From assembly GCF_014283215.1 (NCBI RefSeq), contig NZ_JACOMF010000001.1:62001-126000 (forward strand): a stretch of DNA of 64,000 bases, given 5' to 3'. This DNA is from Siccirubricoccus deserti (GTDB lineage: Bacteria; Pseudomonadota; Alphaproteobacteria; Acetobacterales; Acetobacteraceae). A program made the translations under genes and the position numbers. Positions 1-64,000 of this stretch are shown in pieces (position 1 is the first letter of the stretch; the number at the start of each line of letters is the position of its first letter). Under the pieces are notes generated by a model. That model did not search any database, was not told the DNA's origin, and was given only the letters and a program-made list of their open reading frames with translations.

Positions 1-520
1 ACATCAGCTCCACCACCTGACCGTGGCGGGCCGGGTCCTCCTCCATTTGCTTGAGGATGTCGAAGAAGCGTTCGCCGCCGGCGACCTCATTGTGGAAGAC
101 GCTGGTCAGGCTCTGCTGCGACCACGGGCTGTTGGCGCCCCAGGGCGTGCTCAGCACCATGTCGTCGATGGTGGCGCAGAGCGCGTAGCGCGCCGCCCGC
201 AGCGACTGGGTGTCGAGCCCGGTGGCGAGCGCCCGCCGCTCGAACTCCCGCACCGCCTCGATCATGCTGCGGCGGAGCTGGTCCGGCTGCGGGTGCTGGA
301 ACCGGCCAAGCAGGCGGATCGCCGCCGCCATCACCGGCGCGGCGGCGGCGGCCAGCGGGTTCACGCCGATGACCGGCAGCGGCACCACCGGCCCGGCCGG
401 CATCGCCGCGGCTGTCATCATCGGCATCGGCTGCGGTGCGGCAGGGGCGCGGCCGCCGGGCCGCGGCCGGATCACCGTGCGGTCATTGTCCTGCGGTTCG
501 GCGAAGGGGTCATCGGACAT
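1..520 (-). CDS. tssL: Type VI secretion protein TssL (DotU/IcmH), N-terminal part, cut by window edge
   Basis: Only about the first 173 codons are present; the gene runs off the left edge. The start ATG at 520 opens MSDDPFAEPQDNDRTVIRP, the acidic/Arg/Pro-rich cytoplasmic leader common in TssL. It is followed by the DotU segment, which includes RAARYALCATIDDMVLSTPW and SVFHNEVAGGERFFDIL. TssL is an inner-membrane protein of the T6SS TssJLM complex; its C-terminal anchor would lie outside the window. It begins 6 nt after the tssK stop, so the two are probably co-transcribed and translationally linked. Family assignment is firm; the C-terminus is unseen. Confidence 0.9.
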   Translation of the reverse strand, partial: MSDDPFAEPQDNDRTVIRPRPGGRAPAAPQPMPMMTAAAMPAGPVVPLPVIGVNPLAAAAAPVMAAAIRLLGRFQHPQPDQLRRSMIEAVREFERRALATGLDTQSLRAARYALCATIDDMVLSTPWGANSPWSQQSLTSVFHNEVAGGERFFDILKQMEEDPARHGQVVELM

Positions 521-526
521 CGCGCA

Positions 527-1864
527 TCATCCCCTGATGGCCCAGCATTCCATGTTCAGCCCGGGGAACTCGCCCGAGAGATGCAGCGCCGCGCCGCCGG
601 AGCGCGCCAGCGCCGCCCAGTAGGGGCCGCTGCGATCCAGCTCGAAGTAGGAGGCGCCGGAGTAGTAGGGCAGCTGGCGCGGCGCGACCGGCAGGGCCCG
701 CACCGCGATGCCGGGCAGCGCGACGTTGATCAGCTCGCGGATCTGCTCGACCGGGCCGATCTTGATCTGGTTCGGCAGGTTGCGCCGCAGCGTCTCGGCC
801 GGCATCTGCGCCGTCACCACCAGCACCCAGGTGGCGTTGGTGACCAGCGAATGGTCGGCGATGGGCGCCACGCGGATGCCGAATTTCCGCTCCTGCAGCG
901 GGATCGGCACCGCGGTCTGCTCCAGCACCGCGCTGAGCGACTGGCGGATCGCCGCCATCACCGGGCGGAAGGTCGCGGTCAGATCCTCGTGCCGATAGGG
1001 CGGGTAGACCGCCGGGCGCTTGCGCGCCTCGGTGAAGGTCGCCAGCTCGCCGGCCAGGCCGACGGCGTAGCGGTAGAAGGTCTCCGGGTGCAGCTGGCCC
1101 AGGGTCGCCGCCATATGGGTCAGCACCGGCTCGGTGCGGTTGCAGAGCTGCAGCAGCAGGAAATCGGCGAACTCCGCCGCGCCCCGCGTCGCGGTTTCGG
1201 AAACCCGCCCGGCCAGCGCCTCGCCGCGATGGTGCACCAGCCCCTGCACCTGGGTGACGAAGCCGCTGAGCACGGAGGAGGCGCTGCTCAGCAGCACCGG
1301 CGGGATGTAATTCTCGTCCAGCACCACCGATTTGTCGGAGCGCACCTCGACGATCCGGGCGAGGCCGATCTCCGCCATGCCCTGCCGCGCCTCGTGCTCC
1401 AGGGCGAAGCGCAGCCGCAGCTTGGCGACCGGGATGGTGGCATTGGACTGGTAGCCCGCGTTGGTGTCCACCGCCTCATGTTCGGCGCTGGCGTAGCGGG
1501 CGACGGTTTCGGCGACATGCGCCGGGGCGGTTTCCGTCACCCCGGGCTGACGGGCTGGCAGCACCAGATAGACCACGCTGTTGCGGGCACTCTCCGGCAG
1601 ATCGATCGGCTTCGGGCTATCGAGGTCGCCGGGTGCGGAGAAAGGCGTGCCATCCGGCAGGATGCCCGACATCGCCCTGGTCGCGAATTTTCCCAGGGTG
1701 AGCAGGTCGCGGTCGATGTCGAGCGCGGTGAGGCCCCAGGCGAAGGGCCGCAGTCCGGCGGTGCTGGCCCGCACCAGGCGTTCCACGTAGCGATCCTGCT
1801 GCTGCAGGTGCTGCGGCTGCAGGAACAGCCCCTCGGTCCAGACGACCTTGTTTTCCCAGCCCAT
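527..1864 (-). CDS. tssK: Type VI secretion baseplate subunit TssK
   Basis: The 445-aa product opens MGWENKVVWTEGLFLQPQHL, the hallmark N-terminus of TssK (ImpJ/VasE), and has the usual family length. TssK is a cytoplasmic trimer that joins the T6SS baseplate to the TssJLM membrane complex; its N-terminal shoulder resembles phage receptor-binding proteins and its C-terminal head contacts TssL and TssM. The C-terminal PRQLPYYSGASYFELDR stretch is also family-typical. It lies between tssJ and tssL on the same strand. No frameshift or missing region is visible. Confidence 0.95.
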   Translation of the reverse strand: MGWENKVVWTEGLFLQPQHLQQQDRYVERLVRASTAGLRPFAWGLTALDIDRDLLTLGKFATRAMSGILPDGTPFSAPGDLDSPKPIDLPESARNSVVYLVLPARQPGVTETAPAHVAETVARYASAEHEAVDTNAGYQSNATIPVAKLRLRFALEHEARQGMAEIGLARIVEVRSDKSVVLDENYIPPVLLSSASSVLSGFVTQVQGLVHHRGEALAGRVSETATRGAAEFADFLLLQLCNRTEPVLTHMAATLGQLHPETFYRYAVGLAGELATFTEARKRPAVYPPYRHEDLTATFRPVMAAIRQSLSAVLEQTAVPIPLQERKFGIRVAPIADHSLVTNATWVLVVTAQMPAETLRRNLPNQIKIGPVEQIRELINVALPGIAVRALPVAPRQLPYYSGASYFELDRSGPYWAALARSGGAALHLSGEFPGLNMECWAIRG

Positions 1865-1927
1865 CTCAGGCCATCCGCGCCAGGGGGTGCGCCACGGTCA
1901 GGCAGGCGGGGTCCACCGGGCCTGGGT

Positions 1928-2398
1928 TCACGGCGCCGGCGCCAGGGTGACGCCGGCGCGGGCGGCGGTGATGGTCAGGGCGCTGGTCTTGTTCGGCGGC
2001 ACCGCCCAGGTGCCGCGCCAGGTCACGCCATCGATGCTGCGGGCGCCGATGAAGACGCCGAGCGCTGTCACCCGCGCTTCCGGGTTCAGTGTGCTGGCCT
2101 TGGTCTCGTTCGGCGCCAGCAGGAAATCCTCCCGCCGCACCAGCTGGTCGCCGAGCGTCGCCGCATCGCGGTCGAGCAGGGCGAAGAACTCGGCGCCGTT
2201 GAAGGCGGCGGTGGAGGTGAGCTGATAGACCCGCAGCTGCACCGGGGCGGCGACCCCGGCTTCGGTCGGGTTGACGTCGGCGGCGCCCTTCAGGGTCAGG
2301 TTCACCACGGTGGGCGGCGGGGGCGGCGGGGGCGCGCAGGCCGAAACTCCCGCCAGCAGCCCAAGCAGCCCGGCGAAGCGCATCACCCTATGCAGCAT
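1928..2398 (-). CDS. tssJ: Type VI secretion outer-membrane lipoprotein TssJ
   Basis: This is a 156-aa lipoprotein with a lipobox near LLAGVSAC at residues 14-21, followed by a run of prolines that probably acts as a flexible tether. The later sequence (LRVYQLTSTAAFNGAEFFALLD, here given only by its key words; then FLLAPNETK and ALGVFIGARSID) is the classic TssJ/VasD beta-sandwich pattern. TssJ sits on the periplasmic face of the outer membrane and binds TssM. Two in-frame ATGs (2398 and 2383) could start it; either leaves a complete signal peptide. It is 63 nt upstream of tssK. Confidence 0.92.
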   Translation of the reverse strand: MLHRVMRFAGLLGLLAGVSACAPPPPPPPTVVNLTLKGAADVNPTEAGVAAPVQLRVYQLTSTAAFNGAEFFALLDRDAATLGDQLVRREDFLLAPNETKASTLNPEARVTALGVFIGARSIDGVTWRGTWAVPPNKTSALTITAARAGVTLAPAP

Positions 2399-2559
2399 GC
2401 ATACCCCCCCATAACCGGCCGAAGCGCATGGCCGCCAGCATGCCGCCGGCCCGCGCTCCTTCGGTACCGATAGTTTATCCTATTTCGGTGTAGTTCGCCC
2501 AGGGGTGGAAGACTCTCCGCCCACCGCCCCCGCCGGCATCCCGTGCCCCCGGGTGCCGC

Positions 2560-4140
2560 TCAGAGCTTGCGCTCCTGCTCCTGGTACGCCTTGGCGAACT
2601 CCCGGCCGAATACCGCCTGGAAATCCTCCTCGGCCTCGCGGGCGATGTCCTCGTAGGTGGCGCAGAACATCTCCCAGGTGCGGGATTTCCGGCTGCCGGG
2701 CAGCAGGCTGCCGAGCAGCCCGGCGCCGGTGATCCGGGCCTCGATGGCCGCCGGGTCGAAGCGCCGCAGCAGCGCGACCAGCGCCGCCTGGACACCGGCC
2801 ATCACCGCCATCTGGTGCGACCGGAGGTCGCGAAAGGCCTCATCCGTCGCCTTCAGCGGCGGCAGATAGCCTGGCCGGCTCGGCTGCAGGATCGCGGCGA
2901 CGGCATCCTCCGGCGTCACCGAGAATTTCAGCGCGTTGTTGTTCCGCGCCTGCAGCATGGTCTGCTCGATGCCGAAGCCCCGCTTCACTTCTGCGCGAGA
3001 CATCAACACGTCTCGCAGGCTCTCGACCATCGTCTTCATCAGCTCGCCGACCAGCCGGAAATAGGCTTCGGCATCCTGTGCCGAGACATCGACCTTGGGG
3101 TTGCCGGCGCCTTCGAGGAAGGCGGCGAGCAGCCGCGCCGCCGTCTCCGGCGCGTCGGCGATGGGCGGCGCGGCGGGGACCACCGGCGCCGCGACCGGCA
3201 GGGCGCGACCGGGCCGGCCGGGCTCGTCGAAGGGGTTCGCCTCCACCTCTGGCGGCGCCGGGACAGGGGCGGCGGGCGCGGCCGGTTGCGGGAGGCTGGC
3301 CACCGGCCCCACGGCCGGGAGCGGCGGGGCGATCGGGACAGGTGCCGAGGCGCCGGGCGCAAGATCGCCGAGCAGATCGTCGAAATCGATATCCGCTGGC
3401 AGGCTGGGTGGCGACATGCCGAGGGCAGTCACCGGCGGTTGCGAGGGCGGCGCCGCGCCGGGACCGGGCGGCAGGTCGCCGAGCAGGTCGTCGAGATCTG
3501 CGTCGCTCAGCATCGGCTGCACCACCACCCGCGGCGGCGCGTAGAATTGGTTGGCGGCATCGACGTTGTCGCGCTGCGAGGCCCCGCTCCAGGACGGGTC
3601 GGCGGCCTGGCCCTGGAAGCGGTCGAACTCAGGCGCCACCGGGCGCTGCTCATCGGCGGTGTCGAAGGGGTCGAGGCCGCGCGGCAGCGGCGTCTCGATC
3701 CGCATCGGGTGGCTGAAGCCGCCCGCCGCCGGCATTTCCGAGGGGTCGCCGAAGGGATCGAGCGCCAGCGGGTCGGCCGCCGGCAGGCCGGCCGGCGGTG
3801 CCGCGAAGGCCACCGCCGCCGGGCCGGCCTCCGAGACCCGCACCACATAGTCGCCGAGGCGGAACTCGTCGCCATCGGCCAGCACCACCTGGCTGTCGCG
3901 CGGCATGCGCTCCATGGCGCCGTTCAGGAACACGCCGTTGGTGCTGAGGTCGGTGAGGATATACCGCCCGCCCATGCAGGCGATGGTGCAGTGCAGCTTG
4001 GAGAGCTGCGCGGCGGGATCGTGCAGCACCCAATCGTTCTGCGGCCCCCGCCCGAGCGACAGTGTCCCGCGGTCGAGCGAGCGGATTTCCTGGAGCGGGC
4101 CGTTGGCGCCCTGCCCGGTGAGGCTGAGGGTCAGCGGCAT
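2560..4140 (-). CDS. tagH: Type VI secretion-associated FHA-domain protein TagH
   Basis: The 526-aa product has an N-terminal FHA domain (about residues 20-95). It contains GTLSLGRGPQNDWVL, the phosphothreonine-binding RG..N pattern, and later LTDLSTNGVFLNG. A long Pro/Ala-rich linker (about 110-350) follows, then a C-terminal helical domain (about 355-526) containing FRLVGELMKTMVESLRDVLM and RKSRTWEMFCATYEDIARE, which matches the T6SS FHA C-terminal family. Such proteins read Ser/Thr phosphorylation that switches T6SS activity; no kinase is in view. It is first of the visible minus-strand T6SS genes, divergent from the plus-strand gene at 4391. Confidence 0.93.
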   Translation of the reverse strand: MPLTLSLTGQGANGPLQEIRSLDRGTLSLGRGPQNDWVLHDPAAQLSKLHCTIACMGGRYILTDLSTNGVFLNGAMERMPRDSQVVLADGDEFRLGDYVVRVSEAGPAAVAFAAPPAGLPAADPLALDPFGDPSEMPAAGGFSHPMRIETPLPRGLDPFDTADEQRPVAPEFDRFQGQAADPSWSGASQRDNVDAANQFYAPPRVVVQPMLSDADLDDLLGDLPPGPGAAPPSQPPVTALGMSPPSLPADIDFDDLLGDLAPGASAPVPIAPPLPAVGPVASLPQPAAPAAPVPAPPEVEANPFDEPGRPGRALPVAAPVVPAAPPIADAPETAARLLAAFLEGAGNPKVDVSAQDAEAYFRLVGELMKTMVESLRDVLMSRAEVKRGFGIEQTMLQARNNNALKFSVTPEDAVAAILQPSRPGYLPPLKATDEAFRDLRSHQMAVMAGVQAALVALLRRFDPAAIEARITGAGLLGSLLPGSRKSRTWEMFCATYEDIAREAEEDFQAVFGREFAKAYQEQERKL

Positions 4141-4390
4141 CGGGATGCGGCGCCTCGGCTGGCGGGGCTCCGGATCACGTGCATGGCAGGTACCCTTTCA
4201 CTGGTCCCGGTTGGAGCGACGGGAGGCCCCGGGCCCGGGCGGCAACGCCGTTGCAGGATCGGGCGGCTCACGCATGAATGCAAGCGGCGACGATGGGCCA
4301 AGGGAACTGTTGCGACTTCGCCCCCACACCCGCTACGCAGTCGCCAGGGATGCGGCTAGGGTGATGCCGGTTCACCGGATGGGGGCGGCC

Positions 4391-5353
4391 ATGGCGGAGC
4401 TGAAGATCAAGCTCAATATAAAGTACAAGGATGTCTACGACGGCAAGCATCCCCAGCTGATCAAGAGCCTCATCGAGCTGCCGACCTTCGAATACGACAA
4501 GACGGTCAAGATCCAGGACGCCGACGTCAAGGCGAAGGACATCGAAAGGGAGTTCCTGCACTCGGCCCACGGCATCTTTGCCACCATCAGCTACGTGGTG
4601 GATGCCATCCTGAAGGAGAACAAGATCAGCTCGAAGGGCACGGTGACGCCCTCGGCGCTGAAGCCGGTGCAGGCGCAGATCACCAAGGAACTCATCCCCT
4701 ACCGCAAGAGCCTGACCAAGCTGCTCGAAGGCACCATTGACGAGCTTGCCGGCAATGAGGCGGCCGAGGAGGCCTATAACCCCAAGGACGACAAGGCCAC
4801 TCCGAAATTCCTTGGCACGCTGACGAAGATCGGCGAGGTGAACGCGGTGTTCCGCGATCTCGGCACGGCGCTGGCCGCTGGCCTCGACCAGGCCAGGACG
4901 CTCACCGGGCCGAAGGCGCCGCCGCTGCCCGCGAAGGGGGCGAAGGATCCGCCCTGGATCGCCCTGATCGAGGAGGTGGAGAAGGCGCAGAAGGCGTTCG
5001 GCGACGGCATCAAGGATGTCCAGCGATCGATGAAGGCGAAGCCGCCGAACCTGCAGGCGCAGAAGGCGGCGTCGAAGGAGAGCCGTGAGCAGAAGGAACG
5101 GCGGGAGGCGATGAACGAACTGGTCGAGCTGCTGGGGAAGATCCCGAAGCGGCTGGACGAGATCGCCGGCATCATCGCCGACGCGACCACCGCCTGCGGC
5201 TCGCTGCTCGGCGCGCTGCGTGCCGGCCGCGCCGATTTCCGCCTTTCGCAATGGCCGTCGGTCCCTGATATTTCGCCGAGCTGGACCAAGCTCGAAACCT
5301 TGATCAAGACGATCAACAAGCAGATCAAGGCCGTCGAGAAGCTGGCGTCCTGA
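4391..5353 (+). CDS. Unrecognised Lys-rich helical protein beside the T6SS cluster
   Basis: The predicted protein is 320 aa starting MAELKIKLNIKYKDVYDGKH (ATG at 4391, G-rich ribosome-binding site just upstream). The open frame extends further 5' but the extra codons look like antisense of tagH. I do not recognise a family. It has no signal peptide or membrane segment, is rich in Lys/Glu/Ala, and has predicted long helices, notably around 195-250 (repeated KAQKA, KESREQKERREAM) and a Lys-rich C-terminal helix. It is divergent from the T6SS operon and 31 nt upstream of another unknown gene, so a T6SS-associated role (accessory or cargo) is inference from position only. Confidence 0.75.
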   Translation: MAELKIKLNIKYKDVYDGKHPQLIKSLIELPTFEYDKTVKIQDADVKAKDIEREFLHSAHGIFATISYVVDAILKENKISSKGTVTPSALKPVQAQITKELIPYRKSLTKLLEGTIDELAGNEAAEEAYNPKDDKATPKFLGTLTKIGEVNAVFRDLGTALAAGLDQARTLTGPKAPPLPAKGAKDPPWIALIEEVEKAQKAFGDGIKDVQRSMKAKPPNLQAQKAASKESREQKERREAMNELVELLGKIPKRLDEIAGIIADATTACGSLLGALRAGRADFRLSQWPSVPDISPSWTKLETLIKTINKQIKAVEKLAS

Positions 5354-5384
5354 CCCGCCTTCCCCCTGCCCGAGGAGCCGCGCC

Positions 5385-5933
5385 ATGCCCGACATCATCC
5401 TGGCCCAGTATGACGGCAGCGCCTGGCTGGTGGCGGGCGTCGACCACCTCGACGCGCTGCTGGAAAACAGCCTGCCTCCGGAGGTCAGCTTCGAGATCGT
5501 CGCCTGCCGCGAGCCGTCGGAGGTGGATGCGCTGTGGCGCTACCATGCCGGCGCCCAGGCGGAGCACAGCCAGCCCTGGGCAATCCATCCGAACATCGTC
5601 CGCCGGATGCAGGGCCTCGGCACCGGCACCGCCGTGGCCTTCACCGCCTGGTCGGCGCTGCTGAACGCCGAGGCGCAGCGCAGCCTCGGCCGCGCGGCGG
5701 AGGCGGCGAAGGCGCAGCCCGATGCGGCGCTGCGGCTGATCGGCCAGGTCGACCCCGCGGCCGGCCCGATGCCGGCGGCGATGCTGCAGATGCGGCTGCA
5801 GATGGTGGAGGACGCGCTGGCCGCCGCCGGGATCGACCGCGCCCGGCTGCGGCGCGTCATCCGCAACCCGGAGACGGCGGGCTACCGCGAGGAACTCGCC
5901 GACGTCATCGACATCCATATCGGCGAGGGCTGA
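5385..5933 (+). CDS. Unrecognised 182-aa protein, second gene of the T6SS-flanking pair
   Basis: The 182-aa product starts MPDIILAQYDGSAWLVAGVD with a clear GAGGAG ribosome-binding site 8 nt before the ATG. No family is recognised. The N-terminal half is mixed alpha/beta with several Trp (WLVAG, LWRYHAG, QPWAIH); the C-terminal half (about 80-180) is Ala-rich and helical (AEAQRSLGRAAEAAKAQ). It has no signal peptide or transmembrane helix, so is probably cytoplasmic. It follows the 4391 gene by 31 nt on the same strand and is probably co-transcribed. A partner relationship, such as cargo with immunity or chaperone, is possible but unsupported by any motif. Confidence 0.75.
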   Translation: MPDIILAQYDGSAWLVAGVDHLDALLENSLPPEVSFEIVACREPSEVDALWRYHAGAQAEHSQPWAIHPNIVRRMQGLGTGTAVAFTAWSALLNAEAQRSLGRAAEAAKAQPDAALRLIGQVDPAAGPMPAAMLQMRLQMVEDALAAAGIDRARLRRVIRNPETAGYREELADVIDIHIGEG

Positions 5934-5990
5934 GCGCCGCTGCGGCGGCCCGGTAGGACGGCTTGCCGGCCAGCCGCCGGAGCACCGGCC

Positions 5991-6110
5991 ATGCATCGCC
6001 GCCTGCCGTTCCTGCAGCCCGGCCTGACGCCGCTGCGGCCCCGCCCCGCCGCAGCCGAGCTGCGCGTGTTGAGCGCCGGCGCGGCGGAGCCAGGGAGCGC
6101 GGCGCCCTAG
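5991..6110 (+). CDS. Possible 39-aa small protein
   Basis: This short frame starts at an ATG preceded by a GGAG motif at suitable spacing and encodes a Pro/Ala/Arg-rich peptide beginning MHRRLPFLQPGLTPLRPRP. It follows the 5385 gene by 57 nt on the same strand. GC-rich DNA makes short open frames common and nothing is recognised, so it may be spurious. Confidence 0.2.
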   Translation: MHRRLPFLQPGLTPLRPRPAAAELRVLSAGAAEPGSAAP

Positions 6111-6188
6111 TTGTCCTGCGCCCCCCTTCCAGACCGCGGGACGGTGCCCACCGGCAGGATCACCCGGCCGGTGCGCACCGCCCGCATC

Positions 6189-7625
6189 CTACAGCCCGGC
6201 CTGGCTGATGAACTTCGTGTTCAGATAGGCCTCGATCGCCTCCGACCCGCCTTCCGAGCCGTAGCCGCTGTCCTTCATGCCGCCAAAGGGCACCTCCGGC
6301 AGGGCGAGACCCAGATGGTTGATTGTCATCATCCCGCTCTCGACCTTGGCGGCGATGGCGTTGGCGGTCTTGGCGCTGCGGGTGAAGGCGTAGCTGGCGA
6401 GGCCGTAGGGCAGGCGGTTGGCTTCCTCCACCACCTCGTCGAAGTCCTTGAAGGGAGCGATCATCGCCACCGGGCCGAAGGGCTCCTCATTCATCATCCG
6501 GGCGTCCTTGCCGACGCCGGTGAGGACGGTGGGCTGGTAGAAATAGCCCTTGTTGCCGATGCGCTCGCCGCCGGTGTGAACCTCGGCGCCGCGCTGGCGG
6601 GCGTCGGCCATCAGCCCGTCCACCCAGGGGATGCGGCGGTCATGCACCAGCGGACCCATCTGGACCCCCTCCTCCAGGCCGTTGCCGACCTTCACCGATT
6701 TCGCGGCGGCGACGAATTTCTCGACGAAGGGCTCATAGTGCTTCTCCTGCACCAGGAAGCGGGTCGGCGAGACGCAGACCTGGCCGGCATTGCGGAATTT
6801 CGCCCCGGCCAGGGTGCGCACCGCGAGGTCGAGGTCGGCGTCGTCGAAGACGATGGCCGGGGCGTGGCCGCCGAGTTCCATCGTCACCCGCTTCATGTGC
6901 AGCCCGGCCAGCGCCGCAAGCTGCTTGCCCACCGGCGTCGAGCCGGTGAAGGTCACCTTGCGGATCACCGGATGCGGGATGAGGTATTCGCTGATCTCGG
7001 CCGGGATGCCGTAGACCAGCTGGGCGACGCCCACCGGCAGGCCAGCGTCGAGGAAGCAGCGGACCAGCTCGGCCGGCGAGGCCGGCGTCTCCTCCGGCGC
7101 CTTGACGATGATGGAGCAGCCGGTGGCGACGGCGGCCGAGAGCTTGCGCACCACCTGGTTGATCGGGAAGTTCCAAGGGGTGAAGGCGGCGACCGGGCCG
7201 ACCGGCTCCTTCACCACCAACTGATAGACGCCCTCGGCACGGGCGGGGATGACGCGGCCATAGGCGCGGCGGGCTTCCTCGGCAAACCAGTCGATGATGT
7301 CGGCGCCGGCCAGCGTCTCCATCTTCGCCTCGATCAGCGGCTTGCCCTGTTCCTGGGTCATCAGCCTCGCGATCTCGTCGGCGCGGGAGCGCAGCAGATC
7401 GGCGGCCTTGCGCATGAGCTTCGCGCGGTCGAAGGCGGAGACCTTCCGCCAGGTGGCGAAGCCCTTCTCGGCGGCGGCCAGCGCCTCGTCGAGGTCGTCG
7501 CGGCCGGCGTGGGCGACCTCGCCGATCACCTCCTCCGTCGCCGGGTTGATGACCGGCAGGGTCTTGCCGGAACGGGCGCCGCGCCACTCGCCATTGATGT
7601 GCAGCTGGACATTGGGATAGGCCAT
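6189..7625 (-). CDS. gabD: NAD(P)-dependent aldehyde dehydrogenase, succinate-semialdehyde type
   Basis: The 478-aa product has the full aldehyde dehydrogenase fold: TPWNFP around 150 with the oxyanion Asn152, FTGSTPVG in the cofactor site, MELGG with the general base Glu250, and GQVC with nucleophile Cys284. Sequence style resembles succinate-semialdehyde/glutarate-semialdehyde dehydrogenases, so the likely reaction is oxidation of a semialdehyde to the dicarboxylate. The substrate cannot be fixed from sequence alone. The start is the ATG at 7625 giving [15 protein letters not shown]; the open frame upstream is not homologous. It is cytosolic and stands alone, without GABA aminotransferase nearby. 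Confidence 0.9.
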
Positions 7626-7984
7626 GGGGCTCTCCTCGGGCCGGCTCCGGGCCGGCATTCTTGGGCGCCGCACCGTGCCAGCGCGGCGGCCGCGGCGCAA
7701 TCGGGGGTCCTTGGCGCGCTCACGTCCAGGCCAGTCGCAGGCCGCAGCGAGTGAAGCGGAAGGCAGTGGGGCGCATGGGGTGGGGCCGAAGGAAGGGTAA
7801 AAGGAACATATTGGGAACTTTTTAATTGGGCAACAAGAAATCGCGGAGGCTGCCCGAGCTTGTCGTTGCGCTGACGCTGCGCCGTGGCGGGGCCGTCCGT
7901 GGTGCCGCCACGGCTGGTTAGCGCCCGTGTTGGTCATCAGATTGGCATTTCGTCGTACCAAGTCGCCCCGGCCCCACGGGCGGA
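7626..7984. other. Intergenic region upstream of the aldehyde dehydrogenase
   Basis: No gene is seen here. About 7795-7840 is conspicuously AT-rich for this genome (contains aaaggaacatattggg and ttttaattgggc), the most likely place for a promoter serving the minus-strand dehydrogenase. No clear -35/-10 pair or operator palindrome could be assigned by eye. Confidence 0.5.
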
Positions 7985-8881
7985 TCAGCGTGGCTGCCTG
8001 CGCAGGCGTTGCTCACGCAGGAAGATGAAGAGACCGGCGCCGATGATGATGGCGGCCCCGGCCATGGTCAGTGGCCCGATCACCTCGCCGAAGAAGAGAT
8101 AGCCGAAGAGCATGCCCCAGAGGATCAGCGTGTACTGGTAGGGCACGACCACGGAGGCCGGCGCCATCCGCAGCGAGTGGTTCACGCAGAGATTGCCGCC
8201 GAGAGAGCCGATGCCGAGGAAGAGCATCAACACGAGATCCAGGCCCCCGGTGGGCGTCCAGCCTTGGGCCAGCACCAGCGCGCCGCCGAAGAGGAGGGCC
8301 GCCAGGAGCTGCGCCGTCATCAGCACCGTCCCCGGCGTGCCCGCCAGCCTGCGGGTGGCGATCAGGAAGAGAGCATAGCTGAAGCTGCCCACCAGGGCGC
8401 AGACCGCGCCGAAGGAGAGGGATCCAGGCGACGGATGCAGCGCCAGCACCACGCCACCGAAGCCCACCGCCACGGCCGTCCAGCGGCGCCAGCCCACCCG
8501 CTCGCCCAGCAGGAAGGGGGAGAGGGCGGTCACATAGATCGGGCCAGCCATGTAATAGGTCATGACCTCCGCCAGCGGCAGCTCGGTGAGGGCCCAGTAG
8601 AAGAGCGATCCCTCCAGCGTGGAGAAGACCACGCGCAGCAGCTGCAATCCCGGGCGTGGCGCCTGGAGGAAGGCGTGGGGACCGGCCCTGCGGATGAAGG
8701 GCGCCATGGCGCAGAGCCCGGCAATGCTGCGCACCAGCATCAGCTGCCCGACCGCGTAGGCGCCCACCAGCCATTTGCCGAGCGTGTCGTTCACGGCGAA
8801 GAGCAGCACGCCGAGCAGCATCATGGCGACGCCGCCAGTGGTGCCCGTGGGCAGGGCACTCAGGCGCAGGAATGCGGACAC
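7985..8881 (-). CDS. EamA/DMT-family permease
   Basis: This is a 298-aa integral membrane protein with about ten hydrophobic helices in two homologous halves, typical of EamA (DMT superfamily, 10-TMS) exporters. Family-like sequence includes [22 protein letters not shown] near the N-terminus (first key residues only) and [19 protein letters not shown] near the C-terminus. It ends in a short Arg-rich tail. The GTG at 8881 is chosen because a purine-rich site precedes it and the family N-terminus fits; a GTG at 8932 would add 17 residues. Substrate is unknown; relatives export amino acids or other small metabolites. It is divergent from the monooxygenase gene. Confidence 0.85.
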
Positions 8882-9358
8882 GGCGATATTCCACCCTTCG
8901 CGGCCCTTCTCACCGACGATGGGGGAGGCCACCCCTCAGCACTAGCGAGACGGCATCCTGCTGCAAAGCCCGTGACGGCGGCGCGGGAGGCGTGCGGCTG
9001 TCTTGCGAACCGCTGCGGCATCCTGGCCACGATAGGCAAGCCGTACCCGGCGCTCTGGCCAATTCGGGTCCACCTATGGTCAGCAGCAGCCGACAGGGGC
9101 GGTACGACGCACCTCCGCTCCGGCCTCCGCTTCCTTCATAAGCGGGCCGGCAGCTTTCGGCCACAAGCGGACCCTACCGCTTCCGGCCAGCACCGGATAT
9201 CCGGCCGCCTGGCCTCAACGGCCGAGAAGGGCCGCAAGGAACCGCCCGCCCAGCCCTGACCTTCCGCCCTTTGCCCAGTCCCCTCCCCCTCGCCTAACCT
9301 CCCCTGAACGCGGCGCGCCACCAGCAAGGCCCGGAGCCGCAAGGAGGAACCACAGGAC
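8882..9358. other. Divergent intergenic region between permease and monooxygenase
   Basis: About 475 bp without a convincing gene. It must hold promoters for both divergent genes. A good ribosome-binding site (aaggagg, about 9341-9347) precedes the monooxygenase. No operator palindrome or regulatory RNA was recognised. Confidence 0.5.
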
Positions 9359-10981
9359 ATGTCAGCGACCAGCCAGACAGCCACCACCACCGACTACGAC
9401 GCCCTCATCATCGGCGCCGGCATTTCCGGCCTCTACCAGCTTTACCGCCTGCGCCAGCTCGGCCTCCGGGTCCGGGTGGTGGAGGCGGGGACCGGCGTCG
9501 GCGGCACCTGGTACTGGAATCGCTACCCCGGCGCGCGCTTCGATTCCGAGAGCTATTCCTACGGCTATTCCTTCTCCCAGGAGCTGCTGCAGGAATGGAA
9601 CTGGTCGGAGCATTTCGCCGCCCAGCCGGAGACGCTACGCTACCTCAACCATGTGGCCGACAGGTTCGATCTGCGGCGGGACATCCAGTTCCGCAGCCGC
9701 GTCACCGCGGCGCATTGGGATGACGCGGCGCGGAGTTGGGAGATCGCGCTGGAGGATGGCAGCCGGCTGCGTGGGCGCTTCCTGATCACCGCCATCGGCC
9801 CGCTCTCGGCGCCGACCCTGCCGCGCATCCCGGGGGTGGAGGATTTCCGTGGCCAGTCCTGCCACACCGCGCGCTGGCCGCATGAAGGCGTGGATTTCGC
9901 CGGCAAGCGCGTGGCGGTGATCGGCACCGGCTCCACCGGCGTGCAGACGATCCAGGAGGTGGCGAAGACCGCGGCGCAGCTCACCGTCTTCCAGCGCACG
10001 CCGAACTGGTGCGTGCCGCTGCACAATGCGCCGATCACGGATGCGGAGCAGCCGGCGATCAAGGCCAATTACCCGGAGATGTTCCGGCGCTGCCAGGAGA
10101 CCTTCGCCTGCTTCCTCCACACCCCCGACCCGCGCAAGACCTTCGAGGTCTCGCCGGAGGAGCGGGAGGCGTTCTGGGAGCAGCGCTACAACAATCGGGG
10201 TTTCGGGCTGTGGCAGGGGAATTTCAGCGATATCCAGACCAATCGCGCTGCGAATGAGGAGCTCAGCGCCTTCGTCGCGAAGAAGATCCGCCAGCGGGTG
10301 AAGGACCCGAAGGTGGCGGAGATGCTGATCCCGAAGGACCACGGCTTCGGCACCCGCCGGGTGCCGCTGGAGACGAAATACTACGAGGTCTACAACCAGC
10401 CGAATGTCGAGCTGGTGGACATCAAGGCGACGCCGATCGAGCGCATCACCGAGACCGGACTCCGCACCAGTGAGCGCGAATTCGAATTCGACATCATCGT
10501 CTACGCCACCGGCTTCGACGCCATCACCGGCAGCTTCGACCGCATCGACATCCGCGGCGTGGCGGGGCGCCGGCTGAAGGAGGCGTGGGCGCATGGCCCG
10601 CAGACCTTCATGGGGGTGATGGTGGAGGGCTTCCCCAACATGCTGATGCTGATGGGGCCGCATACCGCGCTCGGCAACATCCCGCGCAGCATCGAGTACA
10701 ACGTGGACTGGGTGACCGGGCTGATCGGCCACATGCAGGCCAAGGGGCTGAGCGTGGCGGATGCGCGGCCGGAGGCGGTGGCGGCCTGGACCGAGCATGT
10801 GAAGGCGGTGGGCGCCGGGCTGCTCTCGAACGAGATCAGCTCCTGGTTCACCGGCGTGAACAGCAACGTCGAGGGCAAGCAGACCCGCATCATCGCCCGC
10901 TACAGCGGCAGCGCCCCGGCCTATCGCGCCTGGTGCGACGAGGTGGCGGCGAAGGGGTATCGGGAAGTCGCGCTGGGCTGA
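9359..10981 (+). CDS. Flavin monooxygenase, Baeyer-Villiger type
   Basis: The 540-aa product has two Rossmann motifs: GAGISG at residues 19-24 for FAD and GTGSTG at 189-194 for NADPH. Between them FRGQSCHTARW (163-173) matches the Baeyer-Villiger fingerprint FxGxxxHTxxW. The GGTWYWNRYPGARFD segment is typical of cyclohexanone/phenylacetone monooxygenases and length is normal. Such enzymes insert one oxygen atom from O2 into ketones to give esters or lactones, using FAD and NADPH, in the cytosol. The physiological substrate is unknown; no hydrolase or dehydrogenase of a catabolic operon is adjacent apart from an M20 amidohydrolase downstream. Confidence 0.93.
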   Translation: MSATSQTATTTDYDALIIGAGISGLYQLYRLRQLGLRVRVVEAGTGVGGTWYWNRYPGARFDSESYSYGYSFSQELLQEWNWSEHFAAQPETLRYLNHVADRFDLRRDIQFRSRVTAAHWDDAARSWEIALEDGSRLRGRFLITAIGPLSAPTLPRIPGVEDFRGQSCHTARWPHEGVDFAGKRVAVIGTGSTGVQTIQEVAKTAAQLTVFQRTPNWCVPLHNAPITDAEQPAIKANYPEMFRRCQETFACFLHTPDPRKTFEVSPEEREAFWEQRYNNRGFGLWQGNFSDIQTNRAANEELSAFVAKKIRQRVKDPKVAEMLIPKDHGFGTRRVPLETKYYEVYNQPNVELVDIKATPIERITETGLRTSEREFEFDIIVYATGFDAITGSFDRIDIRGVAGRRLKEAWAHGPQTFMGVMVEGFPNMLMLMGPHTALGNIPRSIEYNVDWVTGLIGHMQAKGLSVADARPEAVAAWTEHVKAVGAGLLSNEISSWFTGVNSNVEGKQTRIIARYSGSAPAYRAWCDEVAAKGYREVALG

Positions 10982-11284
10982 GGCCGGCCACGGCGTTGCG
11001 CGGCGGGGGCCCGACGATAGTGGTCCCCGCACGGCCCGACGACCACAGCGGATTGCGGTCCCATCCGAATGCCAATCCGCCGCAGCCCAGTGGTTGACGG
11101 GCGGAATAGCCGATCCCGGTGAAGTCGCGCTGCCGACCGGCTGTGCGACGCCGGGGATTTCCTGGCCGAGGTGCTGGAGCATCTGCCGAGTGCATATGGG
11201 GCTCCGCCCCTGCCAGCCTCGCGGATGTGGCGCCCCCCGGCGCCACGCGGCATGATGGGCGCCTTCCCGCCTGCAGGAGCCGCG
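10982..11284. other. Intergenic region, no gene seen
   Basis: About 300 bp between two plus-strand genes. It is GC-rich and open in several frames, but no family resemblance was recognised in any frame. The last bases carry a CAGGAG ribosome-binding site for the downstream gene. A terminator for the monooxygenase gene was not evident. Confidence 0.4.
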
Positions 11285-12451
11285 ATGTCCGCCCTCGACG
11301 CCATCCGCCGCCATCACGCCGAACTCACCGCCATCCGCCAGGATCTGCACGCGCATCCTGAGCTCGGCATGGCGGAGCACCGCACCGCGGAGATCGTCGC
11401 CCGCCAGCTCGAAGGCTGGGGGATCGAGGTGCACCGGGGCATCGGCGGCACCGGGGTCGTCGGCGTGCTGCGCAACGGCACGGGGAACCGCGCCATCGGC
11501 CTCCGCGCCGACATGGATGCGCTGCCGATCGAGGAACTGAACGACGTCGCCTACCGCAGCACCTCGCCCGGGGTGATGCATGCCTGCGGCCATGACGGCC
11601 ACACCACCATGCTGCTCGGCGCCGCCCGCTACCTGGCGGAGACGCGGAACTTCGACGGCATCGTCCATTTCATCTTCCAGCCCGGCGAGGAAGGCTGCGG
11701 CGGCGCCCTGGCGATGCTGGAGGACGGGCTGTTCGAGCGCTTCCCCTGCGACGCCATCTACGGCATGCACAACCGGCCCGGCATGGCGATCGGCGAATAC
11801 GCGATCCGCAGCGGCCCGACCGCGGCCGGCGGCGCCTTCTTCGACATCCTGGTCGGCGGCCGCGGCGCGCATGGGGCGCGGCCGGAGGCAAGCATCGACC
11901 CGGTGCTGGCGGCCTGCCACATCACCACGGCGCTGCAATCCATCGTCTCCCGCAACCTCAGCCCGCGCGAGCCGGCGGTGATCAGCGTGACCAGGGTGGT
12001 GGGCGGCGAGGCCTACAACGTCATCCCTGAGACCGCGACCATCTCCGGCACCGCCCGCTTCTTCAGCCGCGCCGTCGCGGCGCAGATCAAGGATGGGCTG
12101 AAGCGGGTGGCGGAGGGCGTCGCCGCCGGCTTCGGCGCGACGGCCAGCCTCGACTGGCGGCTGATCTTCGCGCCGACGGTGAACGACGCCGCGCAGGCGG
12201 AGGCCTATGCGGCGGCGGCGGCTGAGCTCGGGCCGGTGGCGCGGGACAAGCCGCCCGGCATGGGGTCGGAGGATTTCTCCTTCATGATGGAGAAGGTGCC
12301 CGGCGCCTATATCCACATCGGCAATGGCGAGGGCGCGATGCCGCACAACCCGCGCTACCAGTTCAACGACGCCGCCATCCCCTATGGCGCCGCGCTCTAC
12401 GCAAGGGTGGTGGAGCGGGGGCTGCGCGGGCAACAGCACGCTGAAGGATGA
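11285..12451 (+). CDS. M20 family metal-dependent amidohydrolase (hippurate hydrolase-like)
   Basis: The 388-aa product starts at the ATG at 11285, chosen for its CAGGAG site and the family start MSALDAIRRHHAELTAIRQD. It shows the M20D motifs HAHPELG, LRADMDALP, HACGHDGHTTML (metal ligands near Cys101/His103), QPGEEGCGG and the late MGSEDFSFM. Relatives hydrolyse N-acyl amino acids (hippurate, indole-acetyl amino acids, N-acetyl amino acids). It is cytosolic with a dinuclear metal site. The upstream open frame adds 38 unconserved residues. Exact substrate cannot be inferred. Confidence 0.9.
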   Translation: MSALDAIRRHHAELTAIRQDLHAHPELGMAEHRTAEIVARQLEGWGIEVHRGIGGTGVVGVLRNGTGNRAIGLRADMDALPIEELNDVAYRSTSPGVMHACGHDGHTTMLLGAARYLAETRNFDGIVHFIFQPGEEGCGGALAMLEDGLFERFPCDAIYGMHNRPGMAIGEYAIRSGPTAAGGAFFDILVGGRGAHGARPEASIDPVLAACHITTALQSIVSRNLSPREPAVISVTRVVGGEAYNVIPETATISGTARFFSRAVAAQIKDGLKRVAEGVAAGFGATASLDWRLIFAPTVNDAAQAEAYAAAAAELGPVARDKPPGMGSEDFSFMMEKVPGAYIHIGNGEGAMPHNPRYQFNDAAIPYGAALYARVVERGLRGQQHAEG

Positions 12452-12474
12452 GGGGGGCTTTGCCTCTCAAACAC

Positions 12475-12506
12475 CCCCGCCAAGGGCCGAAGGGCCTTTG
12501 GCGGGG
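12475..12506. terminator. GC-rich palindrome between convergent genes
   Basis: CCCCGCCAAGGGCC (12475-12488) pairs with a complementary arm ending at 12506, about 14 bp with one G-T wobble and a very short loop. It lies between the plus-strand amidohydrolase and the minus-strand MORN gene, so a bidirectional terminator is the simplest reading. There is no T-tract. Confidence 0.6.
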
Positions 12507-12568
12507 TGAGATCGAGATGGGCGGAGCCCCTCTCGAAAGGGCCAAGGCCACTCCTCGGCAACCCATTG

Positions 12569-12793
12569 TCAAACCCGCTTCGGCGTCATGATCGTCACCT
12601 TGTAGGGCCGGCCATCCCGGTCGTAGGTGGTCCACTCGCCAACCTGCTCGCCATCCTTGAAATGGCCGGACCGCAGTCTTGTCCCGTTGGTGCGGAACCA
12701 TTCCCAATAGCCGGTGGGGACGCCATCGATGGTCTGGCCCCTGGCCCAGACGCTACCGTCCTTGTGGTGCTTTTCAAAGGGAAGGATCGCCAT
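12569..12793 (-). CDS. Small MORN-repeat protein
   Basis: The 74-aa product contains MORN-like units of the form DGxxxGxWxxxxxxG: DGVPTGYWEWFRTNG, then KDGEQVGEWTTYDRDGRPYK. Proteins of this kind are often labelled YwqK-type antitoxins or MORN proteins, but no toxin is recognised beside it. It has no signal peptide and is probably cytosolic. It starts 9 nt after the end of the frame at 12803-13099, on the same strand, so could be co-transcribed with it. Confidence 0.7.
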   Translation of the reverse strand: MAILPFEKHHKDGSVWARGQTIDGVPTGYWEWFRTNGTRLRSGHFKDGEQVGEWTTYDRDGRPYKVTIMTPKRV

Positions 12794-12802
12794 TAGGTTG
12801 CC

Positions 12803-13099
12803 TTATCCGCCCGGCGGTGGGCTGCCACTCGGTCGCAGGCGGAGGAATTGCGAGCACAGCACCCCCTCATCCGTCTCAGCGGCTTCGACATCGACCCGCC
12901 GCTGGTCCTCGGCGCTCCAGTCGCACCGGCCGGAGACGCCGCCGAGGATCGCAGTGAGGAAGCGTTCGGGCTGCCGGGTCAGCAGCTGCACCACGACATG
13001 CGCGCCCATGGAATACTCGATGGTGCGGATCGCGCGACGGACCGCCTCTGTCGTGGTGGCGCTGCCGTGGAGAACCTGGCCCATAGCGCGTCCTTCCAT
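12803..13099 (-). pseudogene. Chimeric reading frame starting with an IS transposase N-terminus
   Basis: The first residues after the internal ATG at 13084 read MGQVLHGSATTTEAVRRAI. From memory this is the conserved N-terminus of a transposase family common in Acetobacteraceae (IS481-like). The similarity then stops abruptly and the frame continues with unrelated sequence (IEYSMGAHVVVQLL, key residues only) to the end at 12803. The rest is not recognised; it has FLTAILGGVSGRCDWSAEDQR. This looks like an IS scrap fused in frame to another sequence. Whether the fusion is expressed is unknown. Confidence 0.5.
13028..13084 (-). mobile_element. Insertion-sequence remnant (transposase N-terminal fragment)
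   Basis: About 57 bp encode the first 19 residues of an IS481-like transposase (see the overlapping chimeric frame). No terminal inverted repeats and no remaining transposase domain are visible. It lies about 105 bp upstream of the tmRNA gene. Confidence 0.45.
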
Positions 13100-13378
13100 G
13101 CCTGGGAGAAGACTGCACCATCAAACCCTGGGATCAAACACCTAGTCAAAATAGCCCGCCCCTCGAATTCCGTCGAGGGACGCGCTATATGGGGTCCGTC
13201 ACCTCGGTGACTATGGCGATAAACACGGCTCGGGATAAGCGTTGCGGACCCGGGGGCAGTGCCCGGCGCCTCCACCATCCCCTTCGGGGGGCCAAGGGGG
13301 CGAAACAGGCTCGACGCGCGTGGTAATGGGGTCGCTTTTGCCCGGCATGGTTCCGCCGTCATCGGGCCGATTCTAAGT

Positions 13379-13420
13379 GCGAACGATAACAGCCGCGAGG
13401 CTGTCGCACTCGCTGCCTAG
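13379..13420 (+). other. tmRNA proteolysis-tag reading frame
   Basis: From the resume codon GCG at 13379 the frame reads ANDNSREAVALAA and stops at TAG (13418-13420). With the alanine carried by tmRNA, the tag added to stalled proteins would be AANDNSREAVALAA. The AANDN start and VALAA end fit known tags: the C-terminal Ala-Ala for ClpX and the N-terminal part for SspB. Confidence 0.93.
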
Positions 13421-13439
13421 GAATAGGTAAGCGCGGTTC

Positions 13440-13467
13440 GGGGGGCACCGGGCAACAGAAGCCCCCC
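13440..13467 (+). terminator. Hairpin at the 3' end of the tmRNA gene
   Basis: GGGGGGC (13440-13446) pairs with GCCCCCC (13461-13467) around a 14-nt loop, followed by ACTTTCC. It closes the coding piece of ssrA, before sspB at 13559. It may be a terminator or a processing stem; the T-run is short. Confidence 0.55.
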
Positions 13468-13558
13468 ACTTTCCTCCGGCTTCACTTTTTGCTCACACTT
13501 TCGTGGCTCCTGCGCATGCCCTATGCATCCTTAATGCATAGGGTAGAGGGCCGTATGA

Positions 13559-14050
13559 ATGAATGAGACCGCCTCCCCCCCTGAAAGCCTGTTGCCTTAC
13601 GCGCGATGGACCGAGGAAGCGCTGCGCGCCGTGCCGCGGGATGCGCTGGCGCATGCGGCGAAGCACGGGCTGCCGGGTGAGCACCATTTCTACCTGACCT
13701 TCCGCACCGATGCCCCCGGCGTCTCGATCCCGGCGCATCTGCGCGCCCGCTACCCGCAGGAGATGACCATCGTCCTGCAGCACAAATTCTGGGACCTGTC
13801 GGTGGATGCCACGGCCGGCACCTTCTCGGTCGGGCTGTCCTTCGGCGGCGTGCCGGCGATGCTGACGGTGCCCTTCGCCGCGCTGACCGCCTTCGCCGAC
13901 CCGCATGTGCGCTTCGGCCTGCGCTTCCAGCCGCCGGATGCGCCCCCGGCCAAGGCGGAGGCCGAGCCGCCGGCGGCGGTGGATGCCGATGCCCCGCCGC
14001 CCCAGGTGGTCAGCCTCGACGCCTTCCGCCGCCGGCCCAGCCGGGAGTAG
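13559..14050 (+). CDS. sspB: ClpXP adaptor SspB (alpha type)
   Basis: The 163-aa product has the alpha-SspB core at about residues 12-125: LPYARWTEEALRAV, GLPGEHHFYLTFRTD, VSIPAHLRARYPQEMTIVLQ (key residues) and FWDLSVD. A Pro/Ala-rich linker follows, then the short C-terminal VVSLDAFRRRP, the expected ClpX-tethering tail. SspB binds the N-terminal half of the tmRNA tag and hands tagged proteins to ClpXP. Its gene starts about 90 nt downstream of ssrA on the same strand, placing tag and tag-reader together. The annotated start MNETASPPESLLPY fits family length. Confidence 0.93.
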   Translation: MNETASPPESLLPYARWTEEALRAVPRDALAHAAKHGLPGEHHFYLTFRTDAPGVSIPAHLRARYPQEMTIVLQHKFWDLSVDATAGTFSVGLSFGGVPAMLTVPFAALTAFADPHVRFGLRFQPPDAPPAKAEAEPPAAVDADAPPPQVVSLDAFRRRPSRE

Positions 14051-14055
14051 CAACG

Positions 14056-14115
14056 CCCCACGGAACCGCTGCGCGGTTTCGCGGCCGCCTGATGATGCCT
14101 CCCGGCTGGCGCTTC
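14056..14115 (+). repeat. 60-nt interspersed element, copy 1
   Basis: A 60-nt stretch starting CCCCACGGAACCGCTGCGC and ending CGGCTGGCGCTTC is matched by an equal-length copy at 55046-55105. The two agree closely at both ends and differ mainly in the middle. This copy follows the sspB stop and can form a GGAACCGC/GCGGTTTC hairpin. Confidence 0.65.
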
Positions 14116-14392
14116 ACAGGCTGCGGAAGACCGCGGGCGGGGTGCGGGAGCGCACCTCTCCCTGTCATGGCCGGACTCGACCCGTCGCTTGGCCGCCTGC
14201 CCCCCGGAGGCACGGATCAGCCCGCGCATGGTGGGGGAAGCAGGGCGGTCGGCCTTTTCCGCGACCCGCCAAGCGGCCGCGGCAGGCGGAACGCCAGACG
14301 CTGGTTGGCTTGGCCGCCCCGCTGCGGTAATCCCCGCCTGACCCGATGCGCCGCCGGCCCCTTGCCGCGGCGCCTCAGCGCGGAGACCGCCC
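14116..14392. other. Remainder of sspB-fumarase spacer
   Basis: No gene is recognised. Near 14163 it contains TGTCATGGCCGGACTCGACC, a degenerate half of the ATGGCCGGG...CCCGGCCAT palindrome seen intact at 39428-39450. A promoter for the fumarase gene is expected here but no clear one was identified. Confidence 0.4.
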
Positions 14393-16069
14393 GTGACCCC
14401 ACCGCTTGACCACGACGCCGGCCCTGTGGCCGCGCCCGCCCGCCCCGCCGGCTTCCGCTACAGCCCGATGTTCCCGCTGGCCGAGGACGCGACGCGCTGG
14501 CGGAAGCTCGACATCGAGGGCGTCTCCACCGTGGAGGTCGATGGCCGCACCGTGCTGCGGGTGAAGCCGGAGGCGCTGGAGGCGCTGGCCTTCCAGGCCT
14601 GCCGCGACGTCTCCCACCTGCTGCGCCCGGCGCATCTGCAGCAGCTGGCCAATATCCTGGCCGACCCCGAGGCCAGCGCGAACGACCGCTTCGTCGCGCT
14701 CGACCTGCTGAAGAACGCCAACATCGCCGCCGGCGGCGTGCTGCCGATGTGCCAGGACACCGGCACCGCCATCGTCTTCGGCAAGAAGGGCCAGCGCGTC
14801 TGGGTCGAGGGCGATGAGGAGGAGGCGATCAGCTACGGCATCCACCGCACCTATACCGAGACCAACCTGCGCTATTCGCAGATGGCGCCGCTGACCATGT
14901 TCGAGGAGGTGAACACCGGCAACAACCTGCCGGTCGACTTCTCCATCATGGCGGCGCCCGGCGAGCATCACGCGGATGAGTTCCACCTGATGTTCATCCT
15001 CAAGGGCGGCGGCTCGGCCAACAAGACCTTCCTCTACCAGCAGACCCGCGCGGTGCTGAACAAGCCGAAGCTGCTGGCCTTCCTGGAGGAGAAGATCAAG
15101 ACTCTCGGCACCAGCGCCTGCCCGCCCTACCACCTCGCCATCGTCATCGGCGGCACCGCGGCGGAGACCACGCTGAAGACGGTGAAGCTCGCCAGCACCA
15201 AGTGGCTGGACGAGCTGCCAGCCGAGGGCGACCGCTCCGGCCATGCCTTCCGCGACCATGCGCTGGAAGCCGAGGTGCACAGGCTGACGCAGAACCTCGG
15301 CATCGGCGCGCAGTTCGGCGGCAAGTACTTCTGCCACGACGTCCGCGTGGTGCGGCTGCCGCGGCATGGCGCCAGCCTGCCGATCGGCATCGGCGTCAGC
15401 TGCTCGGCCGACCGCCAGGTGAAGGCGAAGATCACGCCGGAGGGCATCTTCATCGAGGAGCTCGAGCACGAGCCGGCGAAATACCTGCCGGAGGCAACCG
15501 ACAGCATCCTCGGCGGCGATGTCGTGAAGATCGACCTGAACCGGCCGATGGACGAAATCCGCGCGACGCTTGCGAATTACCCGGTGAAGACGCGGGTCTC
15601 GCTGACCGGCACCATGGTGGTGGCGCGCGACATCGCCCATGCCAAGCTGCAGGAGCGGCTGGACGCCGGCCAGGGGCTGCCAGACTACATCAAGAACCAC
15701 CCGGTCTATTACGCGGGCCCGGCCAAGACCCCGGAAGGCTTCGCCACCGGCAGCTTCGGCCCGACCACGGCGGGGCGGATGGACAGCTATGTCGAGGCCT
15801 TCCAGAAGGCCGGCGGCAGCCTGGTGATGCTGGCCAAGGGCAACCGCAGCAAGGCCGTGCTGAACGCCTGCAAGGCCTACGGCGGCTTCTACCTGGGCAG
15901 CGTCGGCGGCCCGGCGGCGCGGCTGGCACAGGACTGCATCAGGAAGGTCGAGGTGCTGGAATATCCGGAACTCGGCATGGAGGCGGTGTGGCGGATCGAG
16001 GTGGAGGATTTCCCCGCCTTCATCGTGGTCGACGACAAGGGCAACGACTTCTACGACGGGCTGGAATAG
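14393..16069 (+). CDS. fumA: Class I fumarate hydratase (4Fe-4S)
   Basis: The 558-aa product matches single-chain class I fumarases, with an N-terminal (alpha-like) and C-terminal (beta-like) part fused. Cysteines expected to hold the 4Fe-4S cluster lie in [19 protein letters not shown] and GVSCSADRQ. The C-terminal part has [11 protein letters not shown] and [12 protein letters not shown]. It interconverts fumarate and malate in the TCA cycle in the cytosol and is oxygen-sensitive. The start gives [15 protein letters not shown], a slightly extended N-terminus before the conserved [10 protein letters not shown]. It is a monocistronic-looking gene. Confidence 0.95.
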
Positions 16070-16208
16070 CGGCACGCCGCGAACCGGGTGGGCGGATGGC
16101 GCCAGGCGCTGCGCATGGCGCCACCGCCGCCCCGGACCCGCGGAATGGCTTGCCTCGCCCGACGCACCCCCCTATGCCGGACAGGCCCGCATCGCCGAGA
16201 GAGTGCCG

Positions 16209-16601
16209 ATGACCGAACGCCGCCTCATTTCTTCCGGCAGCCGCTTCGAGGAGCAGATCGGCTACAGCCGCGCCGTGGTCGATGGCGACCACGTCTGGGT
16301 CTCCGGCACCACTGGCTTCGACTACAAGACCATGACCCTGCGGGACGGCGTGGTGGCGCAGGCCACCCAATGCTTCGAGAACATCGCCGCCGCCCTGGCC
16401 GAGGCCGGCGCCAGCCTGGATGACGTGGTGCGGGTGCTGTTCATCGTGCCGCACCGGGCCGATTGGGAGCCCTGCTGGCCGGTGGTGAAGCGCTACCTCG
16501 GCCGCGCCCGCCCCGCCTCGACGCTGATCCACGCCGGGCTGCAGAGCGAGGCGATGCTGATCGAGATCGAGGTCACGGCCCGCCTGCCGAAGAAGGGCTG
16601 A
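16209..16601 (+). CDS. RidA/YjgF family protein
   Basis: About 130 aa, starting MTERRLISSGSRFEEQIGYSRAV. The family pattern is clear in WVSGTTGFD, QATQCFENIAAALAEAGASLDDVVRV (key residues) and the C-terminal EIEVTARL; the loop PASTLIHAGL stands where RidA proteins have their substrate-contacting residues. RidA-type enzymes hydrolyse reactive enamine/imine intermediates; this subgroup may have another ligand. The ATG at 16209 is preferred (GAGAG upstream); a GTG at 16203 is in frame. It is 5 nt before the VOC gene, so probably one operon. Confidence 0.88.
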   Translation: MTERRLISSGSRFEEQIGYSRAVVDGDHVWVSGTTGFDYKTMTLRDGVVAQATQCFENIAAALAEAGASLDDVVRVLFIVPHRADWEPCWPVVKRYLGRARPASTLIHAGLQSEAMLIEIEVTARLPKKG

Positions 16602-16606
16602 ACCCC

Positions 16607-17005
16607 ATGCGCTTCGCCGTGGACCGCCTCGACCACCTCGTCATCAACTGCCGTGACGTCGAGGTCATGGCGTCCTGGTACCAGCGCGTGCTGGGCATGG
16701 AGCGGGAGGATTTCGGCCACCCCTCGCGGGTCGCGCTGAAATTCGGCGGGCAGAAGCTGAACCTCCGGCCGCATGACGCGCCGCAGTCGGAATGGCTCGC
16801 CGCCGAGGTTTGCGCCGCCGGCACCCAGGACCTCTGCTTCATCGTCGCGGTGCCGGCGGCCGATATCGTGGGCCATTTCCACGGCTGCGGAGTGCGGATC
16901 GAGCTGGGCCCGGTCACCCGGCAGGGCGCGCTCGGGGCCATGGGCTCGGTCTATTGCCGCGACCCGGAGGGCAATCTCATCGAGGTCTCGACCTACTCCT
17001 CCTGA
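16607..17005 (+). CDS. VOC-family (glyoxalase-like) protein
   Basis: The 132-aa product has the vicinal-oxygen-chelate fold: opening VDRLDHLVINCRDVEVMASWY (key residues), a metal-ligand His in LDHL, GMEREDFG, and the closing YCRDPEGNLIEVSTY with the metal-ligand Glu. Members are lyases, dioxygenases or resistance proteins for small electrophiles. It starts 5 nt after the RidA stop. The specific reaction is not predictable; pairing with RidA suggests detoxification of reactive metabolites, as inference. Confidence 0.85.
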   Translation: MRFAVDRLDHLVINCRDVEVMASWYQRVLGMEREDFGHPSRVALKFGGQKLNLRPHDAPQSEWLAAEVCAAGTQDLCFIVAVPAADIVGHFHGCGVRIELGPVTRQGALGAMGSVYCRDPEGNLIEVSTYSS

Positions 17006-17252
17006 GCTGGGCGCGGCACCGGTCCGGGGGCAGCCGCGGTCGGCCCCGAAGCCGCGGCCAAGCCTCCAGCCGCTCGCGGTCCGGCAGCACCGCCTCGGCC
17101 GGGGCCGGCAGGGCGATCGGCGTCTCCGCCTTCAGCCGGATTGATGGTGCGGCTTTCCCGACCCGCCCTACTCCCGCTGAACCGCGTGCTGTCCATGTCT
17201 GCCTGCGGGCTGGTCGCCACGACGGTGGAGGTGTCGGAACTGCCCTGTTCGG

Positions 17253-17810
17253 CTATCCGCCGCTCAGCCGTACGACGACGACATTCACCATCAGCCCGAC
17301 CGCCAGATCCAGTGCCACGAATCCCGCCGCCCGTGACCCGCTGACCCCGAGTGCCGTCCGGGTGATGAACCACTCCAGCCACAGCGCGTAGCCAAGCGCC
17401 GCCAGGCCAAGGCCGGAGCCGATCGGGTCGGGCAAGAGCCGGCCAGGCACCGTCAGCCCGATCAGCACCAGGTACTGCACCGCATTCGCCCAATTCCAGG
17501 CGGCGAGGAAATGCGGCCATTCCGCCTGCCGCCCCGCCGCCTCCGCCAGGGGCCGGGAGGCCAGGGCGAAGCCGGCCCAGGCGACGGCATAGCCGATCAG
17601 CTCCACCACCAGCACCGTGCCGAACGGCCCGGCCGGCCCGCCGGTGGCGGACCAGGCGTGCAGGCGCAGCGCGAGGAAGGCCGGCAGGCAGATCGCCGCC
17701 GCCCAGAAGCTGCGGAGCGCGCCCGCCGGCGTGTCCTCGATCAGCATCAGCCCGTCGGGCCGGCCGCGCGCCAGCATGAAGGCGCCGCGCAGCCCGGCCT
17801 CGATCACCAT
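17253..17810 (-). CDS. Unrecognised membrane protein downstream of dapE
   Basis: The product is 185 aa starting MVIEAGLRGAFMLARGRPDG, with about four to five hydrophobic helices (for example FWAAAICLPAFLALRL, VLVVELIGYAVAWAGFALA and the C-terminal AGFVALDLAVGLMVNVVVV). No family name is certain. It lies 47 nt after the dapE stop on the same strand. The open frame extends upstream into dapE antisense-like codons, so the internal ATG is preferred. Its link to lysine or cell-wall synthesis is only positional. Confidence 0.7.
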   Translation of the reverse strand: MVIEAGLRGAFMLARGRPDGLMLIEDTPAGALRSFWAAAICLPAFLALRLHAWSATGGPAGPFGTVLVVELIGYAVAWAGFALASRPLAEAAGRQAEWPHFLAAWNWANAVQYLVLIGLTVPGRLLPDPIGSGLGLAALGYALWLEWFITRTALGVSGSRAAGFVALDLAVGLMVNVVVVRLSGG

Positions 17811-17857
17811 CCGCAGCGGCGGCGGCTGCCCGGCCGGCGGTGTACCCCCTGCCCCGC

Positions 17858-19003
17858 TCAGGCGAAGGCCTCCTCGAGCACGGTGCGGTAGAGCGCCGCC
17901 AGCGCGCGCAGCTCCTCGACCGGCACGCATTCATTCACCTTGTGCATGGTGGCGCCGACCCCGCCGAGCTCGGCCACCGGGCAGTAGCGGGCGATGAAGC
18001 GGGCGTCCGAGGTGCCGCCGCCGGTATCGAGCGCCGGGGTGGCGCCGGTGCTGCGCTCGACCGCGCGCTTCAGCGCATCGACGAAGGGTCCGGGCGAGGT
18101 CAGGAAGCTCTCGCCGGAGCATTCGACGCGCATCTCGTAGCGCGCCTCCTCGGTCCGCAGCGCGGCGTGGAGGTGCTCGGTCAGGCTGGCGCTGCTGTGC
18201 AGGTCGTTGAAGCGGATGTTGAGCATCGCCCGCGCCTCGGCGGGAATGACGTTGTTGGCGGTGTTGCCGACATCGAAGCCGGTCACCTGCAAGGTGGTCG
18301 CCTCGAAGAACTCGCTGCCGCCGTCGATCGGCTGCGCGGTCAGCCGGTGCAGCACGCGGATCAGGCGATGGATCGGGTTGTCCGCCCGCTGCGGATAGGC
18401 GCTGTGCCCCTGAGTGCCGAACAGGGTGATCCAGGCGGTCATGCTGCCGCGCCGGCCAACCTTGACGATGTCGCCGAGGGCAAGGCGCGAGGTCGGCTCG
18501 CCGACCAGCGCCATGTCCGGGATCTCGCCGCGCTCCGCCATCCATTCCAGCACCTTGACGGTGCCATCCCGGGCCGGGCCTTCCTCGTCGCCGGTGATCA
18601 GCAGGCTGATGCTGCCGGGGCGGTCGCCATGCACCGCCAGGTAGTCGGTCAGCCCGGCGACGAAGGCGGCGATGCCACCCTTCATGTCGCAGGCGCCGCG
18701 GCCATAAAGCACGTCGCCCCGCACCTCGCCGGAGAAGGGGCTGCCGTCCCAGCCCTGCTCGCCCGGCGGCACCACATCGGTGTGGCCGGCGTAGCAGAAA
18801 TGCGGGCCCTCGGTACCGCGCCGGGCGTAGAGATTCTCGATCTCCCCGAAGCGCAGCCGGTGGCAGGCGAAGCCGAGCGGCGCCAGCGCCGCCTCCAGCA
18901 CGCCGAGCGCCCCGGCGTCGGCCGGCGTCACGCTCGGGCAGCGGATCAACGCCTGGGCGAGCGGCAGCGGGTCGGTCGGCTGGTTGCCGGGGGTGGGCTT
19001 CAC
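17858..19003 (-). CDS. dapE: Succinyl-diaminopimelate desuccinylase
   Basis: The 381-aa product is an M20A metallohydrolase with DapE motifs: [11 protein letters not shown] (first metal His/Asp), [24 protein letters not shown] (catalytic Glu pair), [11 protein letters not shown] and the final [12 protein letters not shown]. It converts N-succinyl-LL-diaminopimelate to LL-DAP plus succinate, for lysine and peptidoglycan. The start is the GTG at 19003, chosen because AGGAG lies 6-7 nt upstream; an in-frame ATG at 19036 would add 11 residues. It follows dapD on the same strand, with 104 nt between. Confidence 0.95.
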
Positions 19004-19107
19004 GCAAGGCTCCTCATTGTCATGGCGCGGCGGCACGGCGGGCGGGCGCCGCCGCGCCGGCCTTGCGCCTTTCCCTGGCCGCGCCGCGAGGCACGGCCGC
19101 CGCCGGC

Positions 19108-19944
19108 TCAGTCGCGCAGCAGCTCGTTGATCGAGGTCTTCGCCCTGGTCTGCGCATCCACCGTCTTGACGATGACGGCGCAGTAGAGGCTCGGCCCCGG
19201 CGAGCCATCCGGCAGCGGCTTGCCCGGCAGGCTGCCTGGGACAACGACCGAATAGGCCGGCACCCGGCCGATGTGCACCTGGCCGGTGGCGCGGTCGATG
19301 ATCTTGGTGCTGGCGCCGAGGAAGACGCCCATGGAAAGTACCGCGCCGCGCTCGACGACGACGCCCTCGGCCACCTCGGAGCGGGCGCCGATGAAGCAGT
19401 CATCCTCGATGATCACCGGATTGGCCTGCAGCGGCTCCAGCACGCCACCGATGCCGACACCGCCCGAGAGGTGGACGTTGGCGCCGATCTGCGCGCAGGA
19501 GCCGACGGTCGCCCAGGTGTCGACCATGGTATTGCGGCCGACCCAGGCGCCGACGTTGACGAAGCTCGGCATCAGCACCGCGCCCGGGGCGATGTAGGCG
19601 GATTTCCGCACGACGGCGCCCGGGACGGCGCGGAATCCGGCCTCGCGGAAGCGGTTCGGCCCCCAGTCGGCGAATTTCAGCGGCACCTTGTCATAGGCGC
19701 CCGCGGCGGTGTCCATCGGCGCCGAATCGGTCAGGCGGAAGGACAGCAGCACCGCCTGCTTCAGCCATTGGTTGACGGTCCAGCCGCCCTTCCCGTCCGG
19801 CGCGGCGACCCGGGCGGCGCCGGTGTCGAGCGCCTCCAGCGCCGCTTCCACCGCGGCGCGTTCCTCGCCGCCGGTGGCGGCGGAGATCGTCTCGCGGCGG
19901 GCCCAGAGGGCTTCGATGCGCGGTTGCAGCGTGGCGTGGTCCAT
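19108..19944 (-). CDS. dapD: Tetrahydrodipicolinate N-succinyltransferase
   Basis: The 278-aa product starts [18 protein letters not shown]. It has an N-terminal helical domain, then left-handed beta-helix hexapeptide repeats from about residue 105 ([21 protein letters not shown], key residues; [10 protein letters not shown]), ending [10 protein letters not shown]. It transfers succinyl from succinyl-CoA to tetrahydrodipicolinate, the step before DapC/DapE. Length and motifs are normal. It is upstream of dapE on the minus strand and divergent from the diguanylate cyclase gene. Confidence 0.96.
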
Positions 19945-20086
19945 GAGGCGAGATCCCGAGCGAAAGGCCGCGGACCATGCCGACGCCCGGCGGCGCATGT
20001 CAACGGAGCGGGGCGTAGGCGCCGGCAGTAACGGGTGCGGAATATCGATAACCGCATCTTCACCCGCCCGGCTGAAACTGCCGCGC

Positions 20087-21499
20087 ATGCACCAAGCCGA
20101 CCCGACCGGCCCGAAGCGGCGCACCGACGGCCCGCCCTTACCGCCCGCCGATGCCGCCGGGACCGCGCCCGGGCTGCACGCCGCGCTGCTCGAATCCCGC
20201 CAGCGCTGGCGGGATTTCGCCAGCCTCGCCACCGATATCGCCTTCGAGACCGATGCCGCCGGCCGCCTTACCTTCCTCGCGCCGGACCCCTGCCGCGGCT
20301 GGCCGGTGACGGCGCTGCTCGGCCGGCCGGGGAAGCTGCTGCTGCAGCAGCCGGAACCCGATCCCTTCGGGCTGCGGCGCCCGCTGCGCGGCCTGCGCGC
20401 CTGGCTGCGCCATGCCGGCGACGCGCCGGGCTGCTTCAGCTTCGCCGTCGCCCCGCTGGCCGATGTGGGCGGCGGCTTCGCCGGGCTGCGCGGCTGCGGC
20501 CGCGAGATCACCGCCGAGGTGCAGGAGGCCGAGGCGCAGGCTGCCGCCCTGCGCCGGGCCGAGGCGCTGGAGACCCTGGTGCGCCGGGTCCGCCGCCAGG
20601 TGCTGGCGCCGCGCATGCTGGCCACCGCGCTGGAGGCCCTGCCCGCGGTGCTCGGCTGCATCGGCGCGGCGATGCTGGAACTCGGCCCGGAAGGCAGGGT
20701 GCAGGTGACCCAGCAGCATGGCGCCGACCCCGCGCCGCTGCTGCCGGCGCTGGCGCCGCTGCTCGGTGGCGCCCAGCCGAGCTTCCGGACCGGCCCGGGC
20801 AACGAGCCGCTGGCGCTGCTGCCGAGCCCGCACCGGGTCCCACCCTGCCACGGGCTGCTCGCCTGGCGGGCGGCCGGGGCGCGCGCCTTCGATGCCGACG
20901 ACCGGCACCTGCTGCATTCCATATCCGACCTGCTCTTCGTCACGCTCGGCAACCAGGTGCTGCAGCGGGAGCTGGAGCTGCAGGCGCGGACCGATGCGCT
21001 GACCGGGCTGCTCAACCGCCGCGCCTTCATGGAGGAGCTGCGCCGCCGGCTTGACCGCCCGGGGGAGGCGGGCGGCACCGGGGCGCTGCTGTTCATCGAC
21101 CTCGACCATTTCAAGCCGATCAATGATGCGCTCGGGCATGAGGCAGGGGATGCGGCGCTGGTCGCCGTCGCCGGGGTGCTACGGGAGATGGTGCGGCCGG
21201 TGGATCTGGCGGCGCGGCTCGGCGGCGATGAGTTCGCCCTCTGGCTGCAGGATGCCGATGCGGCGGCGACGGCGCGGCGCGCCGCGGCGATCGGCGCGGC
21301 GGCGGCGCGAATCCGGCCCTGGCCGGCGGGCCGCACCGGGCCGGCGCTCGGCTTCAGCATCGGCTGCGCGGTGCGCCCGCCGGACACCCGCCCGGCGCCG
21401 GACAAGCTGCTCGCGGAAGCCGATGCGGCGATGTACGCGGTGAAGCGCGGCGGACGCGGCGGCTGGCGGCTGGCGGGCGCCACGGAGCCCGCCGGATGA
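20087..21499 (+). CDS. Diguanylate cyclase (PAS-like, GAF-like and GGDEF domains)
   Basis: The 470-aa product has an N-terminal PAS-like sensor (about 35-140), a GAF-like region (about 165-290) and a GGDEF domain (about 300-465). The active site is GGDEF at 379-383, with [18 protein letters not shown] upstream. The inhibitory I-site R370-x-x-D373 stands exactly five residues before it, so c-di-GMP feedback is expected. No membrane helix is present. The ATG at 20087 is chosen over upstream codons that overlap dapD in antisense. The stop overlaps the next start (ATGA), implying translational coupling. Confidence 0.9.
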
Positions 21500-22680
21500 G
21501 CGCGACCGCCGCCCCGGAGGTGAGCGACTCGGCCAAGCGCATTGCCGCCGAGGGTAGCGAGGCCGCCCGGGTGGCGCTGGCCGGGGGGCGGGATGCGGCG
21601 CCGGAGATCCTCTATTTCCTCGCCACCGACCGCGCCGCCCGGGTGCGCGCCGCGGTCGCCGCCAATGCCGCGACGCCGCAGCCGGCCGACCGGATCCTGG
21701 CCGGGGATGGCGATGCGGGGGTGCGGGCCGAGCTGGGCCGCAAGCTCGCCCCCCGGGCGCCGCAGCTCGCCGGGGCAGCGGACCGCCGCCAGCGGCTGGG
21801 GTGGGAGACGCTGAACGCGCTGGTGGCGGATGCCGCCGTCACCGTCCGCCGGGTCATCGCCGAGGAGCTGAAGGCGCTGCCGGATGCGCCGCGGGCGCTG
21901 ATCCTGCGCCTCGCCCGCGATGCGGCGATGGAGGTGGCGGAGCCGGTCATCCGCCATTCGCCCCAGCTCACCGAGGCCGACCTGCTGGCGCTGATCGCCG
22001 ATCCTCCGGCGCCGGCGACCTTGACCGCCATCGCCCGCCGCCCGGCGCTGAGCGAGCGGCTCTCGGATGCCATCGTCAGCACCGGCGCCGTCGCCCCGGT
22101 GGCGGCGCTGCTGGAGAACCGCTCCGCCGCGATCCGGGAGGCGGCGCTCGACCAAGTCATCCTCGGCGCGGCGCAGCATCTCGCCTGGCAGGCGCCGCTG
22201 GTGCGCCGGCCGGTGCTGCCGCCGGGCGCCGCCCGCAGGCTGGCCGGCTTCGTCGCCGAGCATCTGCTGGAAGCGCTGGCGGCGCGCCCCGACCTCGACA
22301 CCGCGGTGACCCGGGCGCTGCGCGAGCGGGTGGAGCGGCGGCTGGAGGCGCCGCCGCCCGCAGGCGGGCAGACACCGGAGGCGGTGTTCGAGAATGCCGG
22401 GCTCCAGGGCGCGCTCTCGGTCATGGCCGAAGCACTGGCCGAGGCGGCCGGGGTGCCGGCGGCCATGGTGGGCCGGGCGGTACGGCTGCGCAGCGCCAAG
22501 GGGCTGGTGAGCCTCTGCTGGAAGGCCGGCTTCGCACCGCGGGCGGCGACCCTGGCGCAGACCGTGCTCGGCCAGGTCAGCCCGACCACCGCCCTGGCCC
22601 CGAGCCCCGGCGGCGGCTGGCCGCTCAGCGAATCCGAGATGCGGTGGCAACTGGAATTGCTGGAGGAGCCGGAGGCGTGA
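21496..22680 (+). CDS. DUF2336 HEAT-like repeat protein
   Basis: The 394-aa product is Ala-rich and all-helical, with HEAT-like repeats ([42 protein letters not shown]) as in the DUF2336 family of alphaproteobacteria. The molecular function is not established. Its start codon overlaps the stop of the diguanylate cyclase gene, so the two are made together. A role in c-di-GMP output or scaffolding is inference from coupling. No signal peptide is seen. Confidence 0.8.
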
Positions 22681-22716
22681 CGCTGCCCTGCAAGCGACAC
22701 TCGCGGCTGGCCGCCT

Positions 22717-23616
22717 TCAGTGAAGGCCCGGCTTCTCGCCGGCGCTGCGCTCCTCCACCCCCAGCGCCTCCGCCAGCCTTGCGTTCGCGCTGCCGGGGCG
22801 GGCCGGGCGGCTCTGGCTCTCATGCGGGGCCCAGCCGGTCATCGCCAGCAGCCGCAGCTCGGCCGGGATCACCCCGTCGCGCTCCGGCAATCGGCTCGCC
22901 GCCAGCGGCAGCAGCGCCCGCGGCGGGCAGCGCGGATCGCGCGCCAGCACCGCATTGGTCTCGCCCGCCGCCCGCAGGTCGTGGAACAGCGCCATGGCGG
23001 AGCGATAGGCCAGCGGCAGCGTCCCGGCATCGGCGACCGGCAGGGCGAAGCCGGCGCGTTGCAGCAGCCCGGCCAGGTCGCGCAGCTCCGGGAAGGGCGA
23101 GATCCGGGGGGAGAGGCCGCCGCGCAGCTCGCTCTCGGCCGCCGCCAGCGCCTCGCGCAGCGGCTGCAGCGTGCCGAGCCCGGGCAGGCTGGCCAGGAAC
23201 AGCCCGTCCGGCCGCAGCGCCCGGCGAAGCTGCACCAGCGCGCCGGGCAGGTCGTTGACCCAATGCAGCGACAGGCTGGCCACCACCAGGTCGAAGCTCT
23301 CCGGCGCAAAGGGCAGCCATTCCTCGTCACCGGCCAGCGGCAGGCCGCCGGCACCCGCCGCCATGCGGGCGGAGAGATCCATCGAAACGACGAAGGGAAT
23401 GCCACGGTCGCGCAGCTTCGGCGCGACCACGCCGCGCCCGCCGATGTCGAGGGCGCGGGTGAAGCGGCGGGTGGTGTCGTCCAGCCGGTCCAGCAGCAGC
23501 TCGGCGGCGGCGTCAAGGATCGGCGCCACCTGCCCCACGGTGGCGGCGGCGCGATCGCGCCGGCGGCGGTGCAGGCGGCGGTCGAAGACCCGCATCGGGT
23601 CGGCGGCGGTGCTCAT
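22717..23616 (-). CDS. Class I SAM-dependent methyltransferase, BioC/NDUFAF5-like
   Basis: The 299-aa product starts MSTAADPMRVFDRRLHRRRRDRAA (key residues MRVFDRRLHRRRRDRA). This N-terminal motif is typical of NDUFAF5-like proteins. The SAM site is ALDIGGRG, and FDLVVASLSLHWVNDLPGAL (key residues) with RALRPDGLFLASL completes the methyltransferase fold. Mitochondrial NDUFAF5 hydroxylates an arginine of complex I; bacterial members may do likewise or act as BioC. The internal ATG at 23616 is preferred over an upstream in-frame start. It is on the minus strand, 46 nt downstream of the lipoprotein gene. Confidence 0.85.
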   Translation of the reverse strand: MSTAADPMRVFDRRLHRRRRDRAAATVGQVAPILDAAAELLLDRLDDTTRRFTRALDIGGRGVVAPKLRDRGIPFVVSMDLSARMAAGAGGLPLAGDEEWLPFAPESFDLVVASLSLHWVNDLPGALVQLRRALRPDGLFLASLPGLGTLQPLREALAAAESELRGGLSPRISPFPELRDLAGLLQRAGFALPVADAGTLPLAYRSAMALFHDLRAAGETNAVLARDPRCPPRALLPLAASRLPERDGVIPAELRLLAMTGWAPHESQSRPARPGSANARLAEALGVEERSAGEKPGLH

Positions 23617-23662
23617 TCGCCGCAGGTGGGAGGGCGCGGCTGCATTTGCACCGGGGTCAAGG

Positions 23663-24241
23663 TCACGAGCCGCGCAGCGCCGCGAGGATCGCGGCGGCGA
23701 AGGCCCGAGCATCGCCGGGCGGCGGATCCCGGTCCGGCATCCCGATCCGCAGGCGCAGCAGGCTGCCGCCCGCCGCCCCGGCGCAGAGCAGCCCGGCCAC
23801 CCTTTCGCGGCCGTAGCGGCCGGCGGTCTCGGCGCAGCGCAACCCCGGCGGGGCGGCGCCCGGCCCGGCTTCAGGCCGCGGATCCGGCAGGGTCAGCCGG
23901 CCGATCTCCCGCAGGTTGCGGGTCGGTCGCGGCAGCAACGCATCCCGCAGCAGATCCTCGAGAGCCGCTTCCACCGCCGCCGCATCCGCCGGGCCGGCCG
24001 GGCGGTAGAGCGCCACCATGGCGCCGGCGGCAGTGCGGCCCGTGGTGCGGTAGCCGATCTCAAGGCCGCCATCGGGGCGCGGCACCACCGCGCCACGACG
24101 GAAGTCGGCGGCCTCCTCCGGCAGGCGGTCGGCGAGGGTGGCGAGACTCGGCTGTGCCGCCACCTCGTCAGGGCCGCTTTGGGTCGGAGCCTGGCAGGCG
24201 ACAAGCCCGAGCAGGAGTGGCAGTGACGCCAGCCAGCGCAT
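23663..24241 (-). CDS. Small lipoprotein of unknown function
   Basis: The 192-aa product starts MRWLASLPLLLGLVACQAP: a signal peptide with lipobox LVAC at residues 12-15. No family is recognised; the mature part has no repeats or obvious catalytic motif. It is predicted to be membrane-anchored in the periplasm. It lies upstream of the BioC-like methyltransferase gene on the same strand. The open frame extends 37 codons further 5', but the lipobox fixes the start at 24241. Confidence 0.75.
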   Translation of the reverse strand: MRWLASLPLLLGLVACQAPTQSGPDEVAAQPSLATLADRLPEEAADFRRGAVVPRPDGGLEIGYRTTGRTAAGAMVALYRPAGPADAAAVEAALEDLLRDALLPRPTRNLREIGRLTLPDPRPEAGPGAAPPGLRCAETAGRYGRERVAGLLCAGAAGGSLLRLRIGMPDRDPPPGDARAFAAAILAALRGS

Positions 24242-24474
24242 CAACCTCCGCGCCTCAGCCCAGGCGGATCGGCACGGCGGCCGCGGCGTGCATCGCGGGC
24301 GCGGCACGCTGCTGCAGCGTGGCAGGACCCTGGCCGTACAGCCGGTGCGCATCCTCTTGGATCATCGTGAGACCAATGTAGCTGATCAGCGCGGCGCCGA
24401 CATGAATGATCCAGCAGCGGGGAGATGCCCCCCCGCGGCCTCACCGCGGAGGTTGCTTCCGGTCCCCTGGGGTC

Positions 24475-24508
24475 GTTTCGCGCAGGGTGTTTCCATCCAG
24501 CGCGAAAC
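24475..24508 (+). repeat. Hairpin element with conserved 16-nt loop, copy 1
   Basis: GTTTCGCGC (24475-24483) pairs perfectly with GCGCGAAAC (24500-24508). The 16-nt loop AGGGTGTTTCCATCCA has TGTTTCC at the same place as the loop of the hairpin at 45279-45310, although the stem sequence differs. It lies just beyond the terC stop. It may act as a terminator or RNA element. Confidence 0.6.
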
Positions 24509-24512
24509 CGCC

Positions 24513-25406
24513 CTAGTGCGGGGAAGCCGGGTGCGCGGCGGCCGTTTGCGCCGACGGCGAGTGCGCGGACGGCGCGTGCACGGTGGGCGCAGGCGCGGCC
24601 GGCACGTGTGCGGCGACCGGGTGATTACCGTCGCGGCGGACCAGCCCGGAGGCCAGCGTCGCCAGTATCGCTATGACCACAACCTGGCCCGCTGTCGCCG
24701 CCGCCCACATCCATGCCGGGAAGACCCCCGGCAGGGCGAGGTAGCCGAGCGGCAGCATGAGGAAGGCATAGGCACCCGGCACCTGGCCGGCGACCTGATG
24801 CGTGCCCTCCCAGATCATGTCGATCGCCACGTAGAGGATGACCAGCAGGCCGACCCAGGCGATCCAGCGGTGCTTGTGCAGCAGGTTGGCGATCAGCGTT
24901 GCGGCGACGCCCATCAGCACGACCGAAACCGCGAGGCCGACGATGAGAATGTAGGGATGATCCTTCGCGGCGCCGGCCACCGCCAGCACGTTGTCGAGGC
25001 TCATCGAGACATCGGCGACGAGGATTTGCAGGATGGCCTGGCGCAATGTCTTGCGCGGCGGGCCTGCCGGCGCTCCCTCCAGCGCCGCGGCGTCGTGAAC
25101 CTCGTCGGCGTGGTCGTTCCCACCCTCCCGCAGTTCGCGGTACATCTTCCAGCACACCCAGAGCAGCAGCACGCCGCCCGCCAGCACGATGCCGACGATG
25201 GAGAGGAGCTGGACTGTGATGGAGGCGAAGGCGATGCGCATCACCGTCGCGGCGATGATTCCCCAGAAGATGGCCTTCCGGCGCTGGTCAGGCGGCAGGC
25301 CGGCCGCGGCCATTCCCACCACCACGGCATTGTCGCCTGCCAGGACCACGTCGATGAACAGCACCATCGCGAGTGGCTGCAGCCATATGGGCAGCATTTC
25401 CAACAT
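24513..25406 (-). CDS. TerC/YjbE-family integral membrane protein
   Basis: The 297-aa product has about seven membrane helices and two conserved acidic membrane motifs, DVVLAGDNAVVVG near residue 20 and DVSMSLDNVLAVAG near 130, which define the TerC superfamily. Such proteins are implicated in metal-ion (especially Mn2+) export or metalation of exported proteins; the YjbE branch fits the sequence best. The C-terminal tail (about 255-297) is His/Ala/Pro-rich (HAPSAHSPSAQ) and may bind metal. It is divergent from purB. Confidence 0.85.
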   Translation of the reverse strand: MLEMLPIWLQPLAMVLFIDVVLAGDNAVVVGMAAAGLPPDQRRKAIFWGIIAATVMRIAFASITVQLLSIVGIVLAGGVLLLWVCWKMYRELREGGNDHADEVHDAAALEGAPAGPPRKTLRQAILQILVADVSMSLDNVLAVAGAAKDHPYILIVGLAVSVVLMGVAATLIANLLHKHRWIAWVGLLVILYVAIDMIWEGTHQVAGQVPGAYAFLMLPLGYLALPGVFPAWMWAAATAGQVVVIAILATLASGLVRRDGNHPVAAHVPAAPAPTVHAPSAHSPSAQTAAAHPASPH

Positions 25407-25599
25407 GTCTCAGCCGTCCTGACCGCTGGAGGAATGGGTAAAAAGTAAGGCGCGGTGAAATAAAGGGTCACACATTTTTCTGCAACCCCATCGGCGCCGT
25501 GCGGCGGACCGGGGTGCGCTTGCATCCCTGGCCCTGCTGAGCGAGAGGAGACACTGCGGCATCGCCTGCCGCGCCCCGAGGTTCCGGAGCCCGCCTGCC

Positions 25600-26937
25600 A
25601 TGGTCCCCCGCTACACCCGCCCGCAGATGGCCGCGATCTGGTCCCCCGAGGAGCGCTACCGGATCTGGTTCGAGATCGAGGCGCTGGCCGCCGAGGCCAT
25701 GGCCCAGCTCGGCACCATTCCGGCCGAGGCGGCGCGGGTGATCCGCGAGAAGGGCACCCCGCGCGCCGCCAGCATCGGCCCCGGGGCGGTCGAGGCGATC
25801 GACGCCATCGAGCGGGTCACCCGCCATGACGTCATCGCCTTCCTGACCTGGATGCAGGAGGGCATCGGGCCGGAGGCGCGGTTCATGCACCAGGGGCTGA
25901 CCAGTTCCGACGTGCTCGACACCTGCCTCGCGGTGCAGCTCACCCGCGCCGCCGATCTGCTGATCGCCGATGTGGATGCCGTGCTGGCGGCGCTGCGGCA
26001 GCGGGCGGAGGAGTTCCGCTACACCCCCACCATCGGCCGCAGCCACGGCATCCATGCCGAGCCGAGCACCTTCGGCCTGAAGCTCGCCGGGCATTACGCG
26101 GAGTTCGCCCGCAACCGGGCCCGGCTGGTCGCCGCACGGGCGGAGATCGCCACCTGCGCCATCAGCGGGCCGGTCGGCACCTTCGCGAGCGTCGACCCGC
26201 GGGTGGAGGAGCATGTCGCCGGAAAGCTCGGCCTGGCGGTCGAGCCGGTCTCCACCCAGGTCATCCCGCGCGACCGGCACGCCGCCTTCTTCGCGGCGCT
26301 CGCCGTCGTGGCGGCCGGGGTCGAGCGGCTGGCGACCGAGGTGCGCCACCTGCAGCGGAGCGAGGTGCGGGAGGCGGAGGAGTTCTTCCACCCCGGCCAG
26401 AAGGGGTCCTCCGCCATGCCGCACAAGCGCAACCCAGTACTGAGCGAGAACCTCACCGGCCTCGCCCGGCTGGTGCGCGGCTACGTCACCCCGGCGCTGG
26501 AGAACGTCACACTGTGGCATGAGCGCGACATCAGCCATTCCAGCGTCGAGCGGGTGATCGCCCCCGATGCCTGCATCGCACTCGACTTCGCCCTGGTGCG
26601 GGTGGCCGGGATGATGGAGAAGCTGACCGTCTACCCGGAGCGGATGGCGGCCAATCTGGAAAGCCTGGGCGGCGTCGTGCATTCGCAGAAGGTGCTGCTG
26701 GCGCTGACCCAGGCCGGGCTGAGCCGGGAGGAGGCCTATGCCGCGGTGCAGGCGGCGGCGATGGCGACCTGGACCGGGCTCGGCAAGCCGGGCGCCCGCA
26801 GCTTCGCCGAGCACCTGCTGGACAACCCCGCGGTCGCGGCCCGGCTGGATGCCGCAAGTCTGGCGGCGGCGATGGATCCGGCGCGCGACTTCAGCCATGT
26901 CGACACCGTCTTCGCCCGGGTGTTCACGACGGTATGA
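25600..26937 (+). CDS. purB: Adenylosuccinate lyase
   Basis: The 445-aa product has the fumarase/aspartase-superfamily signature SSAMPHKRNP, GLTSSDVLDTC and GRSHGIHAEPSTFG with catalytic His. It cleaves fumarate from SAICAR and from adenylosuccinate, serving IMP and AMP synthesis. It has normal length. It starts MVPRYTRPQMAAIWSPEERY. It is separated from the other pur genes by two genes, and an own promoter in the spacer from terC is likely. Confidence 0.96.
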   Translation: MVPRYTRPQMAAIWSPEERYRIWFEIEALAAEAMAQLGTIPAEAARVIREKGTPRAASIGPGAVEAIDAIERVTRHDVIAFLTWMQEGIGPEARFMHQGLTSSDVLDTCLAVQLTRAADLLIADVDAVLAALRQRAEEFRYTPTIGRSHGIHAEPSTFGLKLAGHYAEFARNRARLVAARAEIATCAISGPVGTFASVDPRVEEHVAGKLGLAVEPVSTQVIPRDRHAAFFAALAVVAAGVERLATEVRHLQRSEVREAEEFFHPGQKGSSAMPHKRNPVLSENLTGLARLVRGYVTPALENVTLWHERDISHSSVERVIAPDACIALDFALVRVAGMMEKLTVYPERMAANLESLGGVVHSQKVLLALTQAGLSREEAYAAVQAAAMATWTGLGKPGARSFAEHLLDNPAVAARLDAASLAAAMDPARDFSHVDTVFARVFTTV

Positions 26938-27111
26938 TTCGCTGGCCGGCCACGCCAGCCGCGGCGTCGTTTTTGAATTTGTTGGCCAATTCAGGGGCTT
27001 AGGCAGGTGGCGCCGGCCCGGCCGGCCGTGCTGCCGCGAGCCTGCCGCGACGCTGCCGCGATTCCGCCGCAGGCCGTACCTATCTGTGGGGCCAACAAGG
27101 AGATCAGTGTG

Positions 27112-27396
27112 ATGCGGGCCCTCCGCACAGGACTAGTCGCCGGTTTCACAGTGATGGCCGCGCTGGCAATGCCCATGGCCGCCGAGGCGCATGGCGAGGG
27201 TCGGGGCTACGGCCATTACCGGCACCACCGCCACCACCGGCCGCCGCCGAGCTACTACTACCGGCCGCCGCCGCCCCGCTACTACCACCGCCCACCGCCG
27301 GCTTATTACCGGCCGCCACCACCCTACTACTACCGGCCACCGCCTCCGGTGTATTACGCGCCGCCCCCCCCGGGCCTCGGCATCTACATCCGCTAG
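27112..27396 (+). CDS. Small secreted Tyr/Pro/His-rich protein
   Basis: The product is 94 aa. An N-terminal signal peptide (MRALRTGLVAGFTVMAALAM, cleavage probably after AEA) precedes a low-complexity mature part made of HYRHHRHH and repeated YYRPPPP blocks. No family is recognised beyond similar Pro/Tyr-rich exported peptides in this bacterial group. AAGGAG lies 9 nt upstream of the ATG; a GTG directly before it is also possible. It is probably periplasmic or surface-located. His clusters could bind metal, which is inference. Confidence 0.75.
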   Translation: MRALRTGLVAGFTVMAALAMPMAAEAHGEGRGYGHYRHHRHHRPPPSYYYRPPPPRYYHRPPPAYYRPPPPYYYRPPPPVYYAPPPPGLGIYIR

Positions 27397-27566
27397 AGCG
27401 TGGTCGCTCGAGGTTGAAACAACCGACGGCGTGAATCACGCGGTCACCAACAGGGCCGGGGGCCTGATGGCTTCGGCTTGAAGCCGTCAGGCTCCAGGAT
27501 TTCCGGCCGACGGCATCCGTTCGCTAGCCGTTTCCTCCTCGCCCGTGCTGTTCTATCCCGGTGGGG

Positions 27567-28310
27567 ATGTGCACCGTCATCCTGCTCCGCCGGCCGGGCC
27601 ATGCCTGGCCGGTGCTGATCGCCGCCAACCGGGACGAGCTTCTGGACCGCCCGGCCGACCGGCCCGGCCCCTGGTGGCCGGACCGGCCCGGTGTGGTCGG
27701 CGGCCGCGACCGCACCGGCGGCGGCACCTGGATGGCGGTGAACCGCGCCGGAGTGGTCGCCACGGTGCTGAACCGGCCGGCCAGCCTGGGGCCGGCGCCG
27801 GGCAAGCGCTCCCGTGGCGAGCTGCCGCTGCGGGCGCTGGAGGAAAGCAGCGCCGCCGCCGCCGCCGCCGCCATAACCGCCCTGCCGGCCGAGCAATGGC
27901 GCTCCTTCAACATGGTGGTCGCGGACCGCAACGAGGCCTTCTTCCTGCGCGGCCTCGGCCTGGGCCAGGTGACGGCGGCGCCGCTGCCGGAGGGGGTCAG
28001 CATGGTCACCGCGCATGACCCGAACGACCTCTCAAGCCCGCGCACCGCCCGCCACCTGCCCCGCTTCCAGGCCGCCCCGCCACCCGACCCGTTGCGCGGT
28101 GACTGGGCGGGATGGGAGGAGCTGCTGGCCGATGGCGACACCAGCGGCGACGAGACCGTGCCACGCGGGGCGGCGCTGCGGGTGCCGCCGCTTGGCGGCT
28201 TCGGCACGGTCTCGGCCAGCCTGCTGGCGCTCGGCGCCGATGGCAGGGTGATCTGGCGCTTCGCCGATGGCCCGCCCGGGGCGGCGCCCTTCGTGCCGGT
28301 GGCGGTCTGA
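27567..28310 (+). CDS. NRDE/TANGO2-family protein
   Basis: The 247-aa product starts MCTVILLRR with the family's Cys2 and carries [14 protein letters not shown], the NRDE motif, followed by [15 protein letters not shown] and ATVLNRP. TANGO2-like proteins have an N-terminal-nucleophile-like fold and are linked to haem or lipid handling in eukaryotes; bacterial function is uncertain. The ATG at 27567 is preferred to the GTG at 27561 because it places Cys at position 2. It precedes purC by 148 nt on the same strand. Confidence 0.87.
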
Positions 28311-28458
28311 GCGGCCGCTCAGGCCAAGGCTCCCCGCCCGTGGCGGTATGGCCGGCCGCTTGCTATACCGCCCTCGCCAGCGAGCCGGCCGCCTCCGGTG
28401 CCCTGCCCTGGCTCCGGGCCAAGGCTCCCCCCCGGCCGAGAGAAGGAAGTTTCCCACC

Positions 28459-29223
28459 ATGGCGCGACGCCGTCAGCTCTACGAGGGCAAGGCCAAGATC
28501 CTGTTCGAAGGCCCCGAGCCCGGCACGCTGGTGCAGTATTTCAAGGATGACGCCTCCGCCTTCAACGCGCAGAAGAAGGGCACCATCACCGGCAAGGGCG
28601 TGCTGAACAACCGCATCAGCGAATACCTGATGACCCGGCTGATGGAGATCGGCGTCCCGACCCATTTCATCCGCCGGCTCAACATGCGCGAGCAACTGAT
28701 CCGCGAGGTGGAGATCATCCCGCTGGCGGTGGTGGTGCGCAACGTCGCGGCCGGCAGCCTGAGCAGCCGGCTCGGCATCGCCGAGGGCACGCGGCTGCCA
28801 CGTTCCATCCTGGAGTACTACTACAAGAACGCCGCGCTGAACGACCCGATGGTGTGCGAGGAGCACATCACCGCCTTCGGCTGGGCAGCGACCCAGGACC
28901 TCGACGACATGGTCCAGCTGGCGCTTCGGGTGAACGACTTCCTCTCCGGCCTGCTGCTCGGCGTTGGCATCACCCTGGTCGACTTCAAGGTCGAATTCGG
29001 CCGGCTGTACGAGAATGACGAGATGCGCATTGTCCTGGCCGATGAGATCAGCCCGGATAATTGCCGCCTCTGGGATGCCAAGACTGGCGAGAAGATGGAC
29101 AAGGATCGCTTCCGCCGCGACCTCGGCAAGGTCGAGGAAGGCTATCAGGAAGTCGCCCGCCGCCTCGGCATCCTGCCGGAGGCGGGGGTGCGGGACATGA
29201 AGGGGCCGGAGACGATCCAGTGA
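28459..29223 (+). CDS. purC: Phosphoribosylaminoimidazole-succinocarboxamide synthase
   Basis: The 254-aa product starts [20 protein letters not shown]. It shows SAICAR-synthetase motifs: [46 protein letters not shown] and [10 protein letters not shown], and [12 protein letters not shown]. It ligates aspartate to CAIR using ATP. A strong GAAGGAAG site precedes the ATG. It heads the run purC-purS-purQ-purL. Confidence 0.96.
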
Positions 29224-29278
29224 TCGTCGCCACCTGCCGCCGGGCGCCGGGCGCCGCGGCCGATTATCGGAGGGTTGG

Positions 29279-29518
29279 ATGAAGGCGCTGGTGACCGTGA
29301 TGCCGAAGACCGGCGTGCTGGACCCGCAGGGCAAGGCGATCGGCCACGCATTGGCGGGGCTCGGCTTCGCCGGCGTCGGCGAGGTGCGGGCCGGCAAGGT
29401 GATCGAGCTGGAGCTGGCCGAGACCGACCCGGCCAAGGCCCGCGCCGCGGCCGAGGAGATGGCGCGCAAGCTGCTGGCCAATACGGTGATCGAGAGCTTC
29501 TCGGTCAGCCTGGCCTGA
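29279..29518 (+). CDS. purS: FGAM synthase subunit PurS
   Basis: The 79-aa product (MKALVTVMPKTGVLDPQGKA and KVIELELAET) has the normal PurS length and pattern. PurS dimers bridge PurQ and PurL to make the three-part formylglycinamidine ribonucleotide synthetase. It lies between purC and a small membrane protein gene that precedes purQ. Confidence 0.95.
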   Translation: MKALVTVMPKTGVLDPQGKAIGHALAGLGFAGVGEVRAGKVIELELAETDPAKARAAAEEMARKLLANTVIESFSVSLA

Positions 29519-29521
29519 GCG

Positions 29522-29758
29522 ATGGTCAAGACCTCGCTCCTCATCATGGCGGTGCTGACGGTGCTGATCAGCATCGGGCTGCGTTGGCGGGAGGAGCGGG
29601 TCGGGGCGCTGAAGCCGGTGCCCGCGCCGCGGCGTGGCTGGGTGGCGGCGCAGAAGCACAAGCTGAACCGCTGGCTGACCGCGGCGACGCTCGCGGTGGT
29701 GGTGACCTTGCTGGTGCTCGGCGGGCTGCACTGGCTCCGGGTCTGGCAGAGCGAATGA
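29522..29758 (+). CDS. Small two-helix membrane protein within the pur cluster
   Basis: The product is 78 aa. It has an N-terminal hydrophobic helix (LLIMAVLTVLISIGL), a basic central loop (RRGWVAAQKHKLNRWL) and a second helix (AATLAVVVTLLVLGGLHWL). No family is recognised. It starts 3 nt after the purS stop and ends about 46 nt before purQ, so is almost certainly co-expressed with purine genes. A role in purine synthesis is not implied by sequence. Confidence 0.75.
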   Translation: MVKTSLLIMAVLTVLISIGLRWREERVGALKPVPAPRRGWVAAQKHKLNRWLTAATLAVVVTLLVLGGLHWLRVWQSE

Positions 29759-29804
29759 GCGGCGCGCGCCGGCTGATGATGTTGGGTTCAGGGAGTAACC
29801 CGCG

Positions 29805-30503
29805 ATGAAGGCTGCGATCATCCTCTTCCCCGGCATCAACCGGGAACGCGACATGGCGCTGGCGCTGGCGCGCGTCACCGGCCGCAAGCCGCAGATGCTG
29901 TGGCACCGCGACACCGCGCTGCCGGCGGGGCTCGACCTGGTGGTGCTGCCGGGCGGCTTTTCCTACGGCGACTACCTGCGCTGCGGCGCCATGGCGGCGC
30001 AGAGCCCGATCATGCAGGCGGTGAAGGCGCATGCGGCGCGCGGCGGCCATGTGCTCGGCGTCTGCAACGGCTTCCAGATGCTGACCGAGGCCGGGCTGCT
30101 GCCGGGGGCGCTGCTGCGCAACGCCTCGCTGCGCTTCCTGTCGATGGATTGCCAGATGAAGGTGGAGCGCGCCGACACCGCCTTCACCAACCGCTTCCAG
30201 CGCGGCCAGGTGTTCCGCGCGACCATGGCCCATGGTGACGGCAATTACTTCGCCGATGACGCAACCCTCGACCGGCTGGAGGGCGAGGGGCTGGTCGCGC
30301 TGCGCTACGCCACGCCGCAGGGCGAGGTGACCGCCGCGGCCAACCGCAACGGCAGCGCCCGCAGCATCGCCGGCGTGCTGTCGCCGAACCTGCGGGTGCT
30401 GGGGCTGATGCCCCACCCGGAGAACCAGGTTGACCCGCTGATCGACGGCACCGACGGCCTGCCGCTGTTCGAGAGCCTGGCCGAGAATTTCGCCGCGGCC
30501 TGA
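29805..30503 (+). CDS. purQ: FGAM synthase glutaminase subunit PurQ
   Basis: The 232-aa class I glutamine amidotransferase has the nucleophile Cys in [10 protein letters not shown], the early [16 protein letters not shown], and the catalytic His-x-Glu in LMPHPEN. It supplies ammonia to PurL. Length is normal for the separate-subunit type. A purine-rich AGGGAGTAA region precedes the ATG. Confidence 0.96.
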
Positions 30504-30510
30504 GGATTCC

Positions 30511-32724
<2,214 letters not shown>

Positions 32725-32742
32725 TTCGAGGAGCGCGGACGG

Positions 32743-32976
32743 ATGGCGATGCAGCCGGGAGAGATCGAGGCGCTGATCAAGGCGGCGCTGCCCGACGCGC
32801 AGGTGACCATCGAGGATCTGGCCGGGGATGGCGACCATTACGCCGCCACGGTCGTCTCCGAGAGTTTCCGCGGCAAGAGCCGGGTGCAGCAGCACCAGCT
32901 CATCTACGCCGCCCTGCGTGGCCGCATGGGTGCCGAGTTGCACGCCCTGGCGTTGCAGACCTCGGCCCCTGCCTGA
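32743..32976 (+). CDS. bolA: BolA-family protein
   Basis: The 77-aa product shows the BolA domain: IEALIKAALPDAQVTIEDL, the GDGDHYAATVVSESF stretch with the conserved His, and RVQQHQLIYAAL. BolA proteins pair with monothiol glutaredoxins to bind 2Fe-2S clusters and take part in Fe-S and iron homeostasis; grxD follows at once. GAGGAG precedes the start. It is co-linear with purL. Confidence 0.93.
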   Translation: MAMQPGEIEALIKAALPDAQVTIEDLAGDGDHYAATVVSESFRGKSRVQQHQLIYAALRGRMGAELHALALQTSAPA

Positions 32977-33077
32977 ACCTGGACCAAGCCCCGCGCGCCC
33001 GATCGCGGAGCAGCACTGCGTCAGCCAGCAGCGAAGCGTGAATCGGCCGCGCTTCCGAGCGAAGTGAGGAAGAGAGC

Positions 33078-33416
33078 ATGACCAACCCCGCATTCGAGCG
33101 CATCGAGGCCGAGATCAAGGCGACCCCCGTGGTGCTGTTCATGAAGGGCACCCCGGTGTTCCCGCAGTGCGGCTTCTCCGCCCGGGTGGTGCAGATCCTC
33201 AGCCACCTCCAGGTGCCCTTCAAGGGCGTCAACGTGCTCGAGGACATGGAAATCCGCGAAGGGATCAAGGCCTACACCAACTGGCCGACCATCCCGCAGC
33301 TCTATGTCGGTGGCGAGTTCGTCGGCGGCTGCGACATCGTGATGGAGATGTTCCAGGCCGGTGAGCTGCAGAGCATGCTGAAGGACAAGGGCGTCCCGGT
33401 CGCCGCCGAGGCCTGA
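33078..33416 (+). CDS. grxD: Monothiol glutaredoxin Grx4
   Basis: The 112-aa product contains [19 protein letters not shown] with the monothiol CGFS active site, [20 protein letters not shown] and a C-terminal GELQSML helix. It is a CGFS glutaredoxin carrying a bridging 2Fe-2S cluster with glutathione, in partnership with BolA encoded just upstream. The ATG follows a GAGGAAGAGAG site. Confidence 0.96.
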
Positions 33417-33493
33417 TGCGGCGCCACGCAGGCCGGCAGCGCCTGCGCGGGACGATGGCTCCGGAGGCGGATGCGTCCGGGCCTGCGGTAGCG

Positions 33494-33538
33494 GGCTGAC
33501 CTTGAACGGTCAGCCTGCCCTGGCGGGGGCGCCAGGGC
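33494..33538. terminator. Tandem hairpins between convergent grxD and dksA
   Basis: The first hairpin is GGCTGACC (33494-33501) with GGTCAGCC (33508-33515). The second is GCCCTGGCG (33517-33525) with CGCCAGGGC (33530-33538), which abuts the dksA stop. The position between convergent genes suggests a bidirectional terminator; there is no T-tract. Confidence 0.65.
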
Positions 33539-33539
33539 C

Positions 33540-33956
33540 TCAGTCGTCGCGGTGGACGCGCTCCATCCGCTCGTGCCGCTCCTGCGCCTCGATGGACAGG
33601 GTGGCGATCGGGCGGGCTTCCAGGCGGCGCAGGCCGATGGGCTCCCCGGTTTCCTCGCAATAGCCGTAGGTCCCGTTCTCGATCCGCTCGATCGCCTGAT
33701 CGATCTTGGAGATCAGCTTGCGTGCCCGATCCCGGGTGCGAAGCTCCAGCGCGCGGTCGGTCTCGACACTGGCCCGGTCGGTCAGATCGGCCTCGGTGAT
33801 TCCGCCGGCCGAAAGGCTTGCCAGGGTATCTCCTGCCTCGCGCAGCAGGTCCTGGCGCCAACGCAGCAGCTTCTGGCGGAAATATGCCAGCTGCTGCGCG
33901 TTCATGAACTCTTCGTCGTCAGTGGGTCGGTAGTCTGGCGGCAGCGTTATCAGCAT
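33540..33956 (-). CDS. dksA: RNA polymerase-binding transcription factor DksA
   Basis: The 138-aa product has a coiled coil with the tip motif DLTDRAS (the D-x-x-D-x-A type that enters the polymerase secondary channel), then RTRDRARKLISKIDQAI and GYCEETGEPIGLRRLEARP. Only one zinc-finger cysteine remains; the other positions are Thr, Leu/Ser and similar, as in many alphaproteobacterial DksA proteins. It mediates stringent-type control with ppGpp. The start MLITLPPDYRPTDDEEF is chosen at 33956; upstream in-frame codons are less likely. Confidence 0.93.
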   Translation of the reverse strand: MLITLPPDYRPTDDEEFMNAQQLAYFRQKLLRWRQDLLREAGDTLASLSAGGITEADLTDRASVETDRALELRTRDRARKLISKIDQAIERIENGTYGYCEETGEPIGLRRLEARPIATLSIEAQERHERMERVHRDD

Positions 33957-34089
33957 GTTCTGGACGGCCCCAAGCCTCCGAAGGTCCGGGCCCGTCGCTC
34001 CGGCTCCCGAGGCGGGCCGGACCATACAGGTGTGCCCTCCCCTACGCCAAGGGGTTGCGACCTCGCAAATTCCTGATAGATCGTGGTTT

Positions 34090-34533
34090 TCATTCAGCCG
34101 ACACGAAAAGGTTCCCGCCGCGGCGGGCGATTTCTACGTGAGCGCGCAGAACCACCCCCTGCACCACTACCTGTAGCTCGGGGTCGGCCCCCGCATCCCC
34201 CGGCGTGAGCGCCGCCAGCCGCTCCAGCCGCGCCGGGTCGACGCCACCGGCGAGCAGATCGAGCTGCAGCCCGGCCAGTTCCTCCAGCAGCGACTCGGCC
34301 CGTTGCCGTGCCGCGGCATCCCGTCGGGCTGCCTCCCCACCCTCCTGCAGGGCGAGCAGGCCGAGCCCGAGCGGGCCGGCCGGCGCCACCGCGGCTACCC
34401 CGGCGCCTGCGCCGCTGCCCGCGGCCGGCAGGCTGAAGCCCCCGCCGGTCCGCCCCCCTCGCACCCCGCCCACTGCCCCGCCCACTGCCCCGCCCGCTGG
34501 CGCACCGCCGCCCGCCCTGCCGACACCACGCAT
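34090..34533 (-). CDS. fliX: Flagellar assembly regulator FliX
   Basis: The 147-aa product starts MRGVGRAGGGAPAGG. After a Gly/Ala-rich segment comes the FliX-like core: FSLPAAG, GLLALQEGGEAARRDAAARQ (key residues), AESLLEELAGLQLDLLAG and a C-terminal VVLRAHVEIARR. In Caulobacter FliX links flagellar assembly to sigma-54 activator FlbD. It is divergent from flgI, with a sigma-54 promoter match between them. Low complexity at the N-terminus makes the exact start less certain. Confidence 0.85.
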   Translation of the reverse strand: MRGVGRAGGGAPAGGAVGGAVGGVRGGRTGGGFSLPAAGSGAGAGVAAVAPAGPLGLGLLALQEGGEAARRDAAARQRAESLLEELAGLQLDLLAGGVDPARLERLAALTPGDAGADPELQVVVQGVVLRAHVEIARRGGNLFVSAE

Positions 34534-34614
34534 TTCCTGCCTCCTCTGCCCCGCCGGCCCGGCAATCCGCGCCGCCGCCCGGCAGACCCTGCCGCCCTGG
34601 CCCCGCCCAAACCC

Positions 34615-34630
34615 TGGCACGGCCGTTGCT
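34615..34630 (+). promoter_or_regulatory. Sigma-54 promoter for flgI operon
   Basis: TGGCACG at 34615-34621, four bases, then TTGCT at 34626-34630 is a full match to the -24/-12 consensus with the correct 10-nt spacing between GG and GC. It lies about 65 nt upstream of the proposed flgI start, where class II flagellar promoters are expected. Confidence 0.85.
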
Positions 34631-34695
34631 GTCCCGGCCTACCGGGCGGCAGGGCGACACGCGCCGGGACCGCCGTCAGCGGATCGGAGACGAGC

Positions 34696-35829
34696 TTGGC
34701 CGAAAATGCTTTCGCAAGCGCGAAGAGCTCCCTGGCGATGGCCGCCCTTGCCGGGCTGCTCGCCTTGTTCGGTGGCCCCGGGGCGGCGGCGCAATCGGTC
34801 CGGATCAAGGATATCGCCGACATCGAGGGGGTCCGCGACAACCAGCTGGTCGGCTACGGGCTGGTGGTCGGACTGGCCGGCACCGGTGACCGGCTGCGGA
34901 CCGCGATCTTCACCCGGCAATCGCTGGTCGGCATGCTGGAACGCCTCGGCGTCAACACCCGCGACAATGAGGTGCGGCTGGACACCCGCAACATCGCCGC
35001 GGTGATGGTCACCGCCAACCTGCCGGCCTTTGCCCGGCCGGGCAGCCGGATCGACATCGCGGTCTCGGCGCTGGGCGACGCCACCAACCTGCAGGGCGGC
35101 ACCCTGCTGGTCACCCCGCTGCTCGGCGCCGATGGCGAGGTCTATGCGGTGGCCCAGGGCGCCGTCGCCACTGGCGCGATCGCGGCCCGTGGCGCCGCCG
35201 CCAGCATCCAGCGCGGCGTGCCGACCAGCGCCCGCATCGCCAATGGCGGCATCGTCGAGCGCGAGGTGCCCTTCGCCTTCTCCGGTCGCAATACGCTGCG
35301 GCTGGCGTTGCGCAATCCGGACCTGACCACCGCCCGGCGGATCGCCGTCGCCATCAACCGCGGCGCCGCCGGCACCGCCACCGCCACCGATCCGCGCACC
35401 GTGGCGCTGAACCTGGTGGGGCGGGATGCGATCTCCTTCCTCGCAGGGATCGAGCAGCTGCGGGTGGAGCCGGACATGATGGCCCGGGTGGTGATCGAGG
35501 AAGCCTCCGGCACCATCGTCATGGGCGCGAACGTGCGGGTCTCCACCGTGGCGATCGCCCAGGGAAACCTGACCATCCGCGTCACCGAGACACCGCAGGT
35601 GAGCCAGCCCAACCCGCTCGCGGCCGGCGAGACGGTGGTGGTGCCGCGCACCGGCATCGAGGTGGACGACCAGGCGGAGCGCCGCGTCGGCGTGCTGAAC
35701 GGCGGGGTCAGCCTGCAGGAGCTGGTGCGCGGGCTGAACTCGCTCGGCGTCGGCCCGCGCGACCTGATCAGCATCCTGCAGGCCATCAAGGCGGCCGGGG
35801 CGCTGCAGGCCGAGATGGAGTTGCGGTGA
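34696..35829 (+). CDS. flgI: Flagellar P-ring protein FlgI
   Basis: The protein is about 377 aa. An export signal (AALAGLLALFGGPGAAAQ) precedes the mature P-ring sequence VRIKDIADIEGVRDNQLVGYG, LVVGLAGTGD and TNLQGGTLLVTPLLG, with the C-terminal ALNSLGVGP-like GLNSLGVGPRDLISILQAI (key residues). FlgI polymerises in the periplasm around the rod. The start is uncertain: TTG at 34696 has GGAG upstream and gives a basic N-region (SAKSS), while ATG at 34738 gives a shorter signal. It overlaps flgJ by one base. Confidence 0.93.
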   Translation: MAENAFASAKSSLAMAALAGLLALFGGPGAAAQSVRIKDIADIEGVRDNQLVGYGLVVGLAGTGDRLRTAIFTRQSLVGMLERLGVNTRDNEVRLDTRNIAAVMVTANLPAFARPGSRIDIAVSALGDATNLQGGTLLVTPLLGADGEVYAVAQGAVATGAIAARGAAASIQRGVPTSARIANGGIVEREVPFAFSGRNTLRLALRNPDLTTARRIAVAINRGAAGTATATDPRTVALNLVGRDAISFLAGIEQLRVEPDMMARVVIEEASGTIVMGANVRVSTVAIAQGNLTIRVTETPQVSQPNPLAAGETVVVPRTGIEVDDQAERRVGVLNGGVSLQELVRGLNSLGVGPRDLISILQAIKAAGALQAEMELR

Positions 35830-36194
35830 TGGACGGCCTGCAGCGCGATGCGCCGGGCTTCGCGGCAGGCCGAGGTGGAGCCGCGCTGATGGATGACACG
35901 GTGGCCATGGCCCGCCGCGCCGCGGCACCGCCCCGGCTGCGCGAGGCGGCCCGCGCCTTCGAGGCCCAGGCCTTCGCCGCCCTGCTGAAACCCGCCTTCG
36001 CCACCGCCGACCCCAGCCGTGGCCCGCTTGGCGGCGGCGCGGCGGAGGCGAGCTGGCAGCCGATGCTGGTGGACGCCATCGCCCGGGCCGCGACCCGCGG
36101 CGGCCAGGGGCTCGGCCTTGGCGACGCGATCCTGCGCGAGATGCTGCGCCGGCAGGGCGAGACCCCCACCCCCGAGGAGACCCCGAGGCCATGA
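35829..36194 (+). CDS. flgJ: Rod-binding protein, FlgJ N-terminal type
   Basis: The 121-aa product has the rod-binding domain only: REAARAFEAQAFAALLKPAF, GPLGGGAAEASWQPMLVDAI and the closing GLGLGDAILREMLRR. The muramidase half of gamma-proteobacterial FlgJ is absent, as usual in alphaproteobacteria, so a separate enzyme must open the peptidoglycan. Its ATG overlaps the flgI stop (TGATG), and its stop overlaps the next gene. Confidence 0.88.
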   Translation: MDGLQRDAPGFAAGRGGAALMDDTVAMARRAAAPPRLREAARAFEAQAFAALLKPAFATADPSRGPLGGGAAEASWQPMLVDAIARAATRGGQGLGLGDAILREMLRRQGETPTPEETPRP

Positions 36195-36595
36195 TGATCG
36201 ATGCCCTGATCCATGCCGGCCAACGCCTGGCCGAGGCGCTGCGCGCCGAGAACGAGGCGCTGGCCGCGCTCGACATGCCGCGCGCCGCCGGGCTGGCCTC
36301 GGCCAAGCTGCAGGCCTCGGATGCCTTTGCCGCGGCCTGCGCGGCGGCGACGCGGCTCGGCGGTCAGGCCGATGGCCCGTCGCGGCGGAGCGCCGAGGAG
36401 ATGGCGGCGCGGCTGCAACGCCTGGGGGCCGAGAACCGGGCGCTGCTGGAACGCGCCATCGCGATCCAGGCGCGGGTGATAGAGACCATCGCCGGGGCGG
36501 CGCTGCCGAAGGCCGTGGCGCCGGGCTACGGCGCCATGGGCCGGCCAACGGCGCCGCGCAGCGCGCCTGCCATTGCGGTGGCTACGCGCGCCTGA
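36191..36595 (+). CDS. flgN: FlgN-like flagellar export chaperone
   Basis: The 134-aa all-helical product starts MMIDALIHAGQRLAEALRAE and has the heptad pattern ENEALAALDM...KLQASDAFAAA...LGAENRALLERAIAIQARVI typical of FlgN. FlgN holds FlgK and FlgL before export. It overlaps flgJ by 4 nt (ATGA), so is translationally coupled. Assignment rests on fold pattern, length and position rather than strongly conserved residues. Its last codons run into a tandem repeat. Confidence 0.75.
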   Translation: MMIDALIHAGQRLAEALRAENEALAALDMPRAAGLASAKLQASDAFAAACAAATRLGGQADGPSRRSAEEMAARLQRLGAENRALLERAIAIQARVIETIAGAALPKAVAPGYGAMGRPTAPRSAPAIAVATRA

Positions 36596-36673
36596 GGGCG
36601 CGACGGCTCCGCGCGCCTGAAGGGCGCGACGGCCACGCGCGCCCAACAGATGCGACAGCTACGCGGCCTGAGG
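36582..36673 (+). repeat. 26-bp tandem repeat, about 3.5 units
   Basis: Units start at 36582 (25 bp), 36607 (26), 36633 (26) and 36659 (partial), with a shared pattern C-t/c-a/c-CGCGCGCC...GGGCGCGACGG. Units 1 and 2 are nearly identical; units 3 and 4 have diverged. The array covers the 3' end of flgN and ends at the phasin stop. Confidence 0.75.
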
Positions 36674-37102
36674 TCAGCCCTGCTTGTTCATCAGCTGCTT
36701 GACCTCGCCCATCGCCTCGGTGAAGCGCGCGTTCAGCAGGGACAGCGCCTCGGTGTTCGATTTCTGGATGAGGTCGGCGACCTCGCGCATGTTGTTCACC
36801 GCCTTCTCATAGGTCGCCTTCAGCAGCTCCGCCTGGCGGGCGGCCTTGGCCTGCGGAGATTCCTGGGTGGCGAGGCTGCTCATCGCCTCGGTCATCTCGG
36901 ACATCGCCGATTGGAGGATCTCCATGTGCCGGCGGGCGACTGCCTGGGCGCCCTCCAACGCCACCCGGTTGGCGGCCGAGAGCGCCTCCAGGTTGCGGCG
37001 CTGCGCCGCCGCCAGCGCATCCATGTCCGGCATCGCGGGCAGACGGAAGTCCGCCAGCATCCGCATGAGGTCATTCGCCGGCCGGTTCATGTTGTCTGCC
37101 AT
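36674..37102 (-). CDS. Phasin family protein
   Basis: The 142-aa helical product starts MADNMNRPANDLMRML. It contains the phasin pattern LAAAQRRNLEALSAANRVAL, ARRHMEILQSAMSEM, and EKAVNNMREVADLIQKSNTEAL (key residues). Phasins coat polyhydroxyalkanoate granules. No PHA synthase is in the window; the regulator gene upstream on the same strand may or may not control it. Length and pattern match the family well. Confidence 0.88.
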   Translation of the reverse strand: MADNMNRPANDLMRMLADFRLPAMPDMDALAAAQRRNLEALSAANRVALEGAQAVARRHMEILQSAMSEMTEAMSSLATQESPQAKAARQAELLKATYEKAVNNMREVADLIQKSNTEALSLLNARFTEAMGEVKQLMNKQG

Positions 37103-37225
37103 CGGTGTCCCTCCGCCTGTTGGTCAGGCTTCTCCTCGCGTAGCGCGGATCGCCCTGTGACGGAAACGCCCGAGGGGGCGAAGCCGTTCTTTTAACAAGA
37201 GCTTATAACGGCGTCCCTGCCCTGG

Positions 37226-37807
37226 TCAGGCGCCGGCATCGAGACGCAGGCCGCGTGCCACCCGCTCCGCCTGGTCCAGCGCGCGGTCGAGCGCCGCCAT
37301 GGTGGCGCCGAGGTCGGGTGACTCATCCCGCGCCCAGGCGCGAAGGGTGGCCAGCCAGACCGCGGTCAGCCCCTTCGCCCGGGCCAGGCCGGGCAGGCCG
37401 GCGGTGCTGATCTCGGCTGCCTCCAGCATCCAGGCCATGGCGCGTGGCATCTCGGCCAGCAGCAGCAGCGCCAGCAGCGGGTCGCGCCGCAGATCCTCCA
37501 GCAGGCGGGTGATGCCGGCGCGGTGCGGCTGCAGGACATCGACGCGGCGCATGATGGCGTCGAAGACGCGGTCGCGCGGGCTGCCCGGCTGGCCGGGGAT
37601 GGTGCCGGCCAGCACCAGCTGGTCGGTCACCCGGGTGTGCAGCCGCAGCAGCGCAAGCGGGCCAGGGCAGCGCCGGCGCAGTTCCGCCGCCGGAACGCCG
37701 GAGGCGGCGACGATCCGCGCCATGGTCACGCCCGGCCATCCATGGGTTGCCACGACCTGCCAGAGGGCGGCGACGAGGCGGGTGTCGATATCCTGGGGCT
37801 CGCTCAT
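37226..37807 (-). CDS. TetR-like / COQ9-type protein
   Basis: The 193-aa product has an N-terminal helix-turn-helix pattern (VVATHGWPGVTMARIVAASGVPAAEL, key residues GVTMARIVAASG). A helical C-terminal region follows with RDRVFDAIMRRVDVLQPHR and AMAWMLEAAEI, then GLTAVWLATLRAWARDESPDL (key residues). These C-terminal features recur in alphaproteobacterial proteins labelled either TetR regulator or COQ9-like lipid-binding protein. DNA binding is therefore not certain. It lies on the same strand, upstream of the phasin gene. Confidence 0.75.
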   Translation of the reverse strand: MSEPQDIDTRLVAALWQVVATHGWPGVTMARIVAASGVPAAELRRRCPGPLALLRLHTRVTDQLVLAGTIPGQPGSPRDRVFDAIMRRVDVLQPHRAGITRLLEDLRRDPLLALLLLAEMPRAMAWMLEAAEISTAGLPGLARAKGLTAVWLATLRAWARDESPDLGATMAALDRALDQAERVARGLRLDAGA

Positions 37808-37870
37808 GGGCGTCGAGTGTGCCGCCGGGACACGCGGGCGGGAAGGGTGAACGGCGGGAAAGTGTGGATT

Positions 37871-37923
37871 GGGGGCCAGCCCCCCGCTGGGGAGACCGGC
37901 GTCCCCCCAGACCCCGGCGTGAG
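37871..37923 (+). repeat. Interspersed double-hairpin element, copy 1
   Basis: GGGGGCCAGCCCCC is followed by GGGGA..GCGTCCCCCCAGACCCCGGC. A second copy with the same architecture is at 59684-59735. Each copy can form two adjacent GC-rich hairpins. Here it sits between two minus-strand genes. Confidence 0.65.
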
Positions 37924-38052
37924 TCCAAAAGGCGGGTGGCCGACCTGGGGGCTCAGGGCGGAGCCTGACCTAACCAAGCAGGCATTTTCCGCATCGAAAC
38001 CGGATGCGCGGATCGAGCCCGTGCATGACGGAAGGGCCAGCGCCCCCCGCCC

Positions 38053-38868
38053 TCACCCCGCCAATTCCCGCGACCGCGCCGTTGCCGCGGCGATGGCCTG
38101 GTTCATCAGCCGCGGCCAGGCCTCGGGTGCCATCAGCACGGCCAGGGCCCGTTCGGTGGTGCCCTTCGGCGAGGTCACGGCCTTGCGCAGCGTCGCCGCA
38201 TCCTCGCTGCTGGCGGCGAGCAGCGCGCCGGAGCCCGCCACCGTGGCCCGCGCCATGCGGCGCGCCAGCTCGGTCGGAACGCCTTCGGCGATGGCCGCCA
38301 CCTCCATCACCTCGGCCAGCAGGAAGACATAGGCGGGGCCGCCGCCGGAGACGGCGGTGACCGGGTCGATCAGCGACTCATCCTCGACCCAGGCGGTCTC
38401 GCCGATGGCCGAGAGCAGCCGGTCGGCCAGCGCCTGCTGCGCCGCGGTCACGCCAGGGCCGGGGAAGCCCACGGTGAAGCCCTGCCGCACAGCCGCCGGG
38501 GTGTTGGGCATGGCGCGGATGATCGCCGCCCCCTCGCCCAGCGCCGCCCGCATGCCGGCGACGTTCCGCCCGGCCATGATCGAGACGAAGACGGTCTCCG
38601 GCGTGGCGAAGCGGGCGAAGCCCGGCAGGGCGACGGCGGCCTCCTGCGGCTTGATCGCCAGCACCACGGCGGAGGGGCGGAAGCCGGCGGGGATGGCGGC
38701 AGCGTCCGGCACCACCTTCACCCGGCCGGCGAAGCCCGCGGCGGCGGCGGCGTTGGGCTCGACCACCACGGCCTCGGTCAGGCCGCGTTCCAGCCAGCCG
38801 GACAGCATCGCCCCGCCCATCTTGCCGCAGCCGACCAGCAGCAGCGGCGGCAGCGTATCGGTGGCCAT
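38053..38868 (-). CDS. proC: Pyrroline-5-carboxylate reductase
   Basis: The 271-aa product starts MATDTLPPLLLVGCGKMGGAML, an NAD(P)-binding Rossmann motif. It has VVLAIKPQE, IIRAMPNTPAAVRQG and the ProC signature TAVSGGGPAYVFLLAEVM, followed by VTSPKGTTE. It performs the last step of proline synthesis, reducing pyrroline-5-carboxylate. Complete and of normal length. Confidence 0.96.
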   Translation of the reverse strand: MATDTLPPLLLVGCGKMGGAMLSGWLERGLTEAVVVEPNAAAAAGFAGRVKVVPDAAAIPAGFRPSAVVLAIKPQEAAVALPGFARFATPETVFVSIMAGRNVAGMRAALGEGAAIIRAMPNTPAAVRQGFTVGFPGPGVTAAQQALADRLLSAIGETAWVEDESLIDPVTAVSGGGPAYVFLLAEVMEVAAIAEGVPTELARRMARATVAGSGALLAASSEDAATLRKAVTSPKGTTERALAVLMAPEAWPRLMNQAIAAATARSRELAG

Positions 38869-38988
38869 GGTATCCCTCCTCGGCGAATCAGGGGAGCGAA
38901 GCTGTCAGGCCGTGGGCGCCACGTCCAGCGGTTGGCGCGGCGCCGCCGATGCGGCAGGCTGCATCGGCGCCGTTCGGAGAGGAAACGC

Positions 38989-39375
38989 ATGCCCGTCATC
39001 GACAATGCCGCGGCGCCGGAGATTCCCTGGCGCCCCGGCTACCGCGTCTTTCCCCTGGCGGGGCCGGCGCAGGGGGTGGCGACGGCGACCAGCCGGGCGG
39101 AGATCCAGCCCGGCGCCGGCGCGCCGCTGCATATCCACACCGACCTCGATGAGGTGCTGATCGTCACCGCCGGAATGCTGGAGCTGCGGATCGGCGAGGC
39201 GCGGCAGATGGTGGGGCCGGACCACACCATCGCCATCCCCGCCGGCACGCCGCATGGATTCGTCGCGGTGGGGTCGGAGCCGGCCCGCACCTTCACCTTC
39301 TTCGCCCGTACCGGCGCCTTCGCCAGCACCGTCTTCCTGGAAGGCGAGCCGCCCGCAGGTGGAGCGCTGCGATAG
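38989..39375 (+). CDS. Single-domain cupin protein
   Basis: The 128-aa product starts MPVIDNAAAPEIPWRPGYRV. The cupin motifs are PLHIHTDLDEVLIVTAGMLEL (key residues: two His and Glu as metal ligands) and IAIPAGTPHGFVAVG with the last His. Its function may be as a small dioxygenase, isomerase or binding protein; not predictable. GAGAGGAAACGC before the ATG acts as ribosome-binding site. Confidence 0.85.
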   Translation: MPVIDNAAAPEIPWRPGYRVFPLAGPAQGVATATSRAEIQPGAGAPLHIHTDLDEVLIVTAGMLELRIGEARQMVGPDHTIAIPAGTPHGFVAVGSEPARTFTFFARTGAFASTVFLEGEPPAGGALR

Positions 39376-39427
39376 GATCCGCGGCCTGAACCCTGGCAGG
39401 TTCAGGGCACCTTGCCCCACTCATGTC

Positions 39428-39450
39428 ATGGCCGGGCCTGACCCGGCCAT
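39428..39450. terminator. Palindrome between convergent genes
   Basis: ATGGCCGGG (39428-39436) and CCCGGCCAT (39442-39450) form a perfect 9-bp stem with loop CCTGA. This ATGGCCGGG..TGACCCGGCCAT palindrome is a common interspersed element in alphaproteobacteria. It lies between the plus-strand cupin and minus-strand YbjN genes and probably terminates both. Confidence 0.65.
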
Positions 39451-39474
39451 TCGTGGTTTCACGGGTGCGGCCGT

Positions 39475-39978
39475 TCAGGCTTCGCCCACGCAATCCAGCA
39501 TCGCTGCCTGCAAGGCATCCGCCGGCCCCTTGCCGCCCCAGAGGACGAATTGGAAGGCCGGGAAGAAGCGCTCGCATTCGGTGATCGCGATATCGACCAT
39601 GTCCTCCAGGCTCTCGGCGCTGGCGCCAGGGGCGCCCCGCAGCAGGACGGAGTGGCGGAACACCGGCACCCCATCCTCCGACTCCAGGCCGAAATGCCCA
39701 AGCCAGAGCCTCTCATTCGCCATCGCCAGCAGCTCGAACAGCTTGGTCCGGCCTTCCGGCGGCACCTTCAGGTCGAAGGCGCAGGAGAAATGCATGGCGC
39801 TGATCTCCGGCGACCAGGAGAAATACAGTCCGTAATCGCACCATTTGCCCGGTGCCTCGGCCGCCATCTCACCATCGGAGCGGCGCTCGAAGGCCCACTC
39901 ATTGGCGGCGACGATCTGTTCGAGGACATCGAGGGGGTTGGTCGCCTTCTCGCGGTCAAGGGCCATCAAGCCTGACAT
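39475..39978 (-). CDS. YbjN-domain protein
   Basis: The 167-aa product has the alphaproteobacterial YbjN form: ATNPLDVLEQIVAANEWAFER, GLYFSWSPEISAMHFSCAFDL (key residues) and LLAMANERLWLGHFGLESED. YbjN-like proteins have a type III secretion chaperone-like fold; function is unclear. A strong GGAGG precedes the start at 39978; upstream in-frame codons to 40059 are not conserved. It is cytosolic. Confidence 0.85.
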   Translation of the reverse strand: MSGLMALDREKATNPLDVLEQIVAANEWAFERRSDGEMAAEAPGKWCDYGLYFSWSPEISAMHFSCAFDLKVPPEGRTKLFELLAMANERLWLGHFGLESEDGVPVFRHSVLLRGAPGASAESLEDMVDIAITECERFFPAFQFVLWGGKGPADALQAAMLDCVGEA

Positions 39979-40127
39979 CGCGGCACCTCCTCTTCCCGTA
40001 TGCAGTGGCTGACCGGCTACCGAGTCTTGCGTGACCCGGCCCGAATCATCCACCACCAATAGATTACGCAGTTGCGAAACGCAGTAGCAAGGGTGCCAGT
40101 TGCGGACCCGGCCCGTGGCGGCGGAAG

Positions 40128-40526
40128 TCAGCCGACCAGCGGCGCCTGCGGCGGTGGCGCGGGCCCCGCCGGCGGCTCCGCGGTGGCCGAGGAGGAGGGA
40201 ATCGGCGCGCCCTCCGCCATCATCACCGGCTGCGGAACGCTCCCGGCCAGCCGTTCCTCAAGCGACCGGAGCCGGGCCTCAAGCGCCTCGACCCGGGCCT
40301 CAAGCGCCTCCTCCGCCTCGCGCGCCCGGCGGGCGAGCTCCATGGCGGCGTCGAGGTCCTCGCGCTTCACCAGCTCCAGCCGCTGCACCGCGGCGTCGAT
40401 TTGCGAGCGGACCGCCTGCTCCACCTCCGTGCGTGCGCCGGCGAGGGCGGAAAAGGCGCCGCCGGCCACCCCAGCCAGATCGTCGAAGAAGCCGCCACGC
40501 TTGCGGCCGCCACCGGTCTCATTCAT
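40128..40526 (-). CDS. ubiK: Ubiquinone biosynthesis accessory factor UbiK (BMFP)
   Basis: The 132-aa product starts MNETGGGRKRGGFFDDLAGV. Its pattern is FFDDLAGVAGGAFSALAG, an amphipathic helix (TEVEQAVRSQIDAAVQRLELV, key residues KREDLDAAMELARRARE) and a C-terminal coiled coil (EALEARVEALEARLRSLEERL, key heptads). A Pro/Ala tail follows. UbiK trimers fuse membranes in vitro and assist the Ubi complex. It is divergent from hldD. Homology starts only at the internal ATG at 40526. Confidence 0.85.
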   Translation of the reverse strand: MNETGGGRKRGGFFDDLAGVAGGAFSALAGARTEVEQAVRSQIDAAVQRLELVKREDLDAAMELARRAREAEEALEARVEALEARLRSLEERLAGSVPQPVMMAEGAPIPSSSATAEPPAGPAPPPQAPLVG

Positions 40527-40683
40527 CTGCTGCCTCCTGCATTCAGCCGCTGCCGATTCGGGTTCCTCGTTCCGGTCCCCGACCGCGTGCCAAGCCTCGC
40601 CCTTCTCTGCCGCACCGCGGCGCCCTATACCCCGCGCCGGCCCGGCGCAACGCCGCGCGCTGCCCGGGCGAAGGATCAGGCCG

Positions 40684-41661
40684 ATGTATCTCGTCACCGG
40701 CGGGGCCGGTTTCATCGGCTCCCACCTCGTTGCCGCCCTTGCCTCCCGTGGCGCCGAGGTGATGGTCGTCGACCGCCTCGGCCATGGCGAGAAGTGGCGC
40801 AACCTCGCTGCCCCCACCATCGCCGGCCTGCTGCCGCCGGAGGAGCTGGAGGATTTCTGGTCCGCCGCCCCGCCGATCACCGCCGTGCTGCATATGGGGG
40901 CGATCAGCGCCACCACCGAGACCGATGGCGATCTCGTGGCCGCGACCAATCTCACCCTGCCGCTCTGGCTATGGAACGCCTGCGCCGAGCGCGAGGTGCC
41001 CTTCGTCTACGCCTCCTCCGCCGCCACCTATGGCGACGGGTCGCAAGGCTTCTCGGACGATGCCTCGCCGGAGGCCCTGGCGCGGCTCCGGCCGCTGAAC
41101 CTCTATGGCTGGTCGAAGCTCGCCTTTGACCGGCGCGTCGCACAGCTGCTCGAACGCGGCGCGGCGGCGCCGCCGCAATGGGCAGGCCTGCGCTTCTTCA
41201 ACGTCTATGGCGCGCATGAGGCGCACAAGGGCCGGATGGCCAGCGTGCTGTTCCACAAATACCGCCAGGTGATGCAGGGCGAGGCGGCGACGCTGTTCCG
41301 CTCCGACCGTCCCGGCATCGCCGACGGCGAGCAGCAGCGGGACTTCGTCCATGTCGATGATTGCGTCGCCGTGATGCTCTGGCTGCTGGACAACCCGCAG
41401 GTTTCCGGGCTGTTCAACCTCGGCTCCGGCCGCGCCCGCAGCTTCCTCGACCTGGTGCGGGCGATGTTCGCCGCGCTCGGCCGGGCGGAGGAGATCCGCT
41501 TCATCGACATGCCGGACGACCTGAAGGGCAAGTACCAGTACTTCACGGAGGCCCCGCTGGAGACGCTGCGCACCGCCGGCTTCGCTGGCCAGATGACGCC
41601 GCTGGAGGAAGGGGTGCGTCGCACCATCGCCCAGTACCAAGCCCTGGACGCCGCTCGCTGA
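40684..41661 (+). CDS. hldD: ADP-glyceromanno-heptose 6-epimerase
   Basis: The 325-aa short-chain epimerase starts MYLVTGGAGFIGSHLVAAL (TGGxGFIG NAD(P) site). It has ASSAATYGDG, the YGWSK catalytic Tyr-x-x-x-Lys, QQRDFVHVDDC and the HldD-specific C-terminal LKGKYQYFTEA. It makes ADP-L-glycero-D-manno-heptose for LPS inner core. Its stop overlaps the lgt ATG by one base (TGATG). Confidence 0.92.
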   Translation: MYLVTGGAGFIGSHLVAALASRGAEVMVVDRLGHGEKWRNLAAPTIAGLLPPEELEDFWSAAPPITAVLHMGAISATTETDGDLVAATNLTLPLWLWNACAEREVPFVYASSAATYGDGSQGFSDDASPEALARLRPLNLYGWSKLAFDRRVAQLLERGAAAPPQWAGLRFFNVYGAHEAHKGRMASVLFHKYRQVMQGEAATLFRSDRPGIADGEQQRDFVHVDDCVAVMLWLLDNPQVSGLFNLGSGRARSFLDLVRAMFAALGRAEEIRFIDMPDDLKGKYQYFTEAPLETLRTAGFAGQMTPLEEGVRRTIAQYQALDAAR

Positions 41662-42470
41662 TGCTCTTCGCCATTCCCTTCCCGATGATCGATCCGGTGC
41701 TGGTCGAGATCGGTCCGCTCGCCATCCGCTGGTACGCGCTGGCCTATATCCTCGGCATCGTGCTCGGCTGGTGGCTGGCCAAGCGGCTGGTGGCGCTGCC
41801 GCCGCGGGCGGCGACGCCCGAGCAGGTGGATGATTCGGTCACCTGGGTGACGCTTGGCATCATCCTCGGCGGAAGGCTCGGCTATGTGCTGTTCTACCGG
41901 CCGGACCACTATCTGGCGCATCCGGCGGAAATCCTCGCGGTCTGGACCGGGGGGATGTCCTTCCACGGCGGCGCGCTCGGGGTGGTCATCGCGCTGCTGC
42001 TGTTCTGCCGGCAGCAGAAGCTGGACCCGCTGGCCTTCGCCGACCGGGTGGTCTCGGTGGTGCCGATCGGGTTGTTCCTCGGGCGGCTGGCGAATTTCGT
42101 CAACGGCGAGCTGTGGGGCCGGGTCACCGACGTGCCCTGGGCCATGGTCTTCCCGACCGGCGGGCCGGAGCCGCGCCACCCGAGCCAGCTCTACCAGGCC
42201 GGGATGGAGGGGCTGCTGCTGTTCCTGCTGCTCCAGCTTCTGGTCCGCACCCCGGCAATCCGGGCGCGGCGCGGCTTCGTCACCGGCGCCTTCCTGGCGG
42301 GCTATGCCGTGGCGCGCTCGGTCGGCGAGATCTTCCGCCAGCCGGATGCCTATCTCGGCTTCCTGCTGGCCGGGCTCACCATGGGGCAGCTGCTCTCCCT
42401 GCCGATGCTGCTGGCGGGGGTGTGGCTCATGCTCCGGGCGCGGCCGGCACCGCAAAGGCTGGGGGCCTAG
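41661..42470 (+). CDS. lgt: Prolipoprotein diacylglyceryl transferase
   Basis: The 269-aa membrane enzyme has seven predicted helices. Motifs are IRWYALAYILG, GGRLGYVLFY, the Lgt signature GLFLGRLANFVNGELWGR (key residues: GRxxNFxNGE) and RHPSQLYQ. It transfers diacylglyceryl from phosphatidylglycerol to lipobox cysteines; several lipoproteins in this window are clients. It is co-transcribed with hldD and midA. Confidence 0.96.
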   Translation: MLFAIPFPMIDPVLVEIGPLAIRWYALAYILGIVLGWWLAKRLVALPPRAATPEQVDDSVTWVTLGIILGGRLGYVLFYRPDHYLAHPAEILAVWTGGMSFHGGALGVVIALLLFCRQQKLDPLAFADRVVSVVPIGLFLGRLANFVNGELWGRVTDVPWAMVFPTGGPEPRHPSQLYQAGMEGLLLFLLLQLLVRTPAIRARRGFVTGAFLAGYAVARSVGEIFRQPDAYLGFLLAGLTMGQLLSLPMLLAGVWLMLRARPAPQRLGA

Positions 42471-42495
42471 CCCGCTGGAACGCCTCGACCACTAC

Positions 42496-43464
42496 ATGGC
42501 CCGCGCGGTCGCCGCCTATTACGCGGCGCGGGAGCCCTTCGGCGCCGGCGGCGACTTCACCACCGCGCCGGAGATCTCCCAGGCCTTCGGCGAATGCCTC
42601 GGCCTCTGGGCGGCGGTGACCTGGGAGGCGATGGGAAGGCCCGATCCGGTGCTGCTGGTCGAACTCGGCCCTGGCCGCGGCACCTTGATGGCCGATGCGC
42701 TGCGCGCGGTGGCCGAGGTGGCACCCGGCTTCCGCGCCGCCCTCCGGGTGCATCTGGTCGAAGCCTCGCCCCGGCTGCGGGCGGCCCAGGCGGCGCGCAT
42801 CCCGGATGCGCAATGGCATGACGGGCTGGCGAGCCTGCCGGACGGCCCGGCGCTGGTGCTGGCCAATGAATTCCTCGATGCCATGCCGATCCGCCAGTTC
42901 ATCCGGCGCGGCACCGGCTGGACCGAGCGCTACGTCGCCGAGGGCGCCTTCGTCGAACGCCCCGCCGAGGACGCCCCCGCCCTGCCGCCGGACACCCCGG
43001 AAGGCACGGTGGCGGAGCATTCCGCCGCCGGCCTCACGCTGGTCCGCGCCCTGGCACGGCGCTGCCGCGACCAGGGCGGCGCCGCCCTGCTGCTCGACTA
43101 CGGCCCGGCCGAGGCGGTGCTCGGCGAAAGCCTCCAGGCCATGGCCGTGCATGGACGGGCGGAGGTGCTGGCGCCGGCGGGCACGGTGGACCTGACCGCC
43201 CATGTGCTCTTCGCCCCGCTCGCCGCCGCGGCGCGGGAGGCGGGTGCGGCGGTGCACGGGCCGCTGCCGATGGGGCTGTTCCTGCAAAGGCTCGGGATCA
43301 TGAGCCTCGCCGCGCTGCAGGCCCGGCGGGCGCCGCAACTGGCGCGGCAGATCCTCTCGGGCGCCGAGCGGCTGGTGGCGCCGGAGGCGATGGGGCGGCT
43401 GTTCAAGGCGCTCTGCCTGTGCCATCCGGGGCTGCCGGTGCCCCAAGGATTCGAGCCTGCATGA
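42496..43464 (+). CDS. midA: MidA/NDUFAF7-type SAM-dependent methyltransferase, N-terminus unclear
   Basis: At least 322 aa. Motifs are AAREPFGAGGDFTTAPEISQ, LLVELGPGRGTLMAD (SAM site), LVLANEFLDAMPIRQF and a C-terminal GTVDLTAHVLF. Homologues methylate an arginine of complex I. The ATG at 42496 falls inside the conserved block PLERLDHYMARAVAAYY, so the true start should lie about 20-30 codons upstream. That frame has no ATG, GTG or TTG between the lgt coding overlap and here; only a CTG at 42475. A non-canonical start, a frameshift or a shortened protein are all possible. The stop overlaps pgeF (ATGA). Confidence 0.87.
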   Translation: MARAVAAYYAAREPFGAGGDFTTAPEISQAFGECLGLWAAVTWEAMGRPDPVLLVELGPGRGTLMADALRAVAEVAPGFRAALRVHLVEASPRLRAAQAARIPDAQWHDGLASLPDGPALVLANEFLDAMPIRQFIRRGTGWTERYVAEGAFVERPAEDAPALPPDTPEGTVAEHSAAGLTLVRALARRCRDQGGAALLLDYGPAEAVLGESLQAMAVHGRAEVLAPAGTVDLTAHVLFAPLAAAAREAGAAVHGPLPMGLFLQRLGIMSLAALQARRAPQLARQILSGAERLVAPEAMGRLFKALCLCHPGLPVPQGFEPA

Positions 43465-44246
43465 GTGATGCCGAATACCTGACGACGCCGGCGCTGGCCC
43501 GCCTCACCGGCCTCGCGCATGGCTTCTTCACCCGCCGCGGCGGGGTCTCGGACGGGCCATGGGCGGCGCTGAATTGCTCGCTCTCCGGCCAGGACGACAT
43601 CGGGCGGGTACGGGAGAACCGCCGCCGGGCGATGGCCGCCTTCGGGCTGGACCGCCCGGCGCTGCATGGTCTGACCCAGGTGCATGGCCCGGCGGTGGCG
43701 GTGGTGGACGCGGCCGGCTGGGCCGAAGGCCAGGGCCCGCGCGCCGATGCGCTGGTGACCCGGCGCGCCGGCATCGCCCTCGGCATCGTCACCGCCGATT
43801 GCGCCCCGGTGCTCTTCGCCGATGCCGAAGCCGGGGTGATCGGCGCCGCCCATGCCGGCTGGCGCGGCGCGGTGGCCGGGGTACTGGAGGCGACCGTCGC
43901 CGCCATGGCGGCCCTCGGCGCCGCGCCCGGCCGCATCCATGCCGCCATCGGCCCCTGCATCGGCCAGGCGAGCTACGAGGTCGGCCCCGACCTGCGGGAG
44001 GAGGTGCTGGCCCGCGACGCCACCGACGCGCGCCACTTCGGCCCGGGCCGGCGGGAGGAGCGCTGGCAATTCGATCTGGCCGGCTATTGCGCCGCCCGGC
44101 TGGCCCGGCTTGGCCTGGCGGTGGTAGAGACGGCCGACACCGACACCCTGGCGAATGAAGAGAGGTTCTTCAGCCATCGGCGGCGGACCCTGGCGAGGGG
44201 TGGGCCGATCGGGCACCAGCTCTCGGCCATTGCCATCCCGGCCTGA
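43461..44246 (+). CDS. pgeF: Peptidoglycan editing factor PgeF (laccase-domain)
   Basis: The 261-aa product starts MSDAEYLTTPALARLTGLAH. Family motifs are HGFFTRRGGVSDGPWAALN, LTQVHGPAVAVVD, IVTADCAPVLFAD and GAAHAGWRGAVAG, with metal-binding His/Cys in the last two, then IGPCIGQASYEV and NEERFFSHRR. Members purge wrong amino acids from muropeptides and show purine-nucleoside activity. It overlaps midA by 4 nt. Confidence 0.94.
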   Translation: MSDAEYLTTPALARLTGLAHGFFTRRGGVSDGPWAALNCSLSGQDDIGRVRENRRRAMAAFGLDRPALHGLTQVHGPAVAVVDAAGWAEGQGPRADALVTRRAGIALGIVTADCAPVLFADAEAGVIGAAHAGWRGAVAGVLEATVAAMAALGAAPGRIHAAIGPCIGQASYEVGPDLREEVLARDATDARHFGPGRREERWQFDLAGYCAARLARLGLAVVETADTDTLANEERFFSHRRRTLARGGPIGHQLSAIAIPA

Positions 44247-44250
44247 CCTC

Positions 44251-44319
44251 ATGCCCTACATGGTGCAGTTCATGATCCTGACGCTGATCACCATGATGGT
44301 GGCCTGTGCGATATTGTAG
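44251..44319 (+). CDS. Possible 22-aa hydrophobic peptide
   Basis: A short frame immediately after pgeF encodes MPYMVQFMILTLITMMVACAI plus Leu, almost wholly hydrophobic like a single-pass leader or small membrane peptide. It overlaps the start of the following lipoprotein gene and could couple its translation. No ribosome-binding site stands out. Confidence 0.3.
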   Translation: MPYMVQFMILTLITMMVACAIL

Positions 44320-45199
44320 GCTTCTCCTGGGCGGCCTGCTCGTCGCCCTGTCTGGCTGCGGCGACCTGCCACAGCCCTACCGCGGCCGGCCGGGCGAACA
44401 GGCGCAGCGGCTGGCGGTGCCGCTCGCGGTGCGGCTGGCGGTGCCGCCGCCGCAGCAGGCGCTGTTGCCCGACACCGCCGCCACCGCCCTGGCCGAGGCG
44501 GTTACCACCGCGCTTCAGGCGCAGGAGCTGCCGGCCGTCGCCACCGCCACCCCGCTGCCGCTCGACTGGCTGGTGGAGGTGACGGCGGAGCGGCAGGGCG
44601 CGATGGTGCAGCCGCGCTTCCGCCTGCTGGATGCCGACCGCGCCTCCCAGGCCAGCGCCGATGCCGCGCCGGTGACGCTGCGTGACTGGGCCGAGGCGGC
44701 GCCGGAGACCTTCGCCCGGGTCGCCGCCGAGGCCGCCCCGGCGCTGACCCGGCTGCTGCTGCAGGTGGAGGCGGCGCGGAAGGCGACCGACCCGCAATCC
44801 CTGGCCGCCGGGCCGCCGCGGCTGCGCATGGCCGGGGTGCGCGGCGCGCCGGGCGACGGCAATGCGGCGCTGGCCGCGCGGATGCGGGATTTCCTCGGTG
44901 GCCAGGGCTTCGTGGTGCAGGATGCCGCCGATGGCGCGCAATATGCCGTCGAGGGCGATGTCGTCGTGGCCACCGGCACGCCGGGGCAGCAGCGGGTGGA
45001 GATCCAGTGGATCGTCAGCCGCCGCGACGGGCATGAGCTCGGCCGGGTGGTGCAGATCAACGAGGTGCCGAACGGGCGGCTGGCCCGGCTCTGGGGCGAC
45101 ATCGCCTATGTGGTGGCCGAGGAAGCCGCCAACGGCGTGCGCACCGTGGTGGCGAACGCCCAGGCGGCACCGGCGACCACCCAGCCGGCGACCCAGTGA
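44306..45199 (+). CDS. Lipoprotein of unknown function
   Basis: The 297-aa product begins (GTG start) MRYCRLLLGGLLVALSGCGD with lipobox LSGC. The mature part is mixed, with a C-terminal region (about 170-285) containing YAVEGDVVVATGTPGQQRVEIQ (key residues), RRDGHELGRVVQINEVPNG and a last helix. No family is recognised. It is predicted to be an envelope lipoprotein. It follows pgeF in the same direction and may belong to the hldD-lgt-midA-pgeF operon. Confidence 0.75.
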   Translation: MRYCRLLLGGLLVALSGCGDLPQPYRGRPGEQAQRLAVPLAVRLAVPPPQQALLPDTAATALAEAVTTALQAQELPAVATATPLPLDWLVEVTAERQGAMVQPRFRLLDADRASQASADAAPVTLRDWAEAAPETFARVAAEAAPALTRLLLQVEAARKATDPQSLAAGPPRLRMAGVRGAPGDGNAALAARMRDFLGGQGFVVQDAADGAQYAVEGDVVVATGTPGQQRVEIQWIVSRRDGHELGRVVQINEVPNGRLARLWGDIAYVVAEEAANGVRTVVANAQAAPATTQPATQ

Positions 45200-45278
45200 C
45201 GGCCTGCCGGGGGATGGCCCTGGACCAGGTTCCGGTTGACCGGTGGTGCTCCAGAAGCATTTGAATGCACAGTGGTTT

Positions 45279-45310
45279 TTCCACGCGGGCTGTTTCCGGT
45301 CTGCGTGGAA
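45279..45310 (+). repeat. Hairpin element with conserved 16-nt loop, copy 2
   Basis: TTCCACGC (45279-45286) pairs with GCGTGGAA (45303-45310) around the 16-nt loop GGGCTGTTTCCGGTCT. Loop length and the central TGTTTCC agree with the hairpin at 24475-24508, while the stem has different, compensated bases. It lies between the convergent lipoprotein and flgD genes. Confidence 0.6.
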
Positions 45311-45315
45311 CTGCT

Positions 45316-45978
45316 CTAAGGCACGATCCGCCGGACCGTATCGAAGCCGACCGACAGCCCGCCCATCACCAATTGCAGGTCGCCGCTGCTGCCCTGCCGC
45401 TCGGCGGCGGTGATGCGGGCGCGGACGGTCGCCTCCACCGCCTGTGGGTTGCCCGCCGCATCGCGCCCGGCGACGGCGAAGCGGTAGGCGCCATCGGCCT
45501 GCTGCACGCCGGCGGCATTGCGGCCGTCCCAGCTCCATTCCGTGCTGCCGGTGCCGAGGGTGACCACCTCCGAGCGCAGGGTGCGGCCGCTGCCATCCAG
45601 CACCGTCACCGTCGCGGTGCGCGCCGCCCCGGCCGGCGGCAGCACCAGCATGGCCGCGCCGCCCTGCAGCGCGAGCCGTTCGCTGGCAACCTCCACGGTC
45701 TTGCCGAGTAGCCCTTGCGCGGCGGTCACCTGCGAGGCCTGCTGCAATCCGATCAGCTTCTCCAGATTGGCGTTCATGCTGATCTGCTGCTCGACCTGGG
45801 AGAAGGCGACGAGCTGGTTCGTCATCTCCGTGGTGTCCATCGCCTTGGTCGGGTCCTGGTTCTTGAGCTGCGCCGTCAGCATGGTCAGGAAGGTGCTGAA
45901 ATCCTTGCCGAGGGTCGCGCCCGCGGCCCTGCTGCCGGTGGCGCTGGCGCTGGTCGGGGATCCGATGGTGCCGGACAT
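45316..45978 (-). CDS. flgD: Flagellar hook-capping protein FlgD
   Basis: The 220-aa product has the FlgD N-terminal signature LGKDFSTFLTMLTAQLKNQDP (key residues), NQLVAFSQVEQQ and the Ig/FLG-like C-terminal WSWDGRNAAGVQQADGAYRF (key residues). FlgD caps the growing hook and directs FlgE assembly. The ATG at 45978 has GGAG upstream; a TTG at 45996 is also in frame and overlaps the fliK stop. It is the second gene of a minus-strand fliK-flgD unit. Confidence 0.94.
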   Translation of the reverse strand: MSGTIGSPTSASATGSRAAGATLGKDFSTFLTMLTAQLKNQDPTKAMDTTEMTNQLVAFSQVEQQISMNANLEKLIGLQQASQVTAAQGLLGKTVEVASERLALQGGAAMLVLPPAGAARTATVTVLDGSGRTLRSEVVTLGTGSTEWSWDGRNAAGVQQADGAYRFAVAGRDAAGNPQAVEATVRARITAAERQGSSGDLQLVMGGLSVGFDTVRRIVP

Positions 45979-45992
45979 GGGGGACGCTCCGT

Positions 45993-47531
45993 TCAAACGG
46001 CGATGTCGAGAAGCGATCGGCCGGGGCGCCGCGGCGCCGGCTCCGGCGGCAGGGGGGCGGAGCCGGCCGGGCCTTGGCCACCGGGGCGCCGGTCGCCGGG
46101 CCCGGCGCCCTGGCCCTGGCCGCCACCCGCGCCGGTGGACAGGCCGAAGCTCATGCCGCCCGCCGGCACCTGCACCCCCGCCTGGGCCAGGCTGCGGTCG
46201 AACTCGCGGGCGTCGCGCTGCAGCAGCGCGAGGGTCTCCGGCCGCTCCGCCAGCACCCGCACCGCGGCGATATCGCCGGCGGCGTCACGCTCGATGCGCA
46301 CCTCGACCCGGCCGAGCGTCTCCGGCTCCAGCGCCACGGTCAGCCGCGCCGGCCGGCCGGGCGTCATGGCCAGGGCGATGGCGACGGGCGCGGCCTGGCG
46401 CGCGGGCGGGGGTGGCGGCCGGGTGGAGGCAGCGGGTGCCTCGGCCAGGACCGGGTCGAGCGGTGGAGCAAGGTCGGGGGTGGGATGAGGGATGGCGCCG
46501 GCGATCGGTCCGGGCTCGGCGCGGAGCGCGGTGGCCGGGGCCATGGTGACCGGCTGCTCCGCCGCCCGCTGCGGTGGCTGAGGCGACGTCCCGTCCGGCG
46601 GGGCGGGTAGGCTGGCTGCCACCGCAGTGGCCGTCTCTCCTTCAGGGATGGGATCGGCGAAGGTGGCGTCCCGGTCGGTGCCTGGCCGCGGCGCGGCGGT
46701 GGCTGCCGCCGTGGTGGAGTCGCCGGGCCCCACGCCGGCGATGGGCGGCGTCACATTGCCCCCCGGCGGTACGGCTGCGGCGGTGGCGAGCGATGGCGCG
46801 GCCGAGGCCAAGCCCGGCGTGTCGCCATCGAACCCGGCAACCAGGACGGTGCGGGCGGCTGACCCCGGGCTGGCATCGGGCGCCATCCGCGGCGCCACCA
46901 CGGGGGACGATCCTAGCAGGGACACCGGCGCCGGCGGCCCCGGCTGTCCCTGCGCCGTCGCTGCCGACGCTGTCAGCGGCGGCGGACCGGCCCCCGGTGC
47001 AGCCACGCCCGGCATCGCGCCGGATGCCCCGTCCTGGTCGCCACTTGCCGGCTCGTCCGTTGCCGCGACCGGCGGCGGGGCCGGGATCTGAGGCGAGGGT
47101 ACCCACTGCGCTGGCGGCGTGGCGGGGTCAGACGGCGTCTCCGCCGGCACGTCCTCGGCCAGCGGGTCAGGCTCCGTCGGCGCGGCCTCCGCCGGCCTGG
47201 GCTCGCCCACCGGCGGGCTGCCGGTCCCGGCAGCGGCGGCCGGCCCAAGCAGGGCTTCAGGACCGGATGGCAACCCGGCCGCCGGCACGGCCGTTGCGGC
47301 GTGCCCGGCCGTGGCCGGCGGGGCGGGCCGGGCCAATGCCATCGCCGCGGCTTCGGCCGCGCCATCGGCTGGCTCGGCGGCCCCGGCGCCGGGCGAAGGG
47401 TCGGCGCCGATCGCCTTCGGTCCTTGCCCCGCCTGACGCAGCGTGGCGGCGAAATCCCCGCCTCCGGCGCGCGCCTGGGCATTCGGCGGGCGTCCGGTGG
47501 CCTGGGGCAGCGGCAGCAGGGCGGCGTCCAT
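45993..47531 (-). CDS. fliK: Flagellar hook-length control protein FliK
   Basis: The 512-aa product is mostly Pro/Ala/Gly-rich and disordered (about 1-390), as expected for the molecular-ruler part. A compact C-terminal Flg_hook domain (about 395-480) follows, with PGRPARLTVALEPETLGRVEV (key residues LEPETLGRVEVRI) and LQRDAREFDRSLAQAGVQV. It switches export from hook to filament substrates. It is divergent from flgE, with sigma-54 promoter candidates on both sides of the shared spacer. Confidence 0.9.
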   Translation of the reverse strand: MDAALLPLPQATGRPPNAQARAGGGDFAATLRQAGQGPKAIGADPSPGAGAAEPADGAAEAAAMALARPAPPATAGHAATAVPAAGLPSGPEALLGPAAAAGTGSPPVGEPRPAEAAPTEPDPLAEDVPAETPSDPATPPAQWVPSPQIPAPPPVAATDEPASGDQDGASGAMPGVAAPGAGPPPLTASAATAQGQPGPPAPVSLLGSSPVVAPRMAPDASPGSAARTVLVAGFDGDTPGLASAAPSLATAAAVPPGGNVTPPIAGVGPGDSTTAAATAAPRPGTDRDATFADPIPEGETATAVAASLPAPPDGTSPQPPQRAAEQPVTMAPATALRAEPGPIAGAIPHPTPDLAPPLDPVLAEAPAASTRPPPPPARQAAPVAIALAMTPGRPARLTVALEPETLGRVEVRIERDAAGDIAAVRVLAERPETLALLQRDAREFDRSLAQAGVQVPAGGMSFGLSTGAGGGQGQGAGPGDRRPGGQGPAGSAPLPPEPAPRRPGRSLLDIAV

Positions 47532-47581
47532 CGGGATCCGATCTTCGGTGGCCGGCAGGCGGCGCCGGCGTCACCAGTTGG

Positions 47582-47597
47582 TGCGAGCGGCGGGCCA
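47582..47597 (-). promoter_or_regulatory. Candidate sigma-54 promoter for fliK-flgD
   Basis: Reading the minus strand, TGGCCCG (47597-47591), four bases, TCGCA (47586-47582). GG and GC have the required 10-nt spacing, with two mismatches to the consensus. It lies about 50 nt upstream of fliK, mirroring the flgE side. Confidence 0.4.
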
Positions 47598-47702
47598 GCG
47601 GATTCCGTCCCCGACCCGGCAAGCCCGGCGCAGCGCCCGGCAAAGCCTGCCGCCTAGGCGGCAGCACCGGCCCATCCCACCCCGGCAATCGCGCCAGGCC
47701 GT

Positions 47703-47718
47703 TGGCACGCCGCCTGCA
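47703..47718 (+). promoter_or_regulatory. Sigma-54 promoter for flgE
   Basis: TGGCACG (47703-47709), four bases, CTGCA (47714-47718): exact -24 box, one mismatch in the -12 box, correct GG-N10-GC spacing. It stands about 55 nt upstream of the flgE ATG. Confidence 0.75.
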
Positions 47719-47771
47719 GTGCCGCCCCGGCCACCCCTGCCCTGCCAGCCGCCCCAGCCGGAGCCTCGCCC

Positions 47772-49073
47772 ATGTCCCTGTTCGGCTCGCTCACCGCCGC
47801 CATCAGCGGCCTCACCGCGCAGAGCCGCGCGCTCGGCCATATCTCCGACAATGTGTCGAACAGCCAGACCGTCGGCTTCAAGCGCGTCGATACGAATTTC
47901 GTGTCCTACCTCACGCAATCCACCGCCTCGGTCCACCTGCCCGGCGCGGTGATCGCCCGGCCGGCCTATACCAACACCTCCCAGGGCACGATCGAGCAAT
48001 CGGAGGTGCCGCTGGCGCTCGCCATCGGCGGCCAGGGCTTCTTCGCCGTGGCCCAGGCGCGCGGCACGGTGAACGACCAGCCGGTCTTCGACGACCGGCA
48101 ATTCTTCACCCGCGCCGGCGACTTCCGCCTCGACCAGGATGGCTATCTGGTGAACGGCTCCGGGTACTACCTGAAGGGCTGGCCGTCCGACGCCGCCGGC
48201 AACCCTGACCGCACGACCCTGGAGCCGATCCGGGTGAGCCAGCAGGTGTTCAACCCGGTCGCCACCAGCCGCATCGCCCTCGCCGCCAACCTGCCGGCGA
48301 CCGCGACCGCCGCGCCGATCAGCACTCAGATGCAGCTCTATGACACGCTCGGCACGCTGCACACGGTGAACCTCACCTTCACCGCCAACGGCGACAATGA
48401 CTGGACGATGAACATCGACGTGCCGGATGCGCTGACCCCGGCGACCGGCAGCGCCCAGCTGCTGTTCGGCGCCGCCGCATCGCCCGCGGCGCCGGATGGC
48501 ACCATCGGCAGCATCGGCAGCGCCACCGGTACGGTCGCCGCCCCCGCCGCCAACGCCACCGGCGATCCGGCCGACGTCAGCTTCACCGTCGATTTCGGCC
48601 AGGGCCCGCAGACGGTGACGCTCTCCCTCGGCAGCTTCGGCCTTGCGCAGGGGCTGACGCAATTCGCCGACACTGAATTCGCGGTGCGCAACCGGGAACA
48701 GGATGGCGTGCCGCTCGGCGCCTATGCCGGGCTGACCATCGGCAACAACGGCGACATCTCGGTGAACTACGACAATGGCCAGAGCCGGGTCGTCGCCCGG
48801 GTGCCGCTGGTGGCGTTCAACGACCCCGAGCAACTGCAGCGGCTGGACGGGCAGGCCTTCATGCGCACGCCGGACTCCGGCGAGGCCCGGGTGACGGATG
48901 CCGCCTCCAACGGTGTCGGCAAGATGATCGTCGGCTCGATCGAGCGGTCGAACGTCGATATCGCCGCCGAATTCACCAAGCTGATCGTCGCCCAGCGCGC
49001 CTACACCGCCAACACCAAGGTGGTCACCGCCAGCGACGAGATGCTGCAGGACACCATCAACATGCGGCGCTGA
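47772..49073 (+). CDS. flgE: Flagellar hook protein FlgE
   Basis: The 433-aa product starts MSLFGSLTAAISGLTAQSRA, the rod/hook N-terminal signature with ISDNVSNSQTVGFKRVDTNF (key residues). It contains LALAIGGQGFFAV, FTRAGDFRLDQDGYLVNGSG (key residues) and a C-terminal coil ending EFTKLIVAQRAYTANTKVVT (key residues). FlgE builds the hook after export. It is slightly longer than typical short FlgE but complete. Confidence 0.95.
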   Translation: MSLFGSLTAAISGLTAQSRALGHISDNVSNSQTVGFKRVDTNFVSYLTQSTASVHLPGAVIARPAYTNTSQGTIEQSEVPLALAIGGQGFFAVAQARGTVNDQPVFDDRQFFTRAGDFRLDQDGYLVNGSGYYLKGWPSDAAGNPDRTTLEPIRVSQQVFNPVATSRIALAANLPATATAAPISTQMQLYDTLGTLHTVNLTFTANGDNDWTMNIDVPDALTPATGSAQLLFGAAASPAAPDGTIGSIGSATGTVAAPAANATGDPADVSFTVDFGQGPQTVTLSLGSFGLAQGLTQFADTEFAVRNREQDGVPLGAYAGLTIGNNGDISVNYDNGQSRVVARVPLVAFNDPEQLQRLDGQAFMRTPDSGEARVTDAASNGVGKMIVGSIERSNVDIAAEFTKLIVAQRAYTANTKVVTASDEMLQDTINMRR

Positions 49074-49111
49074 CACGCCGCGCGTGACGTCCAGGGAAAA
49101 GCTGCGCCGCC

Positions 49112-50638
49112 ATGAGCCTCGACCTCGCCCTCACCATCGCCCGCAGCGGCCTGGCCGCGGTGCAGCGCAGCCTGAACCAGGCATCGCAGAACGTCGCCAA
49201 CGCCGACACCGAGGGCTACACCCGAAAATCCCTCGTCCAGACCGCGGTGACGATCGGCGGCCAGCCGGCCGGGCTGCGGACCGCCGAGGCGCAGCGGGCG
49301 GTGGACAGCGCGCTTCTCGACCGCATCCAGACCGCGACCGCCAGCGCCGCCGGGGCCGCCGCGCGCGAACGCCTGCTGAGCGGGATCGAGCAGGCGCATG
49401 GCGCGGTCGGCGCCGGCACGACCCTGGCCGATGCGGTCGCCGCGCTGCAGTCGGGCTTCATCGCGCTGCGCGCCACCCCGGCCGACGCCGGCGAGCAGCG
49501 CGCGACGCTCGACGCCGCGACCACGGTGGCGGCGCGGCTGAACGAGGTTTCGGACGCAATCGGCACGGCCCGGCAGCAGGCCCAGGACGGGCTGGTGGAT
49601 GAGGTCGCCAGTGCCAATGCGGCGCTGCGCGAGATCGCCGCACTGACGCTCCGCATCCGCATCGGCATCGAGGGCGACACCGCGGCGCTGGAGGACCAGC
49701 GCGATGCCGCGGTGGCGCGGCTGGCGGAATCGGTCGAGGTGCAGGCGGTGCGGCGGCCGGGCGGCGACATGGTGATCATCGCCCGCGGCGGCATCGTGCT
49801 GCCGCTCGACCCGGACCGCGACGTGCTCGGCGTCGGACAGGCCACGGTGGCGCCGGAGGCCTTCTATGGCGCCGGCGGGACGCTGCCCGGGGTGACCTTG
49901 AACGGCATCGACATCACCGCGCAGCTCCGCGGCGGGCGGATGGGCGAATACCTGGCGCTGCGCGACCGCACCCTGCCGCGGCTGCAGGCGGAGACCGACC
50001 TGGCCGCGGCGAATCTCGCCGGCCGGCTCGCTGCCCAGGGGCTGACCCTGTTCACCGACCGCGACGGCAGCAGCGTACCGGACATCGGCCAGCCCTATGC
50101 CGGCAGCAGCCAGCTCGGCTTCGCCGGGCGGATCACGGTGAACCCGGCGGTGACGCTCGACCCCGGCCTGCTGCGCGACGGCACCGATGCGATCAGCGGC
50201 AGCCCGGTCGGCGCCAGCGACTTCACCCCGAACCCGAGCGGCGGCCCGGCCGGCTTCACCACCCTGCTCGACCGGGTGCTGGAGTTCAGCTTCGGCGCCA
50301 ATGCCGCCGCCGGGATCGCCTGGCCGACGATCGCCACCGCCGGGCTGGGGCCGGATGGCAGCCTCGCCTCGCCCTTCGCCGCGCCCGCGAGTTTGGCCGG
50401 CTATGCCGAGCGGGTGACCACGGCGCAGACCGCGGAACGCGCCGCCGCGACCGACAGCCGAACCGCGGCGGAGGCGCTGCGCAACGCGCTCAGGACGCGT
50501 TTCGCCATTGCCTCCGGCGTCGATGTCGATGCCGAGATGGCGTCAATGGTGCAGCTGCAGAATGCCTATGCCGCCAATGCCAGGGTGATGGGCACCCTGC
50601 AGTCGATGTGGGATTCGCTGCTCGGGGCGGTGCGCTAG
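49112..50638 (+). CDS. flgK: Flagellar hook-associated protein 1 (FlgK)
   Basis: The 508-aa product starts MSLDLALTIARSGLAAVQRS with QASQNVANADTEGYTRKSL, typical of FlgK. The middle has DQRDAAVARLAESVEVQA. The end is DAEMASMVQLQNAYAANARVM (key residues) with the C-terminal helix. FlgK forms the first hook-filament junction ring. It begins 38 nt after flgE. Confidence 0.93.
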   Translation: MSLDLALTIARSGLAAVQRSLNQASQNVANADTEGYTRKSLVQTAVTIGGQPAGLRTAEAQRAVDSALLDRIQTATASAAGAAARERLLSGIEQAHGAVGAGTTLADAVAALQSGFIALRATPADAGEQRATLDAATTVAARLNEVSDAIGTARQQAQDGLVDEVASANAALREIAALTLRIRIGIEGDTAALEDQRDAAVARLAESVEVQAVRRPGGDMVIIARGGIVLPLDPDRDVLGVGQATVAPEAFYGAGGTLPGVTLNGIDITAQLRGGRMGEYLALRDRTLPRLQAETDLAAANLAGRLAAQGLTLFTDRDGSSVPDIGQPYAGSSQLGFAGRITVNPAVTLDPGLLRDGTDAISGSPVGASDFTPNPSGGPAGFTTLLDRVLEFSFGANAAAGIAWPTIATAGLGPDGSLASPFAAPASLAGYAERVTTAQTAERAAATDSRTAAEALRNALRTRFAIASGVDVDAEMASMVQLQNAYAANARVMGTLQSMWDSLLGAVR

Positions 50639-50708
50639 AGAAGTTTCACCCGGACCGGAGACGGTCTTCGCAAGGACTGTGACCCGGAATCAGACGCTTC
50701 TGAGCACG

Positions 50709-50743
50709 ACCTTCAGGCTGACCGATACGGTCAGCCTGAAGGT
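50709..50743. terminator. Perfect 16-bp hairpin between flgK and flgL
   Basis: ACCTTCAGGCTGACCG (50709-50724) and its exact complement (50728-50743) enclose a 3-nt loop ATA. There is no T-tract. It could attenuate or terminate flgK transcription, or protect a processed mRNA end before flgL. Confidence 0.7.
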
Positions 50744-50784
50744 GCTCTGGCGGCAAGCTGCGTGGTTGAGAGGAGACCGCCCGC

Positions 50785-51843
50785 ATGGACATGCTGACCC
50801 GGCTGGATGCGGATACCGCCGCGCTCCGGCTGCGCATGCAGCAGCAGACCCGGCAGATGAGCACCGGGCTGCGCTCCGATCTGCTCGGCGACCTGGCCGG
50901 GCAGCTGCCGCGGCTGCTGGACCTGAGGGCCGAGATTGCGCGGCGCGACGCCTATACGCAGTCGATCGGCCAGGCGCTGGCCCGCACCCAGGCGACCCAG
51001 ACCGCGTTGGCCCGGCTCAGCGAAATCGCGCGCGAGTTCGGCAACGACGTTGCGATGAAGCTCGACGCCAATGATCCGGAGAGCATCCCGCTGATGGCCG
51101 AGCGGGCGAAGCTGGCGTTGGTCGAGGTGGGGCAATTGCTGAACACAAGGTCGAATGGCGAGTACCTCTTCGCCGGCTCGGATTTCGCCAACCCGCCGGT
51201 GCCAGATCCGAACGGCCTGCCGGGCAGCAGCTTCGCCACGCGGATCGCCAGCGCGGTCAGCAGCCTCGGCGGCGGCAATGCGGCGGCGGTCGCCGCCGAT
51301 ACCATGGCCGCGCTGCTGGACGACAGCGCCGGCAACAGCCCCTTCTCACCCTTCCTCCAGGCCGGCGGCGCCGGCCTGGCCGAGGGCCAGCGCACGGCGC
51401 CGTCCGGCGAGGGCGTGCAGACCGCCTTCGGCATCATCGCCAACCGCAATGGCGCGGCGGTCAGCCAGGGCGAGACCAGCGGCGCCTGGGCGCTGGATCT
51501 GCTGCGCGGCCTCGCCAGCATCGCCGCGCTGACCCCGGCGCAGGCGGCCGACCGCACCGATTTCCGCGACCTCAGCATCGCCATCCGCGAGGGGCTGCGC
51601 AGCGCCGCGGGCGCGCTGGCGGATGAGAGCGGCGCGCTCGGCCTCGCCGAGCAGCGGCTGGAGGCGAGCCGGACCCGCCAGCAGACGATGCGCGACGCGC
51701 TGGAGTCGCAGGTCGCCGATATCCAGGAGGTCGATCTGGCGGCGACCCTGACCCGGCTGAAGGCGACGCAGACCACGCTGGAGGCCAGCTACACCGCGCT
51801 CGGCCGGCTCGGCGAGCTGAGCCTCGCCCGCTACCTCGCCTGA
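50785..51843 (+). CDS. flgL: Flagellar hook-associated protein 3 (FlgL)
   Basis: The 352-aa flagellin-like product has an N-terminal coil (LRLRMQQQTRQMSTGLRSD) and the loop NTRSNGEYLFAGSDFANPPV (key residues GEYLFAGSDF). The C-terminal coil is LEASYTALGRLGELSLARYL (key residues). FlgL forms the second hook-filament junction ring. GAGAGGAG precedes the ATG. It follows flgK but is separated by a strong hairpin. Confidence 0.9.
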   Translation: MDMLTRLDADTAALRLRMQQQTRQMSTGLRSDLLGDLAGQLPRLLDLRAEIARRDAYTQSIGQALARTQATQTALARLSEIAREFGNDVAMKLDANDPESIPLMAERAKLALVEVGQLLNTRSNGEYLFAGSDFANPPVPDPNGLPGSSFATRIASAVSSLGGGNAAAVAADTMAALLDDSAGNSPFSPFLQAGGAGLAEGQRTAPSGEGVQTAFGIIANRNGAAVSQGETSGAWALDLLRGLASIAALTPAQAADRTDFRDLSIAIREGLRSAAGALADESGALGLAEQRLEASRTRQQTMRDALESQVADIQEVDLAATLTRLKATQTTLEASYTALGRLGELSLARYLA

Positions 51844-51960
51844 CGCCATGTGGATCGTTCCGCCTGCTGTGATGCGGCGCCGGCCCGACTTCAGGCGATG
51901 TTAAGCGCGCGGTGCGAGACTCCGCTGGCCCAATACGGCGCGGCTTCGAAAGGAATGCTT

Positions 51961-52398
51961 ATGTCCACGCTGGTGCTCGAACTGCGTCAGGGCGATCTGA
52001 TGGTCGTGAATGGTGCGCCGATCCGCTTCCGCAACCGCACCCGGATCGAGCTGGCGGCCAAGGCGCGCTTCCTGTTCGGCAAGCAGATCATGGCGCCGGA
52101 AGCGGCGACCACACCGGCCCGGCGAATCTATTTCGCACTGCAGACCGCCTATATCGGCACCGACGAGGAACGCGCCCAGGGTCTCGATCTGGCGCGCGCG
52201 CTGATCGGCGAATTCCAGTCCGCCACCACCTCGACGCTGGCGCGGGAGATGCTGCGCACCGCCCTCGCCCTGGCCGAGGGGGATGATTGCTACCAGGCGC
52301 TGAAACTGTCTCGCCGGGTGATGCGGCATGAGGAGGAGATCCTCGGCCTGCCCCCGCTGATGCCGGTGCGGCAGACCCAGCCGCGCCCCGAGGGCTAG
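51961..52398 (+). CDS. flbT: Flagellar biosynthesis repressor FlbT
   Basis: The 145-aa product starts MSTLVLELRQGDLMVVNGAP and contains IRFRNRTRIELAAKARFLFG and RRIYFALQTAYIGTDEER. This is FlbT, which in Caulobacter binds the 5' leader of flagellin mRNA and blocks its translation until the hook is complete. No flagellin gene is in the window. An AAAGGA site precedes the ATG. Confidence 0.93.
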   Translation: MSTLVLELRQGDLMVVNGAPIRFRNRTRIELAAKARFLFGKQIMAPEAATTPARRIYFALQTAYIGTDEERAQGLDLARALIGEFQSATTSTLAREMLRTALALAEGDDCYQALKLSRRVMRHEEEILGLPPLMPVRQTQPRPEG

Positions 52399-52470
52399 CA
52401 CGCAACCGGCGAAGGCCCGTCACGCAGCTCTGAACGCCGCAGCCCGCCACGACGGCACATAGTGATGGCC

Positions 52471-52492
52471 CGCACCGCGCCATCGCGGTGCG
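52471..52492. terminator. Hairpin downstream of flbT
   Basis: CGCACCGCG (52471-52479) and CGCGGTGCG (52484-52492) form a perfect 9-bp stem with loop CCAT in the spacer between flbT and the RTX-type gene. There is no T-tract, so this is a stem-loop of uncertain role, plausibly a terminator. Confidence 0.5.
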
Positions 52493-52556
52493 TTGCGGCC
52501 ATTGCGGCCCCAGCCCGGTGACCGCGCGACACGGCATCTGATCCGGGAGAATTGCC

Positions 52557-53360
52557 ATGTCCATCGGGAATTTCTGGCCTTCAGGCATTTTTTTCCTCGG
52601 CAATGGCGATGATGTCTTCGACTCCTCGCTGGAGCCGGGCTGGACCAACCGGTCATGGGTCTTCGGCGGCAATGGCGACGACAGCATCACCGCCATCGCG
52701 CTGCCGCCGACGATCGAGGGCCGCCTGCTGGCGAGCGGCGACAATGGCGACGACACCATCCGCCTCGAAGCCTCCAACAGCGTGGCGCTCGGCGGCCGCG
52801 GCAATGACGTGCTGACGGCCATCGGCGGGCTGGGCAACTACCTGGACGGCGGTCCGGGCGAGGATCTGCTCATCAGCTTCGGCGGCGGCAGCGGCATGGA
52901 CCCCGGCAATACCCTGAGCGGGGGCTTCGGCACGGACGCGTTCCGCTTCACCAATGCCGGGAACCTCGTCGTGACGCATGACGCCGGGCAGGACGGCAGG
53001 GTGTCGGATGGCGATGTCTTCCTCGGGCCGATGGATGTGATCACCGACTACCGAAGCGGCGAGACCATCGAACTGCGCAGCTTCGAGGGGCCGGAGGAGG
53101 TCCCGCCCTATGAGCTGGTGGAGGAGGTGGCGCTGATCACCGATCCGCTTTCGGCGGACCGCTTCCGCCCGGTGGTGGGCGATGGGGAATTCGCCCTGTT
53201 CCGGGGCCACTTCTCCGGCGGCAACACCTTCATCGTGGCTCAGCACGGGCGTGACCTGCTGGTGGTCTACGACGCCTTCAACGGCCAGGACGACGAGATC
53301 GCGCAGGGCTCGCTGGTGCTGCGCGGCTTCACCGACGAGTCTGGCGTGATGATCGCCTGA
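52557..53360 (+). CDS. RTX-type calcium-binding protein
   Basis: The 267-aa product has degenerate RTX nonapeptide motifs in the N-terminal half: GNGDDVFD, GGNGDDSIT, GDNGDDTIR, GGRGNDVL and GGPGEDLL, spaced as in hemolysin-type repeats. The C-terminal half (about 140-267) includes DVITDYRSGETIELRSF, as in RTX proteins exported by type I secretion. There is no signal peptide. No protease or toxin domain is recognised. It is flanked by flbT and a FlaG-like gene, so an association with the cell surface or motility is possible but inferred. Confidence 0.85.
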   Translation: MSIGNFWPSGIFFLGNGDDVFDSSLEPGWTNRSWVFGGNGDDSITAIALPPTIEGRLLASGDNGDDTIRLEASNSVALGGRGNDVLTAIGGLGNYLDGGPGEDLLISFGGGSGMDPGNTLSGGFGTDAFRFTNAGNLVVTHDAGQDGRVSDGDVFLGPMDVITDYRSGETIELRSFEGPEEVPPYELVEEVALITDPLSADRFRPVVGDGEFALFRGHFSGGNTFIVAQHGRDLLVVYDAFNGQDDEIAQGSLVLRGFTDESGVMIA

Positions 53361-53445
53361 TCCGGCGGCGCCGGGTCCGGCCGCCCACGCCGGAGCAGAT
53401 CGCGGCGCTGCGGCGCTTCGCCCGACGACGGCTACGGCGGCCGAT

Positions 53446-53898
53446 TCAGCCGGGGCCGATGGGCGGCGGCGCGGGCGATGGCGGCGTGGTCACGGCCGAC
53501 GCCGATGGCGTGGCCACGGCAGGCGTCTTCACCTCGGCCGGAGTGGATGCGGCCGTGAGCGACGCCGCCCTGGCTGCGCCGGAGCCGGGTTCCTGTCCTG
53601 GCTTCGGCACTCCGGCCTGCGGCCGCAGGCCCGGGGCGCTGGCGGCCCGCTTGCCGGCATCGCGGTAGGCGGCGAGTTCCCGTTCAGTCGGCAGGGTGGC
53701 GACCACCTCGCCCCGGTCGTCGCGGAATTGCAGCACCACCAGGCCCAGCCCCGGGTCGAGCCGCAGCGCCGGATTCGGCATGGCCGAGGAACTGGGCGCC
53801 GCCGTCGCCACCGAAGGCACCGACGCCACCGCCGCCGTCGGCGCTTCGGGCCATGCCGCCGGCGGACGGGGCGATGTGAGGGGCGGGAGGGCATTCAT
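53446..53898 (-). CDS. FlaG-like / flagellar-region small protein
   Basis: The 150-aa product starts MNALPPLTSPRPPAAW. The only compact part is PALRLDPGLGLVVLQFRDDRGE (key residues LDPGLGLVVLQFRD) with LPTERELAAYRDAG. It resembles small FlaG-like proteins found beside flagellar genes of alphaproteobacteria; both ends are Ala/Pro/Thr-rich. An ATG at 53931 is also in frame. Function is not established; placement at the end of the flagellar block supports the guess. Confidence 0.5.
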   Translation of the reverse strand: MNALPPLTSPRPPAAWPEAPTAAVASVPSVATAAPSSSAMPNPALRLDPGLGLVVLQFRDDRGEVVATLPTERELAAYRDAGKRAASAPGLRPQAGVPKPGQEPGSGAARAASLTAASTPAEVKTPAVATPSASAVTTPPSPAPPPIGPG

Positions 53899-53991
53899 GG
53901 GCGATGCCGCCCATGCAATGACAACAGGCATGAAGACTTCGTAAGTCCCGATGGCAACCGCCGGGATTTGACGCTCCCGCTGCACGGGGCG

Positions 53992-55041
53992 ATGGTCGCG
54001 CCCTTGTCGTCGCCGCACCGAATCCAGCTCCTCACCGCTGTCAACGCCGCCCTGGGCGGCGGGCTCCTGCATCTGTTGCAGGTCCCGCTGGCCTGGATGA
54101 TCGGCGCCATGCTGGCGACCGCGATGCTCGCCTGGAGCCGGCCGGTCGGCATGCCAGGCTGGGCGCGGCCTGGCGGGCTGGTGTTCCTCGGCCTCGCCCT
54201 CGGCGCCAGCTTCAGCGGGCCGGTGCTGGCGGCGGTGACCTCGGCGCTGCCGGTGATGCTGCTGGGCGGCCTGCTCGCCATCCTCTCCGGGCTGGTGGTG
54301 GCGCGGCTGTTCACCCGGCTGGCCGGGACCGATCACCAGACCGGATTCTTCTGCGCCGTCCCCGGCGGCATCCTGGTGATGGCCATGCTGGCGCAGGAGG
54401 CGAAGGCGAATGTCGCCACCGTCACCCTGGCGCAGACCATGCGGGTGCTGGTGGTGGTGCTGAGCTTCCCGCCGCTGCTCGGCTGGCTGGCGCCGCATGG
54501 CGATTATGCGGAGTTCACCGCGGCGCGGCTGCCGTTCTGGTGGCCGGGGCTGCTGGCGATGGCGGCGGCGGGCCTCGCCCTCGCCTTTCCGCTGCGCCGG
54601 CTCGGCATCGCCAACCCCTGGATGCTGGGGCCCTGCTTCCTGGCGATCGGGCTGGCGGCGACCGGCCATCTGCCCTCCTCCGTGCCGGTGCCGCTGGTTG
54701 ACGCGGCGCAGGTGGCGATGGGGGCGACGCTCGGTACCAGGCTGACGCGGAGCTTCCTGCTCGCCTCCCAGCGGCTGGCGATCGCCTCGATCCTGGCCGC
54801 GGTGGTGCTGTCGCTGCTGCTGACGGTGCTGGCGGTGCTGGTCGCCTGGGCCAGCGGGCTGCCTGTGGCGGCGATGATCCTGGGCCTTGCGCCTGGCGGC
54901 ATGCCGGAGATGGCGCTGACCGCCAAAGCTCTGGAGCTGGGGGTGCCGCTGGTGCTGGGCTTCCACCTGACGCGGACGGTGCTGTGCAACCTGCTGGTCG
55001 GGCCGATCCACCGCCTCGGGGTGCGGTTCGGGCTGCTCTAG
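53992..55041 (+). CDS. AbrB-family membrane permease
   Basis: The 349-aa product has about ten hydrophobic helices in two repeated halves. Motifs are QVPLAWMIGAMLATAMLAW (key residues PLAWMIGAM) and FFCAVPGGILVMAMLAQEAKA (key residues PGGILVM). The second-half counterpart is LGLAPGGMPEMALTAKAL. These paired PGG motifs define the AbrB/ammonia-monooxygenase-like transporter family; substrate unknown. It is divergent from the FlaG-like gene. Confidence 0.88.
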   Translation: MVAPLSSPHRIQLLTAVNAALGGGLLHLLQVPLAWMIGAMLATAMLAWSRPVGMPGWARPGGLVFLGLALGASFSGPVLAAVTSALPVMLLGGLLAILSGLVVARLFTRLAGTDHQTGFFCAVPGGILVMAMLAQEAKANVATVTLAQTMRVLVVVLSFPPLLGWLAPHGDYAEFTAARLPFWWPGLLAMAAAGLALAFPLRRLGIANPWMLGPCFLAIGLAATGHLPSSVPVPLVDAAQVAMGATLGTRLTRSFLLASQRLAIASILAAVVLSLLLTVLAVLVAWASGLPVAAMILGLAPGGMPEMALTAKALELGVPLVLGFHLTRTVLCNLLVGPIHRLGVRFGLL

Positions 55042-55045
55042 CATT

Positions 55046-55105
55046 CCCCACGAAACCGCTGCGCAGTGCCGCGGGACCCGGTTGGTCCCTCCCGGTGGGC
55101 GCTTC
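55046..55105 (+). repeat. 60-nt interspersed element, copy 2
   Basis: It starts CCCCACGAAACCGCTGCGC and ends CGGTGGGCGCTTC, the same length and ends as the copy at 14056-14115. As there, it follows directly on the stop of a plus-strand gene. Here the next gene converges (minus strand). Confidence 0.65.
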
Positions 55106-55117
55106 GGGACGCCGCTG

Positions 55118-55789
55118 TCACTCTCGCCGCAGCACGCCATCCACCAGCCGGTCGGCCCAGGGGCGGGACTGAAAGCTGCGGCGCAGCGCCGCCTCGTCAT
55201 ACTCGTCCCGCACCCAGTCGAGGAAGGGCTTCGGCCCCGCCGCCCGCGCCGCGGCATAGAGCTGGAAGAAGGCGTCGAGGATGCCGGTGCGGCTCTGCCG
55301 GACATGGCCGTGGCGCAGCGAGAGCTGGGCCAGCGCCACCTCCGGCGGGCGTCCCTGCAGCAGCAGCCAGATGCCGGCGGCAAGTCCGGTGCGGTCGGCG
55401 CCCGACTTGCAGTGGATCAGCACCGGCTCCGGCAGGCCGCGGAAGATCTCCGCCAGCCGCAGGATGCGGTCACGGTGCGGCGCACCGCGGCTCTCGAAGG
55501 GCGCGTCCACATGGTTCAGGCCGAGCGCCGCCGCCGCCGCCCGGCCGAGCTGGTCCGAACCGCACTCCTGGCGGTGGCCACGCAGGTTGACGACGCTCCG
55601 CAGGCCGAAGCGGCGGGTCGCCTCGCGCAGTTGCCAAGGCAGCGGGTGGTTCGAGCGGTAGAGCCGGCCGCTCTCCACCACCCCCCAGTTCCGCCAGCCG
55701 AGCCGCAGCAGGGCGTGGTCGACGAACAGGCTGTTGAGCCAGGCCCGATGGCCTGGCGGCGGCAGGGTCGCGGCGGGAAAGGTGGACAT
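55118..55789 (-). CDS. Protein tyrosine/dual-specificity phosphatase
   Basis: The 223-aa product carries the P-loop HCKSGADRTG at about residues 125-134 (HCx5R with Cys nucleophile). Upstream are GRLYRSNHPLPWQL and GLRSVVNLRGHRQECG, typical of atypical DSP-like phosphatases. Substrate unknown; some relatives act on phosphoinositides or phosphoproteins in envelope polysaccharide control. No signal peptide. It is on the minus strand, downstream of the repeat-protein gene. Confidence 0.87.
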   Translation of the reverse strand: MSTFPAATLPPPGHRAWLNSLFVDHALLRLGWRNWGVVESGRLYRSNHPLPWQLREATRRFGLRSVVNLRGHRQECGSDQLGRAAAAALGLNHVDAPFESRGAPHRDRILRLAEIFRGLPEPVLIHCKSGADRTGLAAGIWLLLQGRPPEVALAQLSLRHGHVRQSRTGILDAFFQLYAAARAAGPKPFLDWVRDEYDEAALRRSFQSRPWADRLVDGVLRRE

Positions 55790-55861
55790 GCGCGGGATAT
55801 GCGGCGCGGGGCGCTGCCGTGCCAGGGGAAAAACGCCTTGCGAAAATGCCTTCGGCCGCGA

Positions 55862-58069
55862 TCAGGCGAAGACGAAATCGGTCAGCGGTGGCGTGTCCAG
55901 CGGATCGAGGGGTTCGGGGCCGAGGTGGAGCTCCGGAGGAATGGCAGAAAAATCAGGCTCTGGCGCGGTGAACAGATCCGGATGGAGAACCGGCAGCAGC
56001 ACCATCGGGTCATCGTCCGGCTGCACGAGCGGGCTCGGCGGCGCAGCCTTGACCGTTGGATGGTCGGTGCTGACCTTGGCCGGCAGGGCTGCCTTGCCGC
56101 CCGGCCCCTTCACCGCATCGGCAACCGGGTCGAGCACCGGGTCGATCACCGCCAGCCCAGGCGGCGCATCAGCCGGCTTGCCTTCGGCCGCCGGCAGGGC
56201 GGCCTTGCCATTCGGCCCCTTCACCGCATCGGCAACCGGGTCGATCACCGCCAGCCCGGGCGGCGCATCAGCCGGCTTGCCCTCGGCCGCCGGCAGGGCG
56301 GCCTTGCCATTCGGCCCCTTCACCGCATCGGCAACCGGGTCGAGCACCGGGTCGATCACCGCCAGCCCGGGCGAGGCATCAGCCGGCTTGCCCCCGGCCG
56401 CCGGCAAGGCGGCCTTGCCATTCGGCCCCTTCACCGCATCGGCAACCGGGTCGAGCACCGGGTCGATCACCGCCAGCCCGGGCGAGGCATCAGCCGGCTT
56501 GCCCCCGGCCGCCGGCAGGGCGGCCTTGCCATTCGGCCCCTTCACCGCATCGGCAAGCGGGTCGAGCACCGGATCAATCACCGCCAGCCCGGGTGAGGCA
56601 TCAGCCGGCTTGTCCTCGGCCGCCGGCAGGGCGGCCTTGCCATTCGGCCCCTTCACCGCATCGGCAACCGGGTCGAGCACCGGATCAATCACCGCCAGCC
56701 CAGGCGGCGCATCAGCCGGCTTGCCCTCGGTCGCCGGCAGGGCGGCCTTGCCGCCCGGCCCCTTCACCGCATCGATGCCTGGCTGGACCGCCTCGTGAAT
56801 GGGCACCGCGGCCGGGCCGTCATGGCCGCTCGCCCCCTCATCGCCACGCGCCGCCAGGGCCGCCTTCGCCGGCTCGCCTCGCCCGGAGCCCATCGACCTC
56901 TCCACCAACGTTACCGGGATGGTGAGTTCGAGTGCCGCGCCCAGCATGCCGGATGCGGTGGTGGTCACAGTGACCAGCGCCGGTGCCAGCGTGGGGGCCA
57001 GGGTCGGCGCGATCGCCTCGGTCACCCTGGGCACCGCCGGGGGATCGGCGGGTTGGGCGGCATCGGCCGCCGGCTCGCCCTGCCTGACGACCTCGACCCG
57101 CGCCGGCCGTTCCACGGGCGTCGGTGCGCTCCAGCGATGATGCGGGGCTTCCTCCGTGACCTCCGTGACCATGGCCAGCGCCGGCGCTTCGGCTTGCTGC
57201 GGTGCCGGCCGATCGGCCAGCGGATGCGGCAGGATTTCGACCGGCGGCAGCCAGGCGGGCGCCGTCCAGACCGGCGGGGCCGCCGTCTTCACCACCTCGG
57301 CCATCGGTGGCGGCGGCGCGGCATGGGTGGTGGTCGGCTCCGCCACCGCGACGCGGACGGCGGGCCTGGCGGCCTCGGCCGGGGCATGGTCGATGTCGCG
57401 CGGCAGGGCCTCGCGCGGCGCGGACTCCCGGCTGGCGGCGTGCTGCGGTCCCATCGCCAGCACCTCCGCCAGGCTTGGCGGCGTCGCCTCGCTGGCGGCC
57501 CGTGCCGGGGCCTGGCCCAGCCCGGCCATGGCGCTGAACAGGGCAAGGCCCGGCACCTCCGCAGCCCGCACCTCCAGCCCGGCCAGCGGTGCGATCGGCA
57601 GGGTGGTGGTCGGGATGATGGTGGTACCGCGCGGCGCCCGCGGGGCGGCGGGGGTCTCCGGCAGGGCGGTGGAAGCGACGAACGACTCGGCGCCCGGCTC
57701 CGGGCCGAAGGGCGCCGCCGGGCCGGGGGCGGTTGCCCCGGGCCCGCCGCGCGCGGTGCCGGTCGCCGCCCTGGCTCCGGCACCAGCCTGCGAGGCCGTA
57801 CCGGACTGCCCCTCCTGCACCAGCGCCGCCGCCAGGGTCACCGTGGGCACGCCGAGGCCGATAACCTCGCCCAGGCTGAAATTGCCGCGCAGCCGCTGGT
57901 GCAGCGCCGCCTGGGCCCAGCGGCGGTTGCTCTCGCGCTCCTCCGCCTTGGTGATGACCGCGGCCGGGCGGCCGGGGCGGCGGCGGACCTCATGCGGCTC
58001 AAGGAAGGGGACATCCTGCGGGATGGCGGTGCGGGTGCGGAAAAGGACACGCGAACCGTCATGCCCCAT
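55862..58069 (-). CDS. Large Pro/Ala-rich protein with seven tandem 37-aa repeats
   Basis: The product is 735 aa, starting MGHDGSRVLFRTRTAIPQDV (ATG at 58069; upstream frame is antisense to the SDR gene). The N-terminal about 80 residues are basic and may be folded ([20 protein letters not shown]). A long Pro/Ala/Val-rich region follows, with no signal peptide or membrane helix. About residues 430-660 form seven near-identical repeats of DAVKGPNGKAALPAAEGKPA plus ADAPPGLAVIDPVLDPV; one unit lacks VLDP. An acidic Pro/Leu tail closes it (PEPLDPLDTPPLTDFVFA). I recognise no family. It is divergent from the SDR gene. Confidence 0.75.
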   Translation of the reverse strand: MGHDGSRVLFRTRTAIPQDVPFLEPHEVRRRPGRPAAVITKAEERESNRRWAQAALHQRLRGNFSLGEVIGLGVPTVTLAAALVQEGQSGTASQAGAGARAATGTARGGPGATAPGPAAPFGPEPGAESFVASTALPETPAAPRAPRGTTIIPTTTLPIAPLAGLEVRAAEVPGLALFSAMAGLGQAPARAASEATPPSLAEVLAMGPQHAASRESAPREALPRDIDHAPAEAARPAVRVAVAEPTTTHAAPPPPMAEVVKTAAPPVWTAPAWLPPVEILPHPLADRPAPQQAEAPALAMVTEVTEEAPHHRWSAPTPVERPARVEVVRQGEPAADAAQPADPPAVPRVTEAIAPTLAPTLAPALVTVTTTASGMLGAALELTIPVTLVERSMGSGRGEPAKAALAARGDEGASGHDGPAAVPIHEAVQPGIDAVKGPGGKAALPATEGKPADAPPGLAVIDPVLDPVADAVKGPNGKAALPAAEDKPADASPGLAVIDPVLDPLADAVKGPNGKAALPAAGGKPADASPGLAVIDPVLDPVADAVKGPNGKAALPAAGGKPADASPGLAVIDPVLDPVADAVKGPNGKAALPAAEGKPADAPPGLAVIDPVADAVKGPNGKAALPAAEGKPADAPPGLAVIDPVLDPVADAVKGPGGKAALPAKVSTDHPTVKAAPPSPLVQPDDDPMVLLPVLHPDLFTAPEPDFSAIPPELHLGPEPLDPLDTPPLTDFVFA
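56091..56779 (-). repeat. 111-bp coding tandem repeat array, seven units
   Basis: Unit anchors (gccttgcc on the plus strand) fall at 56091, 56202, 56301, 56412, 56523, 56634 and 56745: spacing 111, 99, 111, 111, 111, 111. The 99-bp unit lacks four codons in frame. Units are almost identical at DNA level, indicating recent duplication or gene conversion. Assembly collapse is a risk here. Confidence 0.9.
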
Positions 58070-58253
58070 GGCAAAGCCTCCCGTTGGTTGCACCCCTGCA
58101 CGCAGGGGCTGAATGATCTGGAATAGTATACTTACAGGCGATCCGTACGAGTTTGCCCGACTCACAAGGCCGTGCAGTAGCGACCCGGCTTGCCGTAACG
58201 GCATCGGCGCGCGAGGCTCCGGGCAACACAACGCACCGGGGGAAGGAACGTCC

Positions 58254-59006
58254 ATGCGTCTCGCCAATAAGATTGCCATCGTCAGCGGCGCCGCATCCGG
58301 CATGGGGGCCGCCACCGCGCGGGTCTTCGCCCGGGAGGGCGCCAAGGTCCTGGTCGCCGACGTGCTGGAGGCCGAGGGGAAGGCGGTGGTCGCCGGCATC
58401 GAGGCGGCCGGCGGCACCGCCCGCTTCCAGCACCTGGACGTGACAGAGGAGGAGCAGTGGGAAGCCGCGGTCGGCGCCGCCGTCGCCGCCTGGGGCCGGC
58501 TGGACGTGCTGGTGAACAATGCCGGCATCAGCGGCAGCGCCACCAACGATCTCTACGACACCGGGCTCTGGGATCGTCTCATGGCGGTGAACGGCCGTGG
58601 CGTCTTCCTCGGCACCAAATACGCGGTGGCCGCCATGCGGCAGGCCGGCGGCGGCAGCATCATCAATCTCTCCTCCATCTCCGGCGTGGTCGGGCAGGAG
58701 CGGATCCACTGCGGCTACAACGCCTCCAAGGCGGCGGTGCGGCTGCTGACCAAGGCGGTGGCGACGCAGGAGGGCGCGGCGAAGATCCGCTGCAACAGCG
58801 TCCATCCCGGGCTGATGCCGCCGATGCGCACCAGCGGCGCGACGGCCGACCCGGTGTTCCGCGCCAAGATGCTCGGCCATGTGCCGTTGGCGCGGTCCGG
58901 CGAGGTGGACGAGGTGGCCAACGCCATCCTGTTCCTCGCCTCGGATGAGGCGAGTTACATCACCGGCGCGGAACTCCACGTCGACGGCGGCTATCTGGCC
59001 TGCTGA
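58254..59006 (+). CDS. Short-chain dehydrogenase/reductase
   Basis: The 250-aa classical SDR has SGAASGMGAATARVFAREGAK (key residues GAASGMG cofactor site), Asp of LVADVLEAEG favouring NAD, and LVNNAGIS. Catalytic Ser lies in INLSSISG and Tyr/Lys in YNASK. The C-terminal ASDEASYITGAELHVDGGYL (key residues) is normal. It oxidises or reduces a secondary alcohol/ketone; relatives include cyclopentanol and 3-oxoacyl dehydrogenases. GGAAGGAA precedes the ATG at 58254; upstream frame is not homologous. Confidence 0.9.
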   Translation: MRLANKIAIVSGAASGMGAATARVFAREGAKVLVADVLEAEGKAVVAGIEAAGGTARFQHLDVTEEEQWEAAVGAAVAAWGRLDVLVNNAGISGSATNDLYDTGLWDRLMAVNGRGVFLGTKYAVAAMRQAGGGSIINLSSISGVVGQERIHCGYNASKAAVRLLTKAVATQEGAAKIRCNSVHPGLMPPMRTSGATADPVFRAKMLGHVPLARSGEVDEVANAILFLASDEASYITGAELHVDGGYLAC

Positions 59007-59141
59007 CGGCGCCGATCCTCCGGCGTGCCGGGCGGCGGCGGGGCATTTGCCTGGGCACCCGGCGCGGGGTTATTGCTGCGTCGCACCATGCGGATGCAGG
59101 CTTCGGCCTGCGTCCTTACAACCGACCGGAGAGCCCGCCGC

Positions 59142-59675
59142 ATGCGCATCGACGCCATCGCCATCGGCAAGAACCCGCCCGAGGATATCAATGTCATCGT
59201 CGAGGTGGCGATCGGCGGCGAGCCCATCAAATACGAGATGGACAAGGACGCCGGCACGCTGATCGTCGACCGCTTCCTCTACACGCCGATGCGCTACCCG
59301 GGGAACTACGGCTTCGTCCCCCACACACTGAGCGAGGATGGCGACCCGATCGACGTGCTCATCGCCAACACCAGGCCGATCGTCCCGGGCGCCGTCATCA
59401 ACGTCCGCCCGGTCGGCGTGCTGCGGATGGAGGATGACGGCGGCGGCGACGAGAAGATCATCGCCGTGCCGTCGCCGAAGCTGACCCGGCGCTACGAGTC
59501 CGTCCACAACTACACGGACCTGCCGCAGATCACCCTCGACCAGATTCAGCACTTTTTCGAGCACTACAAGGATCTGGAGCCGGGCAAATGGGTGAAGGTC
59601 GCCGGCTGGGGCGATGCGGCGGAGGCGCGGCGGCTGATCCTCGAGGCAATCGAGCGGGGCAAGGCTAAGGGTTGA
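59142..59675 (+). CDS. ppa: Inorganic pyrophosphatase
   Basis: The 177-aa class I soluble pyrophosphatase contains [19 protein letters not shown] (key residues), [22 protein letters not shown] (key residues; Asp ligands for Mg2+) and [19 protein letters not shown] (key residues). It hydrolyses pyrophosphate to drive biosynthesis. The ATG at 59142 gives the family N-terminus [20 protein letters not shown]. Confidence 0.96.
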
Positions 59676-59683
59676 GGGTGAAC

Positions 59684-59735
59684 GGGGGCCTTGCCCCCAC
59701 CGGGGGGACAAGCGTCCCCCCAGACCCCGGCCTGA
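59684..59735 (+). repeat. Interspersed double-hairpin element, copy 2
   Basis: GGGGGCCTTGCCCCC is followed by GGGGGGAC..GCGTCCCCCCAGACCCCGGC, matching the element at 37871-37923. It directly follows the ppa stop, as a terminator would. Confidence 0.7.
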
Positions 59736-60265
59736 GCCGGGAGGTCGCTGTTTGAGGATCGAACCTTCATAGAACTCGCCTGTCCCTTGATTCCAAAAGG
59801 GGCTTTCGAGGCTGGCGCCTGGGGCGTCATGGCCCGCTCCCTCCCCGGTTTGCGGAAGACTTTCTCTAGCCTCTGCCCTGGCCGGCGTCCGAGGGCTGCA
59901 AGATCCAGCCAAATGGGTGGCGAGAATGGGCAGGCACACGGATTGGGATGGCCCGGGCAATGCGCATGGCCGAGGCGGCGGCAGGATCAAACCCATGCGG
60001 TGCCGGCCCCGACCATGATGGCAAGGGAGGCGGCGGGCACGCCGAGTTGCCCGGCGCTCGATCTGCCCTGGACCCTGCCCTGGGAGGACGCCGGAGGCCC
60101 GGCCGCAGGCCGAAGGGGCCGGCTCCTTCGCGGCCGAGAGCGGCAAGTGGCGGGATCTGGTCCGGGCGCTGAACATCCGGGTGCCGTAGCGCGTGATCGC
60201 CGCGGCCCGGTTGGAAGCGGGTCTGCCCTCCCCATCGGCGGCGCGACGGCGTAGCGTCCGGGCGA
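59736..60265. other. Long spacer between ppa and DUF445 gene
   Basis: About 530 bp with no intact gene. The right part holds a short remnant frame (60109-60189). Immediately after the double-hairpin there is a stretch with lower GC (59750-59810) that might carry a promoter. Nothing else was recognised. Confidence 0.5.
60109..60189 (+). pseudogene. Possible C-terminal fragment of a Bug-type solute-binding protein
   Basis: The frame ending at TAG 60187-60189 reads AEGAGSFAAESGKWRDLVRA and then LNIRVP. FxAAESxKWxxLVRxxxI is the usual C-terminus of tripartite tricarboxylate transporter receptors. The upstream frame loses all resemblance, so only this end may survive. Confidence 0.3.
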
Positions 60266-61537
60266 ATGACCCTTGCCGACCCCGATGCCGCGCTGCGCGT
60301 GGCCCTCGCCCGCCATCGCGCCATCGCCACCGGCCTCCTCGCCGGAATGGGGGCGCTGCTCCTGCTCGGCTACGCGCTGCCGCCGGGCTACTGGACGGAC
60401 ATGCTGCAGGCCGCGGCGAAGGCCGGGGTGGTCGGCGGCATCGCCGACTGGTTCGCGGTGACGGCGTTGTTCCGCCGCCCGCTCGGCCTGCCGATCCCGC
60501 ACACCGCCATCATCCCGAACCAGAAGGAGCGGCTGGGCCAGGGCCTCGGCCGCTTTGTCGCCAACCATGTCTTCACCGAGGCGGAGGTCCACCGGGTGCT
60601 CGGCCGGCTCGACCTCGCCGGCATCTTCCGCAGCTTCATGGCCGATCCGGCGGCGGCGCGCCCGGCCGCCGAGGCGCTGGCCGCCTCCCTGCCACGGCTG
60701 CTGGCGAGTCTCGAGGACGGTCGCGCCCGCCGCCTGCTGAGCCGGCTGCTGCCGCGCCTGGCGGGCGGGCCGGGCGGCGCCCGCATCGTGGCGCGGGCGC
60801 TGCGCGCCCTGGTCGAAGGCGGCAAGCATCACGAAGTCTTCGACCTGGCGATCGCCCAGCTCCGCACCATCCTGGCGGCCAAGGAAGGCCAGCTGAGGAC
60901 TGTCATCGAATCCCGGGTCCGGGCCGAAGGCGGCGCGCTGGTCGGCTGGCTGGCCGGCGCCGCGGTCGCCCGCAGGATCCTCTCTTCCGTCAATGCCGAG
61001 CTGGCGAAGATGGAGCCCTCCGACAGCGACCTCCGCGCCGCCTTCGATGTCTGGCTGCGGGAGGAGATCGACCGGTTGGAAACCGACCCAGAACGCGCCG
61101 CCGCCGTCGGCCGGGCGTTGCGCCAGGCGGTGGCCCACCCGACCGTCCATGCCTGGATCGAGGATATCTGGGCGCGGCTGAAAGCCGCCCTGATCGCCGA
61201 TGCGGCCAATCCGCAGGGCCGCACCGTGGCGCTGCTGGAAGGCGTCTTCGCCAATGCCGGCAGCCTGCTGGAACAGGATGAGCTGGCGCGGAGCCGGCTG
61301 AACCGCGCGGTGGAGAGGGTGCTCACCCGGCTGCTGCCGGCGGCGCGTACCCAGCTCGCCAGCTTCATCGCCCAGGTGGTGGCCGGCTGGGACACCGCCC
61401 AGGTGACCGAGAAGATTGAGCTGCGGGTCGGCCGCGACCTGCAATACGTGCGGATGAACGGCACGCTGGTCGGCTTCCTGGTGGGTGGGGCGCTGTATGC
61501 GCTGCTGACGGCGGTGTTTGGCCGGGTCGCATTCTGA
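60266..61537 (+). CDS. DUF445-family membrane-anchored protein
   Basis: The 423-aa product has an N-terminal helix (ATGLLAGMGALLLLGYAL), then the DUF445 hallmark AAKAGVVGGIADWFAVTALF (key residues GGIADWFAVTALFRRPLG) and IPHTAIIPNQKERLGQGLG. A long helical middle follows, then a C-terminal hydrophobic helix (VGFLVGGALYALLTAVFG). Members are inner-membrane proteins of unknown function. Complete and of normal length. It has no partner gene. Confidence 0.88.
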   Translation: MTLADPDAALRVALARHRAIATGLLAGMGALLLLGYALPPGYWTDMLQAAAKAGVVGGIADWFAVTALFRRPLGLPIPHTAIIPNQKERLGQGLGRFVANHVFTEAEVHRVLGRLDLAGIFRSFMADPAAARPAAEALAASLPRLLASLEDGRARRLLSRLLPRLAGGPGGARIVARALRALVEGGKHHEVFDLAIAQLRTILAAKEGQLRTVIESRVRAEGGALVGWLAGAAVARRILSSVNAELAKMEPSDSDLRAAFDVWLREEIDRLETDPERAAAVGRALRQAVAHPTVHAWIEDIWARLKAALIADAANPQGRTVALLEGVFANAGSLLEQDELARSRLNRAVERVLTRLLPAARTQLASFIAQVVAGWDTAQVTEKIELRVGRDLQYVRMNGTLVGFLVGGALYALLTAVFGRVAF

Positions 61538-61579
61538 ATATGCTTGTGTAGCGCAAGGACGCTGCATGCATATCGCGCC

Positions 61580-61675
61580 ATGCGCACCAACGTCGCGTTC
61601 GATGACGGGCTGCCTGCCGAGACCATGCAACGGGCGGCCACCCGACCAGCACGGCGGCGGTCGAGCAGCGGCTAG
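61580..61675 (+). pseudogene. Decayed VapB-type antitoxin fragment
   Basis: A 31-aa frame starts MRTNVAFDDGLPAETMQRAA, close to the ribbon-helix-helix start MRTNxxxDDxLxxEAM of VapB-family antitoxins. It then changes abruptly to RPARRRSSSG and stops, where full antitoxins continue for about 40 more residues. A frameshift after about residue 20 is likely. It is followed at about 150 bp by a VapC-like fragment. Confidence 0.5.
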
Positions 61676-61822
61676 GGTTGCTGGTGGGCCCGCCCGCCAG
61701 CGGGAGGCGGCCGAGGCGCTGTCGGGTGGTAACCGGAGTGGGGCCAGGCCCCCCGGCCCTTCGCCCTCCATGAGGATCAGGTGCCGCTCTGCTGCTCGCG
61801 GCCCACACCAGCGTCCTGACCA

Positions 61823-62182
61823 ATGTGCTGCGCCGGGCGGAAACCCCGGCGACTCGCGCCTCCGCCCGGCCGGGGCGAGCCCAACGTCATCGGCGACAAC
61901 ATCCTGCCGGAGGTGCTGCAGGGCGTCTCCAGCGAGGCACGCGCTCAGGCGATCGAGGGCTGGCTCCGCCGCTTCACCCTGGTGCCGATGGTGACCAAGG
62001 CGCTGGCCATCCGCGCCGCGGCGCATTGCCGGCGGCTGCGCGGCCTCGGCATCACCCCGCGCGGCATGGCGAATCTGCTGATCGCCGGCTGGTGCATCGC
62101 CCATGCGGTGCCGCTGCCGCATGTCGACCGGGATTTCGACCGGATCGCCGGGCCGCTCGGCCTGCCGATCCAGCCGGTGTGA
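61823..62182 (+). pseudogene. VapC (PIN-domain) toxin remnant lacking its N-terminus
   Basis: The frame contains ILPEVLQGVSSEARAQAIEG, LRRFTLVPM, RLRGLGITPRGMANLLIAGW (key residues) and HVDRDFDRIAGPLGL, the middle and C-terminal parts of PIN-domain VapC, including the late acidic residues. The initial catalytic segment (hydrophobic strand with VDTSVW) is missing; the first 20 residues are unrelated Arg/Pro-rich sequence. With a damaged antitoxin upstream, the pair seems inactive. Confidence 0.65.
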
Positions 62183-62222
62183 CCCGCTTCCCTTCTCCCC
62201 GCGTCGCGTCCAGAGTTGCCGC

Positions 62223-63260
62223 ATGACCCTCGGCCTCGCCATTCTTGACCAATCGACGATCGCCTCCGGCCGCGGCGCCGATGAGGCGATCCGCGAAACC
62301 CTGGCGCTGGCCAAGCTCGCCGATACATGGGGCTATGGCCGCTACTGGCTGGCCGAGCACCACAACAGCCAGTCCCACGCCGGGGCGGCGCCGGAGATGC
62401 TGGTTGCGGCCATCGCCGCCACCACGGGGCGCATCCGCGTCGGCACCGCCGGGGTGATGCTGCCGCATTACGCCGCACTGAAGGTGGCCGAGCAGTTCAA
62501 GGTCGCCGAGGCGATCGCCCCCGGCCGGATCGACCTCGGCCTGGGCCGCGCCCCGGGCAGCGACGGCCGCACCGCCTTCGCGCTGAACCCCAATGCCAAT
62601 CAGGCCGCCGATAATTTCCCCAATCAGGTGATGGACCTGCTCGGCTGGCTCGGCGACGGGCTGCCGGAGGGGCATGCGTTCCGCGCCGTCGCCGCCATGC
62701 CGGCGGTGCCGACCCGGCCGGAGGTCTGGATGCTCGGCTCCAGCGACTACGGCGCCCAGGTCGCGGCCTATTTCGGCCTGCCCTACTGCTTCGCCCATTT
62801 CATCTCGGACGCCGGCAGCGAGCAGGTGATGCAGCTCTACCGCGAGCACTTCAAGCCGCATCCGGGCAAGCCGGGCCGGCTGGCCGCGCCGCATGCCGCG
62901 CTCGGCGTCTTCGCGCTGACCGCGGATACCGAGGCGGAGGCCTGGCGGCTCTACAAGTCGCGCGAGCTCTGGCGGCTGTTCCGCGACACCGGCCGCTTCC
63001 CGCCGCTGCCGAGCGTCGCGGAGGCCGAGGCCTACCCCTATTCGGCGATGGAGCGGGCGCATCTCGACCGCATCCGGGCCAAGGCCATCGTCGGCGCGCC
63101 GGAGCAGGTGAAGGCGAAGCTGGAGGCGCTGGCAGCGGCGCATGGCGCGCAGGAGGTGGCGGTGCTCAGCCCCTGCCACGACGCCGCGGCACGGCAGCGC
63201 AGCTACCGGCTGCTGGCCGAGGTGTTCGGCCTGACGTCGGCGGTGCCGGCCGCCGCCTAG
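62223..63260 (+). CDS. LLM-class flavin-dependent oxidoreductase
   Basis: The 345-aa luciferase-like monooxygenase has LGLAILDQSTIASGRGADEA at the N-terminus, RYWLAEHHNSQSHAGAAPEM (key residues WLAEHHN), VGTAGVMLPHYAALKVAEQF (key residues) and GRIDLGLGRAPGSDG. It matches the YhbW-like subgroup, which uses reduced FMN or F420-like flavin; the substrate is unknown. The start at 62223 follows soon after the vapC remnant. No flavin reductase is adjacent. Confidence 0.92.
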   Translation: MTLGLAILDQSTIASGRGADEAIRETLALAKLADTWGYGRYWLAEHHNSQSHAGAAPEMLVAAIAATTGRIRVGTAGVMLPHYAALKVAEQFKVAEAIAPGRIDLGLGRAPGSDGRTAFALNPNANQAADNFPNQVMDLLGWLGDGLPEGHAFRAVAAMPAVPTRPEVWMLGSSDYGAQVAAYFGLPYCFAHFISDAGSEQVMQLYREHFKPHPGKPGRLAAPHAALGVFALTADTEAEAWRLYKSRELWRLFRDTGRFPPLPSVAEAEAYPYSAMERAHLDRIRAKAIVGAPEQVKAKLEALAAAHGAQEVAVLSPCHDAAARQRSYRLLAEVFGLTSAVPAAA

Positions 63261-63299
63261 GGCAGCGTCACCCGGCGCCGCCCCCCTCCCGCCGCCCTG

Positions 63300-64000
63300 T
63301 CAGCCCCGTCCCACCGCCACGGCAGGGATGGCCTCCGTCCGGCGCCGTTCCACCTCCTGCCCGATCCGCGTGGCGAGCCCGTCGCTCACGGCGATCATCG
63401 GCAGCCGCACCTCGGGGCTGTCGATCAACCCGGCACGCCAGAGCCAGTGCTTGATCGGCGCGGGGCTCGGCTCCGCGAACAGCAGCCGCGGCAGGTCGCA
63501 GATCGCGCGCCAGGCCGCCAGCGCACCGGGCCCGTCGCCCTCGCGCAGCAAGGCGGGCACCGCCGCGAAGGCGCGCGTCTCGACATGCGCGGAGGCCACG
63601 ATGCCGCCTTCGGCGCCCTGGGTCAGCATGGGGTGGAAGAAGGCGTCCTCGCCGGTGAGCACCGCGAAGCCGGGCGGCTTGCGGCGGAGCAGGTCGAAGG
63701 ATTGCGCCATGTCGGCCGAGCAGTCCTTTACCCCGATGATGTTCGGGCGCGCGGCGAGGTCCAGCATCGCCGCATTGCCGAGGTTCACCCCCGTCCGGTA
63801 GGGGATGTTGTAGATCATGATCGGCCGCGCGGTGGCCTCGGCCAGTGCGGAGAAGTGGCGGAGCATCCCCTCCTGGGACGGCCGCGTGTAGTAGGGGCAG
63901 GTGACGAGATAGCCATCGAGCGGCCATGCCGCGCTGCGCTCCAGCGCCTGCGCCACCTTCCGCGTGTCGCTTCCGGCGAGGCCCAGGAAGAGGGGCAGGC
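63300..64000 (-). CDS. dapA: Dihydrodipicolinate synthase family protein, N-terminus beyond window
   Basis: Only the C-terminal part (about 233 codons) lies in the window; the frame is open to the edge, reading PLFLGLAGSDTRKVAQALER there. Motifs are VTCPYYTRPSQEGMLRHF, IYNIPYRTGVNL with catalytic Tyr, and IIGVKDCS with the Schiff-base Lys, then LTGEDAFFHPMLTQGAEGGI (key residues). It condenses pyruvate with aspartate semialdehyde if a true DapA. Related aldolases share these motifs, and true DapA is only probable. The neighbourhood beyond the edge would help. Confidence 0.85.
   Translation of the reverse strand, partial: LPLFLGLAGSDTRKVAQALERSAAWPLDGYLVTCPYYTRPSQEGMLRHFSALAEATARPIMIYNIPYRTGVNLGNAAMLDLAARPNIIGVKDCSADMAQSFDLLRRKPPGFAVLTGEDAFFHPMLTQGAEGGIVASAHVETRAFAAVPALLREGDGPGALAAWRAICDLPRLLFAEPSPAPIKHWLWRAGLIDSPEVRLPMIAVSDGLATRIGQEVERRRTEAIPAVAVGRG

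Follow-up and report, generated by a model that had tools for sequence, protein, structure and literature searches.

The closest described relatives of this locus are the alpha-tmRNA of the Caulobacter crescentus type (RF01849), whose permuted gene carries the acceptor piece first, with its CCA, then a spacer and the tag-bearing coding piece, and has an acceptor stem of the G3.U70 type, and SspB-alpha, the alphaproteobacterial ClpXP adaptor, represented by the structures 2qas and 2qaz, which we take to come from Caulobacter, and 2nys, presumably from Agrobacterium. Caulobacter SspB is reportedly the subject of two papers of 2007, under the names of Lessner and Chien. The stretch of DNA analysed here (the window) comprises 64,000 nucleotides of Siccirubricoccus deserti (contig NZ_JACOMF010000001.1, positions 62,001 to 126,000 of the forward strand) and carries both elements side by side (Table 1). 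The RNA departs from the Caulobacter type in ordinary ways—a 312-base match and a tag of its own, AANDNSREAVALAA—and the protein shows no difference from SspB-alpha beyond family variation. With great confidence, the locus can be read as an ordinary alphaproteobacterial trans-translation module, i.e., a permuted ssrA with the adjacent gene of its SspB adaptor.

Table 1. Features of the ssrA-sspB region, in window coordinates
Feature	Coordinates	Strand	Basis
Promoter-like sequence: CTCGAA (13162-13167), 17 nt, CTATAT (13185-13190)	13162..13190	+	By eye
Leader hairpin GTCAC-CTCG-GTGAC, 5' of the acceptor piece	13198..13211	+	Rfam structure line and single-strand fold
Acceptor piece of tmRNA, CCA end at 13275-13277	13212..13277	+	Sequence, ARAGORN, Rfam; 5' end predicted
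Intervening spacer with CCCC-TTC-GGGG hairpin at 13279-13289	13278..13295	+	By eye from sequence
Coding piece of tmRNA	13296..13470	+	3' end is the Rfam model end (predicted)
Tag frame ANDNSREAVALAA (13379-13417) and stop TAG (13418-13420)	13379..13420	+	ARAGORN
tmRNA-sspB spacer, 88 nt, with CTCACACTTTCGTG (13492-13505) and palindrome (13519-13543)	13471..13558	+	Sequence searches, fold
sspB, 163 aa: SspB domain, Pro/Ala-rich linker, C-terminal VVSLDAF motif	13559..14050	+	PF04386, PDB matches
Class I fumarate hydratase, next gene	14393..16069	+	Profile matches

The permuted alpha-tmRNA is complete. RF01849 is matched end to end at 13159-13470 on the forward strand (model positions 1-355, with 312 bases matched against 355 model positions) at 224.9 bits and an E-value of 7.5e-64, the cut-off being 50 bits, and this is the only such match in the 6.3-Mb assembly. 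RF04321, the permuted tmRNA model, matches as well (13215-13420), and ARAGORN calls a single permuted tmRNA and no further tRNA or tmRNA in the window. The permuted two-piece ssrA that the initial annotation had proposed is therefore borne out by the covariance model, and the CCA and spacer hairpin that it described are both readable in the sequence; sequence, ARAGORN and Rfam agree in placing the CCA-bearing acceptor ahead of the coding piece. The 7-bp acceptor stem joins 13267-13273 to 13296-13302, and its third pair by eye, G13298.U13271, corresponds in position to G3.U70, the alanine identity pair. The tag opens at 13379 with the Ala resume codon GCG and ends in ALAA. By analogy with known two-piece tmRNAs, the intervening spacer is presumably removed on maturation. 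ARAGORN sets a tentative gene end at 13511, as opposed to 13470 for the Rfam model. The evidence for the tmRNA is the covariance score rather than the plain fold, as the minimum-energy structure does not clearly surpass those of shuffled sequences (z -1.31, 21 of 200 as good) under a program blind to pseudoknots.

The feature had been taken to start at 13190, a position that falls in the probable -10 box (CTATAT); counted from its probable promoter, the gene begins near 13159. Among 14 aligned relatives including the window, CTCG is found by eye in 11 and CTATAT in 9 at the promoter-like site, which falls inside the Rfam match. Since a scan for E. coli-type promoters found none, the ssrA promoter is one that we infer.

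The full peptide added is AANDNSREAVALAA, the Ala that precedes ANDNSREAVALAA being supplied by the charged tmRNA. The tag survey covers 141 of 144 genomes of the family (Acetobacteraceae) and 80 of 129 other genomes of the class, leaving out the partial family tmRNAs of G110, G052 and G082. The 141 family loci yielded 140 ARAGORN tags, 45 of them distinct, and 139 start with ANDN. The initial annotation had regarded Ser-Arg-Glu after ANDN as unusual, expecting an aromatic or acidic residue there, and had suggested an altered fit between tag and SspB. The first of these views is contradicted by the family sample, where ANDNSREAVALAA is the commonest tag (19 of 140, window included) and Ser the commonest residue after ANDN (45 of 139, followed by His with 25, Val 13, Met 12, Phe 9, Asp/Glu 8 and others); the same tag also occurs in 30 of 73 named loci with a permuted tmRNA upstream of sspB. 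Among the first 60 class loci, 53 gave tag calls and 50 of these start with ANDN, the next residue being Asp/Glu in 18/50 and Tyr/Phe in 9/50. The expected aromatic or acidic residue therefore suits other orders better than Acetobacteraceae, where the 8 Asp/Glu and 9 Phe are a minority of the 139.

Conservation of the tag frame among close relatives gives a mixed picture that does not overturn the call: two genomes filed in the window's genus have the tag ANDNDALAVAA, with frame and ANDN kept and the later residues different, so that the tail can change between close relatives. This change is what would be expected if the tag had drifted, its Ser-Arg-Glu being poorly bound by the local SspB and tag and adaptor becoming uncoupled in the lineage. 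Such drift is nevertheless highly improbable, given that the window tag is the commonest in the family, that the 45 distinct tags come from genomes all but one of which have an SspB match, and that NDN is intact in the window tag and missing in two orders without detectable SspB. An altered tag-adaptor fit is thus left unsupported and was rejected: sspB-bearing relatives differ in what follows ANDN, and the window tag is common and retains NDN.

The downstream protein matches PF04386 over residues 17-139 at 151.2 bits (cut-off 27, 3e-44) and has phmmer relatives in the PDB that include 2qas (E 5.1e-36), 2qaz (3.7e-35) and 2nys (1.4e-32); no NCBIfam match to it was found. Across the 105 family SspB proteins compared, identity to it is 44-77%, the nearest named relatives belonging to Siccirubricoccus and Belnapia (77% identity). 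The C-terminal VVSLDAF motif is likely a ClpX-docking tail. Of the SspB proteins whose reading reached a stop codon, 84 of 104 in the family and 30 of 58 in the class have the pattern [VI][VI][ST]L[DE].F; the 20 and 28 that lack it count against the module reading.

Under that reading, ssrA would be transcribed from its own promoter and the precursor split into separate acceptor and coding RNAs, which together with SmpB would rescue stalled ribosomes and add AANDNSREAVALAA; SspB would bind the N-terminal region of the tag, where NDN lies, and dock on ClpX by its C-terminal tail, with ClpX reading the LAA end. The SmpB gene is present in one copy in the assembly, on another contig.

The initial annotation had placed sspB about 90 nt downstream on the same strand; the distance is exactly 88 nt from the RNA model end at 13470 to the sspB ATG, and the arrangement recurs in relatives. 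Positions of RF01849 and PF04386 matches were compared in 150 family and 142 class genomes, with distances taken between the last position of the RNA match and the first of the Pfam match. Of the 144 family genomes whose tmRNA match exceeds the cut-off, 121 have a same-strand sspB no more than 5 kb downstream (98 within 500 nt, 23 at 0.5-5 kb), the remainder having the two on different contigs (19), far apart on the same contig (3) or no SspB found (1). The figure for the other class genomes, nearly each from another family, is 96 of 129 (84 within 500 nt, 12 at 0.5-5 kb; different contigs 21, far on the same contig 6, SspB not found 6). These counts exclude matches below the cut-off and a second copy in G244, and G000 and G040, being in the family count, were removed from that of the class; in one family pair (G148) the SspB match is a 38-bit fragment at the end of a contig. 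Among 80 named loci picked by SspB similarity, with up to 1.5 kb covered, a permuted tmRNA precedes sspB on the same strand in 73, in 66 of them within 400 nt; this sample probably overlaps in part with the previous one. Judged from these genomes, the ssrA-sspB pair is an old arrangement, widespread in the sampled class and so not local, and its retention in most sampled relatives fits a functional link. In the titles and abstract beginnings searched, outside which the key Caulobacter SspB papers lie, no mention was found of ssrA-sspB adjacency or of a joint loss of sspB and N-x-N.

Two irregular tmRNA loci were encountered in the course of the comparison. The second RF01849 match above the cut-off in G244 (contigs C15, C5) scores 72.8 bits. 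At locus L038 (about 340-520, reverse complement), the acceptor piece and the coding piece up to its middle are strongly divergent from their counterparts in the other sampled genome of the genus and the remainder agrees, the acceptor part being nearest to L037 (87% over 78 nt); the tmRNA looks chimeric, a state perhaps left behind by a genomic island that inserted at ssrA.

The pairing, in which the initial annotation had seen a hint of co-regulation or readthrough, admits several readings at the level of transcription. Spacers between the two genes are short (88 nt here; 94 family spacers span 32-345 nt with a median of 104) and the genes share a strand, the pairing is frequent in the class, and no terminator-like site was found on the forward strand in 12900-14500, so that a forward terminator 3' of the tmRNA was rejected as a candidate. 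All of this would suit a single transcription unit, in which readthrough past the tmRNA 3' end yields the sspB message and ties tag and adaptor levels to each other, a possibility that we hold tentatively and at somewhat less than even chances. Against it, 23 family and 12 class genomes have 0.5-5 kb between the two matches, and sspB may have a promoter of its own: a 14-nt block, CTCMCRCTTYCGTG (CTCACACTTTCGTG in the window), occurs with at most one mismatch in 9 of 94 family spacers (shuffles give 0.5 with up to two mismatches), a count that is not independent since the motif was derived from some of the same sequences, and by eye a CTATGC/CTATAT-like box then follows in six of the nine. Block and box may form a separate sspB promoter element, and sspB may be read from the ssrA promoter, from its own, or from both.

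The sole terminator-like site in that interval lies on the reverse strand (13182-13157), inside the promoter region, with 0.7 expected by chance. A conserved regulatory hairpin between the genes was also rejected. The palindrome just 5' of sspB, CCCTATGCAT-CCTTA-ATGCATAGGG, has perfect 10-nt arms, and the fold of 13471-13565 is somewhat more stable than those of shuffled sequences (z -2.14; 7 of 200 shuffles equal or exceed it); among 352 loci searched for exact arms, the one occurrence is that of the window, and the same-genus pair of genomes has in common only CCTATGCA of the 5' arm.

The pairing might also be a persisting neighbourhood devoid of regulatory meaning, as gene order around ssrA can persist by descent, and fumarase too follows in the same orientation in 61 of the 96 family loci whose sequence extends more than 350 nt past sspB. 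This appears unlikely: fumarase follows in just 18 of the 55 class loci that reach far enough, and the 96 class genomes with the pair come nearly all from separate families. The tmRNA and sspB are a well-formed example of a known system, and for this reason the window itself matters little.

A wider comparison concerns the part of the tag that SspB would bind. N-x-N is present in all 214 tags from sspB-bearing genomes (140 family and 74 class loci) and NDN in 206 of them; the 214 could be 213, as one locus (L210) offers two candidate frames, the shorter without N-x-N, and the longer was counted. The class loci include 20 that were selected deliberately, 16 of them because their SspB match is weak and 4 because they have none, a sampling that works against the N-x-N claim. 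SspB was found in 367 of 389 class genomes, for which at least 95% completeness was requested, and the RF01849 match is missing in 5 of the 20 sspB-less class genomes listed out of 22. Two orders are without detectable SspB (none in the 30 genomes sampled from one and none in the 10 from the other; loci L223-L233 and L242-L271). All 40 of these genomes have an RF01849 match, and N-x-N is found in none of their 40 tags, which read ANDELALAA (10), ANESYALAA (8), ANESYAIAA (3), ANDDYAELALAA (2) and others. As a control, sspB-bearing genomes of at most 1.7 Mb retain N-x-N in 18 of 18 tags, 10 of which start with ANDN, and G222 (ANDNYRRVAAAA) is a further fitting small genome beyond the 18; several of these small-genome tags are long, so N-x-N could be there by chance.

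There are exceptions. Four sspB-less genomes outside the two orders keep N-x-N: G178, a single contig, with the tag ANDNELALAA; G282, with N-x-N in a long tag and a possible assembly gap, given that the same-genus G478 has sspB; G151, which is 81% complete; and the family genome G094, with 7% contamination. SspB was not found in G266 (80% complete, tag ANNKYALAA), and G231 (locus L236) has no SspB match, a weak alpha-tmRNA match and a one-piece ARAGORN call with the tag ADDNFEYAMAA. Tag calls were not obtained for G326, which has a tmRNA match and belongs to a genus whose other genomes carry a divergent SspB, nor for G206, which has an RF01849 match below the cut-off only.

The phylogeny of the tmRNA with the tag cut out (97 rows) is weak, 11 of its 94 inner branches being starred, and it sets the two sspB-less orders apart, with weakly supported branches between them. 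A tree test of tag against sspB leaves 2 independent pairs on well-supported branches and 6 on all branches; of the 2 supported pairs, an average of 1.5 show the tag changing in the same direction and none in the opposite one, too few for significance. With four sspB-less genomes that keep N-x-N, the link between N-x-N and sspB is, on these sequences, an association from about two losses and short of proof. We slightly favour the view that, in Alphaproteobacteria, selection for SspB binding maintains N-x-N and the motif disappears from the tag once sspB has been lost, the ssrA-sspB pair marking a co-evolving tag and adaptor.

If this is true, SspB binding would be strong for AANDNSREAVALAA and AANDNDALAVAA and weak for AANESYALAA and AANDELALAA, and adaptor-less lineages would retain only the end read by ClpX, as in ANESYALAA, ANDELALAA and ANDDYAELALAA. 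The comparison points to N-x-N as the portion of the tag that goes with the adaptor and to a variable stretch that does not, and the natural tag variants of the two sspB-less orders make the co-evolution of tag and adaptor testable.
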